DNA of 64,000 bases from Actinomycetota bacterium (GCA_014360645.1 JACIXD010000011.1:1-64000), one strand, 5' to 3'. Positions 1 through 64,000 are shown, counted from the stretch's first letter. Numbers and translations: made by a program. Notes: generated by a model from the sequence alone, not told the origin.

Positions 1-165
1 CTACCGTTCTGCCGGCAGGTTGAAACGTTCAAACCCCGGTTTCCTCCTTTCCCCTCGAAGATCCTTGAAGCCACGGGGTGAAAGATGCCCTCCGGAGCGA
101 TATCCGAAGATGCTTGACCGCTCAAGGTGGGCTGCATATGCAGTTACCTTTCCTTTTGAGCGGTT

Positions 166-366
166 TCAGGTCGGAGCTAAGGCCAGAGACCTGATGTGGG
201 CAAGAACCTCGGCGAAGAGAACACCCGAGATAGCCACCTCCGCCATCTGGAATATGGTCCTTCTGGCATGATTTATGACCCTTGCACCGCGAAATCCCAG
301 CCTAAGATGGGCGTCAAAATCAAGCCTCAAACCCGCGTTTTCCGCTTCACCCGCAAGGTTATCCAT
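166..366 (-). pseudogene. Possible internally deleted IS1380-type transposase remnant
   Basis: A 66-codon frame opens at an ATG preceded by GGGGG. Its first half (RLDFDAHLRLGFRGARV) resembles my memory of the N-terminus of IS1380-family transposases. Its second half (ARRTIFQMAEVAIS) resembles their C-terminal end. A full transposase is about 400-450 residues, so the middle would be missing, as in a MITE-like deletion derivative. I could not identify terminal inverted repeats. Family assignment is from motif memory only and is tentative; it could be an unrelated small ORF. Confidence 0.35.
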
Positions 367-597
367 GTTTATCCCCCCTGTATTGCTGCTGCCGCTGTAT
401 TGATGGCTATTTTAGCAATACAAGCGCAGAATCCTTGCTATTTGATACAAGAAATCCGGGTTCATAGGTCTGGACCCCTTTCCATCGGTTGCTTTGTTTG
501 CGCTTAACAACCGATATGGTAGTCCAGACCGCTATCAATTTACAGACAGTATAAGACGTGACCCGCTATTGAGCCGATGGTGCCGAGTAGGTGAGTA

Positions 598-881
598 ATG
601 AGTTATAAGCATAGCAAGGAAGTAGGGAAAACCCTTGACCGCCTCAGGGAGCTATTGGGGCTCGCCGCCTTCTCTTAGTCGTAGAGACGGGCAATCAGCC
701 AGATGACGATGATGAACTGAGCGGGGCTAACTACGAATCCAGGCCAGACAGATTCCCTATAGAGATCATTCAGAGGATAACCGAAGTGTTTGCTGAGGAA
801 TGGATTCTTGAGCGAGAAATCCGACTAAGCGATGAGGATATTCTTGCCTTACAAGAGGGAGTGTTAGGAGAAGACTCTTAG
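598..881 (+). pseudogene. Small hypothetical protein split by one frameshift at a G-run
   Basis: An ATG at 598 opens MSYKHSKEVGKTLDRLRELL and stops at 676-678. The next frame, entered at the GGGG run near 657-660, continues without interruption to a TAG at 879-881. One extra G joins both parts into one acidic protein of about 94 residues ending in EGVLGEDS. Either the gene is broken, or the consensus lost a base, or the run is a slippage site. I recognise no family. It lies just outside the left end of the integrated element, next to the tRNA terminator copy, so it may belong to an older insertion at the same tRNA. Confidence 0.45.
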
Positions 882-886
882 TAGAA

Positions 887-977
887 AAACCAGGCCGGAG
901 AATGTGCCCTCCGACCTGCGGTTTTACTTGGTGGGCCCAGTAGGACTCGAACCTACGCCACGCGGATTATGAGTCCG
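887..977. repeat. Left 91-bp direct repeat (candidate attL)
   Basis: This 91-bp block is repeated at 12114-12204 with two mismatches (positions 904 and 958). It holds a rho-independent terminator hairpin (893-916, minus strand) followed by the 3' half of a tRNA, from the anticodon loop to CCA (929-977, minus orientation). The 5' half of the tRNA is absent here, so this copy is not a functional tRNA. A tRNA 3' segment duplicated at both ends of a block carrying an integrase is the usual mark of tyrosine-recombinase integration. Confidence 0.85.
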
Positions 978-1997
978 TTTATTCGGGTTATTACCAAATA
1001 TTGCATTCTCCCTGCTAGGGGCCTTAATGGGCCTAAAATCCGCATGAATACAGGGAAATTAGGCCTTTCCCTTCATGTACCTACATATCCCTACGTTTTT
1101 CTTCATGCGGCTCAATCTTCCGGCGTATTTCCGGCGCGTTATTTGCGTAATGCAAGGTATATTATAGCAGGACCTGGAGGGGTCCACGGGCGTACTCCCG
1201 GGCTTGGATGCGCGGGAGGGGCGGTGGATGAAGGATGGGTAGAAAAGGTCGGAGGGGCAGGGGGGTGGTCGGCCAGGTCCTCTATGTTGGGGACGTGCGA
1301 GGACGGATGTTCGCCGTGATGGGGACTACCACGCCTGCTGGAGACAAGGCTGCGGAAGATTTGAAAGGGAAAGATCGTGAGAAGGAGGGGAGTTTTTTGG
1401 CAGATATGATATTGATGAGGATTTCGAGCGCAAGAGTTTTGGCTACGTGTTGCCCGGGGACCAAGCCCCGGAGAAGCTCGATACTCTTCGACTAAGATAA
1501 GAGGTCATCGCCCCCTGTTCTTCGCGAAAGAGATTTTCGCTTGGGTGAAGGGGACCCCCGAGTACGCCTCCGAAATAACCCACTACGGGTCTTGAGGCCT
1601 CCGGGAAGCCGGGAGAGGGGTTCGCTCCTCAAAAAGGTTTCCCGGGCCCCGTCTTCCCAGCGGAGCCTTCTGTTGAAAAAGAAAGGCCCACAGCTTCAGT
1701 TGAGGATCACAATTATGGGCACTCTAGTTTTGGGATGCAAGGGGTAGGTTTCATTTACGTATAAGCAATCCTATCCGAATCGAATACGTTAAACGGCACG
1801 TCACTCGAGTATCTCAGGATACCACCTACGGAAACCGGAGCCGACACTGGCGCACCCAGCACACACATCAGGCCGTGGATATACAGGTTTCTCCGCCCTT
1901 GTTGAAAACATCCCTCAACCAGAGGCCCGGAGGTTGAATCTACGAACTTTTAAAGATCCAGGCTCGGTAGCGGATAATCGGCTGATCTCCGCCAATT
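978..1997. other. Gene-poor element end between attL and the res gene
   Basis: I see no convincing gene in this kilobase. An inverted pair, CCGCATGAA near 1040 and TTCATGCGG near 1105, and AT-rich sequence lie just inside the repeat and could be integrase arm-type sites; this is inference. A minus-strand TATAAT is readable at 1161-1166. A segment around 1117-1137 (CTTCCGGCGTATTT) recurs near the right end at about 12065, so the two element termini share more than the 91-bp repeat. Confidence 0.4.
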
Positions 1998-4490
1998 TTA
2001 TCCCTCCAGCTTGGCCTCAAGCTCGGATTTGAAGTCCCTGTAAGTGCCGTTTCCTAGCGCCTCGAAGAAGAGGTCAAAGCTTTTAGGGGAGAGGAATTTG
2101 AAATAATACCGCTGCTCTTTCTGCAGGTTGTTGACCCTTTTGAAATGTTCTTTAGCATACCGGAGCTTTGCCCTGTTCTCATCGGAGACGTCGTTGTCCA
2201 TTTTAATTTCCACTACGATAATATCCTTCCCCACCCTGATAAAGAAATCGGGATTGAAACTTCCCTGCTTAGGATGCTCTCCCTTGCGCCAGGAGTATTC
2301 AATGCTGTAGAAGCCGACATCTGGGGACTTGATCCAGGCATCTATCACCTTGGCCGTCTGCTCGGCGGTCAACCCCCGGATGAACTTCCTCTCAGGCTCT
2401 GAGCTCGCAAAGACCACGTTAAGGGGGGTCTTGAAGTTGTATACGTTCTCAATTTTGATAATGGCTGATCGCGGAAGGCTCTCATCCTCCTCAAGCTCCT
2501 TCAGTATCTTTCTATCCGCCACCGCCCCCTGCTTCATGGAATAGTCATCCCAAAATACCGTGCTGTCACGGCGGAGGGATCCCACCCCTAAGGAGTTCTT
2601 CTTTATCTCTTTGGTATTTATCTTGATGAGGTTCTTCGGTTCGATCTTTAAACTGAGGCTCTTTGCTCCCTTTCTTTTTATTACGCCGAATGCAGCCAGG
2701 GTCTGATTGCGGTTTGTCTCGCTCACCCTTCCGCTCTTGTCTCCGATTTTCTCAAGAGACTTTCTGATGATATCCTCAATTTTTTCTTTGGTGAAGATTT
2801 TGCTGTATTCGGTCCCCGCTTCCTGGTCAAAAATCAGTAGGCGGTTGAAGACGTCGTGCGCCACCTCCTCGACGGAATAAAGCTTGAACTCGATCAGTGT
2901 CCTTTTTACATCCTGCTCCCCGGTGACGGCCATGGCATAGGTGGTGCTCTTTTCTACTGTTTCAGCCTGGCTCGAGTAGTTGATATAGCCTTTCTTCAGG
3001 AGCTGGTAGGGGTCTTCTTGAGGATACTTAACCTCCTCCTCGATTCGCTCGTAGTCAATGTTATAAAGATCGAAGTTGTAATCCTTTTTCTTTGCCACCG
3101 GGTAGGAATGTATGCGCTTTTCGATCTCCAATACCTCATCCACCAAGTGCTTGATGTGGCTTGACCATTTGTCATGGTTAAAAACGATTACCACCGGCTG
3201 ACTGCCTCTGTAGACCTCCGGTATCCGCAAGCCTCTTCCTAGCACCTGGGCGATGAGAAGTTTGGAGTTAAACGCCCTTTCTTCGTGGGGAACGATCTGA
3301 AAGACATTTTTCACGTCCCAGCCCTCGGAGAGCATACTGACGGAGGTAATCCATTCAATCGGATTCTCTTTTTCATCCACACGACGCAGGATGGGGATAT
3401 TGCTCTTATGCTCGTTGGCAGAGGTTACGATCAAGACCTTCTTCGCCGCCTGCTCTTTGCTGATATTTTCCCTTTTAGCGAGGAAATCGATCAGTCTATC
3501 GGTGAGACGTTTGCAGGCGGCGATGTCCTTGGTGACCATGATGGTGAGGGGCTTTACCTCGCGATATTTGACTTTCTTATTCTCAATGTGATTGTCGTAA
3601 ATCTTTTGAAATTTTTCGTCCTCGCTCCCGGAAGAATCCTCCGCCACGTAACGGATGGTTTTCACGTATTTCTCCTCAATGGCGTCACTCAGGGAAAAGC
3701 GGTGAATAACATCTGTAAAATAATCATCTCCTATATAGCAGGTGCCGGAAACGTTCACGATGAATTTGAACCCATATCTGGGGTCAAGTAAAAACTCCTT
3801 CCATTTTTTGAGAGCCGTATCGGAGGGGCTCATCAGGTGGTGGGCCTCATCGTTCAACACCAGTGTCCGTTCCCCTTTCCCAACAAGGCTGTCCTCGATA
3901 GCGGATCTGGTATTGATGTAGGTAGCGTGGATGTTCTCGATGCAGATGTCCCCTTTTTGGATGGTGTTGGAGGCGTTGATTATGCGGGGATTGGCTATCT
4001 TGGCATCCGTGGGCAGAAGGTCTTTGAGGGTCCTATCGGCGGAGAGGGCTCGGAACTTCTCCGTCAAACCAACTTCAATGGTGTTAGAGGGACAGAGGAC
4101 CAGCACCTGATCCACGGCTCCCTCGGCAAGCATTATGCGGGCGATGCCATACATCACAAAGCTTTTGCCGGTGGCCGTGGCGTGGTCCAGGGAACAGGAG
4201 AGCTTATCCGGCAGTTGTAGATGACTCGAGAAATCCTCAAAGGAGGAATATTTCTCCTGGAGTTTGGGGTTGTTGCGGTAGTTTTCCTCCGCCAGTTCCT
4301 TGAGGCACTGGTATTCCCCGCCCAAAAAGTAACGCACCGTCACCCTGACGGCCTCTTTCTGATACTCCCTGTCCCCACAGAGGGCGTCCAGGAATGCCTC
4401 GTATTTATTCGGATCAAACCTCGTGGGGTCGTAGTTGGGGGATACCTTGAGGACCAAATCCTTATTTTGAAAGGTCTGGCGGTCAAGCAT
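1998..4490 (-). CDS. res: Type III restriction enzyme, Res subunit
   Basis: An 830-residue helicase-nuclease of the type III restriction family. It translocates on DNA and cuts when partnered with the Mod subunit encoded immediately upstream. Motifs seen: a modified Walker A ATATGKS at about residues 104-110, Walker B DEAHH at about 214-218, a helicase C-terminal lobe (MLSEGWDVKNV then QVLGRGLRIPE), and near the C-terminus a PD...EIK endonuclease signature (NPDFF then VVEIK). It starts with ATG three bases after the mod stop codon, so the two are co-transcribed. Base composition is lower in GC than the chromosome to the right, in line with acquired DNA. The gene looks intact. Confidence 0.93.
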   Translation of the reverse strand: MLDRQTFQNKDLVLKVSPNYDPTRFDPNKYEAFLDALCGDREYQKEAVRVTVRYFLGGEYQCLKELAEENYRNNPKLQEKYSSFEDFSSHLQLPDKLSCSLDHATATGKSFVMYGIARIMLAEGAVDQVLVLCPSNTIEVGLTEKFRALSADRTLKDLLPTDAKIANPRIINASNTIQKGDICIENIHATYINTRSAIEDSLVGKGERTLVLNDEAHHLMSPSDTALKKWKEFLLDPRYGFKFIVNVSGTCYIGDDYFTDVIHRFSLSDAIEEKYVKTIRYVAEDSSGSEDEKFQKIYDNHIENKKVKYREVKPLTIMVTKDIAACKRLTDRLIDFLAKRENISKEQAAKKVLIVTSANEHKSNIPILRRVDEKENPIEWITSVSMLSEGWDVKNVFQIVPHEERAFNSKLLIAQVLGRGLRIPEVYRGSQPVVIVFNHDKWSSHIKHLVDEVLEIEKRIHSYPVAKKKDYNFDLYNIDYERIEEEVKYPQEDPYQLLKKGYINYSSQAETVEKSTTYAMAVTGEQDVKRTLIEFKLYSVEEVAHDVFNRLLIFDQEAGTEYSKIFTKEKIEDIIRKSLEKIGDKSGRVSETNRNQTLAAFGVIKRKGAKSLSLKIEPKNLIKINTKEIKKNSLGVGSLRRDSTVFWDDYSMKQGAVADRKILKELEEDESLPRSAIIKIENVYNFKTPLNVVFASSEPERKFIRGLTAEQTAKVIDAWIKSPDVGFYSIEYSWRKGEHPKQGSFNPDFFIRVGKDIIVVEIKMDNDVSDENRAKLRYAKEHFKRVNNLQKEQRYYFKFLSPKSFDLFFEALGNGTYRDFKSELEAKLEG

Positions 4491-4492
4491 AG

Positions 4493-6502
4493 CTACTTAC
4501 CCCTCTTCCCTTCGAAATCGGACAGGGTTTTTATCTCCCGCCTCTCGTTTCCAAAGATGTCCATATAAATCACCATCATCTGCCCCTTGACCTTATCTTT
4601 ACCAAAACGAACTTCGTAGCCATTCTTTTTGAGCTCTTCGGCGTAGAAGACCTCGTCTAGGTCAAAGACCTCCCCGTCGAAATCGTAGTCCAACATGACC
4701 ATGGAAAGCGTCTCAAGGTTGGCAAACTCAAGGGGCTTCCGGGATATGACCTTGCTTTCGAACTTCTCAATCTTTATGACGCATTCTTTTGTCCCTTCTC
4801 CCAACTTCTGCTGCCCCTTCTTGTCGTCAATGAAGTATTTGCACTCCACCGTCGGCACCTGAATGAAGTCAAAGCCTACGGCGTCCACTGTGTCGTTGAT
4901 ATCCATCTCGCTCACAGGTTGTTTGATCTTGGTAAACCCCCGGTTGTGAATCTCCTCGATAATGGAATAGGGGATTCGGAGGATGAAGTATTTCGTGCTT
5001 CCCTTCTCGATGTAGTCCTCCAGGAAGCGCACCGAGGCGGCGGGGGCGATTATGAAGAAGCGTCTGCCGATTCTCTCTTCCAGATGCCTGTGTAGATCGT
5101 CGATGAAACCTCGGTCCAACATAACATCCTTGTGTTTCTGGTAATTGAAGACCAAAACACCGTCCGCCCCCAAGTAGCCGTCCAGTTCGATCTTGGAAAT
5201 CTCGTGCTTCTCATCTCGGCATTGAAATAGTTTTAGGGCAAACTCCCGATACTGCTCCCAAGGTAGATTCTTGAGCATTTGGTAATCGTAAAGACCGGCG
5301 TTATAAAGGGTAAATGGCCTGCACGGCTTGCCGTATTTCTTTTTTTTCTGGGGATCCCCCAAATTCTTGCTCTCGGCGATGTTCAAGAGGCGCTTCTGTA
5401 TAGTGTATATAGCAAGCTTCCCACAATCCACACCAATCCATCTACGGCCTAACCTCTCTGCCACGGCAAGCGTGGTGCCTGAGCCAGCAAAGCAGTCCAG
5501 GATAATGTCACCAGGGTTGGAGGACATTTGGATTAAACGGTTTAAAAGTTTCTCAGGTTTCTGAGTAGGATAGCCTGTAAGTTCAGATTTCCCAGCCTGG
5601 TCTGCTTTATAAGCTCTTGGATCAGCATAAATTTGTTGAATGTCATACCATACAGTGGAGGCAGGCATACCTTTACTATCATCTAAATATTGTTTCTCCC
5701 AAATTATATTTCCGTCTTTATCTCTACCACGTTGCCGTTTTCGATATCTCCTGCCCTGCTCATCTTCATACTTGAACCAGTCATTGATATATTTTTCACT
5801 GTATGGAAGGTAGACTTGATTATAGACATGTTTTCCATAATGTTTGGCATACCCAATCAATGTTTCATGTGATCGAACAAGTTTACTTCCTCCTACTCTT
5901 CCACCTGACGGGCTACCGTAATTCCAGATTATTTCGGTAATGAAATTGTACTCCCCAAATATCTCATCCATCAGCACTTTGATGTAATGAACCTTTTTCC
6001 AGTCCAAATGCACATAAATACTTCCATCCTCACTCAACAATTCACGTAGGAAAACCAACCTTTTTCTCAAAAACTCAAGAAAATTTGCTCCAGCAATCTT
6101 ATCCTGGTAAGCTTTCTGATTCTGGCTTCCCTGAAATTCCTGCCTTGTAGCAAAAGGCGGATCAATATAAACCAGCCTCACCCCCGGTGTTCCATCAGCG
6201 CTCTTTAATTTTCCCTCCTGCTTCATCAGTAGGAGGGTTTTGAGGACCTGGAGGTTGTCCCCGAAGATGAGCATATTCGTCCAACCACTACCATCCTCAC
6301 CGTTGCGAAAGGTCTTGACCGGCTGTAAGGGAACGGCCATTGTATCGGACAGGATGTCTTCTTCCCGCTCCTTGTTGGCATAGGCGAGCTCGTATTCCTT
6401 CTTGGCATCAAAGAGGACCGTCTTGTAGTCCTCCGACAAAGGCTTGCCTTCCTTGAGGAGGCTTGCGATCTGCTCAATCTCCTGATCAGAAAGTTTACGC
6501 AT
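4493..6502 (-). CDS. mod: Type III DNA methyltransferase, Mod subunit
   Basis: A beta-class amino-methyltransferase that modifies and recognises the target site for the type III system. The catalytic motif IV DPPF (about residue 114) precedes the SAM-binding motif I FAGSG (about residue 338), which is the beta-class order. [11 protein letters not shown] (motif X region) lies just before motif I. The segment between the two motifs and the C-terminal part should hold the target-recognition determinants. I chose ATG 6502, with GAGGG seven bases upstream; a TTG at 6556 in frame has no ribosome site. Length (about 669 residues) fits Mod proteins. Confidence 0.93.
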
Positions 6503-7186
6503 TGGCGTTACCCTCGCTCTTCCCTCTTTATCGCCCAGTCCTTCCTCTCCTCTCAATCGGCCTCGGAGGATTGAAACGACATGAACGTTCTGGCTCTTTT
6601 TTTCTTAATTTCTAAGTCTTTCTCCTTCAGGAATAAACATTTCTCCCAGGTTAACTCAATGGTCGTCTACTTTTTATAAATTTAAACTTATTTTACGATT
6701 AGTCCGTTGATTCAGGAAGGGATGGCCAGCCGCAACATGTGCTTACGTCATGGGCTTAAGCACGCCTACATTTGAATTGTTTTTGGAATAAGGACTTAAG
6801 GGGACATCTAAAGAGCTTCCCTTCTTGCCCCTGACAGCTTACGCTTCATTGCTTCAGCACCTAGTGCACCCATCGCCGCTGCCTGGAGGGCGACTGGACG
6901 ACCAGAGTTTTTTTAAACCCCTTACCCGGACGAGTTCGCGCCTTCTGGGGCTACTCAGTGCGTTAGGGCCTATGTCTGCAGGGCTCCATAAACCTAATCG
7001 CGGGAATAGTCCTCACACATGAGGGGCTGTAAGTCCAGGACGTGTGGGTACGCGCAATATACCCGTAACCAAAATATGGGTTAACCCTTTATCCGGAAAA
7101 GATCGTATCCCTTATGGCAATGCCGGTAGGGGTTAGGTAAGGCCATGAGGGGCGGACTAGGACTACCTTTGATCGGTCGACCCCCC
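6503..7186. other. Gene-poor spacer between R-M cargo and replication module
   Basis: About 680 bases with no gene that I can support. The part nearest mod is AT-rich (6590-6720) and probably holds the mod-res promoter on the minus strand, but I could not single out a convincing pair of hexamers. The remaining short frames lack ribosome sites and recognisable motifs. Confidence 0.4.
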
Positions 7187-7918
7187 CTATCCAATTTTGC
7201 GGTCGCTTAAAGATGACTTGGCCGCGGTACCCGCTTGTAGCTCACAGAAACTGCCCATGCCTATCCCCTCTTGGCCTGTCGACGCATGGTCGATACGGTC
7301 CCGGAGGGCACGTAGTATCGCCACCCTCTCATCGCCGGTCCACAGGTCGGGATCACCGTTTATCTCGGCGAGCAGGCGCCCCCACCTCGCCCGCCACGCC
7401 ACAAGCTCACGGAGATAGGCGATCGCCTCGGCCTTGTTTTGAGGCCCACCGTTCCGCCAGGCGCGCTCATCTACGGCCGCCTTCGCGGCGTAAGCCGCAT
7501 CCCACGCGCTCAACAGCTCGGGGTCAAGCGGCCTGGGCATGCCTCGCTCGATCTCGTGGCTTGCGCGGCGACACGCCTCCCGTAACCGGCGGATGCGGGC
7601 GTGGGGGTCGGGCCGGAGGTCTTCCCGCCTTGAGTGACGGAGGCGCAAGCGGTCTGCCCAGTAGTCTACGGCGCCCTTGGTGTCCGTGTTGAGCATGAGG
7701 GCGGACACGTCCAGCACGTCCCCGCCCTTGTTGCACGCGTAACACCACGCCCGCCCCTCACGGCGATACACGGCCAGGGAGGGGGCCCTGTCCTCATGCC
7801 AGGGACAGCGGGCCATCACCGGGTCCCTGGAGCGGGAGGGGACGGATAGGCCGAAGTGGGCCAGGGCCTCCTCGATGGTCACACGGGCTTTTATCTCGTC
7901 GATGAGGCCATAATTCAT
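7187..7918 (-). CDS. CHC2 zinc-finger primase-like protein
   Basis: A 243-residue protein whose first ~90 residues are a DnaG-type CHC2 zinc-binding domain: CPWH, then GRAWCYACNKGGD. It matches the N-terminus of primases, but there is no TOPRIM catalytic domain. The remaining ~140 residues are Arg/Ala-rich helices I do not recognise. The ATG overlaps the stop of the upstream ATPase gene (ATGA), so the two are translationally coupled. Small CHC2 proteins of this type occur on plasmids and phage satellites next to replication ATPases. Likely role: template recognition or primer start during element replication. A separate catalytic primase domain is not visible. Confidence 0.8.
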   Translation of the reverse strand: MNYGLIDEIKARVTIEEALAHFGLSVPSRSRDPVMARCPWHEDRAPSLAVYRREGRAWCYACNKGGDVLDVSALMLNTDTKGAVDYWADRLRLRHSRREDLRPDPHARIRRLREACRRASHEIERGMPRPLDPELLSAWDAAYAAKAAVDERAWRNGGPQNKAEAIAYLRELVAWRARWGRLLAEINGDPDLWTGDERVAILRALRDRIDHASTGQEGIGMGSFCELQAGTAAKSSLSDRKIG

Positions 7919-9870
7919 GACGCCACCCTCCCGAGCTCCTGCCAAAGGTGCTCCGGGACAAGCGTCCCATGGGGCCTGGTCTCCGCCTCCCCCAGGGCCT
8001 CATGGGGGGTCATCCAGCACCGGTCGCCGGAGACGACCACAAGCCTCCACCCGCCCTCATACAAGGCCTCCTGTAAGGGGATGGCGGCCAGGACGGGGTC
8101 GCCGAACAGATACTCCCAGGGATAGATGCCCCCGGCGAGCTCGGCCACCAGGGTTTTACATCTTGGCCGTAGCTCTATGCGGTGGGGTTTTTCGACCAGG
8201 ACGACGACGCCGGAGTCCTCCCCGGAATCCTCAAGCTGGGGTTGAGGGTTTGTAGGGGGAGTTATATTTAAAATAGGTGTTTTAGGTTGCACGGTTGCAC
8301 ACCCTTCGTATTTTCCCTGTTCAGAGGGGGTGTTTTCGTGTGCAACCTTAAAAACAAGAGGTTGCACACCCTCCGAGGTTGCACACTCGCTCTGTGCAAC
8401 TTCCTCCTCTGTGCAACCTTGAAAATCGAGGTTGCACAAAGGTTGCACACCATCATTTACCTGCGAAAACGCCCCTGTTTGTGCAACTGTGCAACCTTTC
8501 TCCGGATAATAACGTGTAATAAACCGGGTTACCCTTTCCGCCTTCCAAATATAACCCGAGTACTGCTTGCCCTCCCGGCGGAAGCGGACGGGCTCAAGGC
8601 CTACTGCCCGCCGGAGTAGGTTCCCCGCCCTGGTGGTGTTGCTCCGGTCCTCCGGGTTCCACCCTAGCGCCTCCACCACCTCGGCCACCGATATACGCCC
8701 CTCCGCGTCCGGCTCCAGGCCGGCCAGCGCCTCCGCAAGCTCCGCCTCCATACAGTCCCGCTCATCCGCGGTGTAGCGGTGTATCTGCCCGGCCACCGCC
8801 TCCCGAAACTCCTGGTCCCTCGAGGGGTCCAAGAGGAGGAGGAGGGAGTGTAAGGAGCTCACCAGTTCGTCCAGCCGACCATTCGCAAGCCGCGGCGCCT
8901 CCGGAAGCGACGCGCCGTAATAGGCAAGACGGAGCGCCGTCAATTTCACCCGGAGAGGGCGCCCATCCTCTGGGCACACCCACCGGGAGAGGGGTTGGGT
9001 CGTCGTCGCCATCACGCCGGAGAGGGAACGGGTGACCAGGGCGCGGGGGATGGAAAGGTTGGCCTTCCCATCGCCCGCGATGGCCGTGGGCCCAAAGACA
9101 TTGAAGGCTTGGATCTCAAAACTCTTCGGCTTGCACCTTATCACGGCGACCCCGCGCTTATAACGATTATTCAGTATCGCCTGAAGGTCCGCCTTATCGT
9201 TCCCGCTGATACGGGATTCGTCCACAAGGAAGGTGGGCTTCCAGGCCTCCGCGGTGCGGAAGATCGCCGCGGGAGTCAGGACGGTTGTGAAGAGGGGCCG
9301 GAAGGCCACCGCCGCCAAGGTCTCAAGGACCCTTGTCTTCCCGGAACCGTAAGGCCCCGAGAGGTAGAGATATGGCAGGACATTAAAGCTTTCCTGCAAA
9401 TATCCCTGTATGGTCCATAGGGATAATATCAAGGGCGGAAGTTCTTCCGGTAGCTCGGTATGTTGGCCGACAAACTCTTCCAACTCCCGGATGAGCGCGG
9501 GAGGGTCCAGCTCACTCCCCAACACCTCCTCCGCCTCTAGGGGCTCACCGAAGAGTTTGGTAAAATCGGTATGAGGGATGCCCGGTCTCCCCTCATACTC
9601 CAACTGGCGATAGACTCCCTTATCCGCCATGAGGAAGGCCGGGGCCCCATTGTCTTTCACGATCTCCACCAGGCCGGGGAGATACGTGATGGGCACGGGT
9701 TTAATCTTGCCTGAACGGCGGGCAAGGTCCCCCTCCGCCGCCCCCGTGGGGCCGTGGCCGTTGTCGCCCGCGCCCTTCGGGACGTCCAATATGCTGATCT
9801 CCCCGTCCAGGACCCGCTCATAGGGGTTCACCCCCTTAAGGGGGGGATTGTCCAGGTTATCGAGGTTCAT
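7915..9870 (-). CDS. Element replication ATPase/helicase-like protein with embedded iterons
   Basis: A 651-residue P-loop protein. Walker A GPYGSGKT lies at about residues 172-179 and Walker B FLVDE at about 214-218. The layout resembles the ATPase (DUF927/DUF3631-like helicase) proteins of plasmids and satellites. A winged-helix-like region follows (about 395-455). Residues about 459-529 are an unusual Cys/Val/Gln-rich linker whose composition is dictated by the DNA iterons at 8285-8496. The last ~100 residues are unassigned. The ATG follows the AlpA-like gene with a short overlap, giving one operon Xre-AlpA-ATPase-CHC2. The role is probably to open and unwind the element's own origin; exact family unproven. 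Confidence 0.72.
   Translation of the reverse strand: MNLDNLDNPPLKGVNPYERVLDGEISILDVPKGAGDNGHGPTGAAEGDLARRSGKIKPVPITYLPGLVEIVKDNGAPAFLMADKGVYRQLEYEGRPGIPHTDFTKLFGEPLEAEEVLGSELDPPALIRELEEFVGQHTELPEELPPLILSLWTIQGYLQESFNVLPYLYLSGPYGSGKTRVLETLAAVAFRPLFTTVLTPAAIFRTAEAWKPTFLVDESRISGNDKADLQAILNNRYKRGVAVIRCKPKSFEIQAFNVFGPTAIAGDGKANLSIPRALVTRSLSGVMATTTQPLSRWVCPEDGRPLRVKLTALRLAYYGASLPEAPRLANGRLDELVSSLHSLLLLLDPSRDQEFREAVAGQIHRYTADERDCMEAELAEALAGLEPDAEGRISVAEVVEALGWNPEDRSNTTRAGNLLRRAVGLEPVRFRREGKQYSGYIWKAERVTRFITRYYPEKGCTVAQTGAFSQVNDGVQPLCNLDFQGCTEEEVAQSECATSEGVQPLVFKVAHENTPSEQGKYEGCATVQPKTPILNITPPTNPQPQLEDSGEDSGVVVLVEKPHRIELRPRCKTLVAELAGGIYPWEYLFGDPVLAAIPLQEALYEGGWRLVVVSGDRCWMTPHEALGEAETRPHGTLVPEHLWQELGRVAS
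8285..8496. repeat. Iteron cluster: 11 copies of GGTTGCAC inside a coding sequence (candidate origin)
   Basis: The octamer GGTTGCAC occurs in forward orientation at 8285, 8293, 8360, 8377, 8430 and 8441. In reverse (GTGCAACC) it occurs at 8340, 8411 and 8489. Two one-base variants (GTGCAACT) lie at 8394 and 8481. That is 11 copies in 212 bases, both orientations, including back-to-back pairs. Nothing like it occurs elsewhere in the window that I noticed. Iteron clusters beside or inside replication-initiator genes mark origins in plasmids, P4 and pathogenicity-island satellites. Here they force a low-complexity linker in the encoded protein. Confidence 0.8.
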
Positions 9871-10054
9871 CGTCCAGGTCCTTTCTCACGGGCTTCCGGA
9901 GGGTGGCGATGACCTCCTCCGGTGCAAACCGGTAATACTTGCCAGCTTTAATCACGGGGATTTCCCCACGGCGGGCCATCCTGCAGACCTGGGCATACGG
10001 AACCCCCAAGATCGCCCCTAACTCCTTCGCATTTACGAGTGCCCTTTCCATCAT
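9857..10054 (-). CDS. AlpA/excisionase-type helix-turn-helix protein
   Basis: A 65-residue MerR-like (HTH_17) protein with LGVPYAQVCRMARRGEIP and YYRFAPEEV, the classic excisionase/AlpA pattern of a recognition helix followed by a beta wing. Such proteins serve as directionality factors for the neighbouring integrase or as activators of element genes. The start overlaps the stop of the xre gene by four bases, and the end overlaps the ATPase start, so expression is coupled. Two consecutive ATG codons open the frame and either may be used. Confidence 0.85.
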   Translation of the reverse strand: MMERALVNAKELGAILGVPYAQVCRMARRGEIPVIKAGKYYRFAPEEVIATLRKPVRKDLDDEPR

Positions 10055-10287
10055 TTTCCTCCTTTGTTTCGCTTTTTATCCCCTCCCTCGAGTTCCGGCC
10101 ACAGGTCCGCTGGCAGGACGCCCAGGGCCTCCGCGATCTCCCGGCGGATCCGCGGATAAGGGCGTATATGGCCAGCCTCGATCATGGCGATAAGGGCGCG
10201 GGATACGCCGCATTTCTCCGCGAGATCGGCCTGCGTCATTCCCCGGTTCTTTCTCAGGGAAGTGCTTGTTATTGACATCTTGTCCAC
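10051..10287 (-). CDS. Xre-family transcriptional regulator
   Basis: A 78-residue Cro/CI-type protein: LRKNRGMTQADLAEKCGVS, then RALIAMIEAGHIRP, a complete five-helix HTH. It probably represses its own operon and the divergent gene at 10358. It starts at ATG 10287 or at the internal ATG nine bases downstream. A 10-bp palindrome in the 70-base divergent spacer is a plausible operator. It is the first gene of the replication operon. Confidence 0.9.
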   Translation of the reverse strand: MDKMSITSTSLRKNRGMTQADLAEKCGVSRALIAMIEAGHIRPYPRIRREIAEALGVLPADLWPELEGGDKKRNKGGK

Positions 10288-10338
10288 CTCCAGTTATCAT
10301 GTTTTCAAACGCTGTAAATAACATAACATATTAACTTA

Positions 10339-10348
10339 ACTGTACAGT
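10339..10348. promoter_or_regulatory. Palindrome ACTGTACAGT, candidate Xre operator
   Basis: A perfect 10-bp palindrome sits in the AT-rich divergent spacer, 10 bases before the ATG of the gene at 10358. Cro/CI-type repressors bind such short dyads. A single dyad is seen, so the assignment is inference. Confidence 0.5.
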
Positions 10349-10357
10349 AAGGGTAAC

Positions 10358-11311
10358 ATGAATCGGGAAGCGCTCAAGCGGAGAATCGAGGAGGAGCTCA
10401 CGCAGGAGATCTCCCTGGACCTGCTTGATTACTGCATCGGCCAATTATTCGATGACTCCTGGAAGGAGAAGTTCACGGAGGAAGACCTCGAGAATATCCT
10501 TGATTTTATTTATAACGAGCTACCACATCCCGGAGCAGGAGTGCCGCGAAGGATCCGGAAGAGAAAATCAGCCCCCGGCCCGCCGAGCAATAGGGCGCGA
10601 TATGAGAACGAGCGCAAGGCCCGACAATGGGATAGGGTCATAAGACAGATCCGCGCTGAGTTCTTAGGCCAGGAGGAGCCGCTCACCCGGGAGAAAGCCG
10701 ATAAGTGGAGGCGCTCCCATCAGGCGGATGAGTTCGCGTATCGTCTCGAGATTATTGTCTCAAAAGAAACCCTGGAGAAGATCCTCAAAATGGAGGACGT
10801 CCTCGTCGCCTCCAGGGAGGAAGAAACTTTTTTTGAGCTCGGTATGCAGTCCGGGGACCGCCACCTTTCGCGCTTTAAACTGAGGTGTCAGGCGTTGGCG
10901 GATAAGATAGGCTTCCCACTCGAGGATACGATGCGCCTGGTGCTCTTCGGGGAGGTCCCGGAGACCTTGACCTGGATGACGGTATATGCCGCGTCCTACG
11001 GGGCCTTCGGCATATCTTCGGCGGGTTTCACCATCAGCGGAGATCTCCGGGAGAAGCCGCACGAGATCGCACGCCTTTACCGGGAGAGGCGCAAGGCGTT
11101 TATGGAGGCCTTCGGGGAGAGGATACACCTGCCGCTCCCAAAGGAAAGAAACTTCAAGACCGAGCTCCTTCTCGCGTTCAAGGAAGAGACGCCGTCGATG
11201 TCGTGGAGGGAGCGGCTTGAGGCCTGGAATGAGAGGTTCCCGGAATACGCCTATAAGACGGAAGCATCTATGCGGGTCGCTCACTCGAAGGCCAAAAGGA
11301 AGGGGGTTTAG
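10358..11311 (+). CDS. Uncharacterised element protein
   Basis: A 317-residue soluble, highly charged protein; I do not recognise a family. The N-terminal ~60 residues are acidic helices, followed by a basic linker (IRKRKSAPG at about 67-75) and a mostly helical remainder. It contains a possible regulatory segment EDVLVASREEETFFELG, and the final lysine/arginine tail (HSKAKRKGV) is suited to nucleic-acid binding. There is no signal peptide, membrane segment or nuclease motif. It is transcribed away from the Xre operon and towards the integrase remnant, so it is the gene most directly exposed to Xre control. It may be a DNA-binding or packaging/interference factor, but that is a guess from position. 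Confidence 0.6.
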   Translation: MNREALKRRIEEELTQEISLDLLDYCIGQLFDDSWKEKFTEEDLENILDFIYNELPHPGAGVPRRIRKRKSAPGPPSNRARYENERKARQWDRVIRQIRAEFLGQEEPLTREKADKWRRSHQADEFAYRLEIIVSKETLEKILKMEDVLVASREEETFFELGMQSGDRHLSRFKLRCQALADKIGFPLEDTMRLVLFGEVPETLTWMTVYAASYGAFGISSAGFTISGDLREKPHEIARLYRERRKAFMEAFGERIHLPLPKERNFKTELLLAFKEETPSMSWRERLEAWNERFPEYAYKTEASMRVAHSKAKRKGV

Positions 11312-11379
11312 GTGGCAACGATGGCAGTGACATACAGCTGTCACCTTTGCGGGATATAATCCCCTTGAGGAGGGAGGAG

Positions 11380-12043
11380 ATGGCCTACATCCGAAGACGC
11401 GAGTACCCTTCCGGCAAGGTCAGCTACTACGTCGGCTTCAAGGACCAACACGGACGCTGGAGGGAGAAGGTGGCCGGCCCCAGGCGCAAGGACGCCGAGG
11501 CGCTCCTCCGGCGCGTCCTGGAGGAGGTGACACGGGGGACCTTCGGGGAGGAGAGGGAGGACCCCACCTTTGCCGAGTTCGCGGCTCGGTTCCTTGAGGC
11601 CAAAAAAGGCGAGATCAAGGCCTCCAACTACGCCGATTACGAGCAGGTCCTGCGAAACCACCTGGTACCCTTCTTCGGCAAGACGAGACTTTCCGCGATA
11701 ACCCCCGCCAGGGTTCAGGATTTCCTCTCCTGGGAGGGGGAGCGGGGGACCTCCCCCGCCACCACCGGGAAGGTCTATCGCGTCCTCAAGGTCGTTCTCC
11801 GCCACGCCCTGGCCTTGGAGCTTATAAACCGGGACCCCACCGTGGCCATAAGGCCGCCGCGGGTCGAAAGGAAAGAGATGGACTACCTGACGCCGGAGGA
11901 GGTCGAGGCCCTCCTGGACAATCGTCACCATGGACACCTACGCCCATCTCTTTCCGGGCTCTTACGACCGCGCCCTGAAGCGGATGGAGGCCATGTTCTC
12001 CCGAGACCTCAAGGTCGTGGACATCACCGGGAGGAGGAGATGA
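11380..12043 (+). pseudogene. int: Tyrosine integrase with catalytic core deleted
   Basis: ATG 11380 follows GGAGGGAGGAG. The first ~180 residues are a normal phage-integrase N-terminus: an arm-binding-like start (MAYIRRREYPSGKVSYYVG), a SAM-like core-binding domain, and the linker DYLTPEEVEALLDN. Directly after that the reading shifts frame and continues with TMDTYAHLFPG, the C-terminal segment holding the nucleophilic Tyr, then a TGA at 12041-12043. The stretch with the catalytic Arg, Lys and HxxR (normally about 120-160 residues) is missing, so a ~0.4-0.5 kb deletion occurred near 11920. The protein cannot be active. An assembly collapse is an alternative. Confidence 0.85.
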
Positions 12044-12113
12044 GGGACGGCCTCGCGGCGCAAACTTCCGGCGTATTTCGGGCGCGCCCACAAGCGACCC
12101 CTCCCGTAAAAGG

Positions 12114-12204
12114 AAACCAGGCCGGAGAATATGCCCTCCGACCTGCGGTTTTACTTGGTGGGCCCAGTAGGACTCGAACCTACGACACGCGGATTATGAG
12201 TCCG
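12114..12204. repeat. Right 91-bp direct repeat (candidate attR, inside intact tRNA-Met)
   Basis: This is the partner of 887-977. It covers the terminator and the 3' half of the intact tRNA up to the anticodon stem. Identity stops exactly where the left copy departs from tRNA sequence, so the crossover took place within this block. Confidence 0.85.
12118..12143 (-). terminator. Rho-independent terminator of tRNA-Met
   Basis: Minus-strand hairpin GGTCGGAG/CTCCGGCC (8 bp, one G-T pair, 8-base loop) followed by TGGTTT. It begins about 12 bases after the tRNA CCA. The left att copy carries the same hairpin with a better T-run (TGGTTTTTC). Confidence 0.75.
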
Positions 12205-12231
12205 CTGCTCTGCCGACTGAGCTATGGGCCC
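12156..12231 (-). tRNA. tRNA-Met(CAT), elongator type
   Basis: A full cloverleaf reads on the minus strand. The acceptor stem is GGGCCCA paired with TGGGCCC, with an encoded CCA at 12156-12158. The D-arm GCTC/GAGC follows, then the anticodon stem GCGGA/TCCGC with loop CTCATAA (anticodon CAT at 12196-12198), and the T-arm GTAGG/CCTAC with TTCGAGT. The 5' half lies to the right and the element to the left. The 3' half is shared with the left repeat, so integration preserved the gene. The sequence around the anticodon suits elongator Met; an Ile-lysidine tRNA with CAT anticodon cannot be excluded by eye. Confidence 0.93.
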
Positions 12232-12251
12232 TCGCTCGTTTCCAGAGCACT

Positions 12252-12279
12252 ATTATAACCCATGGGGTCCGGCGGACAA
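12252..12279 (-). promoter_or_regulatory. Probable tRNA-Met promoter
   Basis: On the minus strand TATAAT (12252-12257) lies 20 bases before the mature tRNA 5' end. It is preceded at 16 bases by TTGTCC (12274-12279), a moderate -35. Confidence 0.55.
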
Positions 12280-12327
12280 CAAGGATGACTTAGAAGGGGC
12301 GTCCCTTCCTCGCCTCGATGCTCCTTT

Positions 12328-13989
12328 TCACCGCTCGCCCTCTGGTCCCTCCTCGACGACTTGCATGCCGGGTGCCGTGCCGGGCGGCATCAGGCCTCCC
12401 GCCTCATGTGGCATGCCGCCCGTTGGGCCTGATGGACCTGGGGGCGGGGGTACCCGGGTCTGCGGCATGGCGGGCGTGCCGGGGGGCGGCGGGACGTTCA
12501 GGGGTGGTTGCGGGGGCGGGGGGTAGAAATACGGCCCGCGCGGAGCGCCGGTGGGCGTGGCCGGAGACCCGGGCAGCCTGCGGTTGACGACCAGCATAGC
12601 CACCACCAAGGCCAGGCCCAGCACCAGCATGCCCACCACCACCGTCACCACCAGCCAGGTGAGGTCGGTCTCGGCGCCTGTGGTCTCCTCGCCTTCCTCC
12701 AGCGCCCCTTCCGTTATAGCCTCTCCCTCCTCGCCCAGGAAGGAGAGAGTCTTGCGGAAGGGCATCTCCTCCGTTGACTGCGCCAGCCAGGTCCTGTCGC
12801 CGTCGATCTTTATGCCGAGGTGGTAGTCCTGGGTCTTCCAGGTCTTCCAGGCCCCTGTCGCCCTGCCCTCCACGGCCTCCTTCCCGAAACGTCCTTTCAC
12901 GTACTCCAGGTAGGCTGACACGAACTCCTGCGCATCCTTCGCGCTGTCCCATACGTATTCCTGCACCAGCACCTTCGCGCCGGCGTCGTTGCTGTAGTAA
13001 TGGTAATAATTGCCACCCCATCCTTCCGCAGCGCGCTCGGCGGCGCTCTTGCGCATATAGGGTTTCAGGAGCTCGAAGACGTCGAACTCCCCCAGCACGT
13101 TGTCGTAGTCCAGCTTGAACCCCTCACCCAGGATGGGAGAGAGGTCCTCCAGGCTCACCTTCAATGCCCCCTCGCCTCCGAGGTATTTCTCGGGATGGTA
13201 GATCTGCTCCGTGGTGGTGGGGGGGTTGGCGAAGGCCGCATCCACCGCTGCGAAACCTCCCCTCTTGTGGATGTAACGCACGAAGTCGGCGCCCTCTGTG
13301 TAGGGGAAGAGCAAGCCGTCCCGTATGTATTCGGGGGCGCTGTCCAGCACCTGGCTGGAATAGTCGCCGCTCTCCAGCTGCATCTTCAGCATATCGGAGA
13401 CGTCGACGTACTCCGTGAGCCAGAACTCGGAGGCGATCATGGCGTCCCCCTCCACCAGGCAGGTGGCCGCGAAGGAGGCGTCGTCGTCGGTCTTGACCTC
13501 GGCGTCCTCCGGGTCATGGAAAGGGGGACGCATGAGGTCGAAGTTCGCATCCTGTAGGTAATGCACGAACTCGTGCGACAGGGTGTAGCGGTCCGTGACG
13601 CTCATGGATTCCTGCTCCTCGGAGATGAGGTAGAGTCCATCGTCCTCGGGATCGTAAAAGCCCGCTATCTGCTCGGTGAGGAGGGCGATGTAGAACTGCT
13701 TGAGGTCGAGGTCCGGGTCTATGAACCCCAGCATCTCCATGATCTCCTCGGCGTCATTCATCTCCTCCTCGGGGTTGTCCTTCTCGAAGTCCTCGAGCAT
13801 GCGCTCCTCGAGCTGTTCCCGGGAGAGGAAGTTGACCTTGATGTCGGGGCTTGCCTGGAGCCTCCGGATGGCTTTTGTCTGCTCGAAGACCTCCTCTATC
13901 TGCGTTCGCGTCCCCTGCGCGAAAGCCAGGGGGACGGAAAAGATGAGCACGAGCACGACGGGGATCATCGCCAGTCTGGGTCTCAGCAT
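12328..13989 (-). CDS. Secreted, membrane-anchored HExxH metallopeptidase-like protein
   Basis: About 553 residues from ATG 13989, which follows AGGAACGGAAG. The N-terminus is a clear signal peptide (MIPVVLVLIFSVPLAFAQ). A zincin motif HEFVHYLQD lies at about residues 139-147, and a downstream CLVEGDAM supplies a candidate third zinc ligand (Glu). After the ~450-residue extracellular domain comes one transmembrane helix (LVVTVVVGMLVLGLALVVAM) and a cytoplasmic Pro/Gly-rich tail. The topology is an ectopeptidase tethered to the outside of the membrane. Substrate is unknown. Its start overlaps the end of the endonuclease III gene by seven bases. I cannot place it in a named MEROPS family by eye. 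Confidence 0.75.
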   Translation of the reverse strand: MLRPRLAMIPVVLVLIFSVPLAFAQGTRTQIEEVFEQTKAIRRLQASPDIKVNFLSREQLEERMLEDFEKDNPEEEMNDAEEIMEMLGFIDPDLDLKQFYIALLTEQIAGFYDPEDDGLYLISEEQESMSVTDRYTLSHEFVHYLQDANFDLMRPPFHDPEDAEVKTDDDASFAATCLVEGDAMIASEFWLTEYVDVSDMLKMQLESGDYSSQVLDSAPEYIRDGLLFPYTEGADFVRYIHKRGGFAAVDAAFANPPTTTEQIYHPEKYLGGEGALKVSLEDLSPILGEGFKLDYDNVLGEFDVFELLKPYMRKSAAERAAEGWGGNYYHYYSNDAGAKVLVQEYVWDSAKDAQEFVSAYLEYVKGRFGKEAVEGRATGAWKTWKTQDYHLGIKIDGDRTWLAQSTEEMPFRKTLSFLGEEGEAITEGALEEGEETTGAETDLTWLVVTVVVGMLVLGLALVVAMLVVNRRLPGSPATPTGAPRGPYFYPPPPQPPLNVPPPPGTPAMPQTRVPPPPGPSGPTGGMPHEAGGLMPPGTAPGMQVVEEGPEGER

Positions 13990-14795
13990 CTTCCGTTCCT
14001 TTCCATCGCAGGTCTGGCCTCCCGACCCCGCCCCCGGACGGCTTCTTGCGCCTCGCCGCACTCTCCGCCCACGCCGACACGAGGGCATATTTCCTTCAGA
14101 CAGCATACAGGGCAGAGAGGTTTCCTCGCCCCGCATACCTTTCTGCCGTGCTCGATCAGATTGAGGTGCAGCCTGAACTTTATATCGTCAGGGACCGCCG
14201 CGTCCATGATATCGTGCGCCTTATCCGCCGAGGCGCCGGCAGGTATGAGCCCCAGCCGCTTGCCGACTCTCAGGATATGGGTGTCCACGGGGAAAAAGGG
14301 GTGTCCGAGCTGGAAGAGGAGCAGCACCGCCGCGGTCTTCCTCCCCACTCCCGGCAGTCCCAAAAGGTACGCGAGGGCCTCCTCCGGCCCCATGGCGCCC
14401 AGGAACTCCAGGGAATACGAGCCCGAGCGAAGGCGTGCCGTCTCCAGGATGTCCTTGATGCGTGCCGCTTTGATGTGGGATATGCCCCCGCTCCTGATGG
14501 CTTCCTCGATCTCCGAGACGGTCGCCGCCGCCGCCTCCTCCCAGTCGGGAAAGCGCCTCTTGAGGTCGCCGAAGGCTCGGTGGGAGTTCACGTCGCTGGT
14601 GTTCTGGGAGAGGACGGTGTGCACCAGGCCGTCGAGGAGAGTGGGAAACCTCGGGCTCCAGGGGCGGTCTCCGTAACAGCCTTCGAGTAGGCGGTCCACC
14701 TCACCGACCTTTGCGGTCGCGCCAGGGAGCGGCGCGGAATAAGTCCCGCGTGATTCCGCCCGCCGTTTTTTCTCTCCTTCCTTCAACCCTTGCAT
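13983..14795 (-). CDS. nth: Endonuclease III-type DNA glycosylase/AP lyase
   Basis: HhH-GPD superfamily base-excision repair enzyme of about 270 residues. Seen: helix-hairpin-helix LPGVGRKTA carrying the catalytic Lys, the catalytic Asp in FPVDTH, and a C-terminal [4Fe-4S] cluster with the canonical C-x6-C-x2-C-x5-C spacing (CGARKPLCPVCCLKEIC). It removes oxidised pyrimidines and nicks the abasic site. The C-terminal ~30 residues after the cluster are a basic extension not typical of E. coli Nth. The gene is coupled to the metallopeptidase downstream by overlap, but the two functions seem unrelated. Confidence 0.9.
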   Translation of the reverse strand: MQGLKEGEKKRRAESRGTYSAPLPGATAKVGEVDRLLEGCYGDRPWSPRFPTLLDGLVHTVLSQNTSDVNSHRAFGDLKRRFPDWEEAAAATVSEIEEAIRSGGISHIKAARIKDILETARLRSGSYSLEFLGAMGPEEALAYLLGLPGVGRKTAAVLLLFQLGHPFFPVDTHILRVGKRLGLIPAGASADKAHDIMDAAVPDDIKFRLHLNLIEHGRKVCGARKPLCPVCCLKEICPRVGVGGECGEAQEAVRGRGREARPAMERNGRC

Positions 14796-15485
14796 TCCTC
14801 CCTGATCTCACCATCCCTTTCCGGCGTACGGGGTCTTCTCGTTACCCCATGAGGGGATGCGGCTCCATTCCCGCTCATGACGTTTCCCGCGTGAAGACGC
14901 GTCGGGCCGGGTGAGATCCTCTCCGTGCCCTGCACGGGCATCTCAATACGGAGGCGCCATACCCCGGGGTAGATGGCTGCCCGCCTCTCCCTCGCAGCCG
15001 GAAAGCTTCCTGCCGCGACCAGCCGGCCAAGTCCTCATCTCCGGGCCTGCGATCTCACGCCCGCCCTCCCATCATTATCGCCGCAATCCGCGACGTTCTC
15101 CAAACCCTCCGCGCGGCTCGCTCATCGGGAGGCGCCCTGCCGCGCGGTAACGGTCCCGGCACGATGCCGGCCTCTCTCCTCCTGGTCCGGCCATGTCGGC
15201 CCATATACGCCACGGCTGCTCTCCCGTCCCCGCCTTTCACGCATGATCAAGCGAGCCGTCAACACCGGCGTGTGTCGTTTTCATCCGAAACCCCCCGCAA
15301 CATCCGCCACAGACCGGCGGCGCCTCCTGACACCTTTACTCCTGGTGAATGGAGATGGAGACCTCTTTATCCTGCATAACGCCCATCTGTTCACCCCCGT
15401 ATTTGTTGACAAATCAATTTATAAGTGACAAAAATATATAAACCGTATGCACTCGTTCAGTTGGACGCGAAAAGGAGGACGCAAG
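14796..15485. other. Intergenic region with TetR promoter
   Basis: About 690 GC-rich bases with no gene I can support. Only the last ~90 bases, which turn abruptly AT-rich, show regulatory features (see the operator at 15401). Confidence 0.5.
15401..15414. promoter_or_regulatory. Inverted repeat ATTTGT-TG-ACAAAT, candidate TetR operator
   Basis: A perfect 6-bp dyad with two central bases overlaps a TTGACA hexamer (15406-15411), about 75 bases before the TetR start. AT-rich candidates for a -10 (TATATA at 15435) are not ideally spaced. A dyad over the -35 suggests autorepression. Confidence 0.5.
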
Positions 15486-16079
15486 TTGCCCAGACGCGAC
15501 AAGAGAGCGGACATCGTCAACGCCGGAATACGCATCTTCTCCCGCAAGGGTTTCAACCGCTGTTCTGTCGAGGACATCCTGCAGGAGGCCCACGTCGCCA
15601 GGGCCACCTTCTACAGCTACTTCGACAGTAAGAAGGACCTCTTCGTGGAGCTAATCGACACCATCCTCAACAACATGTTCGAGATCGTCCTGCGGGAGTT
15701 CAACGAACTGCCCAACACCCTGGACGAGCTCAAGGAAAAGACCAAGAATGCCATCATCCAGCTCTACAACTTCTTCGCCGAGAACCTGGACTTTTCCGCC
15801 ATCTACATCCAGGAGGTCATGGGCCTGAACAAGGAGATAGACTTCCGCATCGTGGAATGGCAGCAGCGTGTCTCCGAGCTGGTGAAGCTGATCCTCAACC
15901 GCGGCATCGAGATGGGCGTCTTCCGGCCGCTGGACGTGGATGTGGTCGCGGATATCGTCGCGGGGGCACCCCAACACCTCGGGCTCCATCTCTTCCTTTA
16001 CAGGAAGGAAGTGGACATCCCGCGCGTGGCGGAGGCGATGGCCGACTACCTCATCTACGGGCTTGCCGCCCGAAGGTAA
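15486..16079 (+). CDS. TetR-family transcriptional regulator
   Basis: About 197 residues with a standard TetR N-terminal HTH: KRADIVNAGIRIFSRKGFN, then VEDILQEAHVARATFYSYFD, then SKKDLFVEL. The C-terminal ligand domain is helical and not assignable. I chose the TTG at 15486 because AGGAGG (15473-15478) lies seven bases upstream; the ATG at 15447 has no ribosome site. No transporter or enzyme gene follows directly: the next gene is 520 bases away. The regulon may therefore be elsewhere or include the six-hairpin protein. Confidence 0.88.
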   Translation: MPRRDKRADIVNAGIRIFSRKGFNRCSVEDILQEAHVARATFYSYFDSKKDLFVELIDTILNNMFEIVLREFNELPNTLDELKEKTKNAIIQLYNFFAENLDFSAIYIQEVMGLNKEIDFRIVEWQQRVSELVKLILNRGIEMGVFRPLDVDVVADIVAGAPQHLGLHLFLYRKEVDIPRVAEAMADYLIYGLAARR

Positions 16080-16602
16080 CGGGGCTGCGTTTGTCCCGGT
16101 CCCAGGCTTGTCCCGCCAGAAGCAGGGACCGGTCATGTCCGAAGTCGCCTGAAGGTAACGGGCACGCGTTTATCCCAGTCCCTGTCCCAACCGCCCCAAG
16201 CCCGCGCGCCTGTGCCCACGCTAGCGTCACGGCGAAAGTGATGATGCCCTCTTCGGTCGTGATGGATCAGGGCATTCTATCCGGGCATGGCGGCGGAACC
16301 GTTGACGGAGAAACCTGGCCTCCTGTCTGCCCTTGACTTTGCTGCGCTTTCGTCCACTGTCGCAAATATGTGGACCCTTCCTGGGCCCACATATCCTGTC
16401 TGCCCTTGACTTTGCAGCGCTTTCGTCCACACTAAAACGGAGTAGTAGCGTGTTCTTTCACGGGTCGTTTCACGCGCCGGCTGCGAGCGGCTGCGGGGGA
16501 AAGGCGGCGGGGCCCGGGGGGAGAGGAGACCGGGAACCCCCTCCTCATCGTTGAGTCGGGACTGCTCAAAGGAAACGGCGACGGCGTTCACGGGAGGAAG
16601 CC
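16080..16602. other. Intergenic region built of short direct duplications
   Basis: No gene is supported. A segment starting at the TetR stop (16072, GAAGGTAACGGGG...GTCCCGGTCCC) recurs imperfectly at about 16151. A second, cleaner repeat pair is listed separately. This suggests local tandem duplication rather than coding sequence. Confidence 0.5.
16321..16430. repeat. 37-bp direct repeat pair flanking a hairpin
   Basis: The 37-base unit at 16321-16357 is repeated at 16394-16430 with one mismatch. Between them ATATGTGG and CCACATAT form an 8-bp inverted pair, extended by CCC/GGG after one mismatch. It resembles the decayed end of a small mobile element or a duplicated regulatory hairpin. Confidence 0.6.
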
Positions 16603-19014
16603 ATGGAGGAGGAGAGCGCTTTTCGTATCGCCTGCGTGCGGGAGGAGGATGGAACGGAGGTCGCGATCTACCTCGAGGAGTGGGAGGGCGAGGTCAGGGT
16701 CGCCGAGGCGCACGCCCCGGCCATCTCGGCATGGAGCGCCGTCTCGCGCCTGACCGGGGCTTCCGTATCCGACCTCATCGCCTGCGAGACGGGCGTCGAG
16801 GAGCTGGAAAAGGGGTGCTTCAGGGTCGCGCACACATTGCGCGCGCATCGTTCACTGCGGCTATCGTCCTGCACGGTCTCCTACCGCCTTGCCGGGGGCG
16901 CCAGGGAGGGTGGGTACCGTTTCGTCCCCCACCTCCATCCCGAGCCCGGCATGGTCGCCCCGGACCAGGTCTTCCGGTCTCCCTGTGCCATCCTGGAGGG
17001 CGAGACGGTCACCCTGGCCCTGGTTCCGGACCTGGAGGCGCTCGCAGCCCTGGGCGCGTCGGGGCTGCGCACCGCCATGGCTATGGAGGGCGACTCCCTT
17101 ATCTTCGGGATAGCGGACCACCGCGTCAAGGGGCACGTATATTTCACCGCCCGTCGTTTACCATGCTTTTCCATACAGAAGGGTCAGGAGATAAGGCTGG
17201 TCTACCACCTCTTCGCCACCACGGGCAGCGGCGCCGACCTGCACCGCCGCGTCAACTCCTTCCTCTGGGAGAGGTACGGTCGCCCCCGTTCCCTGCGGCC
17301 CGGCCCCCAGGTCCTGCCCCTGGCGGAGCTGGCGGGACGCGCGGGGGAATGGGCGTTTCTCAACGACGAGAATTGGGTGGAGATGGAAATGGGAGGAAGG
17401 AGATGCGGCGGGGCTTATGCCTACAACATGAACTCGAAACATCCTCCCCTGAGAAAGGACCGCATTACCAACGCCGCCTTCATCTTCCTCCCGGATCTTT
17501 ATGCCTGGATCCTTCGCTTCGGGGCCGCGCACGTCACCAGCCGGCCCTTCCTCTACCGCCTGCTGCGCAGGGTCCTGGGGTCAAACCCCGGAGCATCCCC
17601 GTCGGTGATCGAGTTCCAGAGCTGGTTCTGCAACCTGCGCACCGCCTACGGGGCTGCCTGGCTGGCGCGAGAGCGCGGGGACGGCGAGCTGGAACGCCGC
17701 TCCGCCCTGGTGCGTGAGCTGGCGCTGGCCTCTCCCCGCCCCCACGGCCTCTTCCCGGCCGTGCTCTACCTGGTGGGAGAGAGACAGGTATGGCGCGAGG
17801 GGACGCGCGGCTTCACCGTCCTCGACCGTTATCACCTCGCCGACAGCTGCACCACCGCTTTTCACCTCCTGGAGTGGCTTCGAGACCTGGAGGGCTGCCC
17901 TGGAAACGCGGCCCCCGCGGAAGCCGCCCGGGGTAGCGCCGCGAACAGCTCGGAGGCACTGGAAGCCTGCCGCGAGCAGGCGCGCGCCGTCATGGACCTG
18001 CAGCTCCCCAGCGGGGCCTTTCCCGCCTGGGTATCCTACAGGAAGGGGAAAGCGGCGGTCGATCCCTGTCTCGCGGAGAGCGCGGAGTCGGCGCCGGCAG
18101 TGATGTTCCTGGCCTTGCTGGCCTCCCTCACGGGTGAGGAGGAATATCTTGCCAGCGCACGATCCGGGGGCGATTTCCTCCTCCGCGAGGTGGTGAATCC
18201 CAATATATGGTACGATTACGAGGCCTTCTTCTCATGTTCGCCGAAGCGGGTGGGATGGGTGGACCCGCGCAGCGGCTGCCGCCCCGAGAACACCATGTGT
18301 ATGTACTGGACGGCGGCGGCGTTCCTACACCTTTACCGCGCCGCAGGCGAGGAGCGCTACCTGGAGGCCGGCCGACGCGCCCTCGACCGCCTCCTCGCCT
18401 ACCACCAGGTATGGAGCCCCCCCTTCCTCTCCATCGACGCCTTCGGGGGCTTCGCCTCCCAGAACACCGACGCGGAGTGGAACGACGCCCGCCAGGGTCT
18501 CATCGCCCCCCTGCTCATCGACTATTATCATGCTACCAGGGAGCGCGAGCTCTTCGAGCGCGGGGTCGCGACCCTACGCGCCTGCTTCACCACCATGTAC
18601 CTGGGGAAGGAGCCTTATGTGCCCCTGCGCCCCTCGGTCAGGGGAGCCATCGAGGAGAACTACGCCCACTTCGGCTATGATGTCCCCACCCCCGGGTATC
18701 TCATGCTGGACTGGGGGGCGGGGTCCTCCCTGTATGCGGCGGCCCGCATCCTGCCCTCCCACGGGGACGTATTCGTGGACCTTCCCGCGGGGTGCGCCTT
18801 CGGCATCGACGGCTGCGCGGTGCGCAATTTCAGGCGAGAGGGCGACGGGGTGAGCCTGGACATCGAGGACCTGCTCGCCTCGCCCCGCGAGGTCCTGCTG
18901 AGGTTCAGGCTGGAGGATGACCGGCCCCTGGGCCTGGCGGTCAACGGGCGGGAGGTGCGCAAGTATGCTGCCGACGAGCTCGCCCGCGGCGTACGCGTCA
19001 TGCTGGCCCCCTGA
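16603..19014 (+). CDS. Large six-hairpin (alpha/alpha-barrel) glycosidase-like protein
   Basis: An 803-residue cytosolic protein (no signal peptide), ATG preceded by GGGAGGAAGCC. The N-terminal ~230 residues are beta-rich. Residues ~260-720 are helical pairs with aromatic motifs typical of alpha/alpha toroids (NENTMCMYWTAAAFLHLYRA, SFGG-type turns, AEWNDARQGLIAPLLIDYYH). A short beta C-terminal domain follows. This three-part layout matches six-hairpin glycosidases and uronidases, but I cannot name the GH family or point to catalytic acids with certainty. It stands alone on the plus strand after the TetR gene. It could also be a sugar epimerase of the same fold. Confidence 0.55.
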   Translation: MEEESAFRIACVREEDGTEVAIYLEEWEGEVRVAEAHAPAISAWSAVSRLTGASVSDLIACETGVEELEKGCFRVAHTLRAHRSLRLSSCTVSYRLAGGAREGGYRFVPHLHPEPGMVAPDQVFRSPCAILEGETVTLALVPDLEALAALGASGLRTAMAMEGDSLIFGIADHRVKGHVYFTARRLPCFSIQKGQEIRLVYHLFATTGSGADLHRRVNSFLWERYGRPRSLRPGPQVLPLAELAGRAGEWAFLNDENWVEMEMGGRRCGGAYAYNMNSKHPPLRKDRITNAAFIFLPDLYAWILRFGAAHVTSRPFLYRLLRRVLGSNPGASPSVIEFQSWFCNLRTAYGAAWLARERGDGELERRSALVRELALASPRPHGLFPAVLYLVGERQVWREGTRGFTVLDRYHLADSCTTAFHLLEWLRDLEGCPGNAAPAEAARGSAANSSEALEACREQARAVMDLQLPSGAFPAWVSYRKGKAAVDPCLAESAESAPAVMFLALLASLTGEEEYLASARSGGDFLLREVVNPNIWYDYEAFFSCSPKRVGWVDPRSGCRPENTMCMYWTAAAFLHLYRAAGEERYLEAGRRALDRLLAYHQVWSPPFLSIDAFGGFASQNTDAEWNDARQGLIAPLLIDYYHATRERELFERGVATLRACFTTMYLGKEPYVPLRPSVRGAIEENYAHFGYDVPTPGYLMLDWGAGSSLYAAARILPSHGDVFVDLPAGCAFGIDGCAVRNFRREGDGVSLDIEDLLASPREVLLRFRLEDDRPLGLAVNGREVRKYAADELARGVRVMLAP

Positions 19015-19350
19015 TCACAAGGATGCAACAGGGGCTGCTGTTCGGCCGCATATCTCACACGCCATATCGGTCGGGACCGATAGCGTCAAGAGATCTGTGT
19101 CCACAGACTTGCCTTCCTCTCCTAACACCAAGCCACTGAATCCCCTGAGCCTCCTCTGCCGTAGCCTCTCGTTCTCGGTCTTAAAGATAAGATAGAGAAC
19201 GGATATGAGGCTTTCCTCCGAGGAGAAGGCCTCTATGGTCTTGGCCCGCCGCTTTATCTCCTTGTTGATCCTTTCCAGTCGGCTGGTGGTGTAGATGCAG
19301 GGGCGCACCTGCTCCGGATACTTTACAGGAACAGTCAGCGGGAAGGCCAC
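19015..19350 (-). pseudogene. IS256-family transposase C-terminal remnant
   Basis: The frame contains TTSRLERINKEIKRRAKTIE followed by FSSEESLISVLYLI, the signature C-terminal helix region of IS256 (mutator) transposases. The DDE core and N-terminus are missing, and upstream sequence (19350 onwards) is a different, decayed gene. A full IS256 transposase is ~400 residues, so only about the last quarter survives. The remnant abuts the stop codon of the six-hairpin gene. Confidence 0.8.
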
Positions 19351-19356
19351 GCCTCC

Positions 19357-19700
19357 ACCGCCGCCCCCCCGACTACTACCTGGCCGAGGGCTGCACCGGC
19401 TTCGGCTTCACCGCCTACATCCTCATCCAGAACCCCCAGGAAACGGAGACCGAGGTCAGCGTCTCCTACCAGGCCGCCTCGGGCCCGGTGAAGGTTCCCT
19501 CCTTCTGGGTGCCCCCAAGTCCAGGAGGACCATCTGCGTCAACGGGACCACCCCCATCCTCAGCCCCGACCCCACCTTTTCCACCTACGTGCACGGCTCG
19601 GCTCCCACCATCGCCGAGCGGGCTATGTGCTGGAACGCCAGGGGCACCGACACCATGGGGGGCTACGCGGACGAAGGCGATCACCTCGGAGGCGGGGGGG
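19357..19700 (+). pseudogene. Decayed copy of the surface 'AEG-repeat' domain
   Basis: The plus strand reads YYLAEGCTGFGFTAYILIQN, then VSVSYQAASG, and after a frameshift near 19510 ICVNGTT..., FSTYVHGSAPTIAERAM. These match position by position the four ~105-residue repeats in the protein at 32378-34987 (YFAEGYTGEGFEEW ... RPVVAERPVYF). Only one repeat survives, with at least one frameshift and a run of eight C at its start. It is evidence for a family of such proteins in this genome. The following ~250 bases (to 19956) are also debris; a minus-strand fragment RVHVGTNGHG...RYDPDTGEWE resembles a propeller blade. Confidence 0.7.
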
Positions 19701-19956
19701 CACGCATGGCCGCGCCTCGCCCCTCCTGGCCCATGCGCAGGCGGAAATTGCATATCCACTCACCCGGTCCTCGGTTAGCTCCCACTCCCCGGTGTCGGGG
19801 TCATAGCGCTATACGCCGTGCCCGTTGGTGCCGACGTGGACGCGCCTTCCCATGCTGGCTGACTCTCCACAGGGCTCAGCCTTTTTACGGCGGATGGCTT
19901 GGAAGAGCTTCATGGTCTCCCGTACGTCGCCCATGCGCCCGCCCAGGAGGTGATAG

Positions 19957-20451
19957 CTATTCGTTCCCGCCGTTCTCGCCATTATCTTCCTCGAACCAGC
20001 CGATGACGGCGTCGGGAACGGAATCTATCCTCGCGCTGTAGGGCTTGATGTCCACGATGGCGCTCCCATCCACGGCGTCCAGCCCGCGCACCACCAGGCG
20101 ATTCCCCTCGCGCCGCACCAGCTCCACCACGCAGAACTCCACCGGGTTGGGCCGCGAAGGCGAGCGGCAGGCGAACACTCCGCGTAGCTCCGGCCCCCAG
20201 GGGGTGACGGTCTGGAGCGCGTCGCGGTCGGCAAGATGTCCCCAGTAGAGGAGGATAAGATAACGCGACGCTTCCACATCCTTGAGCCCGGCGGCGTATC
20301 GATCGAAGACGCAGAGCTCCGCCTCCCGGTTCGAAAAACGTCCCTGGAAGGGAGCCTCATCCATGGAACGAAAGGGCGACCTTATCACCCCGATGGGCTT
20401 GAGCTCCATGTCGCCCCGATCCCCGTTTACCTTACCTGTCTCGCCCGCCAT
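19957..20451 (-). CDS. TrmO/TsaA-like SAM-dependent methyltransferase
   Basis: About 164 residues of the UPF0066 (YaeB/TrmO) beta-barrel family. It begins IGVIRSPFRS and has the conserved RSPSRPNPVEF motif and the late DIKPY. TrmO N6-methylates threonylcarbamoyl-A37 of tRNA. In anaerobes and archaea short homologues also sit in metal or cofactor operons. ATG 20451 follows AAAGGAG; a downstream ATG at 20409 also fits. Upstream in-frame codons repeat the words MAGETG, the result of a ~16-bp direct duplication (near 20435 and 20507). It is the last gene of the methyltransferase-FecBCD-like operon, so its substrate may not be tRNA. Confidence 0.8.
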   Translation of the reverse strand: MAGETGKVNGDRGDMELKPIGVIRSPFRSMDEAPFQGRFSNREAELCVFDRYAAGLKDVEASRYLILLYWGHLADRDALQTVTPWGPELRGVFACRSPSRPNPVEFCVVELVRREGNRLVVRGLDAVDGSAIVDIKPYSARIDSVPDAVIGWFEEDNGENGGNE

Positions 20452-20519
20452 CTCCGTTTCTCCTTTTCTCATCCATGCCCGCAGCAGGCCGAGGAAGGCA
20501 TTGCCTGTCTCGCCCGCCA

Positions 20520-21389
20520 TCATCGGCCCCCCTCCCCCCCAGCCGCCTTTTCAGGCTCCAGCGACCCAGAGCGACCATGGCCCTGGAAGCGGTCTCTCTC
20601 CTCCCCCCCGCAAGTCTTTCCGTCACGGCAGCAAGCGCCCAGCGGCACCACCATCTTTACGCCTTCACACGTCTCCAAAGCCACCTTTACGCCGTAGACC
20701 GTTTCCATGCTCTCCTCGTCGACGACCTCCGGCCCGCCGCAGGCGACCACGGAGCCCTCTTTCAGGAGGATGAACTTGTGGGAAAAACGCAGGGCGAGGT
20801 TGACGTCATGGATGGCCATCAAAGCCGCGATTCCCCTCTCCGCTACCTCCCTCTCCAGCGTCTCCATGACCTCGAGCTGATTCCCGAGGTCGAGGTTGCT
20901 GGTGGGCTCGTCCAGCAGCAGGAAGACCGGCTCCTGGGCCAGCGCCCTGGCGATCACCACCTTCTGCAGCTCTCCCCCGCTGAGCTCGTCCAGGTGACGC
21001 AGGGCGAGGTGCTCAAGCTTGAGCCGAGTTATCACCTCCTCCACCACCCTGAGGTCACCGGTACCCGCCGCCCAGGCGATATGCGGCCTGCGGCCCATGA
21101 GCACGGCGTCGAAGACGGTGAGCCTGCCGCCGGCGCCGTCCCTCTGGGCCACGTATCCCATGCGGCGCGCGACCTCCATGCGGCCAAGGCGCAATGCGTC
21201 CTCGCCCGAAAGGAACACCGCCCCATCACTTGGACGCAAGGCACCCAGGATGCATTTGAGCAGAGTGCTCTTACCCGCCCCGTTGTTTCCCAGAATGGAG
21301 CATATCTCGCCCCTTGCGATATCAAGAGAGACCGATTCCAACACCGTCCTCGCGCCGTAGCTGAAGGTAACGCCCTCGACCGCGAGCAT
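20520..21389 (-). CDS. FecE/BtuD-type ABC transporter ATPase
   Basis: A 289-residue importer ATPase: Walker A GNNGAGKST, signature LSGGELQKV, Walker B FLLLDEP, H-loop AIHDVNLA. It powers uptake of iron chelates, haem or cobalamin through the adjacent permease. The ATG overlaps the permease stop (ATGA), giving coupled translation. The C-terminal tail (after about residue 255) contains three Cys (ACCRDGKTCGG) and is longer than usual; it may bind metal or be irrelevant. Confidence 0.92.
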   Translation of the reverse strand: MLAVEGVTFSYGARTVLESVSLDIARGEICSILGNNGAGKSTLLKCILGALRPSDGAVFLSGEDALRLGRMEVARRMGYVAQRDGAGGRLTVFDAVLMGRRPHIAWAAGTGDLRVVEEVITRLKLEHLALRHLDELSGGELQKVVIARALAQEPVFLLLDEPTSNLDLGNQLEVMETLEREVAERGIAALMAIHDVNLALRFSHKFILLKEGSVVACGGPEVVDEESMETVYGVKVALETCEGVKMVVPLGACCRDGKTCGGEERDRFQGHGRSGSLEPEKAAGGEGGR

Positions 21390-22462
21390 CAGGCCCTCCT
21401 GTATCCCTTGGCCAGCAGGTAGAGGAAAAGTGGAGCCCCCATGAAGGAGGTGATCGCTCCCACCGGGAGCACCACCGGGGCGACCACCGTCCTGCTCAAG
21501 GTATCCGATGCCAGGAGCAGCAATGCCCCCATGGCGCACGCGCCGGGTAGGAGGAAGCGGTAGTCGCTCCCGATGGCACGCCGCACGAGGTGCGGGCTCA
21601 CCAGCCCCACGAAGGCGATGATTCCCAGGAAAGACACCGCTACCGCGGTTATCAGCGAGGCAAGGAACATCCCGGCCATGCGCGTGCGCGCCACGTCCAC
21701 CCCCAAGCTCCTGGCGGTATCGTCTCCGCTCACCAGGGCATTGTAGTTCCAGCGGTTGAGGATGAAATAGGCGGCGGCGGGAAGGGTGATTGCGGACATG
21801 ATTCCCAGTTCCTGCCATGATGCCCTCCCTATGTCTCCGAAGGTCCAGAAGACGATGGAGGCCACCTGTACGTCGCTGGCGAAGTACTGCGTGATCACCG
21901 TGCCGGCGGAGAAAAGCGACCCGAAGGCTATACCCGCCAGGACCATGGCCTCTGGCGATATTCCCTTGTACCTCGCCAGCAGGAGCACGGCCAGGGTGGC
22001 GGAGATGGCGCCGGCGAAGGCGGCAACGGTGACCAGGTAGGGGTTCCTGATGAGCACCGCGTCGGCGCCGGTGCTCTGCACGCTCCCCGCTCCCATGGCC
22101 ACGATGGCAAGGGCTGCGCCGAAGGCGGCCCCCTGGGACACGCCTAGGGTGTAGTCGGAGGCAAGGGGGTTGAGGAGCACGCCCTGCATGACGCAGCCCG
22201 CCACCGAAAGACCGATGCCGGCCACCACGGCCGCCAGCACGCGTACCAGCCTTATGTGGATGACGATCTGCGCGGTTCTTTGGTCCGCCTGTCCGGTGAG
22301 TGCCCGCAGCACCTGCAGGGGAGAGACGTCGGCTGAACCCAGGGTCATGGCGAACACGCCCAGCGCGAGGGTCGCCGCGACCAGCGCGGCCATGAAAAGA
22401 GTCCTGCGCCTTGTGTAGGAAAGGTAGGCGCTCTTCACCGACTCCGCGGTCGCCGTATCCAC
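21389..22462 (-). CDS. FecCD/BtuC-type ABC transporter permease
   Basis: A 357-residue polytopic permease with about ten membrane helices and the family hallmark GCVMQGVLLNPLASDYTLGV near the N-terminal third. It also has VGLVSPHLVRRAIG, the coupling-helix region that docks on the ATPase. It pairs as a homodimer with the ATPase downstream and the binding lipoprotein upstream. Substrate class: siderophore, haem or corrinoid; sequence alone does not decide. Confidence 0.92.
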   Translation of the reverse strand: MDTATAESVKSAYLSYTRRRTLFMAALVAATLALGVFAMTLGSADVSPLQVLRALTGQADQRTAQIVIHIRLVRVLAAVVAGIGLSVAGCVMQGVLLNPLASDYTLGVSQGAAFGAALAIVAMGAGSVQSTGADAVLIRNPYLVTVAAFAGAISATLAVLLLARYKGISPEAMVLAGIAFGSLFSAGTVITQYFASDVQVASIVFWTFGDIGRASWQELGIMSAITLPAAAYFILNRWNYNALVSGDDTARSLGVDVARTRMAGMFLASLITAVAVSFLGIIAFVGLVSPHLVRRAIGSDYRFLLPGACAMGALLLLASDTLSRTVVAPVVLPVGAITSFMGAPLFLYLLAKGYRRA

Positions 22463-22532
22463 CGATCTTCACCCTGCCCTATCCGCGCTCACGCCGTCTT
22501 TCTCCGTTCCATCCACCGCCGTGTTCCTCTCT

Positions 22533-23654
22533 CTAGAGGGAACCCAGGTCGATCTTCTTGAAGCCCCCGAAATCGGCGGCCATGCGTTCGTATAAAGGCT
22601 TGCCGAGCAGGAATGCGAATATCTCGTCCGCCTTTTTCGCGGGGTCGATGTCCTCGAAGGCCTGCGGGAACATGGTCTTGCCCATGAAGTAAGCGTCGGC
22701 GATGGCGGTGTCGATGTTGGTGGTGTAAAAGTTGTACGGCAGATAGCCGAAGAGCCTGCCCTCCTTCACCGCCCTGAGGGTGTTGTAGAAGCCGGGGTTG
22801 CCTGAATAATCCTCCATAACCATCTGCAGTCCGGACTCGTCGATGAAGATAATGTCGGGATCCCAGGCTATCAACTGCTCCTTGTCGATCATCACGCTGC
22901 CCTTGCTGCCCGTCTCGTCCACCACGTTGACGGCTCCGACGGAGGCCAGGGGCGGGAAATTACCCTGGGTGCTCTCGATGCCGTGGGTCCCCTTCATGCC
23001 TATGCCGCCAACATAAACACGCGGTTTCTCCCCTTCCGGGATATCCGCGGTGCGCTTCCTGAGGTCGTCGCGGCAGCCCTTGATATACTCGATCGCCTCG
23101 TCAGCCCTTTTCTCCTCCCCGGTGATCTCCCCGATCAGGGAGAGGGAATCGAAAACCTCCTGGTCGAAGGTGCCGAGCTGACCGTAGCTCAGCACCACCA
23201 CGGGGATGCCCGTTTTCGACTGCAACTCGTCAGCCTTGGCCGCGTCCACCAGGTAGGCCACGAATATGACGTCCGGATCCACGTTTAACAGCATCTCGGG
23301 GTCTGGGGTGGAATCCGGCCCTCCCTGTCCGATCACCGGGAGGTCGAGCAGTTCGGGATGGGCGATGATGTACGGCCTGCCAGTGGACCACTGCTTCTCC
23401 ATGTTCTCGATGCCCACCACCTTGTCTGCGCAACCCGTATAACAGACCAGGCGCAGGGCACCGGGACCGATGGCCGCGACTCTCTGCGCAGGCGCGGTCA
23501 CCTCGACTTCGCGACCCGCAAGGTCGTTTATCACCTTGATCTCCGTCCCTGAAGCCTTTTTTTCTCCACCCTCGCAGCCGCAGCTGAAGAGCGCCAGTGC
23601 GGCGAGAACGGCCGCCGTCAGAAAGACGAGGGTCGTGGCATGTCTCTTCTTCAT
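22533..23654 (-). CDS. FecB/BtuF-type substrate-binding lipoprotein
   Basis: About 373 residues from ATG 23654 (AAAGGAGAGGAAGAG upstream). Lipoprotein signal: MKKRH, hydrophobic core, then LALFSCGC with the lipid-anchored Cys. The mature part opens with VINDLAGREVEVTAPAQRV, the standard start of periplasmic-binding proteins for siderophores/B12, and has two lobes (AYLVDAAKADELQSKTGI; MIDKEQLIAWDPDIIFID). It captures the substrate outside the membrane and hands it to the permease. No ligand-specific residues can be called by eye. Confidence 0.9.
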   Translation of the reverse strand: MKKRHATTLVFLTAAVLAALALFSCGCEGGEKKASGTEIKVINDLAGREVEVTAPAQRVAAIGPGALRLVCYTGCADKVVGIENMEKQWSTGRPYIIAHPELLDLPVIGQGGPDSTPDPEMLLNVDPDVIFVAYLVDAAKADELQSKTGIPVVVLSYGQLGTFDQEVFDSLSLIGEITGEEKRADEAIEYIKGCRDDLRKRTADIPEGEKPRVYVGGIGMKGTHGIESTQGNFPPLASVGAVNVVDETGSKGSVMIDKEQLIAWDPDIIFIDESGLQMVMEDYSGNPGFYNTLRAVKEGRLFGYLPYNFYTTNIDTAIADAYFMGKTMFPQAFEDIDPAKKADEIFAFLLGKPLYERMAADFGGFKKIDLGSL

Positions 23655-24126
23655 CTCTTCCTCTCCTTTCCCGTCAGTCTCGCTCCTGTTCCCTTTACCG
23701 CTCACGACTGCCATGAGCGCTATGTCTTCTCTCCCGTGTCTTCCGCCGCTCGTGCTCACTTTCGGCATTTGCCGACCCTTTGGTGGGATCCATCCCGCTC
23801 TTCCGGTCCCGGGGATGGATCATGCGGGTATCGAAAATGCCGCGTCTTCCCGTTCCTGGCGCGGGCGGATAAATATTGCCTCCGCCCTCCACGGCGTTTC
23901 GCCTCCCCAGCCTGCGCCTCTGGCCGGTGTTCTTCCCGCTATCGCGTTTCTTCCCCCTTTCCCGCACGGAGAGATGACGTCACGCCCCCACACCAAGACT
24001 TTGGGCATCCGTCTCACCTCCGCTCTTTACGCCCTGAATAAAGGTGAGGGCCGTCCATGGACAGCCCACGCACGGCCCCCGTCATGCATGAGAAAGGCTC
24101 CAGGCCTTATCTCCGTTTCTTCCACC
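23655..24126. other. Long spacer inside the methyltransferase–transporter operon
   Basis: The spacer is about 470 bases. A near-palindrome around 24050-24068 (GGCCGTCCATGGACAGCC on the plus strand) lies just downstream of the methyltransferase stop and could end or attenuate its transcript. A 65-codon minus-strand frame (23820-24017, beginning near MPKVLVWGRDV) is present but has no recognisable family; I do not call it a gene. Confidence 0.4.
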
Positions 24127-24732
24127 TCAGACCCCGGGCTTCCGCGCCCGCAGCAAGAACATGTCCTCGCCGTCATGGACGGAGACCTCCGCGAAACCGG
24201 CGGCCTCGAAAAGCTCCTCCATCTCGCCTATGCCGGGGATCAAGTCCAGGCCCACCTCGCCGCCGATGAAGCGGTGCAGGGCGTTGACCTCCTCGCGGCT
24301 CTCGTTGTGGCAGACCGTGACCCTGCCGCCCGGTTTGAGCACCCGGAAGATCTCCTCCGCCGCGCCCCGCTTGTCGGCCACGTGGGGAAAGCAGTTGTGG
24401 CACACCACCTCGTCGAAGGAGCCGTCGAGGAAAGGAGTATCGACGATATCGGCGTGAATGTATTCCAGATTGGGACCGCGATGCTTTTCGCGGGCGATGA
24501 CCAGCATGCGCTCGGCGATGTCCAAAGCGGTGACGTGCCCATCCTCGCCGACGGCTTCCAGCAGCCAGGGGATGATGAGGCCGGTGCCGCACCCCGCGTC
24601 GAGCACCCTGCTGCCCGGCCTGATGCCCAGTCCGCGGACGATGCGTTCACTCACCTCTTTCCTCCGGGCGTCGCCGTGCTCGTCCCAGCTATCGGCCCTG
24701 CGGTTGAAGAACTCGCGAACCGCCGTCATCAT
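24127..24732 (-). CDS. Class I SAM-dependent methyltransferase
   Basis: About 201 residues: motif I VLDAGCGTGL, motif II-like ALDIAERML, motif IV region FDEVVCHNCFPHV, then EIFRVLKPGGRVTVCH. It belongs to the Methyltransf_11/25 group. The motif after Asp (CHNCFPH) is Cys/His-rich, unusual for small-molecule methyltransferases and possibly metal- or metalloid-related. It starts at one of two adjacent ATGs (24732 or 24729) after GGAGAACGGAAG. It is the first gene after a structured leader and probably heads the operon with the FecB/C/E-type importer and TrmO-like protein. Substrate unknown. Confidence 0.85.
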   Translation of the reverse strand: MMTAVREFFNRRADSWDEHGDARRKEVSERIVRGLGIRPGSRVLDAGCGTGLIIPWLLEAVGEDGHVTALDIAERMLVIAREKHRGPNLEYIHADIVDTPFLDGSFDEVVCHNCFPHVADKRGAAEEIFRVLKPGGRVTVCHNESREEVNALHRFIGGEVGLDLIPGIGEMEELFEAAGFAEVSVHDGEDMFLLRARKPGV

Positions 24733-24792
24733 CTTCCGTTCTCCCCGTTTTCCTGCCTCCGGACCGCTCCCGTGGAGCGTCGCTCTTCCGGC

Positions 24793-24826
24793 AAAACAAA
24801 AACCACGAAGGCCGCAGCCTTCGTGG
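24793..24826 (-). terminator. Leader terminator before the methyltransferase gene
   Basis: Perfect 10-bp stem CCACGAAGGC/GCCTTCGTGG with a 4-base loop, then TTTTTGTTTT on the minus strand. It lies 70 bases upstream of the methyltransferase start and downstream of its likely promoter. It would therefore cut transcripts before the operon unless an upstream structure prevents it. Confidence 0.85.
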
Positions 24827-24900
24827 CCACAATCGCTACCGCTTATCGTCTTACTTACCGGTGGCGGTTTCTTGCCGCCCTTCATGCGTTCCAGGCGATT
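24803..24900 (-). promoter_or_regulatory. Structured leader RNA, candidate riboswitch/attenuator of unknown class
   Basis: On the minus strand AATCGC (24895-24900) pairs with GCGATT (24831-24836) and encloses two helices. One is GGCGG/CCGCC (24875-24879 with 24863-24867); the other is ACCG/CGGT (24859-24862 with 24838-24841). A strong terminator hairpin follows at once. A closed multi-helix domain directly before a terminator in a 5' leader is the normal architecture of transcriptional riboswitches. I could not match it to a class I know. Confidence 0.5.
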
Positions 24901-24903
24901 TTC

Positions 24904-24933
24904 ATTATAGGGCAACGCCGTTTGCTGCCGCAA
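24904..24933 (-). promoter_or_regulatory. Probable promoter of the methyltransferase–transporter operon
   Basis: A perfect TATAAT (24904-24909, minus strand) is preceded 18 bases upstream by TTGCGG (24928-24933). Transcription would begin near 24897, exactly at the first helix of the structured leader. A 12-bp palindrome CGCTACGTAGCG (24949-24960) lies just upstream and may be an operator. Confidence 0.6.
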
Positions 24934-24968
24934 CCCGATTTGTCACCTCGCTACGTAGCGCATATATA

Positions 24969-25132
24969 CGTCCCGCCCTCGCCTCCCTCACCCCGCCTGC
25001 CGGGAATTCCATCGGTGCCGGGTGACCTGATGCCTGGCGGCACCTCGCGCAATGGGGAAGGGAGTTCGATCGGCCGGTCAATCGCTGCGCACACTTGCGT
25101 CCCGCCCTCGCCTCCCTCACCCCGCCTGCCGG
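24969..25132. repeat. 35-bp direct repeat pair
   Basis: The 35-base unit at 24969-25003 recurs identically at 25098-25132. It is pyrimidine-rich on the plus strand. The sequences just upstream of both copies are also similar (CGCTACGTAGCGCATATATA versus CGCTGCGCACACTTG). No gene overlaps it. The 25133-25300 remainder holds only the DUF2267 gene's upstream region. Confidence 0.7.
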
Positions 25133-25300
25133 TCATCCGTGCGCAGCGCAGCGCCGCTAGGGGGTTCGCCCTGCCGCCATGCCGCGCTCGCGGTATTCAA
25201 GCGCCGCGCGGCGAAGCCACGCGCTTCAAGCCGCCCATTCCTGGGAATAATCCATATAGGAGGGGGATGGGTGAAGCGGACGAAAAGAGGGGGTGACGAC

Positions 25301-25579
25301 ATGGACCGCAGGGAACTTCTCACCAAAGTGAAGGAGGAGGCGGGCCTCGCCAGCCTCAGGCAGGCCGACGGAGCGGTACGGGTGGTCGTGGGCATCCTCA
25401 AGACCCTGCTGCCGGAGGAGACGGCCGCCGCGGTGGAGGGAAGCCTCCCCGACGACCTGCGTGAGGGCTGGAGGATGGTGCAGCCGTATCCCGCGGACAT
25501 CCTGGAGCGGGAGGACATGTACTTCGAGGGCTCGGCGGGCGAGGAGACCAGCGAGACGCCCACCATCACCCACGGTTGA
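25301..25579 (+). CDS. DUF2267 small protein
   Basis: A 92-residue soluble protein: MDRRELLTKVKEEAGL, then AVRVVVGILKTLLPEETAAAVEGSLPDDLR, the DUF2267 pattern of two amphipathic helices ended by LP and PxDLR. Function of the family is unknown. The ATG follows GAGGGGGTGACGAC. It stands alone, convergent with the downstream alpha-toroid gene. Confidence 0.8.
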   Translation: MDRRELLTKVKEEAGLASLRQADGAVRVVVGILKTLLPEETAAAVEGSLPDDLREGWRMVQPYPADILEREDMYFEGSAGEETSETPTITHG

Positions 25580-25723
25580 AAAGCGGAAAGCGCCGGCGGG
25601 AAACGCATCAGAAGATCTCCCCGTTCCTCTCGTACCACGGGCGGCGGCGCGGCCTCCGGGGGAGGGGGCGGTGAAGCCCGCCGTCATCCACGGCTGAGGG
25701 AAGGTCCCGGCGGATGAAGCATG

Positions 25724-27031
25724 TCACGCGGCATCTTCTTTCCTGTTGCGCCACGGGCGGCGGCGTGAGAGCCACCAGGACAGGGGAACGAGGAGCGCGA
25801 CCGCGGCGGCCGCGGCCAGAAGCAGGACCGGGACCCCACCCTTCTCCTCCTCGGCCTTTCTGCCGGCCGCTTCGACTTCCCCTTTTTCCCCCTCCCCGCC
25901 TCCGCTCCCTTCCTCCGCCGGGAGTTCTTCTTCCGGGACGGTGCCCTCGGCCGCCTCCGCCCCCTCTCCGGCCCGGCCTTCTTCCCCCGCGGCTGCTTCT
26001 CCCGCCTCCCCCCTGCCGCCGCCCGCCGAATCGGCGTTGCTCCTTCCGCCATTGCCCGGCGCGGACTGCTCGCCTCCCCCGGAGGGCGAAGAAGGCCGGA
26101 AGGCGGCCACGGGAAAAGGTTTGCCGGCGAGGGCGCAGACCGCGTAAGAGGTGGTCCACACCGGGTTCATATCCCTGCCCCTCATCCAAGAGAAGCTCCC
26201 GTCCGCTCCCTGCATGGACCGCAGGAAAGAGAGGGGGGTGTTGCCTCCTTTTGACCACGCGCTCCCTCCGGGATCCTGCCCCACCGCGATGATGGCCTGC
26301 ACGCACCAGGAGGTGGCGGCGCTGTCCGATGCGCCGGACTGGAAGGAAAAACCTCCGTCCTGGTTCTGGACGGCGTGCAGGTGGGAGAGCGCGGAGGTGA
26401 TGGCGGGGTCGCCGGCGTCCACCCCCGCCGCCCTCAGGGCCATGATGGACGCGGCGGTCATATCCGGGTTGCTCGCCGCCCCCGGGCTGTTGCCCCAACC
26501 CCCGTCCGGATTCTGCGCCCCGCGGTGCCACTGCACCGCCCCCGCCGGCACGGCCATCCCCGCCGCGCGGTACGCCAGGATCCCGAAGGCGTTGGAGTTC
26601 ACCGCGTCGCCGATGTTTCCCGCCGCGCCCTGAAAGGACTGCACCCTGGCCACCAGGTCCATCCCCGCGAAGGAGCGCGGGTCCTCTCCCGCGGCGGCCA
26701 CCGCGAGCAGGGTGCGCTGGTAATCGGTCACGCTGCGCCAGTTTCCGGACTGCGTGGCCAGAAAATCGAGGGGAGATTTTCCGTTTTTGCTGACCCCGCG
26801 CACGTCCACTCCCGCGGCGGCCAGAGCCATGATGCACCAGGCGGTGGTGGCGTCCTGCCCCGTATCGCCCCGTCCGGGCTCGCGGAAGCCGCCGTCTGCG
26901 GCCTGGTTGGAGAGTATATAGGAGATTCCCTCGGAGGTGCCCGCGCGCGCGTCGTTCCCCGCCCCCCAAACGGCAAGCAAGAGCAGCGGCGCCACGAGAG
27001 TTGCTGTCACTATTTTCCATCTACACGCCAA
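25724..27031 (-). CDS. Secreted, membrane-anchored alpha/alpha-toroid protein (transcobalamin alpha-domain-like)
   Basis: About 435 residues. Signal peptide (ATLVAPLLLLAVWGAGNDARA), then ~300 residues of squalene-cyclase/prenyltransferase-type repeats, each with a QxxDGG turn (NQAADGGF, QNPDGGWG, QNQDGGFSF, QGADGSFSW). A Glu/Gly/Ala-rich stalk and a C-terminal transmembrane helix with an RRRPWRNRK anchor follow. Animal intrinsic factor and transcobalamin have exactly this toroid as their alpha domain. I chose TTG 27031, with GGAGGTG six bases upstream. It is the last gene of the riboswitch operon. It lacks the DDxD or DCTAE motifs expected of a terpene cyclase, so a binding role is more likely than catalysis. 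Confidence 0.8.
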   Translation of the reverse strand: MACRWKIVTATLVAPLLLLAVWGAGNDARAGTSEGISYILSNQAADGGFREPGRGDTGQDATTAWCIMALAAAGVDVRGVSKNGKSPLDFLATQSGNWRSVTDYQRTLLAVAAAGEDPRSFAGMDLVARVQSFQGAAGNIGDAVNSNAFGILAYRAAGMAVPAGAVQWHRGAQNPDGGWGNSPGAASNPDMTAASIMALRAAGVDAGDPAITSALSHLHAVQNQDGGFSFQSGASDSAATSWCVQAIIAVGQDPGGSAWSKGGNTPLSFLRSMQGADGSFSWMRGRDMNPVWTTSYAVCALAGKPFPVAAFRPSSPSGGGEQSAPGNGGRSNADSAGGGRGEAGEAAAGEEGRAGEGAEAAEGTVPEEELPAEEGSGGGEGEKGEVEAAGRKAEEEKGGVPVLLLAAAAAVALLVPLSWWLSRRRPWRNRKEDAA

Positions 27032-27136
27032 CTTCACCACCTCCAAACGGCCGCCATACGGTCATCATGTCCTCGAAAAGAGCACGTTCCCGGCGGCCCC
27101 GGCGTCGACCCGTCCCGGTTCCTTCCGTGAGGGCCC

Positions 27137-27259
27137 TCTCCCTTTTTCGCGTCCGCGGGACGGGTCATGCCATCTCCGCTCTCGACGACACACGGCGCCA
27201 TTCCTTCCTCCTCTGTTTTTTTTCACCTCGGTTTTCCCTTTTTCGCGTCCGCGGGACTG
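27137..27259. repeat. Direct repeat overlapping the 3' end of the ECF S gene
   Basis: A unit of about 23 bases centred on TTTTTCGCGTCCGCGGGAC occurs at about 27140 and again at about 27237, 97 bases apart. The second copy encodes the last residues of the ECF S component, so the first looks like a duplicated 3' end. Confidence 0.55.
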
Positions 27260-28134
27260 ACCTCTTCGCCGCCCTCCGCCTCCACCCGTGCGTCGCTCCT
27301 TTTTCCCTCTGCCCCTTCAAGGACGAGGAGGTCCGCGGCGCGCGGGACATCCGCGCCCTCCGCCTCCACCTCGAAGGTCACGGAGAAACGCGCGTGGAAA
27401 CGCGAGAGCATGGTGATCACCGGCCGCGCCAGCACCGTGGAAAAGAGGAGATTCCCGGCGGCGTGGAAGAAGTCGAACCAGAAGCTGGAAACGCACGCCG
27501 CCACGTAGCTGCGCAGGGTGAGGGGATGGACGAAGGAGAGCCAGAACCAGAGGTTCATGAACCAACCGAAGATAAAGCCCCAGACCGTGCATGTCGCCCG
27601 CACCGCCCGCAGACGGGCCCTCTCGCTCCGCGGCCATGCGGTGAGCGCTCCCGCGGCTCCCGCCCCTCCCCATGCCAGCATCTGCCATGGGGTCCAGGGG
27701 CCGTGGCCGAGAAAGAGGTTGCTCAGGAGAGCGATGAGCGCGCCGGTCATGAAGCCCGTCTCCGCGCCGAATACGTGTCCGGCGGCCAGGGCGATGAAGG
27801 TGGCCGGCTGCACGCCGGGGACGGCCGCGAAGAGCACCCTTCCCGCCGCGCCCGCCGCCGCAAGCGCGCCCACCACGGCAACCTCTCGCGCGCCGTACCC
27901 CCCCTCCTCGAAACGGATGAAGAGCACGGCGAGCAGGATCGCAGCGAGCAGCAGCGAGTCCAACGACCACCCGTCGAAGGGCGGGACTCCCTTCACGCCC
28001 AGGAACACCAGGGCAGCGGCCAGGCACAGCAGGGCATACCTCGCGTATCTCGCGAGAACATGCCGCCCACCGCGTCCCGGCGCCGCGGCATCATTCCCTG
28101 CGCGCCTCATGCCTGCCGTTCTTATCCTGCCCAT
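27223..28134 (-). CDS. ECF transporter S component (substrate-binding membrane subunit)
   Basis: About 303 residues with six or so membrane helices. The central stretch ATFIALAAGHVFGAETGF...LSNLFLGHGPWTPWQML is the pattern of ECF S components of the ThiT/CbrT-like superfamily (a re-entrant G-rich loop and the GxGPWTPWQ motif). The last ~60 residues form a charged cytoplasmic tail, longer than usual. It determines transporter specificity. Family name alone does not give the ligand, but the cobalamin riboswitch upstream of the operon points to a corrinoid. ATG overlaps the ATPase stop. Confidence 0.87.
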   Translation of the reverse strand: MGRIRTAGMRRAGNDAAAPGRGGRHVLARYARYALLCLAAALVFLGVKGVPPFDGWSLDSLLLAAILLAVLFIRFEEGGYGAREVAVVGALAAAGAAGRVLFAAVPGVQPATFIALAAGHVFGAETGFMTGALIALLSNLFLGHGPWTPWQMLAWGGAGAAGALTAWPRSERARLRAVRATCTVWGFIFGWFMNLWFWLSFVHPLTLRSYVAACVSSFWFDFFHAAGNLLFSTVLARPVITMLSRFHARFSVTFEVEAEGADVPRAADLLVLEGAEGKRSDARVEAEGGEEVSPADAKKGKPR

Positions 28135-29999
28135 AAGCGGCTCAACTTCTTCAGGGCGGTGACCGCCTCATCTTCCCGCAGCGCCTGCACGCCGAAGCCG
28201 TTCAGCAGACGGTTGACCTGAGGAGAAAAAAAGAGGGATTCCCCCAGGACATCGGGGGTGGATCCCGCGGCGACGATGGTGCCGTTGCCCATGATCGCGG
28301 CCTTTTCCGCCAGCGAGGCCGCGAACTCCACGTCGTGCGTCACCACCAGCGCCGTGCCGCCCGATGCGCGATAGGCGCGCAGTGCCTCCACCACCTCGCG
28401 CTTGTTGCGGTGGTCCAAGCCGCGCGTGGGCTCGTCCATCACCAGCAGCTCCGGCAGGGGCGGGAGCATGGCCGAGGCCAGGAGCACCTTCTCCCGTTCC
28501 CCGGTGCTGAGGTCGAAGGGATTCCTCCGTGCCAGGTGCGCGACCTCCATGCGCTCCAACTGCTCGTCCACGGCCTTCTCGGCCTCCCCGGAGGCGTACC
28601 CTCTCAGGCGCATGGTGCGCAGCAGCTCCTCGCGCACCGTGGGACACACGAAATAGGAACCGGGGTTCTGGGGGCAGTACCCCAGGCGCGAGGAGAGGGT
28701 CGGAAGGCGTTCCCGGGAAGGGGACTCCCCGAACAGCGCAACCCTGCCGCGCGAGGGGTCCAGGAGGCCGAGGAGGCAGCGCAGGAGCGTGCTCTTCCCG
28801 GCCCCGTTCTCTCCCAGGAGGGCCATGGCGTCGCCCGTACGCAGGGAGAGGTCCAGGCCCTTCAGGGCCTCGAGTCCCCCCGGATAGATCAGCCAGAGAC
28901 CGCGGGCGAGCAGCAGCTCCGCCGCCCCGCGGCCGTTCACGGCTTCCTCCATGCTCCTCGGACGTCGGCGCCTCGCGCGGTCTCCCGCGGCATCCCCCGG
29001 GGCGCTCGCCCCTCCGCGGAGCACGTCCTTGAAATGATCGGGCGGGAGAAGCCGCGGCGAGCTACCGGAGCCGGCGGGTGAAGGTGTGCGCTCTCCTCCT
29101 CCGCCTCCCGCCGCCCACGGCACCCCGGAGGCAGAGGAGCAGGCGTAACCGCTCACACCCGCATGCAGCGCGCCGCTTTCCAGCATCCGGGCCAGGGCCC
29201 TTCTCCCCTCCACCACCGTCAACGGCACTTCCCTCCATCCCGCGCGCGCGAACACCCTGGACACGGGAGGGATGAAGTCGTCGTCGTGTGCGGCGCACCA
29301 CGCCGCCGCCTCGCGGGGTCCGCCGTCGAAGAGCACGCGGCCCCCCTCCATGTACAGCACGCGCGTGGCGTGGTGGTAGCAGCGCTCCAGGCGGTGCTCG
29401 CACATCACCACCGTGGTCCCCGCCTCCTCGTGCAGGCGCCGCACCAGCGTCAACAGGTCCTCGGCGCTGACGGGATCGAGCTGTGATGTGGGCTCGTCGA
29501 GGGCCAGCACCAGGGGATGCATGGCCATCACCGAGGCCAGCACCGTCTTCTGCTTTTCTCCCCCCGAGAGCTCAGGGATGAAGGAGCGGCGCAGGCGCGA
29601 CAGCCCCAGCCCCACCAGCATCTCCTCCGTCCTCTTACTGATGACCGCGGGCGGCAGTCCCGCGTTCCGCATGCCGAAGGCGATCTCTCCCTCCACGCTG
29701 GTGCTGACCAGCTGCCCCTCCGCGTCCTGGAACACCATGCCCACCACCGCGGCGAGCTCACGGGTCTCGCACCTGAAGGCATCGCGGCCGGCCACGGTGA
29801 CCCTGCCTTTTATCCTCCCTCCGTGGAAATGCGGGACCAACCCGTTGAGCAGACGCAAGAGGGTGGTCTTTCCGCAACCCGTGGGACCGGTGAGGAGGAT
29901 GAACTCCCCTCGCTCCACCTCGAGGTTGACCTCCCTGAGGGCGGGGTCCTCCTCCCCCGGGTACCAGTAGCTCAGATCCGCGATCTCCACCAGTGCCAT
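28122..29999 (-). CDS. ecfA: Fused double ATPase of an ECF transporter (EcfA-EcfA')
   Basis: About 625 residues holding two complete ABC ATPases in one chain. The first has Walker A GPTGCGKTT, signature ELSGGEKQK and VLALDEPTSQLD. The second has GENGAGKST, DLSTGEREK and LLVMDEPTRGLD. They are joined by a ~90-residue low-complexity linker. Most ECF transporters use two separate ATPase genes; single-chain fusions are known. ATG 29999 sits inside the end of ecfT (28-bp overlap), so translation is coupled. It powers the S and T components encoded on either side. Confidence 0.92.
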   Translation of the reverse strand: MALVEIADLSYWYPGEEDPALREVNLEVERGEFILLTGPTGCGKTTLLRLLNGLVPHFHGGRIKGRVTVAGRDAFRCETRELAAVVGMVFQDAEGQLVSTSVEGEIAFGMRNAGLPPAVISKRTEEMLVGLGLSRLRRSFIPELSGGEKQKTVLASVMAMHPLVLALDEPTSQLDPVSAEDLLTLVRRLHEEAGTTVVMCEHRLERCYHHATRVLYMEGGRVLFDGGPREAAAWCAAHDDDFIPPVSRVFARAGWREVPLTVVEGRRALARMLESGALHAGVSGYACSSASGVPWAAGGGGGERTPSPAGSGSSPRLLPPDHFKDVLRGGASAPGDAAGDRARRRRPRSMEEAVNGRGAAELLLARGLWLIYPGGLEALKGLDLSLRTGDAMALLGENGAGKSTLLRCLLGLLDPSRGRVALFGESPSRERLPTLSSRLGYCPQNPGSYFVCPTVREELLRTMRLRGYASGEAEKAVDEQLERMEVAHLARRNPFDLSTGEREKVLLASAMLPPLPELLVMDEPTRGLDHRNKREVVEALRAYRASGGTALVVTHDVEFAASLAEKAAIMGNGTIVAAGSTPDVLGESLFFSPQVNRLLNGFGVQALREDEAVTALKKLSRLWAG

Positions 30000-30892
30000 T
30001 TTTTCCAGCTCCCACAGACGGCGAGTATGGCGGCGAATGCGGCGGTCAGCAGAGCCCATGACGCGAGGTCGGCCTCCGTGAACGGATTGGCAGGGGATGG
30101 AAAGAAACGGTACCCGCCCCCACCCCGCAGAGAGGCCAGGACCACGGAGCCCGTGACGGTAAGCGAGACACCCGCGGCCACGAGGTCCCGGGGGCGGAGG
30201 CGGCGGCCCCCTGCGCGCGTCCGCCCCCGGGACCCGAAGCCCCTGGCGCTCATGGACTCCGCGATGGAGGCGGCGCGGTCGAGAGCGCCCTGAAAGAGCG
30301 AGAGCAGCAAAGGTAGGTGCGCCCTGGCCCTCGCCAGCCGCCCGCCGCCCCGCAGAAGGTCGCCGCGCGCAAGCTGTGCGTCCCTCATCTCCCCCGCCTC
30401 CACCACCATGCTCGGGTAAAGGCGCACCGCTAGCGCCGCGGAGAGGGAAGAGCGGAATGAGAGCCTGGAAAGCAGTTCCAGGAGGTCATCCGGGTTCACC
30501 GCCAGGGTCACGAGGGAAAACCCCGCCACCACCGTGAAGAGGCGGACGCCGGCGGCCAGGCCGTAGAGCAATGCCTCCAGGGTCAGGTTCAGCTTCCCCC
30601 AGAGGGGGAAGGAGGGTCCGTAAACGAGCACGTGCTCGCCCGCGCTGTTCACCAGGGGGTTTATCAGGGCCACCAGCAGTCCCATGTACGCGGCGGCGCG
30701 CAGGAGAGCCCTACCCTCCCTCAACACCTCCGCCTGCCAGAGCAGGGCGAGCACCGAAACGCACAAGGTGGCGGTGTAGAGGGGGTTTTCCAGCACCAGC
30801 GCAGCGGTCACCGCCGAGGCGGCCAGCGCCAGCGCCGCCAGGGGGTGCAGGCCGTGGAGGAGGGTGTCCTTGTAACGGTAAACTGGCAGCAT
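29972..30892 (-). CDS. ecfT: ECF transporter T component (EcfT/CbiQ family)
   Basis: About 306 residues from ATG 30892, just after the stop of the DUF4430 gene, with AAGGGAGTTGAAGGG upstream. It has five or more membrane helices (LAALALAASAVTAAL, AAAYMGLLVALINPLV) and a cytoplasmic coupling region with two short helices (ARGDLLRGGGRLARAR; ESMSARGFGSRGR). These correspond to the A-R-G-type motifs by which T components grip the ATPases. It scaffolds the S component and links ATP hydrolysis to its toppling. Confidence 0.9.
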   Translation of the reverse strand: MLPVYRYKDTLLHGLHPLAALALAASAVTAALVLENPLYTATLCVSVLALLWQAEVLREGRALLRAAAYMGLLVALINPLVNSAGEHVLVYGPSFPLWGKLNLTLEALLYGLAAGVRLFTVVAGFSLVTLAVNPDDLLELLSRLSFRSSLSAALAVRLYPSMVVEAGEMRDAQLARGDLLRGGGRLARARAHLPLLLSLFQGALDRAASIAESMSARGFGSRGRTRAGGRRLRPRDLVAAGVSLTVTGSVVLASLRGGGGYRFFPSPANPFTEADLASWALLTAAFAAILAVCGSWKKWHWWRSRI

Positions 30893-30896
30893 CCCT

Positions 30897-31889
30897 TCAA
30901 CTCCCTTCCGCCGGCAGGAGCATAGTATTGCCTCCCGCGAACACCACCACCGCGGGGACCGGTCGGGGCTCGCGCAGGTCTTCATCCAGGAAATGGTCGA
31001 GGAGGGCACGCAGCCCCGCCGCGTCCGAGCCGGCGAGCACGAGCGCCGACGCCCCCTCACCGAGCCTCAACCCCAGGCACTGGGCCAGGCCCACCGATCC
31101 CACCGCGCTTCCGGCCGCTTTTCCATCCCCGTCCAGGATGCGTATCTCCCCGCCATCCCAGTAGGCGAACATACCCGCGAGGGCGCGGCTTTCACATGCT
31201 TCCCTGGCCATGTCGTTTACCGCCAGTTCCTCCCACGTGCCCGCCAGCACGGCATATTCCCCCCTTCCGGGCCTCCACTCCGCGTCCAGCTCCACGACGC
31301 CGCAGGGAGCCCGCGTGCGCGAGGCCAGAAATCCCGCCACCCGCTCCCCCTCCTCCCATGACCCGCGGGCGCAGGCCACCGTAACCCTCTCCGGGGCCCC
31401 GGCATAGCCGTGCACGAAGGGCTCGGGGAAACATCCCGCCAGCGCGGGCGTGAACATGGCATACTCCCAGGAATGGAAGTCGAAGACCAGCCAGTCGCCC
31501 TCGCGCACCTCGTAAGCGCCAGCGCCCACCTCAGCCATCTGGCCGTTGACGTAGAAGAACCAGTCCTTCTTTCTGCCCGCTCCGCCCTCGTACTGCGAGG
31601 CGATGCCGTCCACGGCCTGGATGAAGCCTCCTCCGTAGGCCGTCTCCACCTCCGCCACCGCCCGCAGCGCCTCCATGGCGCTGGAGCCCTCCCTCACCCC
31701 CAGGCTTACGTCCTTCAGGGTCTCTTTCCCGAAATCCGCGCACACCGTGATTCTTATCGCGGTCTTTCCTTCCCGCGCGTTCCACGGCATGAAGGCACAG
31801 CCCCGCACCAGGAAGAAAGCGGTCAGGATGACCAGCGCCGCCGCGGCGCCGCGCCATGCCGCTCGCGCCGGCCTTTCCCTCTTGTTCAT
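30897..31889 (-). CDS. Membrane-anchored DUF4430 protein (transcobalamin beta-domain-like)
   Basis: About 330 residues from ATG 31889 (GGGAGG six bases upstream). An N-terminal membrane anchor (AALVILTAFFLVRG) is followed by a DUF4430 domain. This starts at ITVCADFGKETLKD and includes GSSAMEALRA, GGFIQAVDGIA, KDWFFYVNGQMAEVGAG and REGDWLVFDFHSW. DUF4430 is the beta domain that closes over cobalamin in intrinsic factor and transcobalamin. A further ~200 residues carry no family I recognise. It sits between the propeller protein and ecfT in the riboswitch operon, so it is the likely external cap that delivers corrinoid to the ECF S subunit. Confidence 0.87.
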   Translation of the reverse strand: MNKRERPARAAWRGAAAALVILTAFFLVRGCAFMPWNAREGKTAIRITVCADFGKETLKDVSLGVREGSSAMEALRAVAEVETAYGGGFIQAVDGIASQYEGGAGRKKDWFFYVNGQMAEVGAGAYEVREGDWLVFDFHSWEYAMFTPALAGCFPEPFVHGYAGAPERVTVACARGSWEEGERVAGFLASRTRAPCGVVELDAEWRPGRGEYAVLAGTWEELAVNDMAREACESRALAGMFAYWDGGEIRILDGDGKAAGSAVGSVGLAQCLGLRLGEGASALVLAGSDAAGLRALLDHFLDEDLREPRPVPAVVVFAGGNTMLLPAEGS

Positions 31890-32377
31890 GCTATGCCTCC
31901 CGCAAAGGCCTCGACGACCAGGAAAGGCGAGTCCTTCGCCGATCCCGGCCCGCTTTACGTCTCTTTCCGGCGGCGGCAGGGTACCGCCGTCTCCGGTCCG
32001 CGGCGCCCGCCGGCGCCTTCCCCGCTGCGCGTCCCGCTCCATCTGGCAAAAAATACCTTGTACGGGAAAACCGGGAAGGCGGCATCCGTCCTCATACGCC
32101 TTCCCGCTCGGCCGCCGCCCTTTACCGGCGCGCTTCCCCGTCTCCCGCTTCTTGCCCTCCGGACAAGCGGTCGGGCGGGGAGGCTCTATGCCTCCCCGCC
32201 CCGCCGGCCGGGGCCGGCTTGGTCGACCGCGAGGTCAAGTGGGACCGCTGACCCGGAAGATCCCGGCGGCCCGCCTCGCATCGGGGCATGCGAGGACTCC
32301 GTCTCCCGCCCTCAGATCCCGTCCCGCATGTCCTGAGGCGAGCCGCACGAACTCGTTGTCGTCTGCCTGTTCTCCTC
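31890..32377. other. Intra-operon spacer with a strong GC hairpin
   Basis: No gene is supported in 488 bases. A perfect 12-bp inverted repeat GGGCGGGGAGGC with a 5-base loop spans 32173-32201. There is no T-run on the minus strand, so it is not an intrinsic terminator. It could be a processing or stability element separating the propeller gene from the transporter genes. Confidence 0.55.
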
Positions 32378-34987
32378 CTAATAGATATCGCTCAGGGTGG
32401 CGGCCCTGGTGCAGTGACCGCCGGTCCAGTTGTGGGCGCCCAGTCCCTGGTAGTCGAAATACATGGCTCTCTCCACCACTACCCCCCGGTCGGAGGTGAC
32501 GGCATAGGCACGCTCCACCGGCTCAGAGCTGGAAAGCGGGATGGTGAAGCGGCGGCCGGCCGGGACCGTGTATTCCTCCGCCTTGCCGTCCCCGAAGAGC
32601 GGGGTCACCTTTACCGCCGCATCCTCCTTGCCGGGGTTGGATATGCATATGTACTGGTCGAAATGGGCGTCGGTGTATCCCTCCGCGAGACACCAGTAAT
32701 TGCTGGGAATGGATGCCCCCACGACGCAGGAGCCTCCGTCCCGGGCGCCGCGGTAGTTGAAATACACGGGCCTTTCCGCCAGCACCGGCCGCGCCGACCT
32801 CACCGTCATCCCCAGCTCCCTGTTCTCCCCGGCCTCGAGGTTGACGCTCAAGGTACGCCGGGTGTGCGCCTCCACCCTGTACCTCTCCGTCCGGGGCTGC
32901 CCGTCCTGGTAGAGATAGGTGACGTCGACATCCGCGTCCTCGTCGCCGGGGTTGGCCAGGCACAGCCACTCCTCGAAGCCCTCGCCGGTGTAGCCCTCGG
33001 CGAAATACCAGCTCGTGCTGGGACTCGGCGCCCCCGGCACGCAATGACCTCCCGTCCATCCATGGGCTCCCATTCCCTGGTAGGAGAAGTACATGGGGCG
33101 CTCCGCCACCACGGGGCGGTCGCTCTCCACGGCAATGGAGACGTCCCTGCCCTCCCCCGCCTCGCGGTTGACGCTGAAGGTGACGCGGCGGTTTCCGGGC
33201 ACGTAGTATTCCTTCTGCAGCGGCTCTCCCTGGGGGTAGATGTAGGAGACCCTGACGGTGGCCAGGCGGTCGCCGAAGTTGGCCAGGCACAGCCACTCCT
33301 CGAAGCCCTCGCCGGTGTAGCCCTCGGCGAAATACCACCTGGTGAGGGGCTCGTCAGCGCCCACCACGCAGTGGCCTCCCGTCCAGCCGTGGGACCCCAT
33401 TCCCTGGTAGGAGAAGTACACGGGGCGCTCCGCCACCACGGGGCGGTCGGAGACCACCTTTATGGACACCTCCACGTCCGATCCCACCGCGCCCTTGACG
33501 TCCACGGTGGTGCGGGTGCCCGCCGTCACCTCGTAGTCCACCGTCTTGGGGTCCCTCTCCCCGTTGAAGAGGTAGGTGACCCTCACGGTGGCGTCGTCCT
33601 CCGGGTCCGTTCCGGGATTGGCCAGGCACAGCCACTCCTCGAAGCCCTCGCCGGTGTAGCCCTCGGCGAAATACCAGTCGTAGGAGGAGGGCCTGTATTC
33701 CTCGTAGGCGTAGAGGCGGCCGTCGGCGGTGGTATAGACCAGGCCGTTGGCCACCACGGGATCGCCGCCGCCCTTCTCCTGCACGTACCACAGCTCGCTG
33801 CCCGTATAGGCGTCCACGGCCCCCACGCCTTTGTTGTGCGCCCAGGCCGTGGTATCGAAACTCCCCGCGTAGAGGTAACCCGTGGCGGAGGATAGCACGC
33901 AGTTGCCGTTGTAGGCGCCCCAGTTGGGGTTGTCCCACACCAGCTCGCCCGTGTCCCGGTCGAAGGCATAGAAGTGGTTGCCCCCCACGGAGTAATCGTT
34001 GCCGCACACGAAAAGGGTGCCGCTGTTGGCGTCGATGAGGGGGGTGCCCGAGGAGCCCCAGATGGACTGCTTCCACACCTGAACGGCCTCGTCGCCTTTA
34101 TCCTCCACCCGGTAGAGGCTGCTCATGGGACCGCCATATGCGAAGTCGCTGAAGTAGAGATCGCCGTCCTCGAGGGCGATGGAGCCGGCGACGTCGAAGT
34201 CCGCCTTGAACTCCCATTTCTTTACAGGAGACGCCCCGGACACGTCCAGGCAGTGCACCTTGCCGTTCACCGGGCTTCCGAAGGCGGCGTGCTGGGGCAG
34301 ATACAGTCTGTTCCCGGCATCGTCCACCCCCGGAGCGCCGATGGCCGAGGAGCCGGGGTCGAGGTCGTAGCCCCAAAGCACGGCGCCGCTGGCGGCGTCC
34401 AGCCCCAAGTACCTACCGTAGATGTAATCGCCCAGCACCACCACCCTGGTGCCCGCCGCGTTGGAGTACATCACCGGGTCGCTGATGATCACGGAGTCGC
34501 CCATGGGAGCGCCGGCGGGGGTGATGTCGGCAGCCCAGAGCACGTTCCCGCCGTTCTGGGCGTCCAGGCAATAGACCCTCTTGCCGCAGCCGATATACAC
34601 GCGTCCCCGGTCATAGAGGGGCCGCGCCTTGGAGCCCATGCCGCCCGCCCACTCCAGGTCCTTCTGCCAGAGAAGGGAGCCGTCCGCGGCATCCAGGGCC
34701 ACCACGCTGCTGTCCTCCCCCGGGGGCATCCAGGGATCGTTCCCGGCGAAGAGGTAGGCCACGCCGTCCACGATACAAGGTCCGGTGCCGTCCTTGATGC
34801 GGTAATCGGCGCTCTCGAAGACCGGCGCCGCGCTCTGAGCCGCCGCGACCTCTCCCAGGGAAGCTCGCGGCGCGAAAGGCGCGCCCGGGAGCGCCAGCGC
34901 CAGGGCCACCGCCAGCGTCGCCGCGCCCAACAGCCACGATCTTCCTGCCCCGCAGAAAATCCTTCCGCTTCCGTTTCCCGCGACCAT
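32378..34987 (-). CDS. Secreted PQQ-like beta-propeller with four ~105-residue surface repeats
   Basis: 869 residues; ATG after AAGGAGGTAAGGA. Signal peptide (LLGAATLAVALALALPGA). Residues ~50-430 form a PQQ-type propeller with repeated blades (VALDAADGSLLWQKD, LGLDAASGAVLWGYD, YAFDRDTGELVWDN, VDAYTGSELWYV). Four copies of a domain follow, beginning WYFAEGYTGEGFEEWLCLA and ending RPVVAERPVYFSYQG...GWTGGHC; the fourth is divergent. There is no C-terminal anchor. It is the first gene behind the cobalamin riboswitch. Bacteroides BtuG is a propeller that binds B12, so a corrinoid-capture role is plausible but is inference. The repeat resembles DUF5719-type surface modules. Confidence 0.8.
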   Translation of the reverse strand: MVAGNGSGRIFCGAGRSWLLGAATLAVALALALPGAPFAPRASLGEVAAAQSAAPVFESADYRIKDGTGPCIVDGVAYLFAGNDPWMPPGEDSSVVALDAADGSLLWQKDLEWAGGMGSKARPLYDRGRVYIGCGKRVYCLDAQNGGNVLWAADITPAGAPMGDSVIISDPVMYSNAAGTRVVVLGDYIYGRYLGLDAASGAVLWGYDLDPGSSAIGAPGVDDAGNRLYLPQHAAFGSPVNGKVHCLDVSGASPVKKWEFKADFDVAGSIALEDGDLYFSDFAYGGPMSSLYRVEDKGDEAVQVWKQSIWGSSGTPLIDANSGTLFVCGNDYSVGGNHFYAFDRDTGELVWDNPNWGAYNGNCVLSSATGYLYAGSFDTTAWAHNKGVGAVDAYTGSELWYVQEKGGGDPVVANGLVYTTADGRLYAYEEYRPSSYDWYFAEGYTGEGFEEWLCLANPGTDPEDDATVRVTYLFNGERDPKTVDYEVTAGTRTTVDVKGAVGSDVEVSIKVVSDRPVVAERPVYFSYQGMGSHGWTGGHCVVGADEPLTRWYFAEGYTGEGFEEWLCLANFGDRLATVRVSYIYPQGEPLQKEYYVPGNRRVTFSVNREAGEGRDVSIAVESDRPVVAERPMYFSYQGMGAHGWTGGHCVPGAPSPSTSWYFAEGYTGEGFEEWLCLANPGDEDADVDVTYLYQDGQPRTERYRVEAHTRRTLSVNLEAGENRELGMTVRSARPVLAERPVYFNYRGARDGGSCVVGASIPSNYWCLAEGYTDAHFDQYICISNPGKEDAAVKVTPLFGDGKAEEYTVPAGRRFTIPLSSSEPVERAYAVTSDRGVVVERAMYFDYQGLGAHNWTGGHCTRAATLSDIY

Positions 34988-35049
34988 TCCTTACCTCCTT
35001 CGGCTCCTTTCCTCCCCGCCGCCCGCCGTCGATCGCCGCCGCGGGAAAC

Positions 35050-35082
35050 AAAAATCTCCACTCTCGTCGCGAGAGAGGAGAT
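35050..35082 (-). terminator. Terminator (expression platform) of the cobalamin riboswitch
   Basis: Minus-strand hairpin ATCTCC...GGAGAT enclosing TCTCTCG/CGAGAG, followed by TTTTTG. It lies ~50 bases after the B12 box and ~65 before the propeller start codon, so the switch most likely works by transcription termination. Confidence 0.85.
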
Positions 35083-35130
35083 CTTATTTCCCGTCAGGTT
35101 CCCTCTGATGCGGAGAGCTTGCTGACTCCC

Positions 35131-35280
35131 GCCGGATAGGTCTTCTGACTCCCGGATCTTCGTTCCGCCCCTCCTTCCCGGCCTGAGCCAGTGGATCACT
35201 GGGGCTTCGCTCCCCGGTCACAGCGGCGCTACCGTGTCGGATTCACACCGACTTCCCTTTTATCCCTTTCGGGATCCGGC
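35131..35280 (-). promoter_or_regulatory. Cobalamin riboswitch
   Basis: Read on the minus strand, the region carries the conserved core in order. P1 is GCCGGAT (35274-35280) paired with ATCCGGC (35131-35137). Between them come AAGGGAAGTCGGTGTGAATCC, CGGTAGCGCCGCTGTGACCG, GGGGAGCGAAGCCCC, CCACTGG, GCCGGGAAGG, and the B12 box AGTCAGAAGACCTATC. These are the adenosyl/methylcobalamin aptamer hallmarks. It controls the propeller–DUF4430–ECF–toroid operon, repressing it when corrinoid is plentiful. Confidence 0.96.
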
Positions 35281-35703
35281 AGGCATGTTCTTCTCTTTTC
35301 AAATGTCCCGAACGTCACCATGCTAGCACGCCTGTCAAGGGGGGGTCAAAATCACGCCTTTCGCTTCGTATGCCAGACGTAATTTCATGGGTCGCTGATC
35401 GAGCATTCTGGAGATCGCCCCTTTCCTCTTGTCGAACTTGCCTGGCTTGTCCGGATGACGGGGTGGTCCCTCGGTCCATCCCTCAACTCGAGAGCGCCTA
35501 CCGGGACGATGCGGCTTACCCTTGCGGAAAAAGAGATCTCGGGGTCTCTTGAAGATGAGCGCCTTCAACCATACGAGAAGCACCGACGCACGGCCGGCAG
35601 CCGGGCCGGTTCGACCGCCCTGGCCGAGGGATGGCGGTGCTGGCGGAGGGCTATGTAAGATGAAGGCGTCCGCTTTGCATTCAGGTCAAAGGAGGACGAG
35701 CAG
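35281..35703. other. Divergent intergenic region (riboswitch promoter and HD-gene promoter)
   Basis: No gene is supported. It should contain the minus-strand promoter for the B12-regulated operon just right of 35280 and a plus-strand promoter for the HD protein. I could not pick unambiguous hexamers in either. Confidence 0.4.
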
Positions 35704-36273
35704 ATGGAGGTGGGCATGGAGCGGGAGGAGGCACTCGAACTGTTGCACGCGAACCTAGCGTCCGACAGCCTGCGCAAGCACTGCTACGCCACCGAGGCGG
35801 TGATGCGCCGGCTGGCGCGCGAGCTGGGGGAGGATGAAGAGCTCTGGGGTCTGACAGGGCTGCTGCACGACCTGGACCTGGAGATCACGGACAACGACAT
35901 GCGCAGGCACGGCGAGGTCGCCGCCCGCATACTCGAGGAAAGGGGCGCGCCGCCGGAGATGGTGGAGGCGGTGCGCATGCACAACGCGGAGGGATTGGGG
36001 CTGGGAGAACGCACGTCGGTCCTGCAGAACGCCCTCGCCGCCGGGGAGACGGTCACGGGCTTCATCGTGGCCGCCGCGCTGGTGAGGCCGGACAGGAGAC
36101 TGGCTGGCGTCAAGGTGAGTTCGCTGCGCAAGCGCATGAGGGAGAAAGCCTTCGCGCGTGGTGCGAGGAGGGAAGTGATCATGGAATGCGAACCCGCGGG
36201 GCTCGATCTGGACCGCTTTCTGGCGCTGGCGCTGGAGGCCATGCAGGAGACGGCGGATCGCCTGGGATTGTGA
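35704..36273 (+). CDS. HD-domain phosphohydrolase-like protein
   Basis: 189 residues, ATG preceded by AAAGGAGG at eight bases. HD pattern: KHCYATEAVMRRLA, then GLTGLLHDLDLEITDN and later VRMHNAEGLG, giving H...HD...H metal ligands. Related to the small HDIG proteins thought to cleave nucleotides or phosphorylated metabolites. The C-terminal ~60 residues are helical. Monocistronic; convergent with ispF. Substrate not predictable. Confidence 0.85.
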   Translation: MEVGMEREEALELLHANLASDSLRKHCYATEAVMRRLARELGEDEELWGLTGLLHDLDLEITDNDMRRHGEVAARILEERGAPPEMVEAVRMHNAEGLGLGERTSVLQNALAAGETVTGFIVAAALVRPDRRLAGVKVSSLRKRMREKAFARGARREVIMECEPAGLDLDRFLALALEAMQETADRLGL

Positions 36274-36328
36274 GTCCGGATGCGGGAAACCCCGAGCCGA
36301 GATGAGAGCCCCGTGACGGAGAACCGGC

Positions 36329-36814
36329 TCAGGTCGCCGGCTTCTGCAGCAGCACCGTGGCCATGGCGGCGATGCCCTCGCCGCGCCCCGGAAAGCCCAG
36401 ACCCTCGGTGGTGGTCGCCTTCACCCCTACCCGCTCTAGTTCCACCCCCATGGTGAAGGCAAGGGCCTCCCGCATGCCCTGGATATAGGGAGCCAGGCGC
36501 GGCTCCTGCGCCACCACCACACAGTCCGCGTTCACCACGCGGTACCCCTTCTCGCGCACCATCCCCACCACCTCTTCCAGGAGCACCAGGCTGGATATGC
36601 CCTCGTAGGCGGGGTCGTGGTCCGGGAAGTGCTCCCCTATGTCCCTCTCTCCGCACGCGCCCAGGAGGGCGTCCATGAGGGCATGGGTAAGGACATCCGC
36701 GTCGGAGTGGCCCGCCAGGCCCCGGGAATGCGGGACCACCACCCCTCCCAGCACCAGCCTTCTACCCTCCTGAAAGGCGTGGGCATCAAATCCCAGGCCC
36801 GTCCGGAACGACAA
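36329..36814 (-). CDS. ispF: 2-C-methyl-D-erythritol 2,4-cyclodiphosphate synthase
   Basis: MEP-pathway enzyme that cyclises CDP-ME-2-phosphate. Signature residues: GLGFDAHAF (metal-binding D and H), GHSDADVLTHALMDALLGA, and KATTTEGLGFPGRGEGI near the end. About 161 residues, normal length. No ATG fits; the TTG at 36814 places the start just before the conserved RTGLGFDAH and lies within the last 29 bases of ispD, implying coupling. Confidence 0.93.
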   Translation of the reverse strand: MSFRTGLGFDAHAFQEGRRLVLGGVVVPHSRGLAGHSDADVLTHALMDALLGACGERDIGEHFPDHDPAYEGISSLVLLEEVVGMVREKGYRVVNADCVVVAQEPRLAPYIQGMREALAFTMGVELERVGVKATTTEGLGFPGRGEGIAAMATVLLQKPAT

Positions 36815-37514
36815 CCTCCAAACCCCCTTCCTCGAGCAGCGCCTCCGCCAGGACAAGGTCGCGGGGATAGGTGATCTTCAGGTTGGTCAGCTCCCCCTCG
36901 ACCACCCGCACGCGGTACCGGTATCTCTCCAGGAGCGCGGCGTCATCGGTGGCCCAGACCCCCTCGCGGAAGGCACGCTCGTGCGCGTCCTGCAGTGCTG
37001 CGGAGCGGAAACACTGCGGGGTCTGCACCGCCCACAGCCGCCTGCGTTCCGGGGTCCTGATCACCCAGCCCCCCTCCACCTCCTTTATGGTGTCCACCAC
37101 CGGGATCGCGGTTATCACCCCCTCGCACTCCCAGTCGGTCAGGGCTCTGATGGCGCGACTGAACAGCCCCGGGGTGGCGAGGGGCCTGGCGCCGTCGTGC
37201 ACCACGATGATCTCCGCGCGTGAACGCAGCGCGCGCAGGGCGTGGAAGACCGACTCCTGTCTCCACTCCCCGCCCTCCACCACCGCCTTCACCTTTCCCA
37301 GGGCGTAACGGCTCACGATCTCTCTCTCCGCCCTCGCGACGTCCTCGGCGTTGACCACCAGGACGATCTCCTCAACCTCGGGCACCGCCGCCAGGTTGAG
37401 CAGGGAGCGGGCGAGCACCGGGATCCCGCCCAGGGACAGGAACTGCTTCCCCTCCTTGTGCCCTATCCTCTCGCCGCGACCCGCCCCGGCCACCACGGCC
37501 ACCGCTCCGGCCAT
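36786..37514 (-). CDS. ispD: 2-C-methyl-D-erythritol 4-phosphate cytidylyltransferase
   Basis: MEP-pathway enzyme joining CTP to MEP. Motifs: VVAGAGRGERIG...KQFLSLGG (CTP-binding loop), EWRQESVFHAL, VVHDGARPL, TPQCFR and ITYPRDLVLAE. 242 residues, normal. It overlaps ispF downstream and follows the PIN-TRAM gene by three bases, the arrangement seen in Gram-positive bacteria. The first loop is shorter than the usual GGGxGxRM form (AGAGRGERIG), but all key basic residues remain. Confidence 0.95.
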   Translation of the reverse strand: MAGAVAVVAGAGRGERIGHKEGKQFLSLGGIPVLARSLLNLAAVPEVEEIVLVVNAEDVARAEREIVSRYALGKVKAVVEGGEWRQESVFHALRALRSRAEIIVVHDGARPLATPGLFSRAIRALTDWECEGVITAIPVVDTIKEVEGGWVIRTPERRRLWAVQTPQCFRSAALQDAHERAFREGVWATDDAALLERYRYRVRVVEGELTNLKITYPRDLVLAEALLEEGGLEVVVPDGPGI

Positions 37515-37517
37515 GAT

Positions 37518-38582
37518 CTATCCCTCCTTGAGCGAGGAGAAGATCATCCTCCCCGCCGGCGTCTGCAGGATACTGGTCACCACCACGTCGACCTTGCGCC
37601 CGATGTGCTTCTTTCCCCTTTCCACCACCACCATGGTCCCGTCGTCGAGGTATCCCACTCCCTGGCCCTGCTCCTTCCCCTCCTTGATGAGGGTGAGGGA
37701 GACGGATTCCCCGGGAAGCACCACCGGCTTGAGAGAGTTGGCGAGCTCGTTGATGTTCAGCACCCTCACCCCCTGCAGCTCGGCGATGCGGTTAAGGTTG
37801 AAATCGGTGGTCATCACCGGCAGGTCGAGGCCCCTGGCCAGGGTGATGAGCTTGGCGTCCACGCCGGAGAGGTCGGGGAAGTCGCGCTCCTCTATGCGCA
37901 CCTCCACACGCTCCTGCCTCTGCAGGGCGTTGAGCACGTCCAGGCCGCGCCTGCCGCGGTTGCGCCGCAGGGGCTCCTCGGAATCGGCGATGGACTGGAG
38001 CTCCTCGAGGACGAAGCGCGGCACCAACAGCTCCCCCTCCAAAAAGCCGGAACGGCAGATGTCGGTGATGCGGCCGTCGATGATCACGCTGGTGTCCAGG
38101 ATGAGCGCGGGCCGCGGTCTTTCCGCCTCCTCCGGCCTTGCCTGGGGCTGGCGAGAGCCGCGGAACAGGCTGAGGATGTCGTCTTTCTTCTGCACCGCGA
38201 TGATGTATCCGATCACCCCGCAGAAGGTATAGAGCACCAGGGCGAAGACCCACCCCGGATAGGAGCGGAAGAGTATGATCGAGGGCAGGAAGGCGATGAG
38301 GAAACCGGCTATGATACCGACCGCTCCCATGAGGATGTCGATGCCGGGAACATCCTGGATGGCGACCTCGAAACGGTTGAGAAGTCTCGCCAGGTATCTC
38401 CCGGCGGCTCCCCCGAGCACGAATCCCAACCCCACGCAGACGATGATGGATACGATGAGGCCGACAAGATAATAGGTCGAGTCGAGATCGTGCAGGTATT
38501 GCCTCTCCAGCAGCTGCCCCAGCTCATAGCCCCCTATCCCTCCGACGAACATGAAGATCAGCCGGACGACGAGGACTACCAT
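37518..38582 (-). CDS. PIN-TRAM membrane protein (YacL family)
   Basis: 354 residues: four membrane helices in the first ~130 residues (LGQLL..., TYYLVGLIVSIIVCVGLGFVL, GAVGIIAGFLIAFLPSIIL, WVFALVLYTFCGVIGYIIA). Then a PIN nuclease domain (LILDTSVIIDGRI, with later acidic DAKLITLARG and TTDFN) and a C-terminal TRAM RNA-binding domain (GKEQGQGVGYLDDGTMVVV). A membrane-tethered RNase is the inferred role; B. subtilis YacL occupies the same position next to disA and ispD. Confidence 0.93.
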   Translation of the reverse strand: MVVLVVRLIFMFVGGIGGYELGQLLERQYLHDLDSTYYLVGLIVSIIVCVGLGFVLGGAAGRYLARLLNRFEVAIQDVPGIDILMGAVGIIAGFLIAFLPSIILFRSYPGWVFALVLYTFCGVIGYIIAVQKKDDILSLFRGSRQPQARPEEAERPRPALILDTSVIIDGRITDICRSGFLEGELLVPRFVLEELQSIADSEEPLRRNRGRRGLDVLNALQRQERVEVRIEERDFPDLSGVDAKLITLARGLDLPVMTTDFNLNRIAELQGVRVLNINELANSLKPVVLPGESVSLTLIKEGKEQGQGVGYLDDGTMVVVERGKKHIGRKVDVVVTSILQTPAGRMIFSSLKEG

Positions 38583-38701
38583 GGATCAACCCTGCTTCCG
38601 CTTCGGCGGCGCAACCCTCCCTTCTCCGTTATTCCCCCGGGCGGATGATGAAAGATGATGGAACCCGGGGGTCCCTCTCGATTATAGCGCAAGGCGGGCG
38701 C

Positions 38702-39190
38702 TCAGGAAGAGGATGAGGAGAAAGCCTCCTCGATCATGCGCAGCGCCTCCTCGGCCTCCACCCTCACCGCAAAAGCCAGCTCGCTGGCGAGGATCTCCCG
38801 CGCCTGGACGAGCATGCGCTTCTCGCCGCTGGAGAGACCCTTCTCTCTGTCCCTGAGGGTGAGGTTGCGTACCACCTCCGCCACCTGGAATATGTCTCCA
38901 CTGCGCAGCTTGTCCCGGTTCTTCTTGTAGCGGTGGTTCCAGTTGCTGGGCATGGGGCTCTGCTCATCGCCCAGGATCCCGAAGACCTTCTCCACCTCTT
39001 CTTGGCCGATCACGCTGCGCAGGCCTATCTCCTGCGAGTTCTCCGCGGGAACCATCACCTTGAGGTTGCCCTGGCACATCCTGAGGACGAAATAGGTCTT
39101 TTTCTCTCCCTCCACGTCCCGCTCGGAAATGCCCTCGATGACCCCCGCTCCATGGTGAGGATAGACTACCACATCTCCGACGCGAAACAT
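38702..39190 (-). CDS. carD: CarD/CdnL-family RNA polymerase-binding regulator
   Basis: About 162 residues. The N-terminal Tudor-like RNAP-interaction domain is FRVGDVVVYPHHGAGVIEGI...YFVLRM. The helical DNA-binding C-terminal domain has the conserved Trp in SNWNHRYKKN. CdnL stabilises open complexes at rRNA and housekeeping promoters. The spacing from GAGGTGAT favours the ATG at 39190 over the one two codons upstream. It lies between the disA segment and the isoprenoid genes, as in actinobacteria. Confidence 0.94.
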   Translation of the reverse strand: MFRVGDVVVYPHHGAGVIEGISERDVEGEKKTYFVLRMCQGNLKVMVPAENSQEIGLRSVIGQEEVEKVFGILGDEQSPMPSNWNHRYKKNRDKLRSGDIFQVAEVVRNLTLRDREKGLSSGEKRMLVQAREILASELAFAVRVEAEEALRMIEEAFSSSSS

Positions 39191-39382
39191 CCTCATCACC
39201 TCACAGGCCTCTCGGGCTTCCCGGCATAACCCTGACGCACGAAAAGCAGCCCTTGCGTTTCGTCATCTGCGGGGGTTGCTGATGCGCGGTCCAGGCTTTC
39301 CGGGCAACAACCATCCTTCGCTGTCAGATCTCATAACCAAACGGACGCCAACGCCCGCCGCCCGGGCCTGGAGTCACATCTC

Positions 39383-39778
39383 TTAGGTGAGGCTGTAGAC
39401 TCCGAGGGTGCTAATGCGGTCGTTCTCCCTCTCCAGCACGCTCTTGAGGTCCAGGTCGAGCAGGCAGCAGGTAGCCGCGAGATAGAACATGGCGTTGCCC
39501 AGCTCCATCTCGATGACGTCGGCGCAATTGGGGCAGAGCTTACCCTCGATGTGGCTCTTGACGTAGTTGGCCACCTGGGAAAAAGTCGCTTCTTCCGGCA
39601 GTTCCTGTTTCCTTGCCTCTATGCTCAAGCAACCGCAGCTGGTGACGGTCTTCGCCAGGGCGCGGTTTATCCTGGTCGCGGCATCCTGGAGCTTGGTCAT
39701 GACGTCGAGGATACTGCGGTTGCGGACCAGTTGCTCCGATACAGTTTTCTGAAACTCCGCGCAATCCGCTTCGCGCAT
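39383..39778 (-). CDS. Conserved hypothetical protein with MazG-like helix and Cys pairs
   Basis: 131 residues. The second half (ADVIEMELGNAMFYLAATCC, then DLDLKSVLERENDRI) resembles the metal-binding helix pair of MazG-type pyrophosphohydrolases but with Asn where Asp is usual. Two Cys motifs (SCGCLS at about 47 and LCPNCAD at about 82) suggest a metal site. No function assigned. Located between disA and carD, transcribed with them but with long spacers on both sides. Confidence 0.7.
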   Translation of the reverse strand: MREADCAEFQKTVSEQLVRNRSILDVMTKLQDAATRINRALAKTVTSCGCLSIEARKQELPEEATFSQVANYVKSHIEGKLCPNCADVIEMELGNAMFYLAATCCLLDLDLKSVLERENDRISTLGVYSLT

Positions 39779-40243
39779 GTTCTCCTCCCCAACTTCCGGC
39801 TAGGATAATTATAGGTTTGGCTCTTCCGGGGTGTCAAATCAGCGAAGCGAGCCGTGCCGCCGGTTGATTATTATCCATATAATGGCAGAACGGACGCGCG
39901 TTTCAACGAGTCCTGTCGCCGGAGACGGTCACCGCACGGGATAGGCCTGTATGGAAGCGAAAAAGAAGCCTTCGGCGCGGACGATCGACCCGGGAGGCGG
40001 CTCTTGCCCGTATCGCCCCCGGCGAAGGATCCTCAACAGGGCCGCAGACCGTACGGCAGCATCGGTCGTTCCGTCGAGCAAGGGCCTTGTGTGAGGGCTC
40101 GCTCATCCTCCCACCCGGGATCCGCACGCGAGACGTGAGGCAGGATGCCTCCTTTTCCGCATGGATGAAGCGCTGTGGCGACCCGGCCGGGGGACCCCTT
40201 CACTCGACGGGAAGGATGTGGGCATGCAGGAGCATGCCTTTTC
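39779..40243. other. Intergenic spacer
   Basis: 465 bases between disA and the hypothetical gene, with no gene, repeat or tRNA that I can support. Confidence 0.5.
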
Positions 40244-41320
40244 TCAGGTGTAGCGCTCCAGCAGCGAGGACTCGGCGATGCGCCGCAGCCCCTCCTTGAT
40301 GGCGCGGGCTCGCACCTTCCCCACGCCCTCCACCTCGTCCAGCATCTTCTCCGAGGCCTGCATGATGTTGTGCATGGTCTTGAAGTTCCTCACCAGCTTC
40401 TCCACCACCGAGGAGGGAAGGCGGGGTATGCGCTCCAGCATGCGGTATCCGCGGGGGGAAAGGGGGCGGTCCATCTCGTCGTGGGCCCCGGAATATCCCA
40501 GGGCCTGCGCCACGCTGGTCAGCTGCAGGAGCTCCTCGTCGCTGAGGTTGGCGAGGCTCCTCTCCACCGCCTCCACCGTCTTCCCGCGCTCCTCCACGCG
40601 GTAATCGCGGATCACGTTCCTCTTCTCCCTCTCCACCCCGAACATCAGCTCTTCCATCTGCAGCTCCACGAGACGGCCTTCCACCCCCAGCTCGGCCAGG
40701 TAGGCCTTTATCTCCTCCGCCAGCCTGCGCATCATCTCCGCCCGCTGCAGGACGCTCGCCACGTCTTGCAGGCTCACCAGGTCCTCGAACTCCAGCGCGC
40801 TCAGGGTTGCGGATACCTGGTCCAGGCGGGTCTTGTATTTCTCCAGGGTCTGAAGCGCTTGACTTGCCTTGCTGATGAGCACGCGCACAGAGAGGATGAC
40901 GTGGCTCCAGTCGTCCTTGTACATGGTGACTCTTTCCATGCGCTCGGAGACCGCGATGACCAGTTTGCCAGTCTGCTTGGCCACCCTTTCCGCCGTGCGG
41001 TGGCGCGTGCCGCTCTCCCTGGTGGGGATGGACGGGTCGGGCACCAGGTGCACATTGGCGAAGCGGATTCGCGACAGTTCCTCGTCCAGTACCACGGCGC
41101 CGTCCATCTTGGATACCTGGAAGAGGTTGGCAGCCGAAAAGGTCCAGTTGAGCTCGACCCCTCCGTCCACCACCTTGAGGACCTCCTCGCTGTCGCCCAC
41201 CACTATAAGCGCCCCGAGGTGCGAGGACATGAGCCGCGCCAGAGCCTCGCGCAGCTCCGTCCCGGGCGCGATCAGCCGCAGGTATTCCAGGTAGGCCCTG
41301 TCCTTGCGATAGTCGTCCAT
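40244..41320 (-). CDS. disA: Diadenylate cyclase and DNA-integrity scanning protein
   Basis: About 358 residues. N-terminal DAC domain with the catalytic pair MDGAVVLD (DGA) and GTRHRTAERV (RHR), which makes c-di-AMP from two ATP. A long helical spine follows, then a C-terminal HhH DNA-binding domain (IPRLPSSVVEKLV; VEGVGKVRARAIKEGL). ATG 41320 has GGAAGG just upstream. Adjacent radA suggests the known Gram-positive link between branched-DNA sensing and c-di-AMP synthesis. Confidence 0.96.
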   Translation of the reverse strand: MDDYRKDRAYLEYLRLIAPGTELREALARLMSSHLGALIVVGDSEEVLKVVDGGVELNWTFSAANLFQVSKMDGAVVLDEELSRIRFANVHLVPDPSIPTRESGTRHRTAERVAKQTGKLVIAVSERMERVTMYKDDWSHVILSVRVLISKASQALQTLEKYKTRLDQVSATLSALEFEDLVSLQDVASVLQRAEMMRRLAEEIKAYLAELGVEGRLVELQMEELMFGVEREKRNVIRDYRVEERGKTVEAVERSLANLSDEELLQLTSVAQALGYSGAHDEMDRPLSPRGYRMLERIPRLPSSVVEKLVRNFKTMHNIMQASEKMLDEVEGVGKVRARAIKEGLRRIAESSLLERYT

Positions 41321-41468
41321 GTGCCTTCCGTCCACGGCGGGCGCGTGCCCGCTGCCTCCCGCGTTAAGCTGCCTATATCATAATCAATGCGGGGGAAATG
41401 CGCATCCGCGGCACGCGGCGCCGCGGCGGCAGCGAAGGGTCGGGGCCCGGGCCCGCCGCTCCCTCTCC

Positions 41469-42851
41469 TCAGGCGTCGGGCGCGCCGCGGCGCGCCTGCG
41501 AGCGGCGCACGGCAAAGACCTCCAGGGCACGGCTCACGTCCGCCACCCCCATCACCTCCAGTCCGCGGGGTAGCCCCCGCGCTCTCTCCTTGTCGGAGAT
41601 CACCAGGGTGCGGAAACCGAGGCGTGCCGCCTCCCTGGCCCGCTCTCCGGTGCGGGACACCGGACGCACCTCACCCGTCAGGCTGACCTCCCCCACGAAA
41701 ACGGCGTCCGGGGGCAGGGTACGGTCGTAGCGCGCGGAGGCGATGGCCATGCATACCCCCAGATCGAGGGCGGGCTCGGAAACCTGGAGTCCCCCGCATA
41801 TGCCCACGTAGACGTCATGCTCAGACAGCGCCACCCTCGCCCTGCGCTCCAGCACCGCCACGTTGATGGCCAGGCGCCTCCCGTCCATGCCCGTGGAGAC
41901 GCGCTTGGGGGCGGGGGGACGCGAGGGGGCCACCAGGGCCTGCACCTCCACCAGCAGGGGACGCCTGCCCTCCATGACCACCGTCACCGCCGTTCCGGGA
42001 ACCGGACTCTCCCGCGCATCCAGGAAGAGCCGCGAGGGGTCCTCCACCTCCCGCAATCCCGTATCGGTCATCTCGAAAAGGCCCACCTCGCTCACGGACC
42101 CGAAGCGGTTCTTCGCCGCGCGCAGGACGCGCAGGGAGTCGAAACGCTCGCCCTCGAAATAGAGGACGCAGTCCACCATGTGCTCCACCAGCCTCGGCCC
42201 AGCCAGCACCCCTTCCTTGGTGACGTGGCCCACCAGGAAGCCCACGGCGCCCGTCTCCTTGGCCAGCGCCTGCATGCGCGATACGCACTCGCGCAGCTGG
42301 TTGACCCCTCCCGGGGAGGAGTCCAGGTGGGGGCAGCGCATGGTCTGGATGGAATCCACCACCATCACCTGGGGAGCTACCTCCCGGGCCGCGCTCTCCA
42401 CTGCCTCCATGTCCGTCTCGCAGAGGAGGTAGAGCTCGGGGTCGAGGGTGCCCGTACGCCGGGCACGGGAGGTTATCTGGGCGGCCGACTCCTCCCCGCT
42501 CACCAGCAACACCCTCGCTCCCCTCCCCGCAAGGGACGAGGCGGCCTGCAGGAGGAGGGTGGACTTGCCTATCCCCGGCTCCCCTCCCAGCAGCACCAGC
42601 GATTCGGGCACCGCTCCTCCCCCCAGCACCCGGTCCAGCTCGCCCATGCCCGTGAGCAGGCGTGGGCGCTCCGCCTCCACCGCCTCCATGCGCAGGAGCG
42701 CGTTCCCCCTCACCCCCGCGCCGGGCCGGAAAGAGTCCTGCCTCTCCTCCTGCATGGTGCCGAAGCTCCCGCAGGCGGGGCATCGCCCCAGCCACTGCAG
42801 CGAGCCCTCTCCGCACTCCTGACATATGAAATAGGAGCGTTCCGCTTTCAC
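41469..42851 (-). CDS. radA: DNA repair ATPase RadA
   Basis: 460 residues from GTG (GGAGG four bases upstream). C4 zinc finger (CQECGEGSLQWLGRCPAC), Walker A GEPGIGKST, Walker B VMVVDSIQT, the RadA-specific KNRFGS motif, and a Lon-like C-terminal domain. RadA drives branch migration and processes recombination intermediates. Co-directional with clpC and disA. Confidence 0.96.
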   Translation of the reverse strand: MKAERSYFICQECGEGSLQWLGRCPACGSFGTMQEERQDSFRPGAGVRGNALLRMEAVEAERPRLLTGMGELDRVLGGGAVPESLVLLGGEPGIGKSTLLLQAASSLAGRGARVLLVSGEESAAQITSRARRTGTLDPELYLLCETDMEAVESAAREVAPQVMVVDSIQTMRCPHLDSSPGGVNQLRECVSRMQALAKETGAVGFLVGHVTKEGVLAGPRLVEHMVDCVLYFEGERFDSLRVLRAAKNRFGSVSEVGLFEMTDTGLREVEDPSRLFLDARESPVPGTAVTVVMEGRRPLLVEVQALVAPSRPPAPKRVSTGMDGRRLAINVAVLERRARVALSEHDVYVGICGGLQVSEPALDLGVCMAIASARYDRTLPPDAVFVGEVSLTGEVRPVSRTGERAREAARLGFRTLVISDKERARGLPRGLEVMGVADVSRALEVFAVRRSQARRGAPDA

Positions 42852-43147
42852 CGCGCCTCCGCCTCGTCCTCCCCGGCGGCCTCCGCCACGCTGACATTAT
42901 ATCCCCGCCCGGTGTCATCTCCGGAATGAGCCGGTGGGGAGCGGGTGGGGGCAAGGCGAGGGGCCTCCGCGGAGAAGCCCATGTTTTTCCGGGAAGGGAG
43001 GATCGTATGGCCGGCAAGCGGGCGCGGGGCGGGAAAGGGGACCCGGCCGATCCCGAGGACGAAGGCGTCGCTTGAACCCCCGGCATCCCGTGGAGGGAAA
43101 AACAACGGGGAGAAGGGCAGGAACCCCTCCTCCCCGTACGATCGGTC

Positions 43148-45622
43148 CTAGGTGGTCTGGAGCAGGTCGGCGCCGCTCTCGGGGGCCTCCACCTTCTCGA
43201 AGGTGATGCGGCCCTCCTCGTCGGTGGCGATGAGGATGGTAGATCCCGGGTTGAACTCCTTGGCCAGCACCTTCTCGGAAAGCGGATCCTCGATGAGCTT
43301 CTGGATCGCCCGCCGCAGGGGCCTCGCCCCGTAAACGGGGTCGTAGCCCTCCTTCACCAGCAGCTCCTTGGCGTCGTTGGAGAGGATGATCTCAATATCC
43401 TGTTCCGCGAGCTGGTCCTTGACCCTCTTCATGAGCAGGTCCACGATCTGCTTGATCTCCTCGTGGGTCAGCTCGTGGAATACGATGACGTCGTCGATGC
43501 GGTTGAGCAGCTCCGGTCGGAAGGTCCTCTTTAACTCCGAGAGCACGCGGTCCTTCATCTTCTCGTAGTCCAGTCCACCCTCTTTCTGGGCTGTGAACCC
43601 GAGGGAGGTCCCCTTGCTGATGTCCCTGGCTCCCAGGTTGGAGGTCATGATGACGATGGTGTTGCGGAAATCCACCTTGTGGCCCTGAGAGTCCGTCAAC
43701 CTGCCGTCCTCCAGTATCTGCAGGAGCATGTTGAAGGCGTCGGGGTGGGCCTTCTCGATCTCGTCCAACAGGACCACGCTGAAGGGCTTGCGGCGTACCG
43801 CCTCCGTGAGCTGTCCGCCCTCCTCGTAGCCTACATAGCCGGGCGGCGAACCCACCAGGCGCGATACCGCGTGTTTCTCCATGTACTCGGACATGTCGAT
43901 CTGGATGAGGGCCGACTCGTCCCCGAAGAGGAACTCCGCCAGGGTGCGCGCCAGCTCCGTCTTGCCCACCCCGGAAGGCCCCAGGAAGATGAATGAGCCG
44001 CCCGGGCGCTTGGGGTCCTTGAGACCGGCGCGGGTGCGGCGGATGGAGCGCGACACCGCCACCACCGCCTCGTGCTGTCCCACCACCCTCTTGTGCAGCT
44101 CCTCCTCCATGCGCAGGAGCTTGCTCGACTCCTCCTCGGTGAGCTGGCTCACGGGGATGCCCGTCCAGGAGGAGAGGATATCGGCGATGTCGGCCTCGGT
44201 CACCTGGAGCTGGTGCGAGCCGAGGGGCATCTTCCAGTCCTCCTCGAGCTGCGCCATCTCCTCCACTATCTCCTTTTCGCGGTCCCGCAGGGCCGCGGCC
44301 TTCTCGAACTCCTGAGCCGCGATGGCCGCCTGCTTTTCCTGGCGCACCTTCTGCAGCCTTTCCTCCGTCTCCCGGAAATCGGGGGGCGCGGTCATGGCGT
44401 TTATGCGCAGCCGGGACGCGGCCTCGTCGATGAGGTCGATGGCCTTATCGGGAAGGAAGCGGTCGGATATGTACCTGCTGGCCAGCCTGGCCGCCGCCAC
44501 CAAGGCGTCGTCGGTGATGGCCACGCGGTGGTGGGCCTCGTAACGGTCCCGCAGGCCTTTGAGGATCTCGATGGTGTGCTCCACCGTCGGCTCCTCTACC
44601 ATGATGGGCTGAAAACGCCTCTCCAGGGCGGCGTCCTTCTCCAGGTGCTTGCGGTACTCGTCCAGGGTGGTGGCGCCGATGGTCTGTAGCTCGCCGCGGG
44701 CCAGCGCCGGCTTGAGAATGGAGGCGGCGTCGATGGCCCCCTCCGCCGCTCCCGCCCCCACTAGGTTGTGCAGCTCGTCGATGAAGAGGATGATGTCCCC
44801 GCGGCTGCGGATCTCCTTCACCACCTTCTTCAGGCGCTCCTCGAAATCGCCGCGGTAGCGCGAGCCGGCCACCAGGGCGCCCAGGTCCAGGGTGTAGAGC
44901 TGCTTCCCCGCCAGGATGTGGGGCACCTCGTTGTTCACGATGCGCTGGGCGAACCCCTCCACCACCGCGGTCTTGCCCACCCCGGGCTCCCCGATGAGCA
45001 CGGGATTGTTCTTGGTGCGCCGGGAGAGCACCTGCATCACCCGCTCGATCTCCTTTTCGCGCCCGATCACCGGGTCGAGCTTGTTCTGCATGGCGAGCTG
45101 GGTGAGGTTGCGGCCGAACTGGTCCAGGAGCAGGTTCCCCTGGGCGGCCGGCTCCCCCGTCTGCCCCGTCTCCTTGGTGGCGCCGGAGGCCCCCGTGAGC
45201 AGCTGCACCACCTGGTTGCGCACCCGGTCCAGGTCCGCGCCCAGCTTGGTGAGCACCTGGGCGGCGACGCCCTCCCCCTCGCGGATGAGCCCGAGGAGGA
45301 TATGTTCCGTGCCGATGTAGTTGTGCCCCAGCTGCAGGGCCTCGCGCAGGGACAGCTCCAGCACCTTTTTGGCCCTCGGCGTAAAGGGGATGTGCCCGGT
45401 GGGCGCTGTGCTGCCGCGGCCGATTATCTCCTCCACCTGGCTGCGCACCGCCTCCAGGCTGATGCCCATAGACTCCAGGGCCTTGGCCGCGACCCCTTCG
45501 CCCTCCTGGATCAGCCCCAGGAGCAGGTGCTCGGTGCCGATATAATTATGGTTGAGCATGCGGGCTTCTTCCTGCGCCAGGACCACCACCCGTCGCGCCC
45601 GGTCTGAAAACCTCTGAAACAC
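43148..45622 (-). CDS. clpC: ClpC AAA+ chaperone/protease subunit
   Basis: 824 residues from GTG preceded by GGAGG. Two Clp-N repeats ([32 protein letters not shown]), D1 Walker A GEPGVGKT, an M-domain with a UVR-like [18 protein letters not shown]2 Walker A GPSGVGKT, and the ClpP-docking-type loop region. It unfolds substrates for ClpP. Unlike Firmicutes, no ctsR, mcsA or mcsB precedes it; the next gene upstream is lysS. Confidence 0.96.
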
Positions 45623-46173
45623 TTCATCTACCTCCGTTTATGGTTCGCGCCTTTCGTTTCGCGCGGTATATTCTTCACTCACCACTGTTTATTATCACAC
45701 TTACTGCGTCCTTCTATCACCCGTCTTTCAATGGTCCTCGTCCACACCTCTATCATAAGGTCTTGTCATCCTAATTAGTATCCCTTTAGACGAACCTTCG
45801 CCATGCGTTCCGTCATCTCCTTCGCCGTCGCCCTCGCAGGCCGCTACCCGGAGCGCGGCGACCGGCGTTTCAGGCTGCCCACCTTCCGGCTCAACCCTGT
45901 TCTCTCTATCCCTCTATACGCTTTTCGATGATATCCGTTTCCATATATCAGTCGTCATCACCCATAGGCATCTTGACCAACCCCCCAAGCGGGGTCTTTC
46001 CGGGCCTTGAGCGGCGCTTTTCGGCCGCCGGCGGCTCGCTCCCCTCGGGCTTCCAGGCATAAGCGGGGGAAGAGCTCGTTGCGCCTGCATGGGGCCGCGC
46101 ATCCTCCATCCTCGGGCCTACGGGCACAGGTGGGAAGAAAAGCCCCCATAGCTCACCCGGCGCTTGAGCACCC
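45623..46173. other. clpC upstream region with degenerate copies of the lysS 3' end
   Basis: No gene is supported. The half near 45700 is AT-rich and should hold the clpC promoter. The half near lysS (46042-46173) contains two degraded repeats of the lysS terminal sequence (starting near 46110 and 46042, spaced 61-68 bases), each with CTTCCC...CCCGAGG on the minus strand. Confidence 0.5.
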
Positions 46174-47685
46174 TCAGGTCTCCGGGCGCAGGTGGGGGAA
46201 GAGGATGACCTCCCGGATGGAATGGGAGTCGGTGAGGAGCATGACCAGGCGGTCGATGCCCAGGCCGAGGCCGCCCGTGGGGGGCATGCCGTATTCCAGG
46301 GCGCGCAGGTAATCGTAGTCCACGACGTGGGCCTCTTCGTCTCCACGCTCCCTCTGCCGCGCCTGCTCCTCGAAGCGTTCGCGCTGGTCAAGCGGGTCGA
46401 TGAGCTCGGAAAAGGCATTGGCGATCTCCCGCCCCGCCACGATGAGCTCGAACCTCTCGGTGAGATGGGGGTCGTCGCGGTGGGCGCGCGCCAGGGGCGA
46501 TACCTCGCGCGGGTAGTCCATGACCAGGGTGGGCTCCCAGATCTCGGGCTCCACCAGCTTCTCGAAGAGCTCGGTGGCGATCTTCCCCGGACCCCATCCC
46601 TCCTCCAGCGGCACCTCGTGCGCCGCGGCGAGGGCCCTCAGCTCCTCCACCGCCGTCGCGGAGGTGATCTCCCTCCCCACCGCCTCGCTCACCGCCTGCA
46701 GGAGGGTCACCCTGCGCCAGGGAGGGGTGAGATCGAGGTCTCTACCCTGGTAGGGGAAGACGAGGGTACCCCTGACCTCGCCCACCACCGTGGACAGCAT
46801 CTCCTCCAGGAAGTCCATGAGCGCCAGGTAATCCACGTAGGCCCAGTAGAACTCGAGCATGGTGAACTCGGGATTGTGCTTGTAGGAGATGCCCTCGTTA
46901 CGGAAGTTGCGGTTTATCTCATAGACCCTCTCCAGCCCCCCCACCACGCAGCGCTTGAGGTAGAGCTCGGGCGCGATGCGCAGGTAGAGGTTCTGACCCA
47001 GGGCCTGGTGATAGGTGACGAAGGGGCGCGCGGTGGCGCCGCCCGGGATGGGCTGGAGCATGGGCGTCTCCACCTCGATGAAGCCCCGCCCGTCGAGGAA
47101 ACGCCGCAGAGCCTGGACGGTCCTCACCCTCACCAGCAGGTTTTGCCTGACCCGGGGGTTGACCAGCATGTCCAGGTAACGTTGGCGGTAGCGCAGCTCC
47201 ACATCCTTGAGGCCGTGCCATTTCTCGGGCAGGGGTCGCAGGCTCTTGGAGAGCAGGATGAAACGCGTGACCCGCAGGGTGAGCTCGCCGCGCCTTGAGC
47301 GGAAGACCTCGCCCTCCACCCCCACGATGTCGCCTATATCCAGCTCCTGGAAAAGGACGTACCCCTCCTCCCCCAGCGAGTCCAGGGAGGCCAGGAGCTG
47401 AAGCCTTCCGGCGCCGTCCTCGAGATCCGCGAAGCACGCCTTGCCGTGCCTCCTCAACGCCATGAGCCTCCCCGCCAGGGCGGCACGGTACCCGCTCTCT
47501 TCGCCGTCGGCTAGAGCCGGGAAGCGTTCCCTGATCTCCGAGGTGAGGTCGCTGCGCTCGAAACCCAGGGCGTAGGGCTCCACGCCGCGTTCCCGCCACG
47601 CCACCAGCTTCTCCAGGCGTCCCTTAACCAGGTCGCTTTCCCCCGCGAAGGCGGAAAGGGCATCCTCGTCTCGCATCGAGCTCAT
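46174..47685 (-). CDS. lysS: Lysyl-tRNA synthetase, class II
   Basis: About 503 residues from ATG 47685 (AGAGGAAC upstream). The OB-fold anticodon domain comes first (AGRLMALRRHGKACFADLED). Class II motif 1 is RGFIEVETPMLQPIPGGATARPF, motif 2 is YEINRNFRNEGIS, and motif 3 is PPTGGLGLGIDRLVMLL. It charges tRNA-Lys. Codirectional with greA, 110 bases downstream of it. Confidence 0.96.
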   Translation of the reverse strand: MSSMRDEDALSAFAGESDLVKGRLEKLVAWRERGVEPYALGFERSDLTSEIRERFPALADGEESGYRAALAGRLMALRRHGKACFADLEDGAGRLQLLASLDSLGEEGYVLFQELDIGDIVGVEGEVFRSRRGELTLRVTRFILLSKSLRPLPEKWHGLKDVELRYRQRYLDMLVNPRVRQNLLVRVRTVQALRRFLDGRGFIEVETPMLQPIPGGATARPFVTYHQALGQNLYLRIAPELYLKRCVVGGLERVYEINRNFRNEGISYKHNPEFTMLEFYWAYVDYLALMDFLEEMLSTVVGEVRGTLVFPYQGRDLDLTPPWRRVTLLQAVSEAVGREITSATAVEELRALAAAHEVPLEEGWGPGKIATELFEKLVEPEIWEPTLVMDYPREVSPLARAHRDDPHLTERFELIVAGREIANAFSELIDPLDQRERFEEQARQRERGDEEAHVVDYDYLRALEYGMPPTGGLGLGIDRLVMLLTDSHSIREVILFPHLRPET

Positions 47686-47795
47686 GTTCCTCTGTTTTTC
47701 CTTCACGGCGCTGCGCCAACGGACCGACCATGTGCGCCGGGGAGAGCGCCCACTGCATGCGGGGAGAGCGGCGCTGCCGGGGCCCGTCCCGCCGC

Positions 47796-48326
47796 TCAGC
47801 GTTCGATCTGCAGGATACGGTACTTGAGCACTCCCGAGGGGACCTGCACGTCCACGATCTCGCCCGCCCTGCGGCCCAGGATGGCCTTGCCCACGGGGGA
47901 CTGGTCGGAGATGCATCCCCGGTCTCCACGCGCCTCGGCCGCGCTCACCAGGCGCAGGCGCATCTCCTCTTTTCTCTCCACGTCCTCCAGGAGCACCGAT
48001 GACCCTATGGTCACCTCGTTGAGGTCGATCTCCTCGTCCTTGATCACCCGGGCGTTGTCGAGGATGTTCTCGATCTCCATGATGCGGCCGTGCACGAAGG
48101 CCTGCTCGTGCTTGGCGTCATCGTACTCGGAGTTCTCCATGATGTCCCCGAACGCCCTCGCCTGCTCGATGCGCTTCGCGACCTCCCAGCGCTTGACGTT
48201 CTTGAGGTAATCCAGCTCCTCCTGGAGCTTGCGGTAGCCCTGCTCGGTGAGCACCACGTCGTCTGCCCTCTCCTCGCGGTACTCACCTATGGTCGGCTGG
48301 TAGTCGTAATCGTCCATGTCCGCCAT
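47796..48326 (-). CDS. greA: Transcript cleavage factor GreA
   Basis: About 176 residues. Coiled-coil N-domain (LTEQGYRKLQEELDYLKNV; ARAFGDIMENSEYDDAK with the catalytic acidic tip) and a FKBP-like C-domain ending ISDQSPVGKAILGRRAGE. It rescues backtracked RNA polymerase. A ~25-residue acidic/Tyr-rich N-terminal extension (DDYDYQPTIGEY) precedes the usual start, as in some actinobacteria. ATG 48326 has GAGGAAG upstream. Confidence 0.93.
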   Translation of the reverse strand: MADMDDYDYQPTIGEYREERADDVVLTEQGYRKLQEELDYLKNVKRWEVAKRIEQARAFGDIMENSEYDDAKHEQAFVHGRIMEIENILDNARVIKDEEIDLNEVTIGSSVLLEDVERKEEMRLRLVSAAEARGDRGCISDQSPVGKAILGRRAGEIVDVQVPSGVLKYRILQIER

Positions 48327-48332
48327 CTTCAC

Positions 48333-48771
48333 TTCCTCGTATCGGCCTCGCGCGCGTACACCTGTTCGCGTTTCCCGGGGTTACAAAGAGCTATTATATG
48401 CCAGCCCTCACCCTGCGTCAAAGACGGTGGGGGACGGGTAGGGTCTCGGCGTGCAGGCCTCCCATCTCCCGCCAACCGAGGATGGGGAAGGAACGTGACG
48501 AGGAGCCGGGGTCGCCGATTCCCCGCGCCGGAGACCGGGGACCGGGTCCGAAGGCGTCCGCTCGCAGATGGACTTCCCGCTACCGCCCCACCCGGCAGAC
48601 ATGGGATACGCGCCGCATCCGCACCCGCGCCTGCCACGGCCAGCCATTTCTTACCATCCCTTCGGGGTATCGCTCCAATCCCCGTCGCACGGGTGCGCTT
48701 GCGGCCATCGGGTCCGAGCTAATAACTTCGAGTCCGCCAAGACCGCGCAAGAGAACGACGGGAGGTCGCCC
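48333..48771. other. Divergent intergenic region greA / ferredoxin-nitroreductase
   Basis: 439 GC-rich bases with no supportable gene. It must contain the promoters of both divergent genes. Confidence 0.45.
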
Positions 48772-49623
48772 ATGATCGAGATCGACAGGGAAAGGTGCAG
48801 CGGGTGCAACCTCTGCGCTTCCGTGTGCATCGGTGGCCCCATATACGACGGCCCGGAGATCAGGAGCGGCGGCCGTACCCTGTGCGTGGAATGCGGCCAC
48901 TGTTATGCGATCTGTCCCGAAGAGGCCGTAAGACTCACCGGCTTTGGGGATCTCCTGCCCCACGCGCTCCCGGAGAAACCTCCCGTGGACGGGCCTGCCA
49001 TGATGTCTCTGCTGCGGGGCAGGCGCAGCGGAAGGATGTACCGGGAGGAGCCCGTCTCGCGCGAGCACGTCCGGGAGATGATCGAGGCGGCATCGCTGGC
49101 GCCCTCGGCGCACAACAGCCACCTGACCAGAGCATACGTATGTTATGACGAGGAGGTCATGGCGCGTATCCGCGACCGCGCCATCCGTTATTACCGCAGG
49201 TTGGTACGTTTCTTCGAGCTGCCGGGTTTCCCTTTTGTCTGGAAGCTCCTGGGCCTGGATCCCGAGGAGTTGGAGGTGCTCGAGCATGCGTTCAGGTCCC
49301 TGTGGCAATCGGACAAGAACGACGATATCCTTCTTTACGGCACCAGGACCCTGCTGACCTTCACCGCCCCCAGGCGCAACGCCATGGCCCTCGGCGATGC
49401 CTGGATCGCAGCCCAGAACGCCGTGATCTATGCCGAAGCGATCGGGGTGGCCACGTGTTACAACGGCTTCCTGATCCACGCCGCAAACCACGATAGGGAG
49501 CTGCGCATGCTTCTGGGCGCGGGTAAGGGGGAGAAGGTGGTCGCGGTGCTCAACCTGGGATACCCGCGACGCCGCTTCCGGCGAGCGGCGCCGCGAAGGA
49601 TCATGGACACCGCCTGGAGGTAG
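48772..49623 (+). CDS. Ferredoxin–nitroreductase fusion protein
   Basis: 283 residues; ATG after GGGAGG. Two [4Fe-4S] motifs at the N-terminus (CSGCNLCASVC, about residues 9-19, and CVECGHCYAIC, about 42-52). A flavin nitroreductase domain follows (RRSGRMYREEPVSREH, then SLAPSAHNSHLTRAY, later IGVATCYNGF). The ferredoxin part would deliver electrons to the FMN domain. Natural substrate unknown; such fusions are common in anaerobes. This supports an anaerobic or facultative lifestyle. Confidence 0.92.
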   Translation: MIEIDRERCSGCNLCASVCIGGPIYDGPEIRSGGRTLCVECGHCYAICPEEAVRLTGFGDLLPHALPEKPPVDGPAMMSLLRGRRSGRMYREEPVSREHVREMIEAASLAPSAHNSHLTRAYVCYDEEVMARIRDRAIRYYRRLVRFFELPGFPFVWKLLGLDPEELEVLEHAFRSLWQSDKNDDILLYGTRTLLTFTAPRRNAMALGDAWIAAQNAVIYAEAIGVATCYNGFLIHAANHDRELRMLLGAGKGEKVVAVLNLGYPRRRFRRAAPRRIMDTAWR

Positions 49624-49947
49624 GGGAGCTCGCAGCACCCTGGGCGAGGGCCGGATCTGGTGCGGCCCCGACCCCGTAAGACCGCCCCCCACGTCCCCTG
49701 TCGCGCGCCGCGGCCGGAGGAGTCCTATCCCCGGGCGGAAACGCCCGGCGCCGGCAAGGAGCAGCCTTCCCCCGCGGCCCGCCGGGGACGCGTACGACCG
49801 CTTGAAGGCCGTGGTCCGGCTGCGGATCTCTCGAGCCCATGGCCGCTCTCGGCGATACCCCGCCCCGCTTTCCGAACAGGCAGCAGGAGGTGTGGGTATA
49901 ATGGAACGCGACGGGATTCCGCGGCAAACGGAGAAGGGAGGTCCAAG

Positions 49948-52041
49948 CTGCTCGAGTATCTCTTCAAGCCGTCCGCGGTGGCGGTGATCGGGGCCTCGGA
50001 AAAGCCGGGCAAGGTGGGCCGGGTGGTGCTGGAGAACATCCTCCGTTCCGGCTACGCGGGCAAGGTCTTCCCCGTCAACCCGGGAAGTGAAAAGATCATG
50101 GGTCTCCCCTGTTATCCCTCGGTTTCCGAGCTCCCGGAGACGCCGGAGCTGGCGGTCATCATCGTGCCCGCTCCGGCGGTAACGGCGGTGGTGGAGGAAT
50201 GCGGAGCGCGGGGGGTCAGGGGCACGGTGATCATCTCCGCGGGCTTCAAGGAATCCGGGCGCGAGGGATACCGGAGAGAGAAGGAGCTGCGCGAGACCGC
50301 GTCCCGGTACGGCATCCGCGTCCTGGGACCCAACTGCCTGGGGCTGGCCGATACCTTCACCCCCCTCAACGCCACCTTTGCCGCCCGCGCTCCCCGACCC
50401 GGAAAGGTGGCCTTCATGTCCCAGTCCGGCGCCCTGTGCACCGCGGTGCTGGGATGGTCGGAGGAAAACCACCTCGGCTTCTCGCGTTTCATCAGCCTGG
50501 GCAACAAGATGGACCTGGACGAGAGCGATATGCTGGAGGTCCTGGAAAATGATGGCAATACCACGGTCATCGCCGCCTACCTGGAGGGGATTGCGGACGG
50601 AAAGCGCTTCCTTGAGGTAGCCTCCCGCGTGACCCGTTCCAAGCCGGTGGTGGTCTTCAAGGCGGGCGTGACCCAGGCGGGGGCCAAGGCGGTGTCCTCG
50701 CATACCGGGACCCTTGCGGGTTCGGATAACGCCTACGCCGCCGCCTTCCGCCGCTGCGGCGTGCTGCGCGCCGGCACGGTGGAGGAGCTCTTCGGGCTGG
50801 CGCGCGGGCTCTCCACCCAACCCTGCCCGCGCGGGGCGCGTGTGGCGGTGGTCACCAACGCCGGCGGTCCCGGCATCATCACCTCCGATGCCCTGGAGCG
50901 CGGGGGACTCGCCCTGGCCAGCCTGGAGGAAAAGACCGCCAGCAGGTTGCGGGAAGGCCTTCCCGAGGCGGCCAGCGTCCATAACCCCGTGGACGTGTTG
51001 GGCGACGCGGGAGAGGACCGCTACCGCCTGGCGGTCGAGAGCGTGCTCGCGGACCCCGGGGTCGACGCCCTGCTGGTGATCCTCACCCCCCAGGCCATGA
51101 CCAGACCCGCCGAGACCGCGGCGGCGGTGGCGCAGTGCGCCCGCGGGAGCGAGAAGACGGTGCTGGCGGTGTTCATGGGCGGCGACGAGGTAGGGGAGGC
51201 GGAGAGGATCCTCCGGGAAGCGGGGATACCTAATTACCAGTTTCCGGAAGATGCCGTACAGACCATGCTCCGCATGAAGGAATACGCCGACCACCTCTCG
51301 CGCCGGGCCGATACGCAGGTGCGTTTCGAGGTCGACCGGGGCCGCGTCATGGAGGTGTTCGAAGCCGTGCGCCGCCAGGGGCGCAACGAGCTCATCGAGG
51401 TGGAGGCGCGGGAGGCGCTGGCCGCCTACGGCCTCCCCGTGGCACGCACCGCCCTCGCCACCAACCTCGAGGAATGCATCAGGGCGGCGCGGGAGATGGG
51501 TTACCCGGTGGTGGTGAAGATCGCCTCCCCCCAGATCCTGCACAAGACCGACGTGGGCGGCGTGGTGGTGGGGATAGCCAACACCGACGACCTGGTGAGC
51601 GCCTACGAGAAGGTCACCTCCAACGCGCGCAAGTTCTTCCCCGGCGCGGAGATCTGGGGGGTGCTGGTGCAGGAGATGCTGCCCCCCTCGCACGAGCTCA
51701 TCCTGGGCATGAACCGCGACGCCCAGTTCGGCCCCCTGCTCATGGTGGGCCTGGGAGGGATCTACGTGGAGGTGCTGAAGGACGTCAGTTTTCGCCTCGC
51801 TCCCGTGAGCGAGCGTGAGGCGGGAGAGATGCTGCGCGAGCTGAAGAGCTACTGGCTGCTGCGCGGGGCGCGCGGCGAGCCCCCGGCGGACATCGAGGCC
51901 GCCGAGGAATGCATCCTGCGTGTCTCGCAGCTGGTCACCGATTTCGAGGATATCGCAGAGCTGGATATCAACCCCCTGCGGGTACTGAAGAGCGGAAAGG
52001 GCTGCCTGGCAGCCGATGCCAGGATCGTCTTAAGGGAGTGA
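49948..52041 (+). CDS. ADP-forming acyl-CoA synthetase (fused alpha-beta)
   Basis: About 697 residues. CoA-binding domain (VAVIGASEKPGKVGR), succinyl-CoA-ligase-like domains with the phospho-His motif (SHTGTLAGSDNAY), then an ATP-grasp C-terminal part (YPVVVKIASPQILHKTDVGGV). It makes ATP from acyl-CoA, ADP and phosphate during acetogenic or amino-acid fermentation. There is no ATG/GTG/TTG near the conserved start in frame. A CTG at 49948 follows GGGAGG at six bases, so a CTG start is the best reading. Four bases upstream of the DRTGG partner gene. Confidence 0.9.
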   Translation: MLEYLFKPSAVAVIGASEKPGKVGRVVLENILRSGYAGKVFPVNPGSEKIMGLPCYPSVSELPETPELAVIIVPAPAVTAVVEECGARGVRGTVIISAGFKESGREGYRREKELRETASRYGIRVLGPNCLGLADTFTPLNATFAARAPRPGKVAFMSQSGALCTAVLGWSEENHLGFSRFISLGNKMDLDESDMLEVLENDGNTTVIAAYLEGIADGKRFLEVASRVTRSKPVVVFKAGVTQAGAKAVSSHTGTLAGSDNAYAAAFRRCGVLRAGTVEELFGLARGLSTQPCPRGARVAVVTNAGGPGIITSDALERGGLALASLEEKTASRLREGLPEAASVHNPVDVLGDAGEDRYRLAVESVLADPGVDALLVILTPQAMTRPAETAAAVAQCARGSEKTVLAVFMGGDEVGEAERILREAGIPNYQFPEDAVQTMLRMKEYADHLSRRADTQVRFEVDRGRVMEVFEAVRRQGRNELIEVEAREALAAYGLPVARTALATNLEECIRAAREMGYPVVVKIASPQILHKTDVGGVVVGIANTDDLVSAYEKVTSNARKFFPGAEIWGVLVQEMLPPSHELILGMNRDAQFGPLLMVGLGGIYVEVLKDVSFRLAPVSEREAGEMLRELKSYWLLRGARGEPPADIEAAEECILRVSQLVTDFEDIAELDINPLRVLKSGKGCLAADARIVLRE

Positions 52042-52046
52042 GGAGC

Positions 52047-53123
52047 ATGGTAAGCCTTTATCTCATCTCGGCCGCCGGGCTTTCGGGCATGCATACCGTG
52101 TGCATCGGCCTGGCGATGCGCATGCGCGAAGAGGGGCTCAGGGTGGGGTACATGAAGCCGCTGGGCTACCGCTATTTCCAGCAGGAGGGAAAGGTCACCG
52201 ACGAGGACGCCGCCTTCATGCGCCGGACCCTCGAGCTCGAGGACGACCTCGACGACCTCTGCCCGGTCCTGCTGTCCCCGGAACTGGTGAGGTCCGCCCT
52301 GAAGGGCGAGCGCGAGACGGAAGCGCTGCGCTCGCGCATCCTGGAGGCCCACGGGCGCGTGAGCGCCGGCAGGGACGTGGTCATCATCCAGGGCGCCTTT
52401 ACCTCCGTGCAGGGCAGGTTCCTGGACCTCTCCGCCTATCAGATCGCCCCTCTCCTGGGGGCAAAGGTGCTGCTGGTGGAGCGCTTCGACGACGCCCTCA
52501 TGGGCGATAACGTCATGGCGGTGCGCGACGACTTCGGCTCCGGTCTCATCGGGGTGGTCTTCAACATGGTCGCTCCCAACCGCGAGAGCTTCGTCAGGGA
52601 GCTGCTGGCGCCTCGCCTGGAGGCGGAGGGGATCGCCGTCCTGGGCTCGCTGCCCCGCGACCGCCTGCTGCGTTCCATCAACGTGGGGGACCTGGCGCAG
52701 CAACTGGGAGGGCGCGTGCTCACCGGCGAGCAGGGCCTGGACGAGCTGGTGGAGGACGTGGTGGTGGGCGCCATGGGGACGGAGCACGCGCTCTCCATCT
52801 TCCGCCGGCATCACAACTTCTGCGTGGTGACGGGCGGGGACCGCAGCGACATCCAGCTCGCGGCCATGGAGGCCGGGGCGCGCTGCGTGGTGCTGTCCGG
52901 GAACCTCTACCCCACCAGCATCATCCTGAGCAGGGCGGAAGAGCTGAGCGTACCCGTGGTGCTGGTGGGCGAGGACACCTTCACCGCCGCCGACCGTGTG
53001 GAGGCGATCATCCGCAGTGCCCGCACCCACGAGCCGGCCAAGCTCGAACGCCTGCGCGGACTGATCGAGGAGCACGTGGACCTCGCTCGGCTCTATGAGC
53101 TGGCCGGCATCGCCGCCGGATAG
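52047..53123 (+). CDS. AAA_26/DRTGG-domain protein (Pta N-terminal-like)
   Basis: 358 residues. The N-terminal half is the dethiobiotin-synthetase-like P-loop domain found at the N-terminus of some phosphotransacetylases, with a degenerate P-loop (SAAGLSGMHTV) but intact YMKPLGY and VIIQGAF. The C-terminal half is a DRTGG domain (VVTGGDRSDIQLAAME). It lacks the Pta catalytic domain. Tight linkage (GGGAGTGAGGAGC before ATG) to the ADP-forming synthetase suggests it senses or regulates acetyl-CoA/acetate flux; inference. Confidence 0.85.
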   Translation: MVSLYLISAAGLSGMHTVCIGLAMRMREEGLRVGYMKPLGYRYFQQEGKVTDEDAAFMRRTLELEDDLDDLCPVLLSPELVRSALKGERETEALRSRILEAHGRVSAGRDVVIIQGAFTSVQGRFLDLSAYQIAPLLGAKVLLVERFDDALMGDNVMAVRDDFGSGLIGVVFNMVAPNRESFVRELLAPRLEAEGIAVLGSLPRDRLLRSINVGDLAQQLGGRVLTGEQGLDELVEDVVVGAMGTEHALSIFRRHHNFCVVTGGDRSDIQLAAMEAGARCVVLSGNLYPTSIILSRAEELSVPVVLVGEDTFTAADRVEAIIRSARTHEPAKLERLRGLIEEHVDLARLYELAGIAAG

Positions 53124-53279
53124 GACGACGGGTCGATAGCAGGGGGTGCCGCAACCCCGCCGGCGCCACACATCGATCACCGGCGGCTTTGACCGGAAGG
53201 GCGATGGTAAGGGACGATCTCCGCGACCCCCGGGGTATCGGAAGGGCGCTCTTTCTCGTCGATCCCGGCGGATGCTCCC

Positions 53280-54368
53280 TCAGCGGTCGATGGCCACCAG
53301 GAGGGGGTAGGGGTTCACCGCGGCGCCGCCGTTGGGGTGCCACTCGAAGTGCAGGTGGGGACAACCGCGGGCGTTGCCGGTGTCGCCTACGTAACCTATC
53401 ACCTGCCCCGCGCTCACCCTTCCCGATGCTCCGTAGCTCTGGAGATGCATGTAGTAGTACAGGTGCCCGTTGTCGCCGTAGAGGAAGACATAGAGCCCGG
53501 CGTTGCCTCCCCTGCGCTGCACCACCGTGCCGCTGGTGATGGCCACGCAGGGTGTGCCGTAATCGGCCATGATGTCGCACCCCTTGTGGGTGCGCCCCAC
53601 GGAGCGCGGCGCGCCCCAGTCGTTGACGTAGCTGTGAGGCCCGGCGACGGGGAAATAGAGGCCGTTGACGGGGCCGATGTTCCAGCCCGTGCCGCCTCCT
53701 CCGCCCCCTCCCCCGCCACCACCGTAGCGCCTGCTGAGAAGGGAGGCCACCTCCGCGTCGATGCCGGCGAGGAGGGCCTTCTGCTCGTTGAGCTTGCTCT
53801 GCACCGCGCTCCTCTGGCTCTGGAGGCTGTTGGAATAGGCCTGGTACTCGGCCCTGGCTCCCTCCAGCTCCGCCCTCCTCGCCTTTATCTCCGCCATGAG
53901 GTCGCGGGTGGCCTGGATGGTCTCGGCGTCGTGGCTGCCGATGCGCATCATGTAGGAATAGGAGTTGACGAAGGTCTCGAAGTCGTCGCATTCGAGGAGG
54001 ACGTCCAGGGCGGAGGTGTTGCCCTCCTTGTACATGGCCACCAGGCGGTCCGAGAGTATGCCCTGCCAGCGCCGGTATTCCGCCTCCGCCTGCTGCAGCC
54101 GCACCTGATTCGCCTCTATCTTCGCCTCCACCGAAGCCAAGCGCGACTGGGTCTGGTTGAGCTCGGAGGTCAGCCGGTTCAGCTCCGCCTGCAGGGATCT
54201 GAGCTGCTGCTCCACCTGGCGCGCCTGTTCCTTCTTCTCGCTGACGGAATCCGCCCCCGCGGGAGGGGCGGACGGCATCACCATCAGGGACAGGAGCACC
54301 ATCACGAGGGTGAACTCGAGCAAGGCCCCTGGTATTTTTATCCTCTTTCTCTCCACCCGGTTTCCCAC
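53280..54368 (-). CDS. Secreted M23 peptidoglycan endopeptidase with coiled-coil (EnvC/FtsX-activator type)
   Basis: About 362 residues: signal sequence (LLEFTLVMVLLSLMVMPSA), ~170 residues of coiled coil (EKKEQARQVEQQLRSLQAEL...), a run of Gly (about 215-226), and a C-terminal M23 domain with HKGCD and HLHFEWH zinc ligands. The layout matches coiled-coil amidase activators/hydrolases that act at cell separation. Convergent with the DRTGG gene. Catalytic His/Asp are present, so it is probably an active enzyme. Confidence 0.93.
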   Translation of the reverse strand: MGNRVERKRIKIPGALLEFTLVMVLLSLMVMPSAPPAGADSVSEKKEQARQVEQQLRSLQAELNRLTSELNQTQSRLASVEAKIEANQVRLQQAEAEYRRWQGILSDRLVAMYKEGNTSALDVLLECDDFETFVNSYSYMMRIGSHDAETIQATRDLMAEIKARRAELEGARAEYQAYSNSLQSQRSAVQSKLNEQKALLAGIDAEVASLLSRRYGGGGGGGGGGGTGWNIGPVNGLYFPVAGPHSYVNDWGAPRSVGRTHKGCDIMADYGTPCVAITSGTVVQRRGGNAGLYVFLYGDNGHLYYYMHLQSYGASGRVSAGQVIGYVGDTGNARGCPHLHFEWHPNGGAAVNPYPLLVAIDR

Positions 54369-54679
54369 GCAAAACCGCCTTGCTCTACGATACTACGATA
54401 GTATTTTAGGTAACTCTTTCATGGAGGGTCAAATCCACGCCCAGAGCGCCGGAGCGGGACGCGGTCCCGAGAGTGAACGATTTTGCCACATTCTTGCAGG
54501 CACATGCACCATGCTGCATCTCCGTGATCCGTTCGTGAGAAGAAGACGCCCCCGGTCGCCTGCCGCCGCTTTCTCTGCCGGCCGGCCTCACGGCATCCCG
54601 CCGCCAGGGCCCTTGCGCGCCCCTCGCGCCGCCCGGCTCGGGTCAGGGGCACGCAGAAACCCGTCCCCTGCGGCCCCGC

Positions 54680-54866
54680 TCATTCCACCTCTCGGAAAGC
54701 GCCGTAGATGGCGGGATCTTCCACCACCTCCGGTCCGCGGTATATGCCGTAATGCATCCTCGCCATGTCCGGCGTCAACCCGCCCACCGCTTTCACCGTC
54801 GCCGCACCCATGGCACAGAAGGAGCAGAAGAAGCACTACGGCGATAAGGAGGATGGCGCTTCTCAT
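54680..54866 (-). pseudogene. Short lipoprotein-like ORF with probable frameshift
   Basis: ATG 54866 opens MRSAILLIAVVLLLLLLC, a lipoprotein-type signal. Read straight on, the frame becomes Gly/Arg-rich and implausible. One frame over, from about 54815, the sequence reads TVKAVGGLTPDMARMHYGIY then PEVVEDPAIYGAFREVE and stops at 54680, which looks like real protein. A single indel between the signal and the mature part would explain this, giving a ~60-residue lipoprotein. No family recognised. Confidence 0.45.
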
Positions 54867-54905
54867 CGCCTCTTTAACCCTCCCTGGAAAAGGTAGCATT
54901 AACAT

Positions 54906-55209
54906 ATATTGCTACATGGACATCGCCTGAACTGATCCCTCGAATATTCTATCTCGGATCCCCGCAAGGGGATCTCGTGCCCGTGATCAGTGCGTGTATG
55001 CGAAGAGAACCGGGCGCAGTCCTCTATCCTAGGCATCAACGCGGACCCGATGATCGGAGCGTGCGTGTATTGAGGGTCTTTTTTTGGCTCGATGGCTCGC
55101 GTAGCAGGTCCTTTTGTCCGCAGCGCCTGGCTCTAAGCCCGCGGAACGCGAGATCCCGCGTTTTCCCGTGTCCGGCAGCGCCTTCTTCTCTCTTCGGAAG
55201 CTCGGCCCA
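54906..55209. other. Intergenic region upstream of M23/lipoprotein genes
   Basis: 304 bases with no gene I can support; AT-richer near 54900-54960. Confidence 0.4.
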
Positions 55210-56091
55210 TCAGATCCTGCATTCCACCACACGCGGGAGGCCGTTGAGGTCCCGGTGGGTACGCGCCTCCACGTAACCCTTGCGCACCGCCCGCACGGCA
55301 AGTCCTTCCACCTGGTCCGCGCCTCCCTCCATGAGGAGGCAGCCGCGTGGCGCCAGCCAGGACAGCGCCTGCTCCATGAGGCGCAGGTGTACTTCCGTGC
55401 CCGCGGGTCCCGCCACCAGCGCCGTGCGGGGCTCGTGTTCCCTGACCTCGGGAGGGAGGGTCGGGAACTCGTTCTCCTTTATATAAGGGGGATTGCTAAC
55501 CACCAGGTCCAGCTTTCCTCGCAGCCCCTCCTCCAGCGCCTCCAGCAGGTCGCCGCGACGAAAGTCGATCATGCCGTCCAGGCCCTCGCGGACGGCGTTG
55601 GAGCGCGCCACCTCCAGGGCGTCCGGGCTGATGTCGGTGGCGAAGACCGCCGCGGAGGGACATTCGCGGGCCACGGAGAGGGCCACGCAACCCGAGCCCG
55701 TTCCCACGTCCACCACCACTGGACGGCCTCCCGCGGCCGACGCCAGTTCCACCGCCCTCTGGGCCAGTAGCTCCGTCTCGGGACGCGGGATGAGCACCCT
55801 GGGATCCACCTCCAGCTCCAGGTAGCGGAAGCCTTTTCTGCCCGTGATGTACTGCAGGGGCTCCCGGGCCGCCCTCCTCGCCACCGCCGCCTCGAACTCC
55901 TCTTTTTGCGCCCGAGAAAGCGGCCTCTCCGGATAGGCGTAGAGGTCCACCCTCGACCTGCCGGTGCAGTGCGCGAGGAGCAGCTCCGCGTTGAGGCGGG
56001 GCCTCTCCACCCCCTGACGCGAGAGGACGCCGGCCGCCCAGGCGATGAGGCCGAGGGCGTCATCCTTTTCCAGGTCACCCGCCAGTGCCAT
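55210..56091 (-). CDS. prmC: Release factor glutamine methyltransferase
   Basis: 293 residues. Helical N-domain (LNAELLLAHCTGRSRVDLY), SAM motif VVDVGTGSGCVALS, catalytic NPPYIKENEF. It methylates the Gln of the GGQ motif in release factors; its substrate RF1 is encoded directly upstream, the usual prfA-prmC pair. Intact. Confidence 0.96.
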   Translation of the reverse strand: MALAGDLEKDDALGLIAWAAGVLSRQGVERPRLNAELLLAHCTGRSRVDLYAYPERPLSRAQKEEFEAAVARRAAREPLQYITGRKGFRYLELEVDPRVLIPRPETELLAQRAVELASAAGGRPVVVDVGTGSGCVALSVARECPSAAVFATDISPDALEVARSNAVREGLDGMIDFRRGDLLEALEEGLRGKLDLVVSNPPYIKENEFPTLPPEVREHEPRTALVAGPAGTEVHLRLMEQALSWLAPRGCLLMEGGADQVEGLAVRAVRKGYVEARTHRDLNGLPRVVECRI

Positions 56092-56372
56092 CCCCGTCCC
56101 TTCTTCCGCAATCCGTTCCGCTATCGACCGATCCCGGAGCGAAAAGGTCCCCTCGCCCGCGGCGAAACCCGTCGCGCTCCCAGCGGCAACTCTCGGGCCA
56201 TCCCCAGGCGGATGACCGATCCCCGCTCAAGAGGGCGGCATGAAAACGGCCGCGGCGGGATGCTCCCCGTGCCGTTTCCGCTGGTACCTCCACTTTCCTG
56301 TTGCCCTTTGATGCCATAAGAAGGCCCGAGCCCGCCCCGGTTTCCCGTGCCGCCTGTTTCTGTCCGTGAGGT

Positions 56373-57452
56373 TCAGTCCTGGCCCATGCGCGCCAGCCTC
56401 TCGGCGCGGTCGGCGGCGGCCAGCGCCTCGATGACCTCGTCCAGGTCGCCGTCCAGCACCTCCTCGAGCCGGTAGAGGGTGAGGCCTATGCGGTGGTCTG
56501 ATACGCGGCCTTGGGGGAAGTTGTAGGTACGTATGCGCTCCGAGCGGTCGCCGGTGCCCACCTGGGAGCGCCTCTCCTCCGCTAGCTCCTTCTGCTGCCT
56601 CTCCTGCTCCATGCGCAGCAGGCGTGCCCTGAGGATGCGCAAGGCCTTCTCGCGGTTCTGGAGCTGGCTCTTCTCGTCCTGGCAGGAGACCACGATGCCG
56701 GTGGGCAGATGGGTGACGCGCACGGCGGAGTCGGTGGTGTTCACCGACTGCCCGCCCGGTCCGGTGGAGCGGAAGACGTCCACCTTCAGCTCGGCGGGGT
56801 TGATGGTCACCTCCACCTCCTCCGCCTCCGGCAGCACGGCCACGGTGGCGGTGGAGGTGTGTATGCGGCCTCCCGACTCGGTGACCGGGATGCGCTGTAC
56901 GCGGTGCACCCCTGACTCGTATTTCAGCTTGCTGTAAGCCCCCTTGCCCCGCACGGAGAAGATGATCTCCTTGAAGCCCCCCAGCTCCGAGGGGCTGGAT
57001 GAGAGGGCCTCCGTCTTCCAGCCCCTGCGGTCGGCGTAACGGGTGTACATGCGGTAGAGGTCGCTCGCGAAAAGGCCCGCTTCCTCGCCGCCTGCCCCGG
57101 CTCGGATCTCCATGATCACGTCCTTCTCGTCGCGCGGGTCGGAGGGCAGGAGCTTCAACCTTATCTCCTTCTCCAGCTCCCCGGCGCGTTCCTCGGCGGC
57201 GTGCAGCGACTCGCGCAGGAACTCCGCCATCTCCGGGTCCCGCTCTCCAGCGAGCATCTCCTCCGCCTCGCGCGCCTCCCGCAGCGCCTCGCGGTAGGCG
57301 CGCAGGGCGGGCATGACCTCCGAGAGTTCGGCGTGGGCGCGCGCGAGCTCGGCGTACCGCTGGCGGTCCTGGTACACCTCGGGCTGGGAGAGCTGGCGCT
57401 CCAGCTCCCCGTAGTTCCTCTCTATCTCGTCCAGCCTGTCCGCGAAAGCCAT
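56373..57452 (-). CDS. prfA: Peptide chain release factor 1
   Basis: About 359 residues from ATG 57452. The recognition tripeptide PVT ([10 protein letters not shown]) identifies RF1 (UAA/UAG), and the catalytic GGQ lies in [16 protein letters not shown]-terminal helical domain normal. ATG was preferred over the upstream frame because of conserved [13 protein letters not shown] and an AGGCAGAGGC site. Confidence 0.97.
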
Positions 57453-57539
57453 GCCTCTGCCTCTCGTCACCTCCCGGCGGAGCCGCTCTCCCGTGTGCGG
57501 CCTACCCGTTTCCCTTCGCCCACGCGGGCGCCCGCGGGC

Positions 57540-58565
57540 TCAAGCCTTTTCGCGCTCCCGGCTTTCCCCGTCCTCGCCGCCGACCGCCGCCGGCTCCAGC
57601 GCACGCGGGTCCTCGCGCTCAAGGAGCGCCCGCAGGGCGGAGATGGCGACCTCGGCCTGCTCGCGGTCCGGCCTGCGGGTGGTAAGCCTCTGCAGCCACA
57701 TCCCCGGGAGCACCAGGGACCTCATCCATGGAGAGGGGCTGCCGTCCGCATACCTGATTATCTCATACGAGACCCCGGCCACCACCGGGATCAGGGCCAT
57801 CCTCTCCAGCACCCGCAGCCACAGCGCCGGCCTCCCCAGGAAGGAATAGATGACCACCGTGAGCACCAGCACCAGCAGGACGAAGGCGGTCCCGCACCGC
57901 GCGTGGTCCGTGCCCTCCCTGAGCGCCCGCTCCGGCTCCAGGGGGTAGCCGTGTTCCCAGAGGTGGATGGACTGGTGCTCCGCGCCGTGGTACTGGAAGA
58001 CACGCCGCATCTCCCCGGAGAGAGAGACCAGGGCGAGGTAAGCCACGAAGGCGGCCAAGCGCAGGCCTCCCTCGACGAGGTTCCACAGCCACACCGGGCT
58101 GTCTTTTCCCAGCAAAAGGGGGGCCAGCCAGGTGGGAAGGGCGATGAACAGTCCCACCATCAAGGCCAGGGCCAGGAAGAGGGCGAGGGACTGCTGGAAC
58201 CAGCCCATCCCCCTGCCGTCGCCTTCCTCCTCCAGGGCGATGTCGGCCGAGAGGGACAGCGCTTTCCAGCCCAGCACCAGGCTCTCCCCCAACACGAAGA
58301 GGCCGCGCAGCAGAGGCCTGTCCCACGCCGGGTGGCGCACCAGGAAGGAGTTGAGCGGCTCGCATACCACGTGGATGTCCCCGTCCGGCTTGCGCACCGC
58401 CAGCGCCCAGTTGGCGCAGCCGCGCATCATCACGCCCTCGATGACCGCCTGCCCGCCCAGGCGGAAGTCCCGCCCCCGCCGCGGGCCGGCGTCGGTGCCC
58501 GGCACCCGCGCCGGGGAGGGCGAACAGGGTAGGGAGGTCGTGGAGATCCCGTAGAAGGCCATCAT
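57540..58565 (-). CDS. DUF1385 membrane protein
   Basis: 341 residues. Starts with the family hallmark GGQAVIEGVMMRG (about residues 37-49), two membrane segments in the middle (FLALALMVGLFIALPTWLAPLLL; LAAFVAYLALVSL), YHGAEHQSIHLWEHG (conserved His-rich), and two more helices (TAFVLLVLVLTVVIYSFL; MALIPVVAGVSYEIIRYA). Function unknown; in Gram-positive bacteria it lies between rpmE and prfA exactly as here. Confidence 0.92.
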   Translation of the reverse strand: MMAFYGISTTSLPCSPSPARVPGTDAGPRRGRDFRLGGQAVIEGVMMRGCANWALAVRKPDGDIHVVCEPLNSFLVRHPAWDRPLLRGLFVLGESLVLGWKALSLSADIALEEEGDGRGMGWFQQSLALFLALALMVGLFIALPTWLAPLLLGKDSPVWLWNLVEGGLRLAAFVAYLALVSLSGEMRRVFQYHGAEHQSIHLWEHGYPLEPERALREGTDHARCGTAFVLLVLVLTVVIYSFLGRPALWLRVLERMALIPVVAGVSYEIIRYADGSPSPWMRSLVLPGMWLQRLTTRRPDREQAEVAISALRALLEREDPRALEPAAVGGEDGESREREKA

Positions 58566-58799
58566 CCCGAAGTATCTATCGTGACCGGCGCGGCCGGCAT
58601 CCCTCCACCTGCGTGTCCGTGATGACCGCGGCGGGAGGGGCCGGCGGGGCGTCGCCCGCGCACGCGCCCTCCCGTTCCCGGGTCGAGGTCCATCGTGCGC
58701 GGGGACCTTGCGGGGAGCATACCGCCGCCCCGTGAACGGGTCATGCGGAAACGTGCCCGGCTCGATCCTCCTGCCGGGCCCCTCGGACCGCGTGGTCGC

Positions 58800-59057
58800 C
58801 TAATCCTGCCCCTCCGTCTTGCGGACCTTCCGCTCCGACCTGGTCTTGCGCTGAGGCCTCGCCTTGCCGTAGCGGCGCTCGAAACGCTCCACGCGACCCC
58901 CGGTGTCCACCAGCTTCTGCTTCCCGGAGTAGAAGGGATGGCATTCCGAGCAGATCTCCACCCGCAATTCAGGCTTGGTGGAGCGCGTCTTGAAGGTGTT
59001 CCCGCAGGAACAGGTCACCGTAGCCTCCACGTAATCGGGATGTATTCCCTTTTTCAT
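58800..59057 (-). CDS. rpmE: 50S ribosomal protein L31 (zinc-binding form)
   Basis: 85 residues. [20 protein letters not shown] and [15 protein letters not shown] give the four Cys zinc ligands of C+ L31. The basic C-terminal tail is ~15 residues longer than in E. coli. GGTGGGAAAGG precedes ATG. Confidence 0.96.
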
Positions 59058-59195
59058 CCTTTCCCACCTCCGCTATCCTCCGCGCAACCCTGAAAGTATA
59101 GCAGCGCGAAAAGCGCCTGAACAGGGCGGCGCGCGGGTACCGGTGAAATCCTTGCGGTGAAGGAAGGGTTTCCCGCCCTTCCTCTTCGCCCCACC

Positions 59196-60461
59196 TCAGG
59201 AAATCGGTGACCTGGCGATCTCGCTCAGGAACTCGGCGTTGTTCCTGGTGTTGCGTATCTTGTCTATGAGCAGCTCGATGGCCGCGCTGGGGTCCAGGGC
59301 GTGCAGCACGCGGCGCAGCTTCCACACCACCTGCGCCTCCTCGGGAGCCATGATCAGCTCCTCCTTGCGCGTCCCCGACTTGTCGATCTCTATGGCCGGG
59401 AAGATGCGCTTGTCCGCCAGCTTGCGGTCCAGGTGCAGCTCCATGTTGCCGGTGCCCTTGAACTCCTCGAAGATGACCTCGTCCATGCGGGACCCCGTCT
59501 CCACCAGGGCAGTGGCGATGATGGTCAGGCTCCCACCGTCCTCGATGTTGCGCGCCGCTCCGAAGAAGCGCTTGGGCGGATAGAGGGCGGTGGAATCCAC
59601 CCCTCCGGAGAGGATGCGCCCGCTGGTGGGGGTGGCGAGGTTGTAGGCTCGCGCCAGCCTGGTGATGCTGTCGAGGAGTATCACCACGTCGTGGTTGTGC
59701 TCCACCAGGCGCTTCGCCCTTTCCAGCACCAGCTCCGCCACCTGGATATGGTTGTCCGAAGGCTGGTCGAAGGTGGAGCTTATCACCTCGCCGTTCACGG
59801 AGCGCTCCATGTCCGTGACCTCCTCCGGGCGTTCGTCCACCAGCAGCACGATGAGCTTCACCTCGGGGTTGTTGAAGGTGATGCTGTTGGCGATCTGCTT
59901 GAGGATGGTGGTCTTTCCCGCCTTGGGAGGGGACACGATGAGCCCGCGCTGCCCCTTGCCGATGGGGGCGATGAGGTCGATGATGCGCGGCGCCGTCACC
60001 TCGTCGGGAGTCTCCAGACGCAGGCGCTCCAGGGGGAAGAGGGGCGTCAGCTGCTCGAACTGCCTACGCTCCCTGCACACCTCCGGGTTGTCGCCGTTGA
60101 CCTTCTCGATGCGCAGCAGGGCGTTGTACTTCTCGCTGTCCTTGGGAGGGCGTACCTGCCCGGTGATCTCGTCGCCGCGCTTGAGGTGGAAGCGCCGGAT
60201 CTGGGAGAGGGAGACGTAGATGTCCTCCTCGCTCGGCAGGTAGCCCCGCGTGCGCAGGAAGCCGTATCCCTCCGGGAGGATATCCAGGATCCCGGTGCGG
60301 ATGAACAGGCCCTCGTCCTCCGCCTTACGGGCGAGGATGCTCTCGATGAGTTCCTGCTTGCGCATGCCGGTGATCCCGGTCAGCCCGATCTCGCGGGCGA
60401 GGCCCTGCAGGTCCACCAGGAGCATGGATTCCAGGTTCTCCCTTTCCAGTGTCTTCTCCAC
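59196..60461 (-). CDS. rho: Transcription termination factor Rho
   Basis: About 421 residues from GTG 60461, chosen because AAGGAGGTGAC stands five bases upstream. N-terminal helical and cold-shock RNA-binding domains ([21 protein letters not shown]), Walker A PPKAGKTT, Walker [17 protein letters not shown]-loop/R-loop region [16 protein letters not shown]. Hexameric RNA translocase. It lacks the long Arg/Gly-rich insertion of mycobacterial Rho. Confidence 0.96.
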
Positions 60462-60507
60462 TCTGTCACCTCCTTCCCTGTTGTCCGCTTTCTGGTTGTC
60501 GGTGTTC

Positions 60508-61155
60508 TTAAAGGTTCTTGATCTTCTCATAATCCTCCAGGAATCTCTCGATCCCTATCTCGGTCAGGGGATGGTGGACCATCTTCACCATGACCTCGTA
60601 GGGGATGGTGGCGATGTGCGCGCCCGCCAGCGCCGCCTCCGTGACGTGCATGGGGTGGCGCAGGCTGGCGGCGATCACCTGGGTGGGTATGGAATAGGTG
60701 TCGAAGATGTCCACGATCTCCTCCACCACCTTCATCCCCCGGTTGCCGATATCGTCCATCCTGCCCACGAAGGGGCTGACGAAGGTGGCTCCCGCCGCCG
60801 CGGCCAGCAGGGCCTGGTTGGCAGAAAACACCAGGGTGACGTTGGTCTTGATCCCCTCCCGCGAGAGCGCGCTCACCGCCGCCAGGCCTTCGGGGGTCAT
60901 GGGGATCTTGACGTTTATGTTATCGGCGATGGCGGCCAGCTCCCGCGCCTCGCGCAGCATGCCCTGGGTGTCCATGCTCACCGCCTCGGCGCTGACGGGT
61001 CCGGAGACGATGGCCGCGATCTCCTCCAGGCACTCCCGCATGCTCCGCCCTTCTTTGGAGACCAGAGAGGGATTGGTGGTGACGCCCGCCAGGATACCCC
61101 AGCCGTTGATCTCCCTGATATGCTCCACGTTGGCCGTGTCCAGGAAAAGCTTCAT
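60508..61155 (-). CDS. tal: Transaldolase (TalC/FSA-like small form)
   Basis: About 215 residues: [29 protein letters not shown], Schiff-base Lys in [29 protein letters not shown], and [20 protein letters not shown]. The subfamily of ~220-residue enzymes includes transaldolase and fructose-6-P aldolase; they cannot be separated by eye. Non-oxidative pentose phosphate carbon exchange. ATG after GGAGGAGGGAG. Confidence 0.94.
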
Positions 61156-61177
61156 CTCCCTCCTCCGTGTCAAGCCG

Positions 61178-62146
61178 TCAGACCAGGTGCTCTACCTTCG
61201 CCGTCGCTATATCCTTCTTGGCCATCTCGTAAGCGGTATTGATCACGTAATCCACGACCTCCGAGACCGCGCTGTCCAGGTTCACGCTCTCCACCGCCTT
61301 TACCCCGTTCACCTTACCCAGGTGCACGATGTAGTCCTGGATCTTGCGGATATTCTCAAAATATTCCAGGTAGCGCTGGAAGGGACGCGTGCCCTGGGTC
61401 TCCACCTCGCGGATGAAGAAGTGGCTGCGGTGCATCCTCTCGTCGCTCACCGTGACCACCAGAGGGACGATGAAGGCGTCGGGAAACTGCTGCGGCGCTA
61501 TGAAACCCGGCACGATGTGCGCCCCCTCGATGATGATGTGCGTCCCCTCCTTCAAGGCGCGGTTGATGATCGCCCTCACCCCCACCAGCACCGAGAGGCT
61601 CTGCTCCCGGAATCCCGCCACCACGGGGTCGATATGCGGCGGCAGGGGATGAATGAGCGCGGTGTCCGCATCGAAGGAGGAGGTATGGATGGTGGGCATG
61701 AGCTCGCGGGAGAAGAAGGCGCGCATGACCTCCCGAATGGCGTCGGTGGAGACGATGCGCACGATGCTGAGCCTGGTAGCGAGCATGGTCGCTATGGTGG
61801 ATTTTCCCACGCCGGTGGAGCCGCCGATGAGGATTACCAGGGGCTTGTTCAGGCTGCTGAAGGAGATGTACCGCCAGTAGTTGACGGCGTAGTGCTCCCC
61901 CACGCGTTCGTTGAGGAAATTGTAGATGAGCTTGCGCAGCTCCTTGGCCTGGATCTCCAGCCTGCCTTCGCGGAAGAGATGCTCCTCTATGTCCGAGGCT
62001 ACCGTGTAGGCCCTGCCCGGCGACAGGCCCGAGGCCATGATGGCGTTGGCCGTCAGCCCTTTCGAGAAGGGGACCCGATGGCGCTCCTCATCGAGGATGG
62101 TTATGCGGCCCTTTCTTTTCCTCTCTTCCTCTCGTTCCCGCGTCAT
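61178..62146 (-). CDS. 2-phosphoglycerate kinase-like protein (ATP-cone + P-loop kinase)
   Basis: About 322 residues. ATP-cone N-terminus ([18 protein letters not shown]), then a kinase domain: Walker [11 protein letters not shown], then [26 protein letters not shown]. This is the 2PGK family of methanogens, which makes 2,3-diphosphoglycerate. Its ATG overlaps the stop of the neighbouring cyclic-2,3-DPG synthetase gene (ATGA), so the two steps of one pathway are translationally coupled. The cone domain could bind nucleotides allosterically. Confidence 0.9.
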
Positions 62147-63492
62147 GATCTGTCCACCGCTTTCGCCCACATGGCCTCGAAAAACCCCTCCAGGTCTCCA
62201 TCCGGGCGGGCGGGAAACGGCACGTTATGGAAGAAGACCAGCTCCTTGCCGTAACGCCGCGCGTATTCCGCCACCACCTCCACCGCGGCCGCCTTGAGCT
62301 CGGTGAGCACCACCTCCGCCTCCCCGGCGCCCTCGAGGTCTCTCTCCAGGCGGTCCCGCCGGGAGAGGCTGAAACTGCTCCCCACCACCTCGCAGCCTTC
62401 CTGGTCCCGCAGGTGTTCCTCCAGCAGTCCCTCAGCCTCGTGGGGCGCGGTCGCAACCAGAAAGACCTTCCTGCCGCGGATGGGTTTCAAGGGATGAGGC
62501 CTGAAAATCGTGTTTAAGACAACGACATCGCCACTTATCCACTCTATCCTCTCGCGGAGTTCCTGGATTTTTCGGGAAGTCGCGAAAGGCTCTTCGGCCA
62601 TTGTAATGATAACCCCGTCGGAAATCAAGAGCCGGTATGCACCCAGGTATCCCAGCGCCTCCTCCACATCCTGCGCGGCGCTGATGACCAACACCGTGGC
62701 GTGGGTATGCACCGGCGGGACGCTGGACCCGCTTCCCTCCACGATGACCACCTGCCCCGGCAGGCCGTCCGCCACCGCGGCCGCCTCCGAGACGTTGGTC
62801 ACGAAGGGCTCTCCCGCCATGCCTCCCCCACAGCGCCGCGAGCCTACGGTGATCACCCCCGACACCAGCGCGTCCTCGTAGTGGTCGGAGGCGGCGTGCA
62901 GTCCCTTCCGCAGCTCCCCCCGGAGGTACTCCTCGTCCACCGCCCCCTGCTCCACCACGTAGGGACGGGGAGGCCCTCCCCTGCCCATGGCCACCACCAC
63001 CGGTTCCCTCCCCGTGCGCGCCAGGTATCGCGCCATCTCCGCCGACACCGCCGTCTTCCCGCAGCGTTTTCCGGTGCCGATCACCGCGCAGGAAGGCCGG
63101 GCCAGGATGCGCTCGCGGCGCGGGGGCCTGAACTCGAAGTCCGCCCCCCGGTAGGCGGCGCCGTGGGCGAGCGCCGTGGCGGCCATGCGCATGCGCAGCG
63201 CCGGACCGATGACGGGGAGGTCGCTGAGGTCCAGGACGACGTCGGGAGAGAGCTCCTCGAGCGTTCTGCCAAATTCACCCAGAGGGTCCTCGGGCACCAC
63301 CAGGGCGCATCCCTCCAGGGCCATCTCCGAGACCTCCCTCAGCTTCTCGGCGCCACCCAGGAAATAAAGGGCCAGGGGTTCCAGGCTCTCCCTCTCCGCC
63401 AATACGCGCACCGCGTCGCGCACGGTGTCGGGATGGTGCTCGCCGTCCACCAGGAACAAGGCACGTTTTCTCGCACTCCGTCCGATCTCCAT
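62143..63492 (-). CDS. cpgS: Cyclic 2,3-diphosphoglycerate synthetase
   Basis: 449 residues, matching the ~460-residue archaeal enzyme. N-terminal nucleotide-type fold (ALFLVDGEHHPDTVRDAV), P-loop AVIGTGKRCGKTAVSAEMARYL, then VVVAMGRGGPPRP and IVEGSGSSVPPVHTH. It closes 2,3-DPG to the intramolecular pyrophosphate with ATP. Next to 2PGK, it completes the cDPG pathway known as a thermoprotectant route in hyperthermophilic methanogens. Start ATG 63492. Confidence 0.9.
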   Translation of the reverse strand: MEIGRSARKRALFLVDGEHHPDTVRDAVRVLAERESLEPLALYFLGGAEKLREVSEMALEGCALVVPEDPLGEFGRTLEELSPDVVLDLSDLPVIGPALRMRMAATALAHGAAYRGADFEFRPPRRERILARPSCAVIGTGKRCGKTAVSAEMARYLARTGREPVVVAMGRGGPPRPYVVEQGAVDEEYLRGELRKGLHAASDHYEDALVSGVITVGSRRCGGGMAGEPFVTNVSEAAAVADGLPGQVVIVEGSGSSVPPVHTHATVLVISAAQDVEEALGYLGAYRLLISDGVIITMAEEPFATSRKIQELRERIEWISGDVVVLNTIFRPHPLKPIRGRKVFLVATAPHEAEGLLEEHLRDQEGCEVVGSSFSLSRRDRLERDLEGAGEAEVVLTELKAAAVEVVAEYARRYGKELVFFHNVPFPARPDGDLEGFFEAMWAKAVDRS

Positions 63493-63678
63493 CTCGCCTC
63501 CCGGCTTTCCATCCGCGCGCGGCGCGTGCGGCCGCCCCCGACCACGGAAGCATCGCGCGCCCTGTGATCCGCCTTTTGTTCGCGCCGCCGGCCGTATCCA
63601 TCACCGGAGATGCGGCCCGCCCCTCGGGTAGGGATTGACGCCGCCCGCCGGAGACCCGCCTTTCCCTGGGGGCGGGCC

Positions 63679-64000
63679 CTATAGATCGGAGCCGATTATC
63701 TCCCGCACCACCCCGGAGAGCCCTTTCTGGGTGTCGTTCACTCCCACGCCGAACTGGGCGATCACGTCGCGCCCCCCGAAGGGGTACTTGCGGAAGATCT
63801 TCACCAGGTCTTCCCTTATCTCGATCACGTTGTAGCAGGGCTTGGTGTTCCCGCGCAGGCGCAGCGAGGAGATGGTGCCCGCGTTCACCACGTAGAGGTC
63901 CTCGAGCCTCCAGACGTAGGGCACGTGCTTGTGACCGGTGAGGACCAGGTCCACGCCGGCGTACACCAGCAGCTCCAGCACGTCGCCAGCGTCGAAGACG
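63679..64000 (-). CDS. Metallophosphoesterase, C-terminal part (runs off the right edge)
   Basis: About 106 residues visible, open to the right edge (reads VFDAGDVLELLVYAG at the break). LVLTGHKHVP is the closing GHxH metal motif of calcineurin-like phosphoesterases, followed by VNAGTISSLRLRG. The catalytic N-terminal half lies beyond the window. Transcribed towards cpgS with ~190 bases between, which hold nothing else. Confidence 0.85.
   Translation of the reverse strand, partial: VFDAGDVLELLVYAGVDLVLTGHKHVPYVWRLEDLYVVNAGTISSLRLRGNTKPCYNVIEIREDLVKIFRKYPFGGRDVIAQFGVGVNDTQKGLSGVVREIIGSDL

Follow-up and report, generated by a model that had tools for sequence, protein, structure and literature searches.

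A cobalamin riboswitch-headed ECF importer operon of an actinobacterium with two surface proteins resembling the halves of transcobalamin

In this study, we describe a six-gene operon of an Actinomycetota bacterium (GCA_014360645.1, JACIXD010000011.1:1-64000; the whole stretch of 64,000 nucleotides that was analysed is called the window below) which very probably serves the B12-controlled import of corrinoids. Behind a cobalamin riboswitch, the operon encodes a secreted beta-propeller protein, the complete set of CbrT-type ECF transporter components and two membrane-anchored proteins, one carrying a DUF4430 domain and one an alpha/alpha toroid. As an explanation of the operon as a whole, we favour, with good though not overwhelming confidence, a riboswitch-controlled high-affinity scavenging system for corrinoids with split-transcobalamin capture.

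The basic idea is already published as a prediction. Burroughs et al. 2007 (PMC1796856) described the bacterial DUF4430-type (SLBB) domain, its fusions to toroids in both orders and its operons with CbiO and CbiQ in hosts without B12 synthesis; they predicted B12 scavenging and proposed a transfer to animals. The window shares with these systems the domains, the neighbourhood of CbiO-like ATPase and CbiQ-like protein, the predicted role and a host lacking ring-synthesis genes. The 2007 systems are mostly toroid-SLBB fusions of Gram-positives, whereas the window has two chains, a propeller, a riboswitch and a CbrT-type S subunit, and its relatives include S-toroid fusions. New here are the link to CbrT and to the riboswitch, the split, propeller-bearing variant and the S-toroid fusions in ten genomes. 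The operon thus joins the transcobalamin-like prediction of 2007, the proof of cobalamin transport by CbrT of 2018 and control by a B12 riboswitch. In the open literature searched, we found neither binding or transport data for this operon type nor a description of S-toroid fusions. In a proteomics paper on Lacticaseibacillus rhamnosus, one protein is entered as "additional lipoprotein component of putative cobalamin ECF transporter" (PMC9963975); the entry indicates that annotators already tie lipoproteins to ECF-dependent B12 import.

Operon layout and riboswitch

Riboswitch and terminator are followed on the minus strand by the genes for the propeller, the DUF4430 protein, EcfT, EcfA-A', the S subunit and the toroid protein (Table 1). 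The starts of the DUF4430, EcfT and EcfA genes are corrected ones, the ORFs as listed having begun too far upstream. Gaps of approximately 490 nt between the propeller and DUF4430 genes and approximately 175 nt between the S and toroid genes leave space for internal promoters, so that we can only infer a single transcript for the operon.

Table 1. Features of the riboswitch-headed operon and of a neighbouring importer (window positions)
Feature	Position	Strand	Evidence
Cobalamin riboswitch aptamer (RF00174)	35118-35294	minus	103.8 bits, E 6.7e-25, full model
Terminator-like hairpin and T-run, AAGATCTCCTCTCTCGCGACGAGAGTGGAGATTTTTG	~35047-35083	minus	fold and sequence, 3' of the aptamer
Secreted BamB/PQQ-type beta-propeller with four WYFAEGYT-type repeats (DUF5719-like)	32378-34987	minus	PQQ_2 E 8.8e-23, DUF5719 E 4.4e-15
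Membrane-anchored DUF4430 protein (transcobalamin beta-domain-like) with C-terminal BcsB-like alpha/beta domain	30897-31889	minus	PF14478 E 2.6e-16
EcfT coupling protein, CbiQ family	29972-30892	minus	PF02361 E 8.3e-18
Fused EcfA-EcfA' ATPase	28122-29999	minus	two ABC_tran stretches; TIGR04520 above cut-off
ECF S subunit, CbrT family	27223-28134	minus	homology to 6fnp chain A
Alpha/alpha-toroid protein (transcobalamin alpha-domain-like), signal peptide and C-terminal TM helix	25724-27046	minus	Prenyltrans E 1.9e-9
Second ABC importer (whole)	20520-23768	minus	
Second ABC importer, binding protein	22533-23768	minus	
Second ABC importer, permease	21389-22462	minus	
Second ABC importer, ATPase	inside 20520-22472	minus	

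The covariance model of RF00174 scores the riboswitch at 103.8 bits against a gathering cut-off of 31.5, and our own riboswitch model R1 gives 140 bits on the aptamer. The hairpin and T-run behind the aptamer probably form the expression platform. The stretch 34985-35135, which holds this hairpin, has a folding z of -2.84; a simple terminator scan does not include the hairpin in its list. A riboswitch with terminator heading six genes on one strand, as claimed in the preliminary description, is borne out by RF00174, the domain profiles and the hairpin fold, and the same holds for B12 regulation of an ECF importer, in view of the riboswitch score and the EcfT, EcfA-A' and CbrT-like S proteins.

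The six-gene order is kept in every locus of the class or family unbroken by a contig end, and a riboswitch is present in 17 of the 18 such loci having an intact 5' end (exception L014). As this order and the riboswitch are found again in other members of the class, chance does not explain the grouping. The close relatives that bear a name in the genome collection are Candidatus Solincola tengchongensis and Candidatus Geothermincola secundus, and the host is probably an actinobacterium from their group.

A scan with the S alignment across the genome collection revealed at least 593 relatives; the 80 best of them, which do not represent a random draw, were kept with their flanks. Most of these loci belong to Clostridia, Bacilli, Chloroflexota and Actinomycetota; some are from Thermoplasmatota. 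A cobalamin riboswitch heads the operon in 43 of these best 80 loci, 41 detected by R1 (38 with E < 1e-4, three weak) and two by Rfam. The loci without riboswitch are mostly 5'-truncated, archaeal or from Chloroflexota. Nine R1-negative loci were scanned against all Rfam families; the scan revealed the two additional cobalamin riboswitches and no thiamine or other riboswitch. A predominance of thiamine or other riboswitches, named beforehand as part of what would speak against the split transcobalamin, is therefore not what these loci display. A Guanidine-III riboswitch at L062:25-85 lies at the edge of the fetched region and is unconnected with the operon.

The ECF importer and the corrinoid metabolism of the host

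CbrT-homologous S subunit, EcfT, EcfA and EcfA' are all encoded in the window. For the S subunit, phmmer gives a match to 6fnp chain A (ECF-CbrT) with E 1.2e-12, and the family profile one with E 1.1e-27. CbrT (ECF-CbrT, PDB 6FNP) is an experimentally proven transporter of cobalamin and cobinamide (PMC5997447). The ECF-CbrT transporter of Lactobacillus delbrueckii and that of the window have homologous S subunits and both contain EcfT and EcfA-A'; CbrT of L. delbrueckii uses an ECF module common to other S subunits, whereas the window encodes a dedicated module and extracellular partners in one operon (PDB 6FNP, PMC5997447).

Among 396 genomes of the phylum, DUF4430 is found in 77 and the strong S family in 73, as raw counts that ignore kinship. 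Both are present in 72 genomes, DUF4430 only in five, S only in one and neither in 318, again with kinship ignored. The strong S set is bounded by a gap in E-value between 2e-56 and 3e-30, and another 75 genomes, in which the match is weaker (E 3e-30 to 2e-5), were excluded from it. The preliminary description had put forward the co-occurrence with ECF genes and B12 riboswitches as a check; that of DUF4430 and the S family is near-perfect in the phylum genomes. Textbook ECF systems have no extracytoplasmic binding proteins.

The host genome encodes 22 B12-binding domains, and neither CbiC nor CbiD was found in its assembly (98% complete). This indicates that the host uses corrinoids and is probably unable to make the ring. 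Its only other cobalamin riboswitch lies on contig 14 (L069:6799-14574), ahead of cobU-cobT-cobS-cbiB-CobD-like and BtuF/BtuC-like genes. This riboswitch operon of cobUTS-cbiB and BtuFCD-like genes gives the host another, classical route to corrinoids, and the operon of the window is not the sole one. The window also contains a second ABC importer, of the BtuFCD/iron-siderophore type, which lies approximately 2 kb further downstream than the toroid gene and has no separate riboswitch (Table 1).

Surface proteins and the animal cobalamin carriers

Animal transcobalamin (TC), haptocorrin and intrinsic factor (IF) likewise consist of a toroid and a DUF4430-type beta-grasp domain. In the window, a transcobalamin-type DUF4430/SLBB beta-grasp domain is present according to PF14478 and fold search, and a toroid domain of transcobalamin type according to Pfam on the window protein and to the fold of the homologous toroid of a relative. 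The animal carriers are single soluble chains that are taken up via receptors, e.g. CD320 or cubilin, whereas the window has two genes for two membrane-anchored chains that would lead to an ECF transporter. The N-terminal helix of the DUF4430 protein and the C-terminal anchor of the toroid are predicted from hydrophobic stretches. A lipobox-like motif, in a loose pattern, is found in 25 of 68 solo DUF4430 ORFs of named relatives.

A Foldseek search with the AlphaFold2 model of the DUF4430 protein of the window (pLDDT 91.6) found haptocorrin and the beta domain of TC on its own (5no0, TMt 0.70). Further matches are to BcsB over approximately 290 columns with high rmsd, and these may arise from the C-terminal domain of the model. 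This C-terminal half (30897-31400, minus strand) is conserved family-wide, is without a Pfam model and appears BcsB-like, BcsB being a cellulose synthase subunit. It is an addition to the domains listed in the preliminary description.

By sequence, the DUF4430 profile found no TC or IF match in the PDB, and the toroid profile ranks PDB cyclases first, with its top scores to squalene-hopene cyclases. NPDM replaces DxDD in the toroid of the window and its nearest relatives, while a DxDD-like stretch is retained in some other relatives. The top NCBIfam match of the window toroid is the SCO2321 family membrane protein of Streptomyces (NF053823), yet with 89 bits it stays below the curated cut-off of 300. 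A toroid of SCO2321-family type stands alongside ECF and S genes in locus L075. Because sequence profiles missed TC and IF in the PDB, it is the fold, together with the published SLBB analysis, on which a kinship with the animal carriers is based.

For the fold, a Chloroflexota relative (L111) is informative, which has a natural toroid-DUF4430 fusion of 413 residues. Its AlphaFold2 model (pLDDT 94.9, pTM 0.79) has transcobalamin, haptocorrin or intrinsic factor as all of its 15 best PDB matches, with both domains aligned and E 2e-12 to 6e-10, and the animal carriers outrank cyclases by fold. The bacterial fusion thereby matches the whole chain of the animal proteins. The ligand-free model and the holo carriers differ in the placement of the two domains (TM 0.38-0.45, rmsd approximately 23 A over both domains). 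When the alpha and beta domains of human TC are produced separately, they co-elute only with CNCbl (PMC5599065). As the model is free of ligand and the human domains meet only with B12, the mismatch in placement neither proves nor refutes a clamp.

DUF4430 occurs in 67 and a toroid in 59 of the best 80 loci, and 57 have both. The two domains are joined in one ORF in 40 of the 80 named loci; the toroid comes first in 32 loci (e.g. Moorella, Desulfotomaculum), which is the order of the animal carriers, and DUF4430 in ten (e.g. Bacillus, Clostridium). DUF4430 without a toroid is found in ten named loci. Loci of the order DUF4430-T-A-S that have no toroid are mainly archaeal; they include the Thermoplasmatota/DHVE2 loci L103, L113, L128, L139, L141 and L156 (DUF4430-EcfT-EcfA-S), in which neither a toroid nor a riboswitch was found. 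Such loci, archaea included, indicate that a clamp is not obligatory.

Of the proposed split transcobalamin, the homology of both proteins to the carrier halves holds, given the fold, CbrT, the co-occurrence and the fusions; the joint clasping of a corrinoid is plausible, with a mismatched domain placement in the L111 model. From homology and fusions, it is likely that toroid and DUF4430 protein both contact the corrinoid. That they form a joint clamp on one corrinoid molecule is favoured by a narrow margin of our judgement.

The toroid has a further connection to the importer. S subunit and toroid share one reading frame in ten genomes, which fall into two family-level groups (L070, L071, L077, L078, L167-L172), and in L070, L071, L077 and L078 an intervening hydrophobic stretch would place the toroid outside. 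These in-frame fusions suggest a position of the toroid on the S subunit; for the separate toroid of the window, we regard docking on its S subunit as an even chance.

Proposed mechanism and alternatives

Under scarcity of adenosylcobalamin, the riboswitch would permit transcription into the operon. The DUF4430 protein with its N-terminal anchor and the toroid protein with its C-terminal anchor would act as an extracellular split transcobalamin, in which the corrinoid would first be bound by the DUF4430 domain before the toroid closes over it. The toroid side would then pass the corrinoid to the S subunit beneath; this CbrT-type subunit, together with EcfT and EcfA-A', would bring cobalamin or cobinamide across the membrane. 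The propeller may be a class-specific secreted accessory, perhaps for initial capture or tethering. More tentatively, and with somewhat less than even odds in our view, the whole may be an ECF transporter with a two-piece extracellular capture device homologous to the animal carriers, in which the toroid is docked on S and the clamp, as it closes and opens, directly loads the importer; the animal carriers would then be a soluble offshoot. A split clamp, if true, would mean that bacteria have a natural equivalent of intrinsic factor made of two pieces that can be separated. How ECF importers obtain a vitamin that is both bulky and rare could then be explained in a way open to testing, and the animal B12 carriers would have a concrete relative among bacteria from which to trace their origin.

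The main competitor of the joint clamp is a relay, in which the corrinoid is handed on without ever being held by both halves at once; DUF4430 protein, toroid and propeller would each bind it, or the S subunit, on their own. The separate, individually anchored chains of the window would suit such a relay, as would the ten named loci with DUF4430 and no toroid. The S-toroid fusions, which attach the toroid to the importer and not to DUF4430, point the same way, and the human TC beta domain in isolation binds CNCbl (PMC5599065). The toroid-DUF4430 fusions in both orders in half of the named loci favour joint action, as does the similarity of the L111 fusion model to TC and IF over the whole chain; we therefore consider the relay rather unlikely.

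It is very improbable that the importer carries another B12-regulated substrate such as cobalt or a different tetrapyrrole. EcfT belongs to the CbiQ cobalt family, and cobalt importers are often under the control of B12 riboswitches. Staphylococcus lugdunensis is reported to have an ECF importer for heme (PMC7299338). Against this stand the match of the S subunit to CbrT, that of the surface proteins to cobalamin carriers and the little use of free cobalt to a host without corrin-ring genes. Least probable of all is that the toroid acts as a terpene-cyclase-like enzyme or belongs to the wall proteins and stands in the operon incidentally. This would fit the top sequence scores of its profile and the DxDD-like stretch kept in some relatives; it conflicts with a protein that is secreted, membrane-anchored and in many genomes fused to S or DUF4430, with NPDM in place of DxDD in the window and with the ranking of carriers over cyclases by fold.

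Concerning the propeller, a strong orthologue is present in 23 of 31 genomes of the class, which are exactly the 23 with DUF4430. Bacteroides BtuG is likewise a secreted beta-propeller within a B12 uptake locus (PMC6143338). The propeller of the window differs from it in matching BamB/PQQ proteins by sequence and in having no outer-membrane BtuB partner. A relationship to BtuG was considered and rejected, the profile finding BamB and quinoprotein dehydrogenases and BtuG 3DSM not being among its matches. Binding of corrinoid by the propeller is doubtful. Its C-terminal part (32378-33680, minus strand) contains four repeats that start with W[YC][FL]AEGYT.
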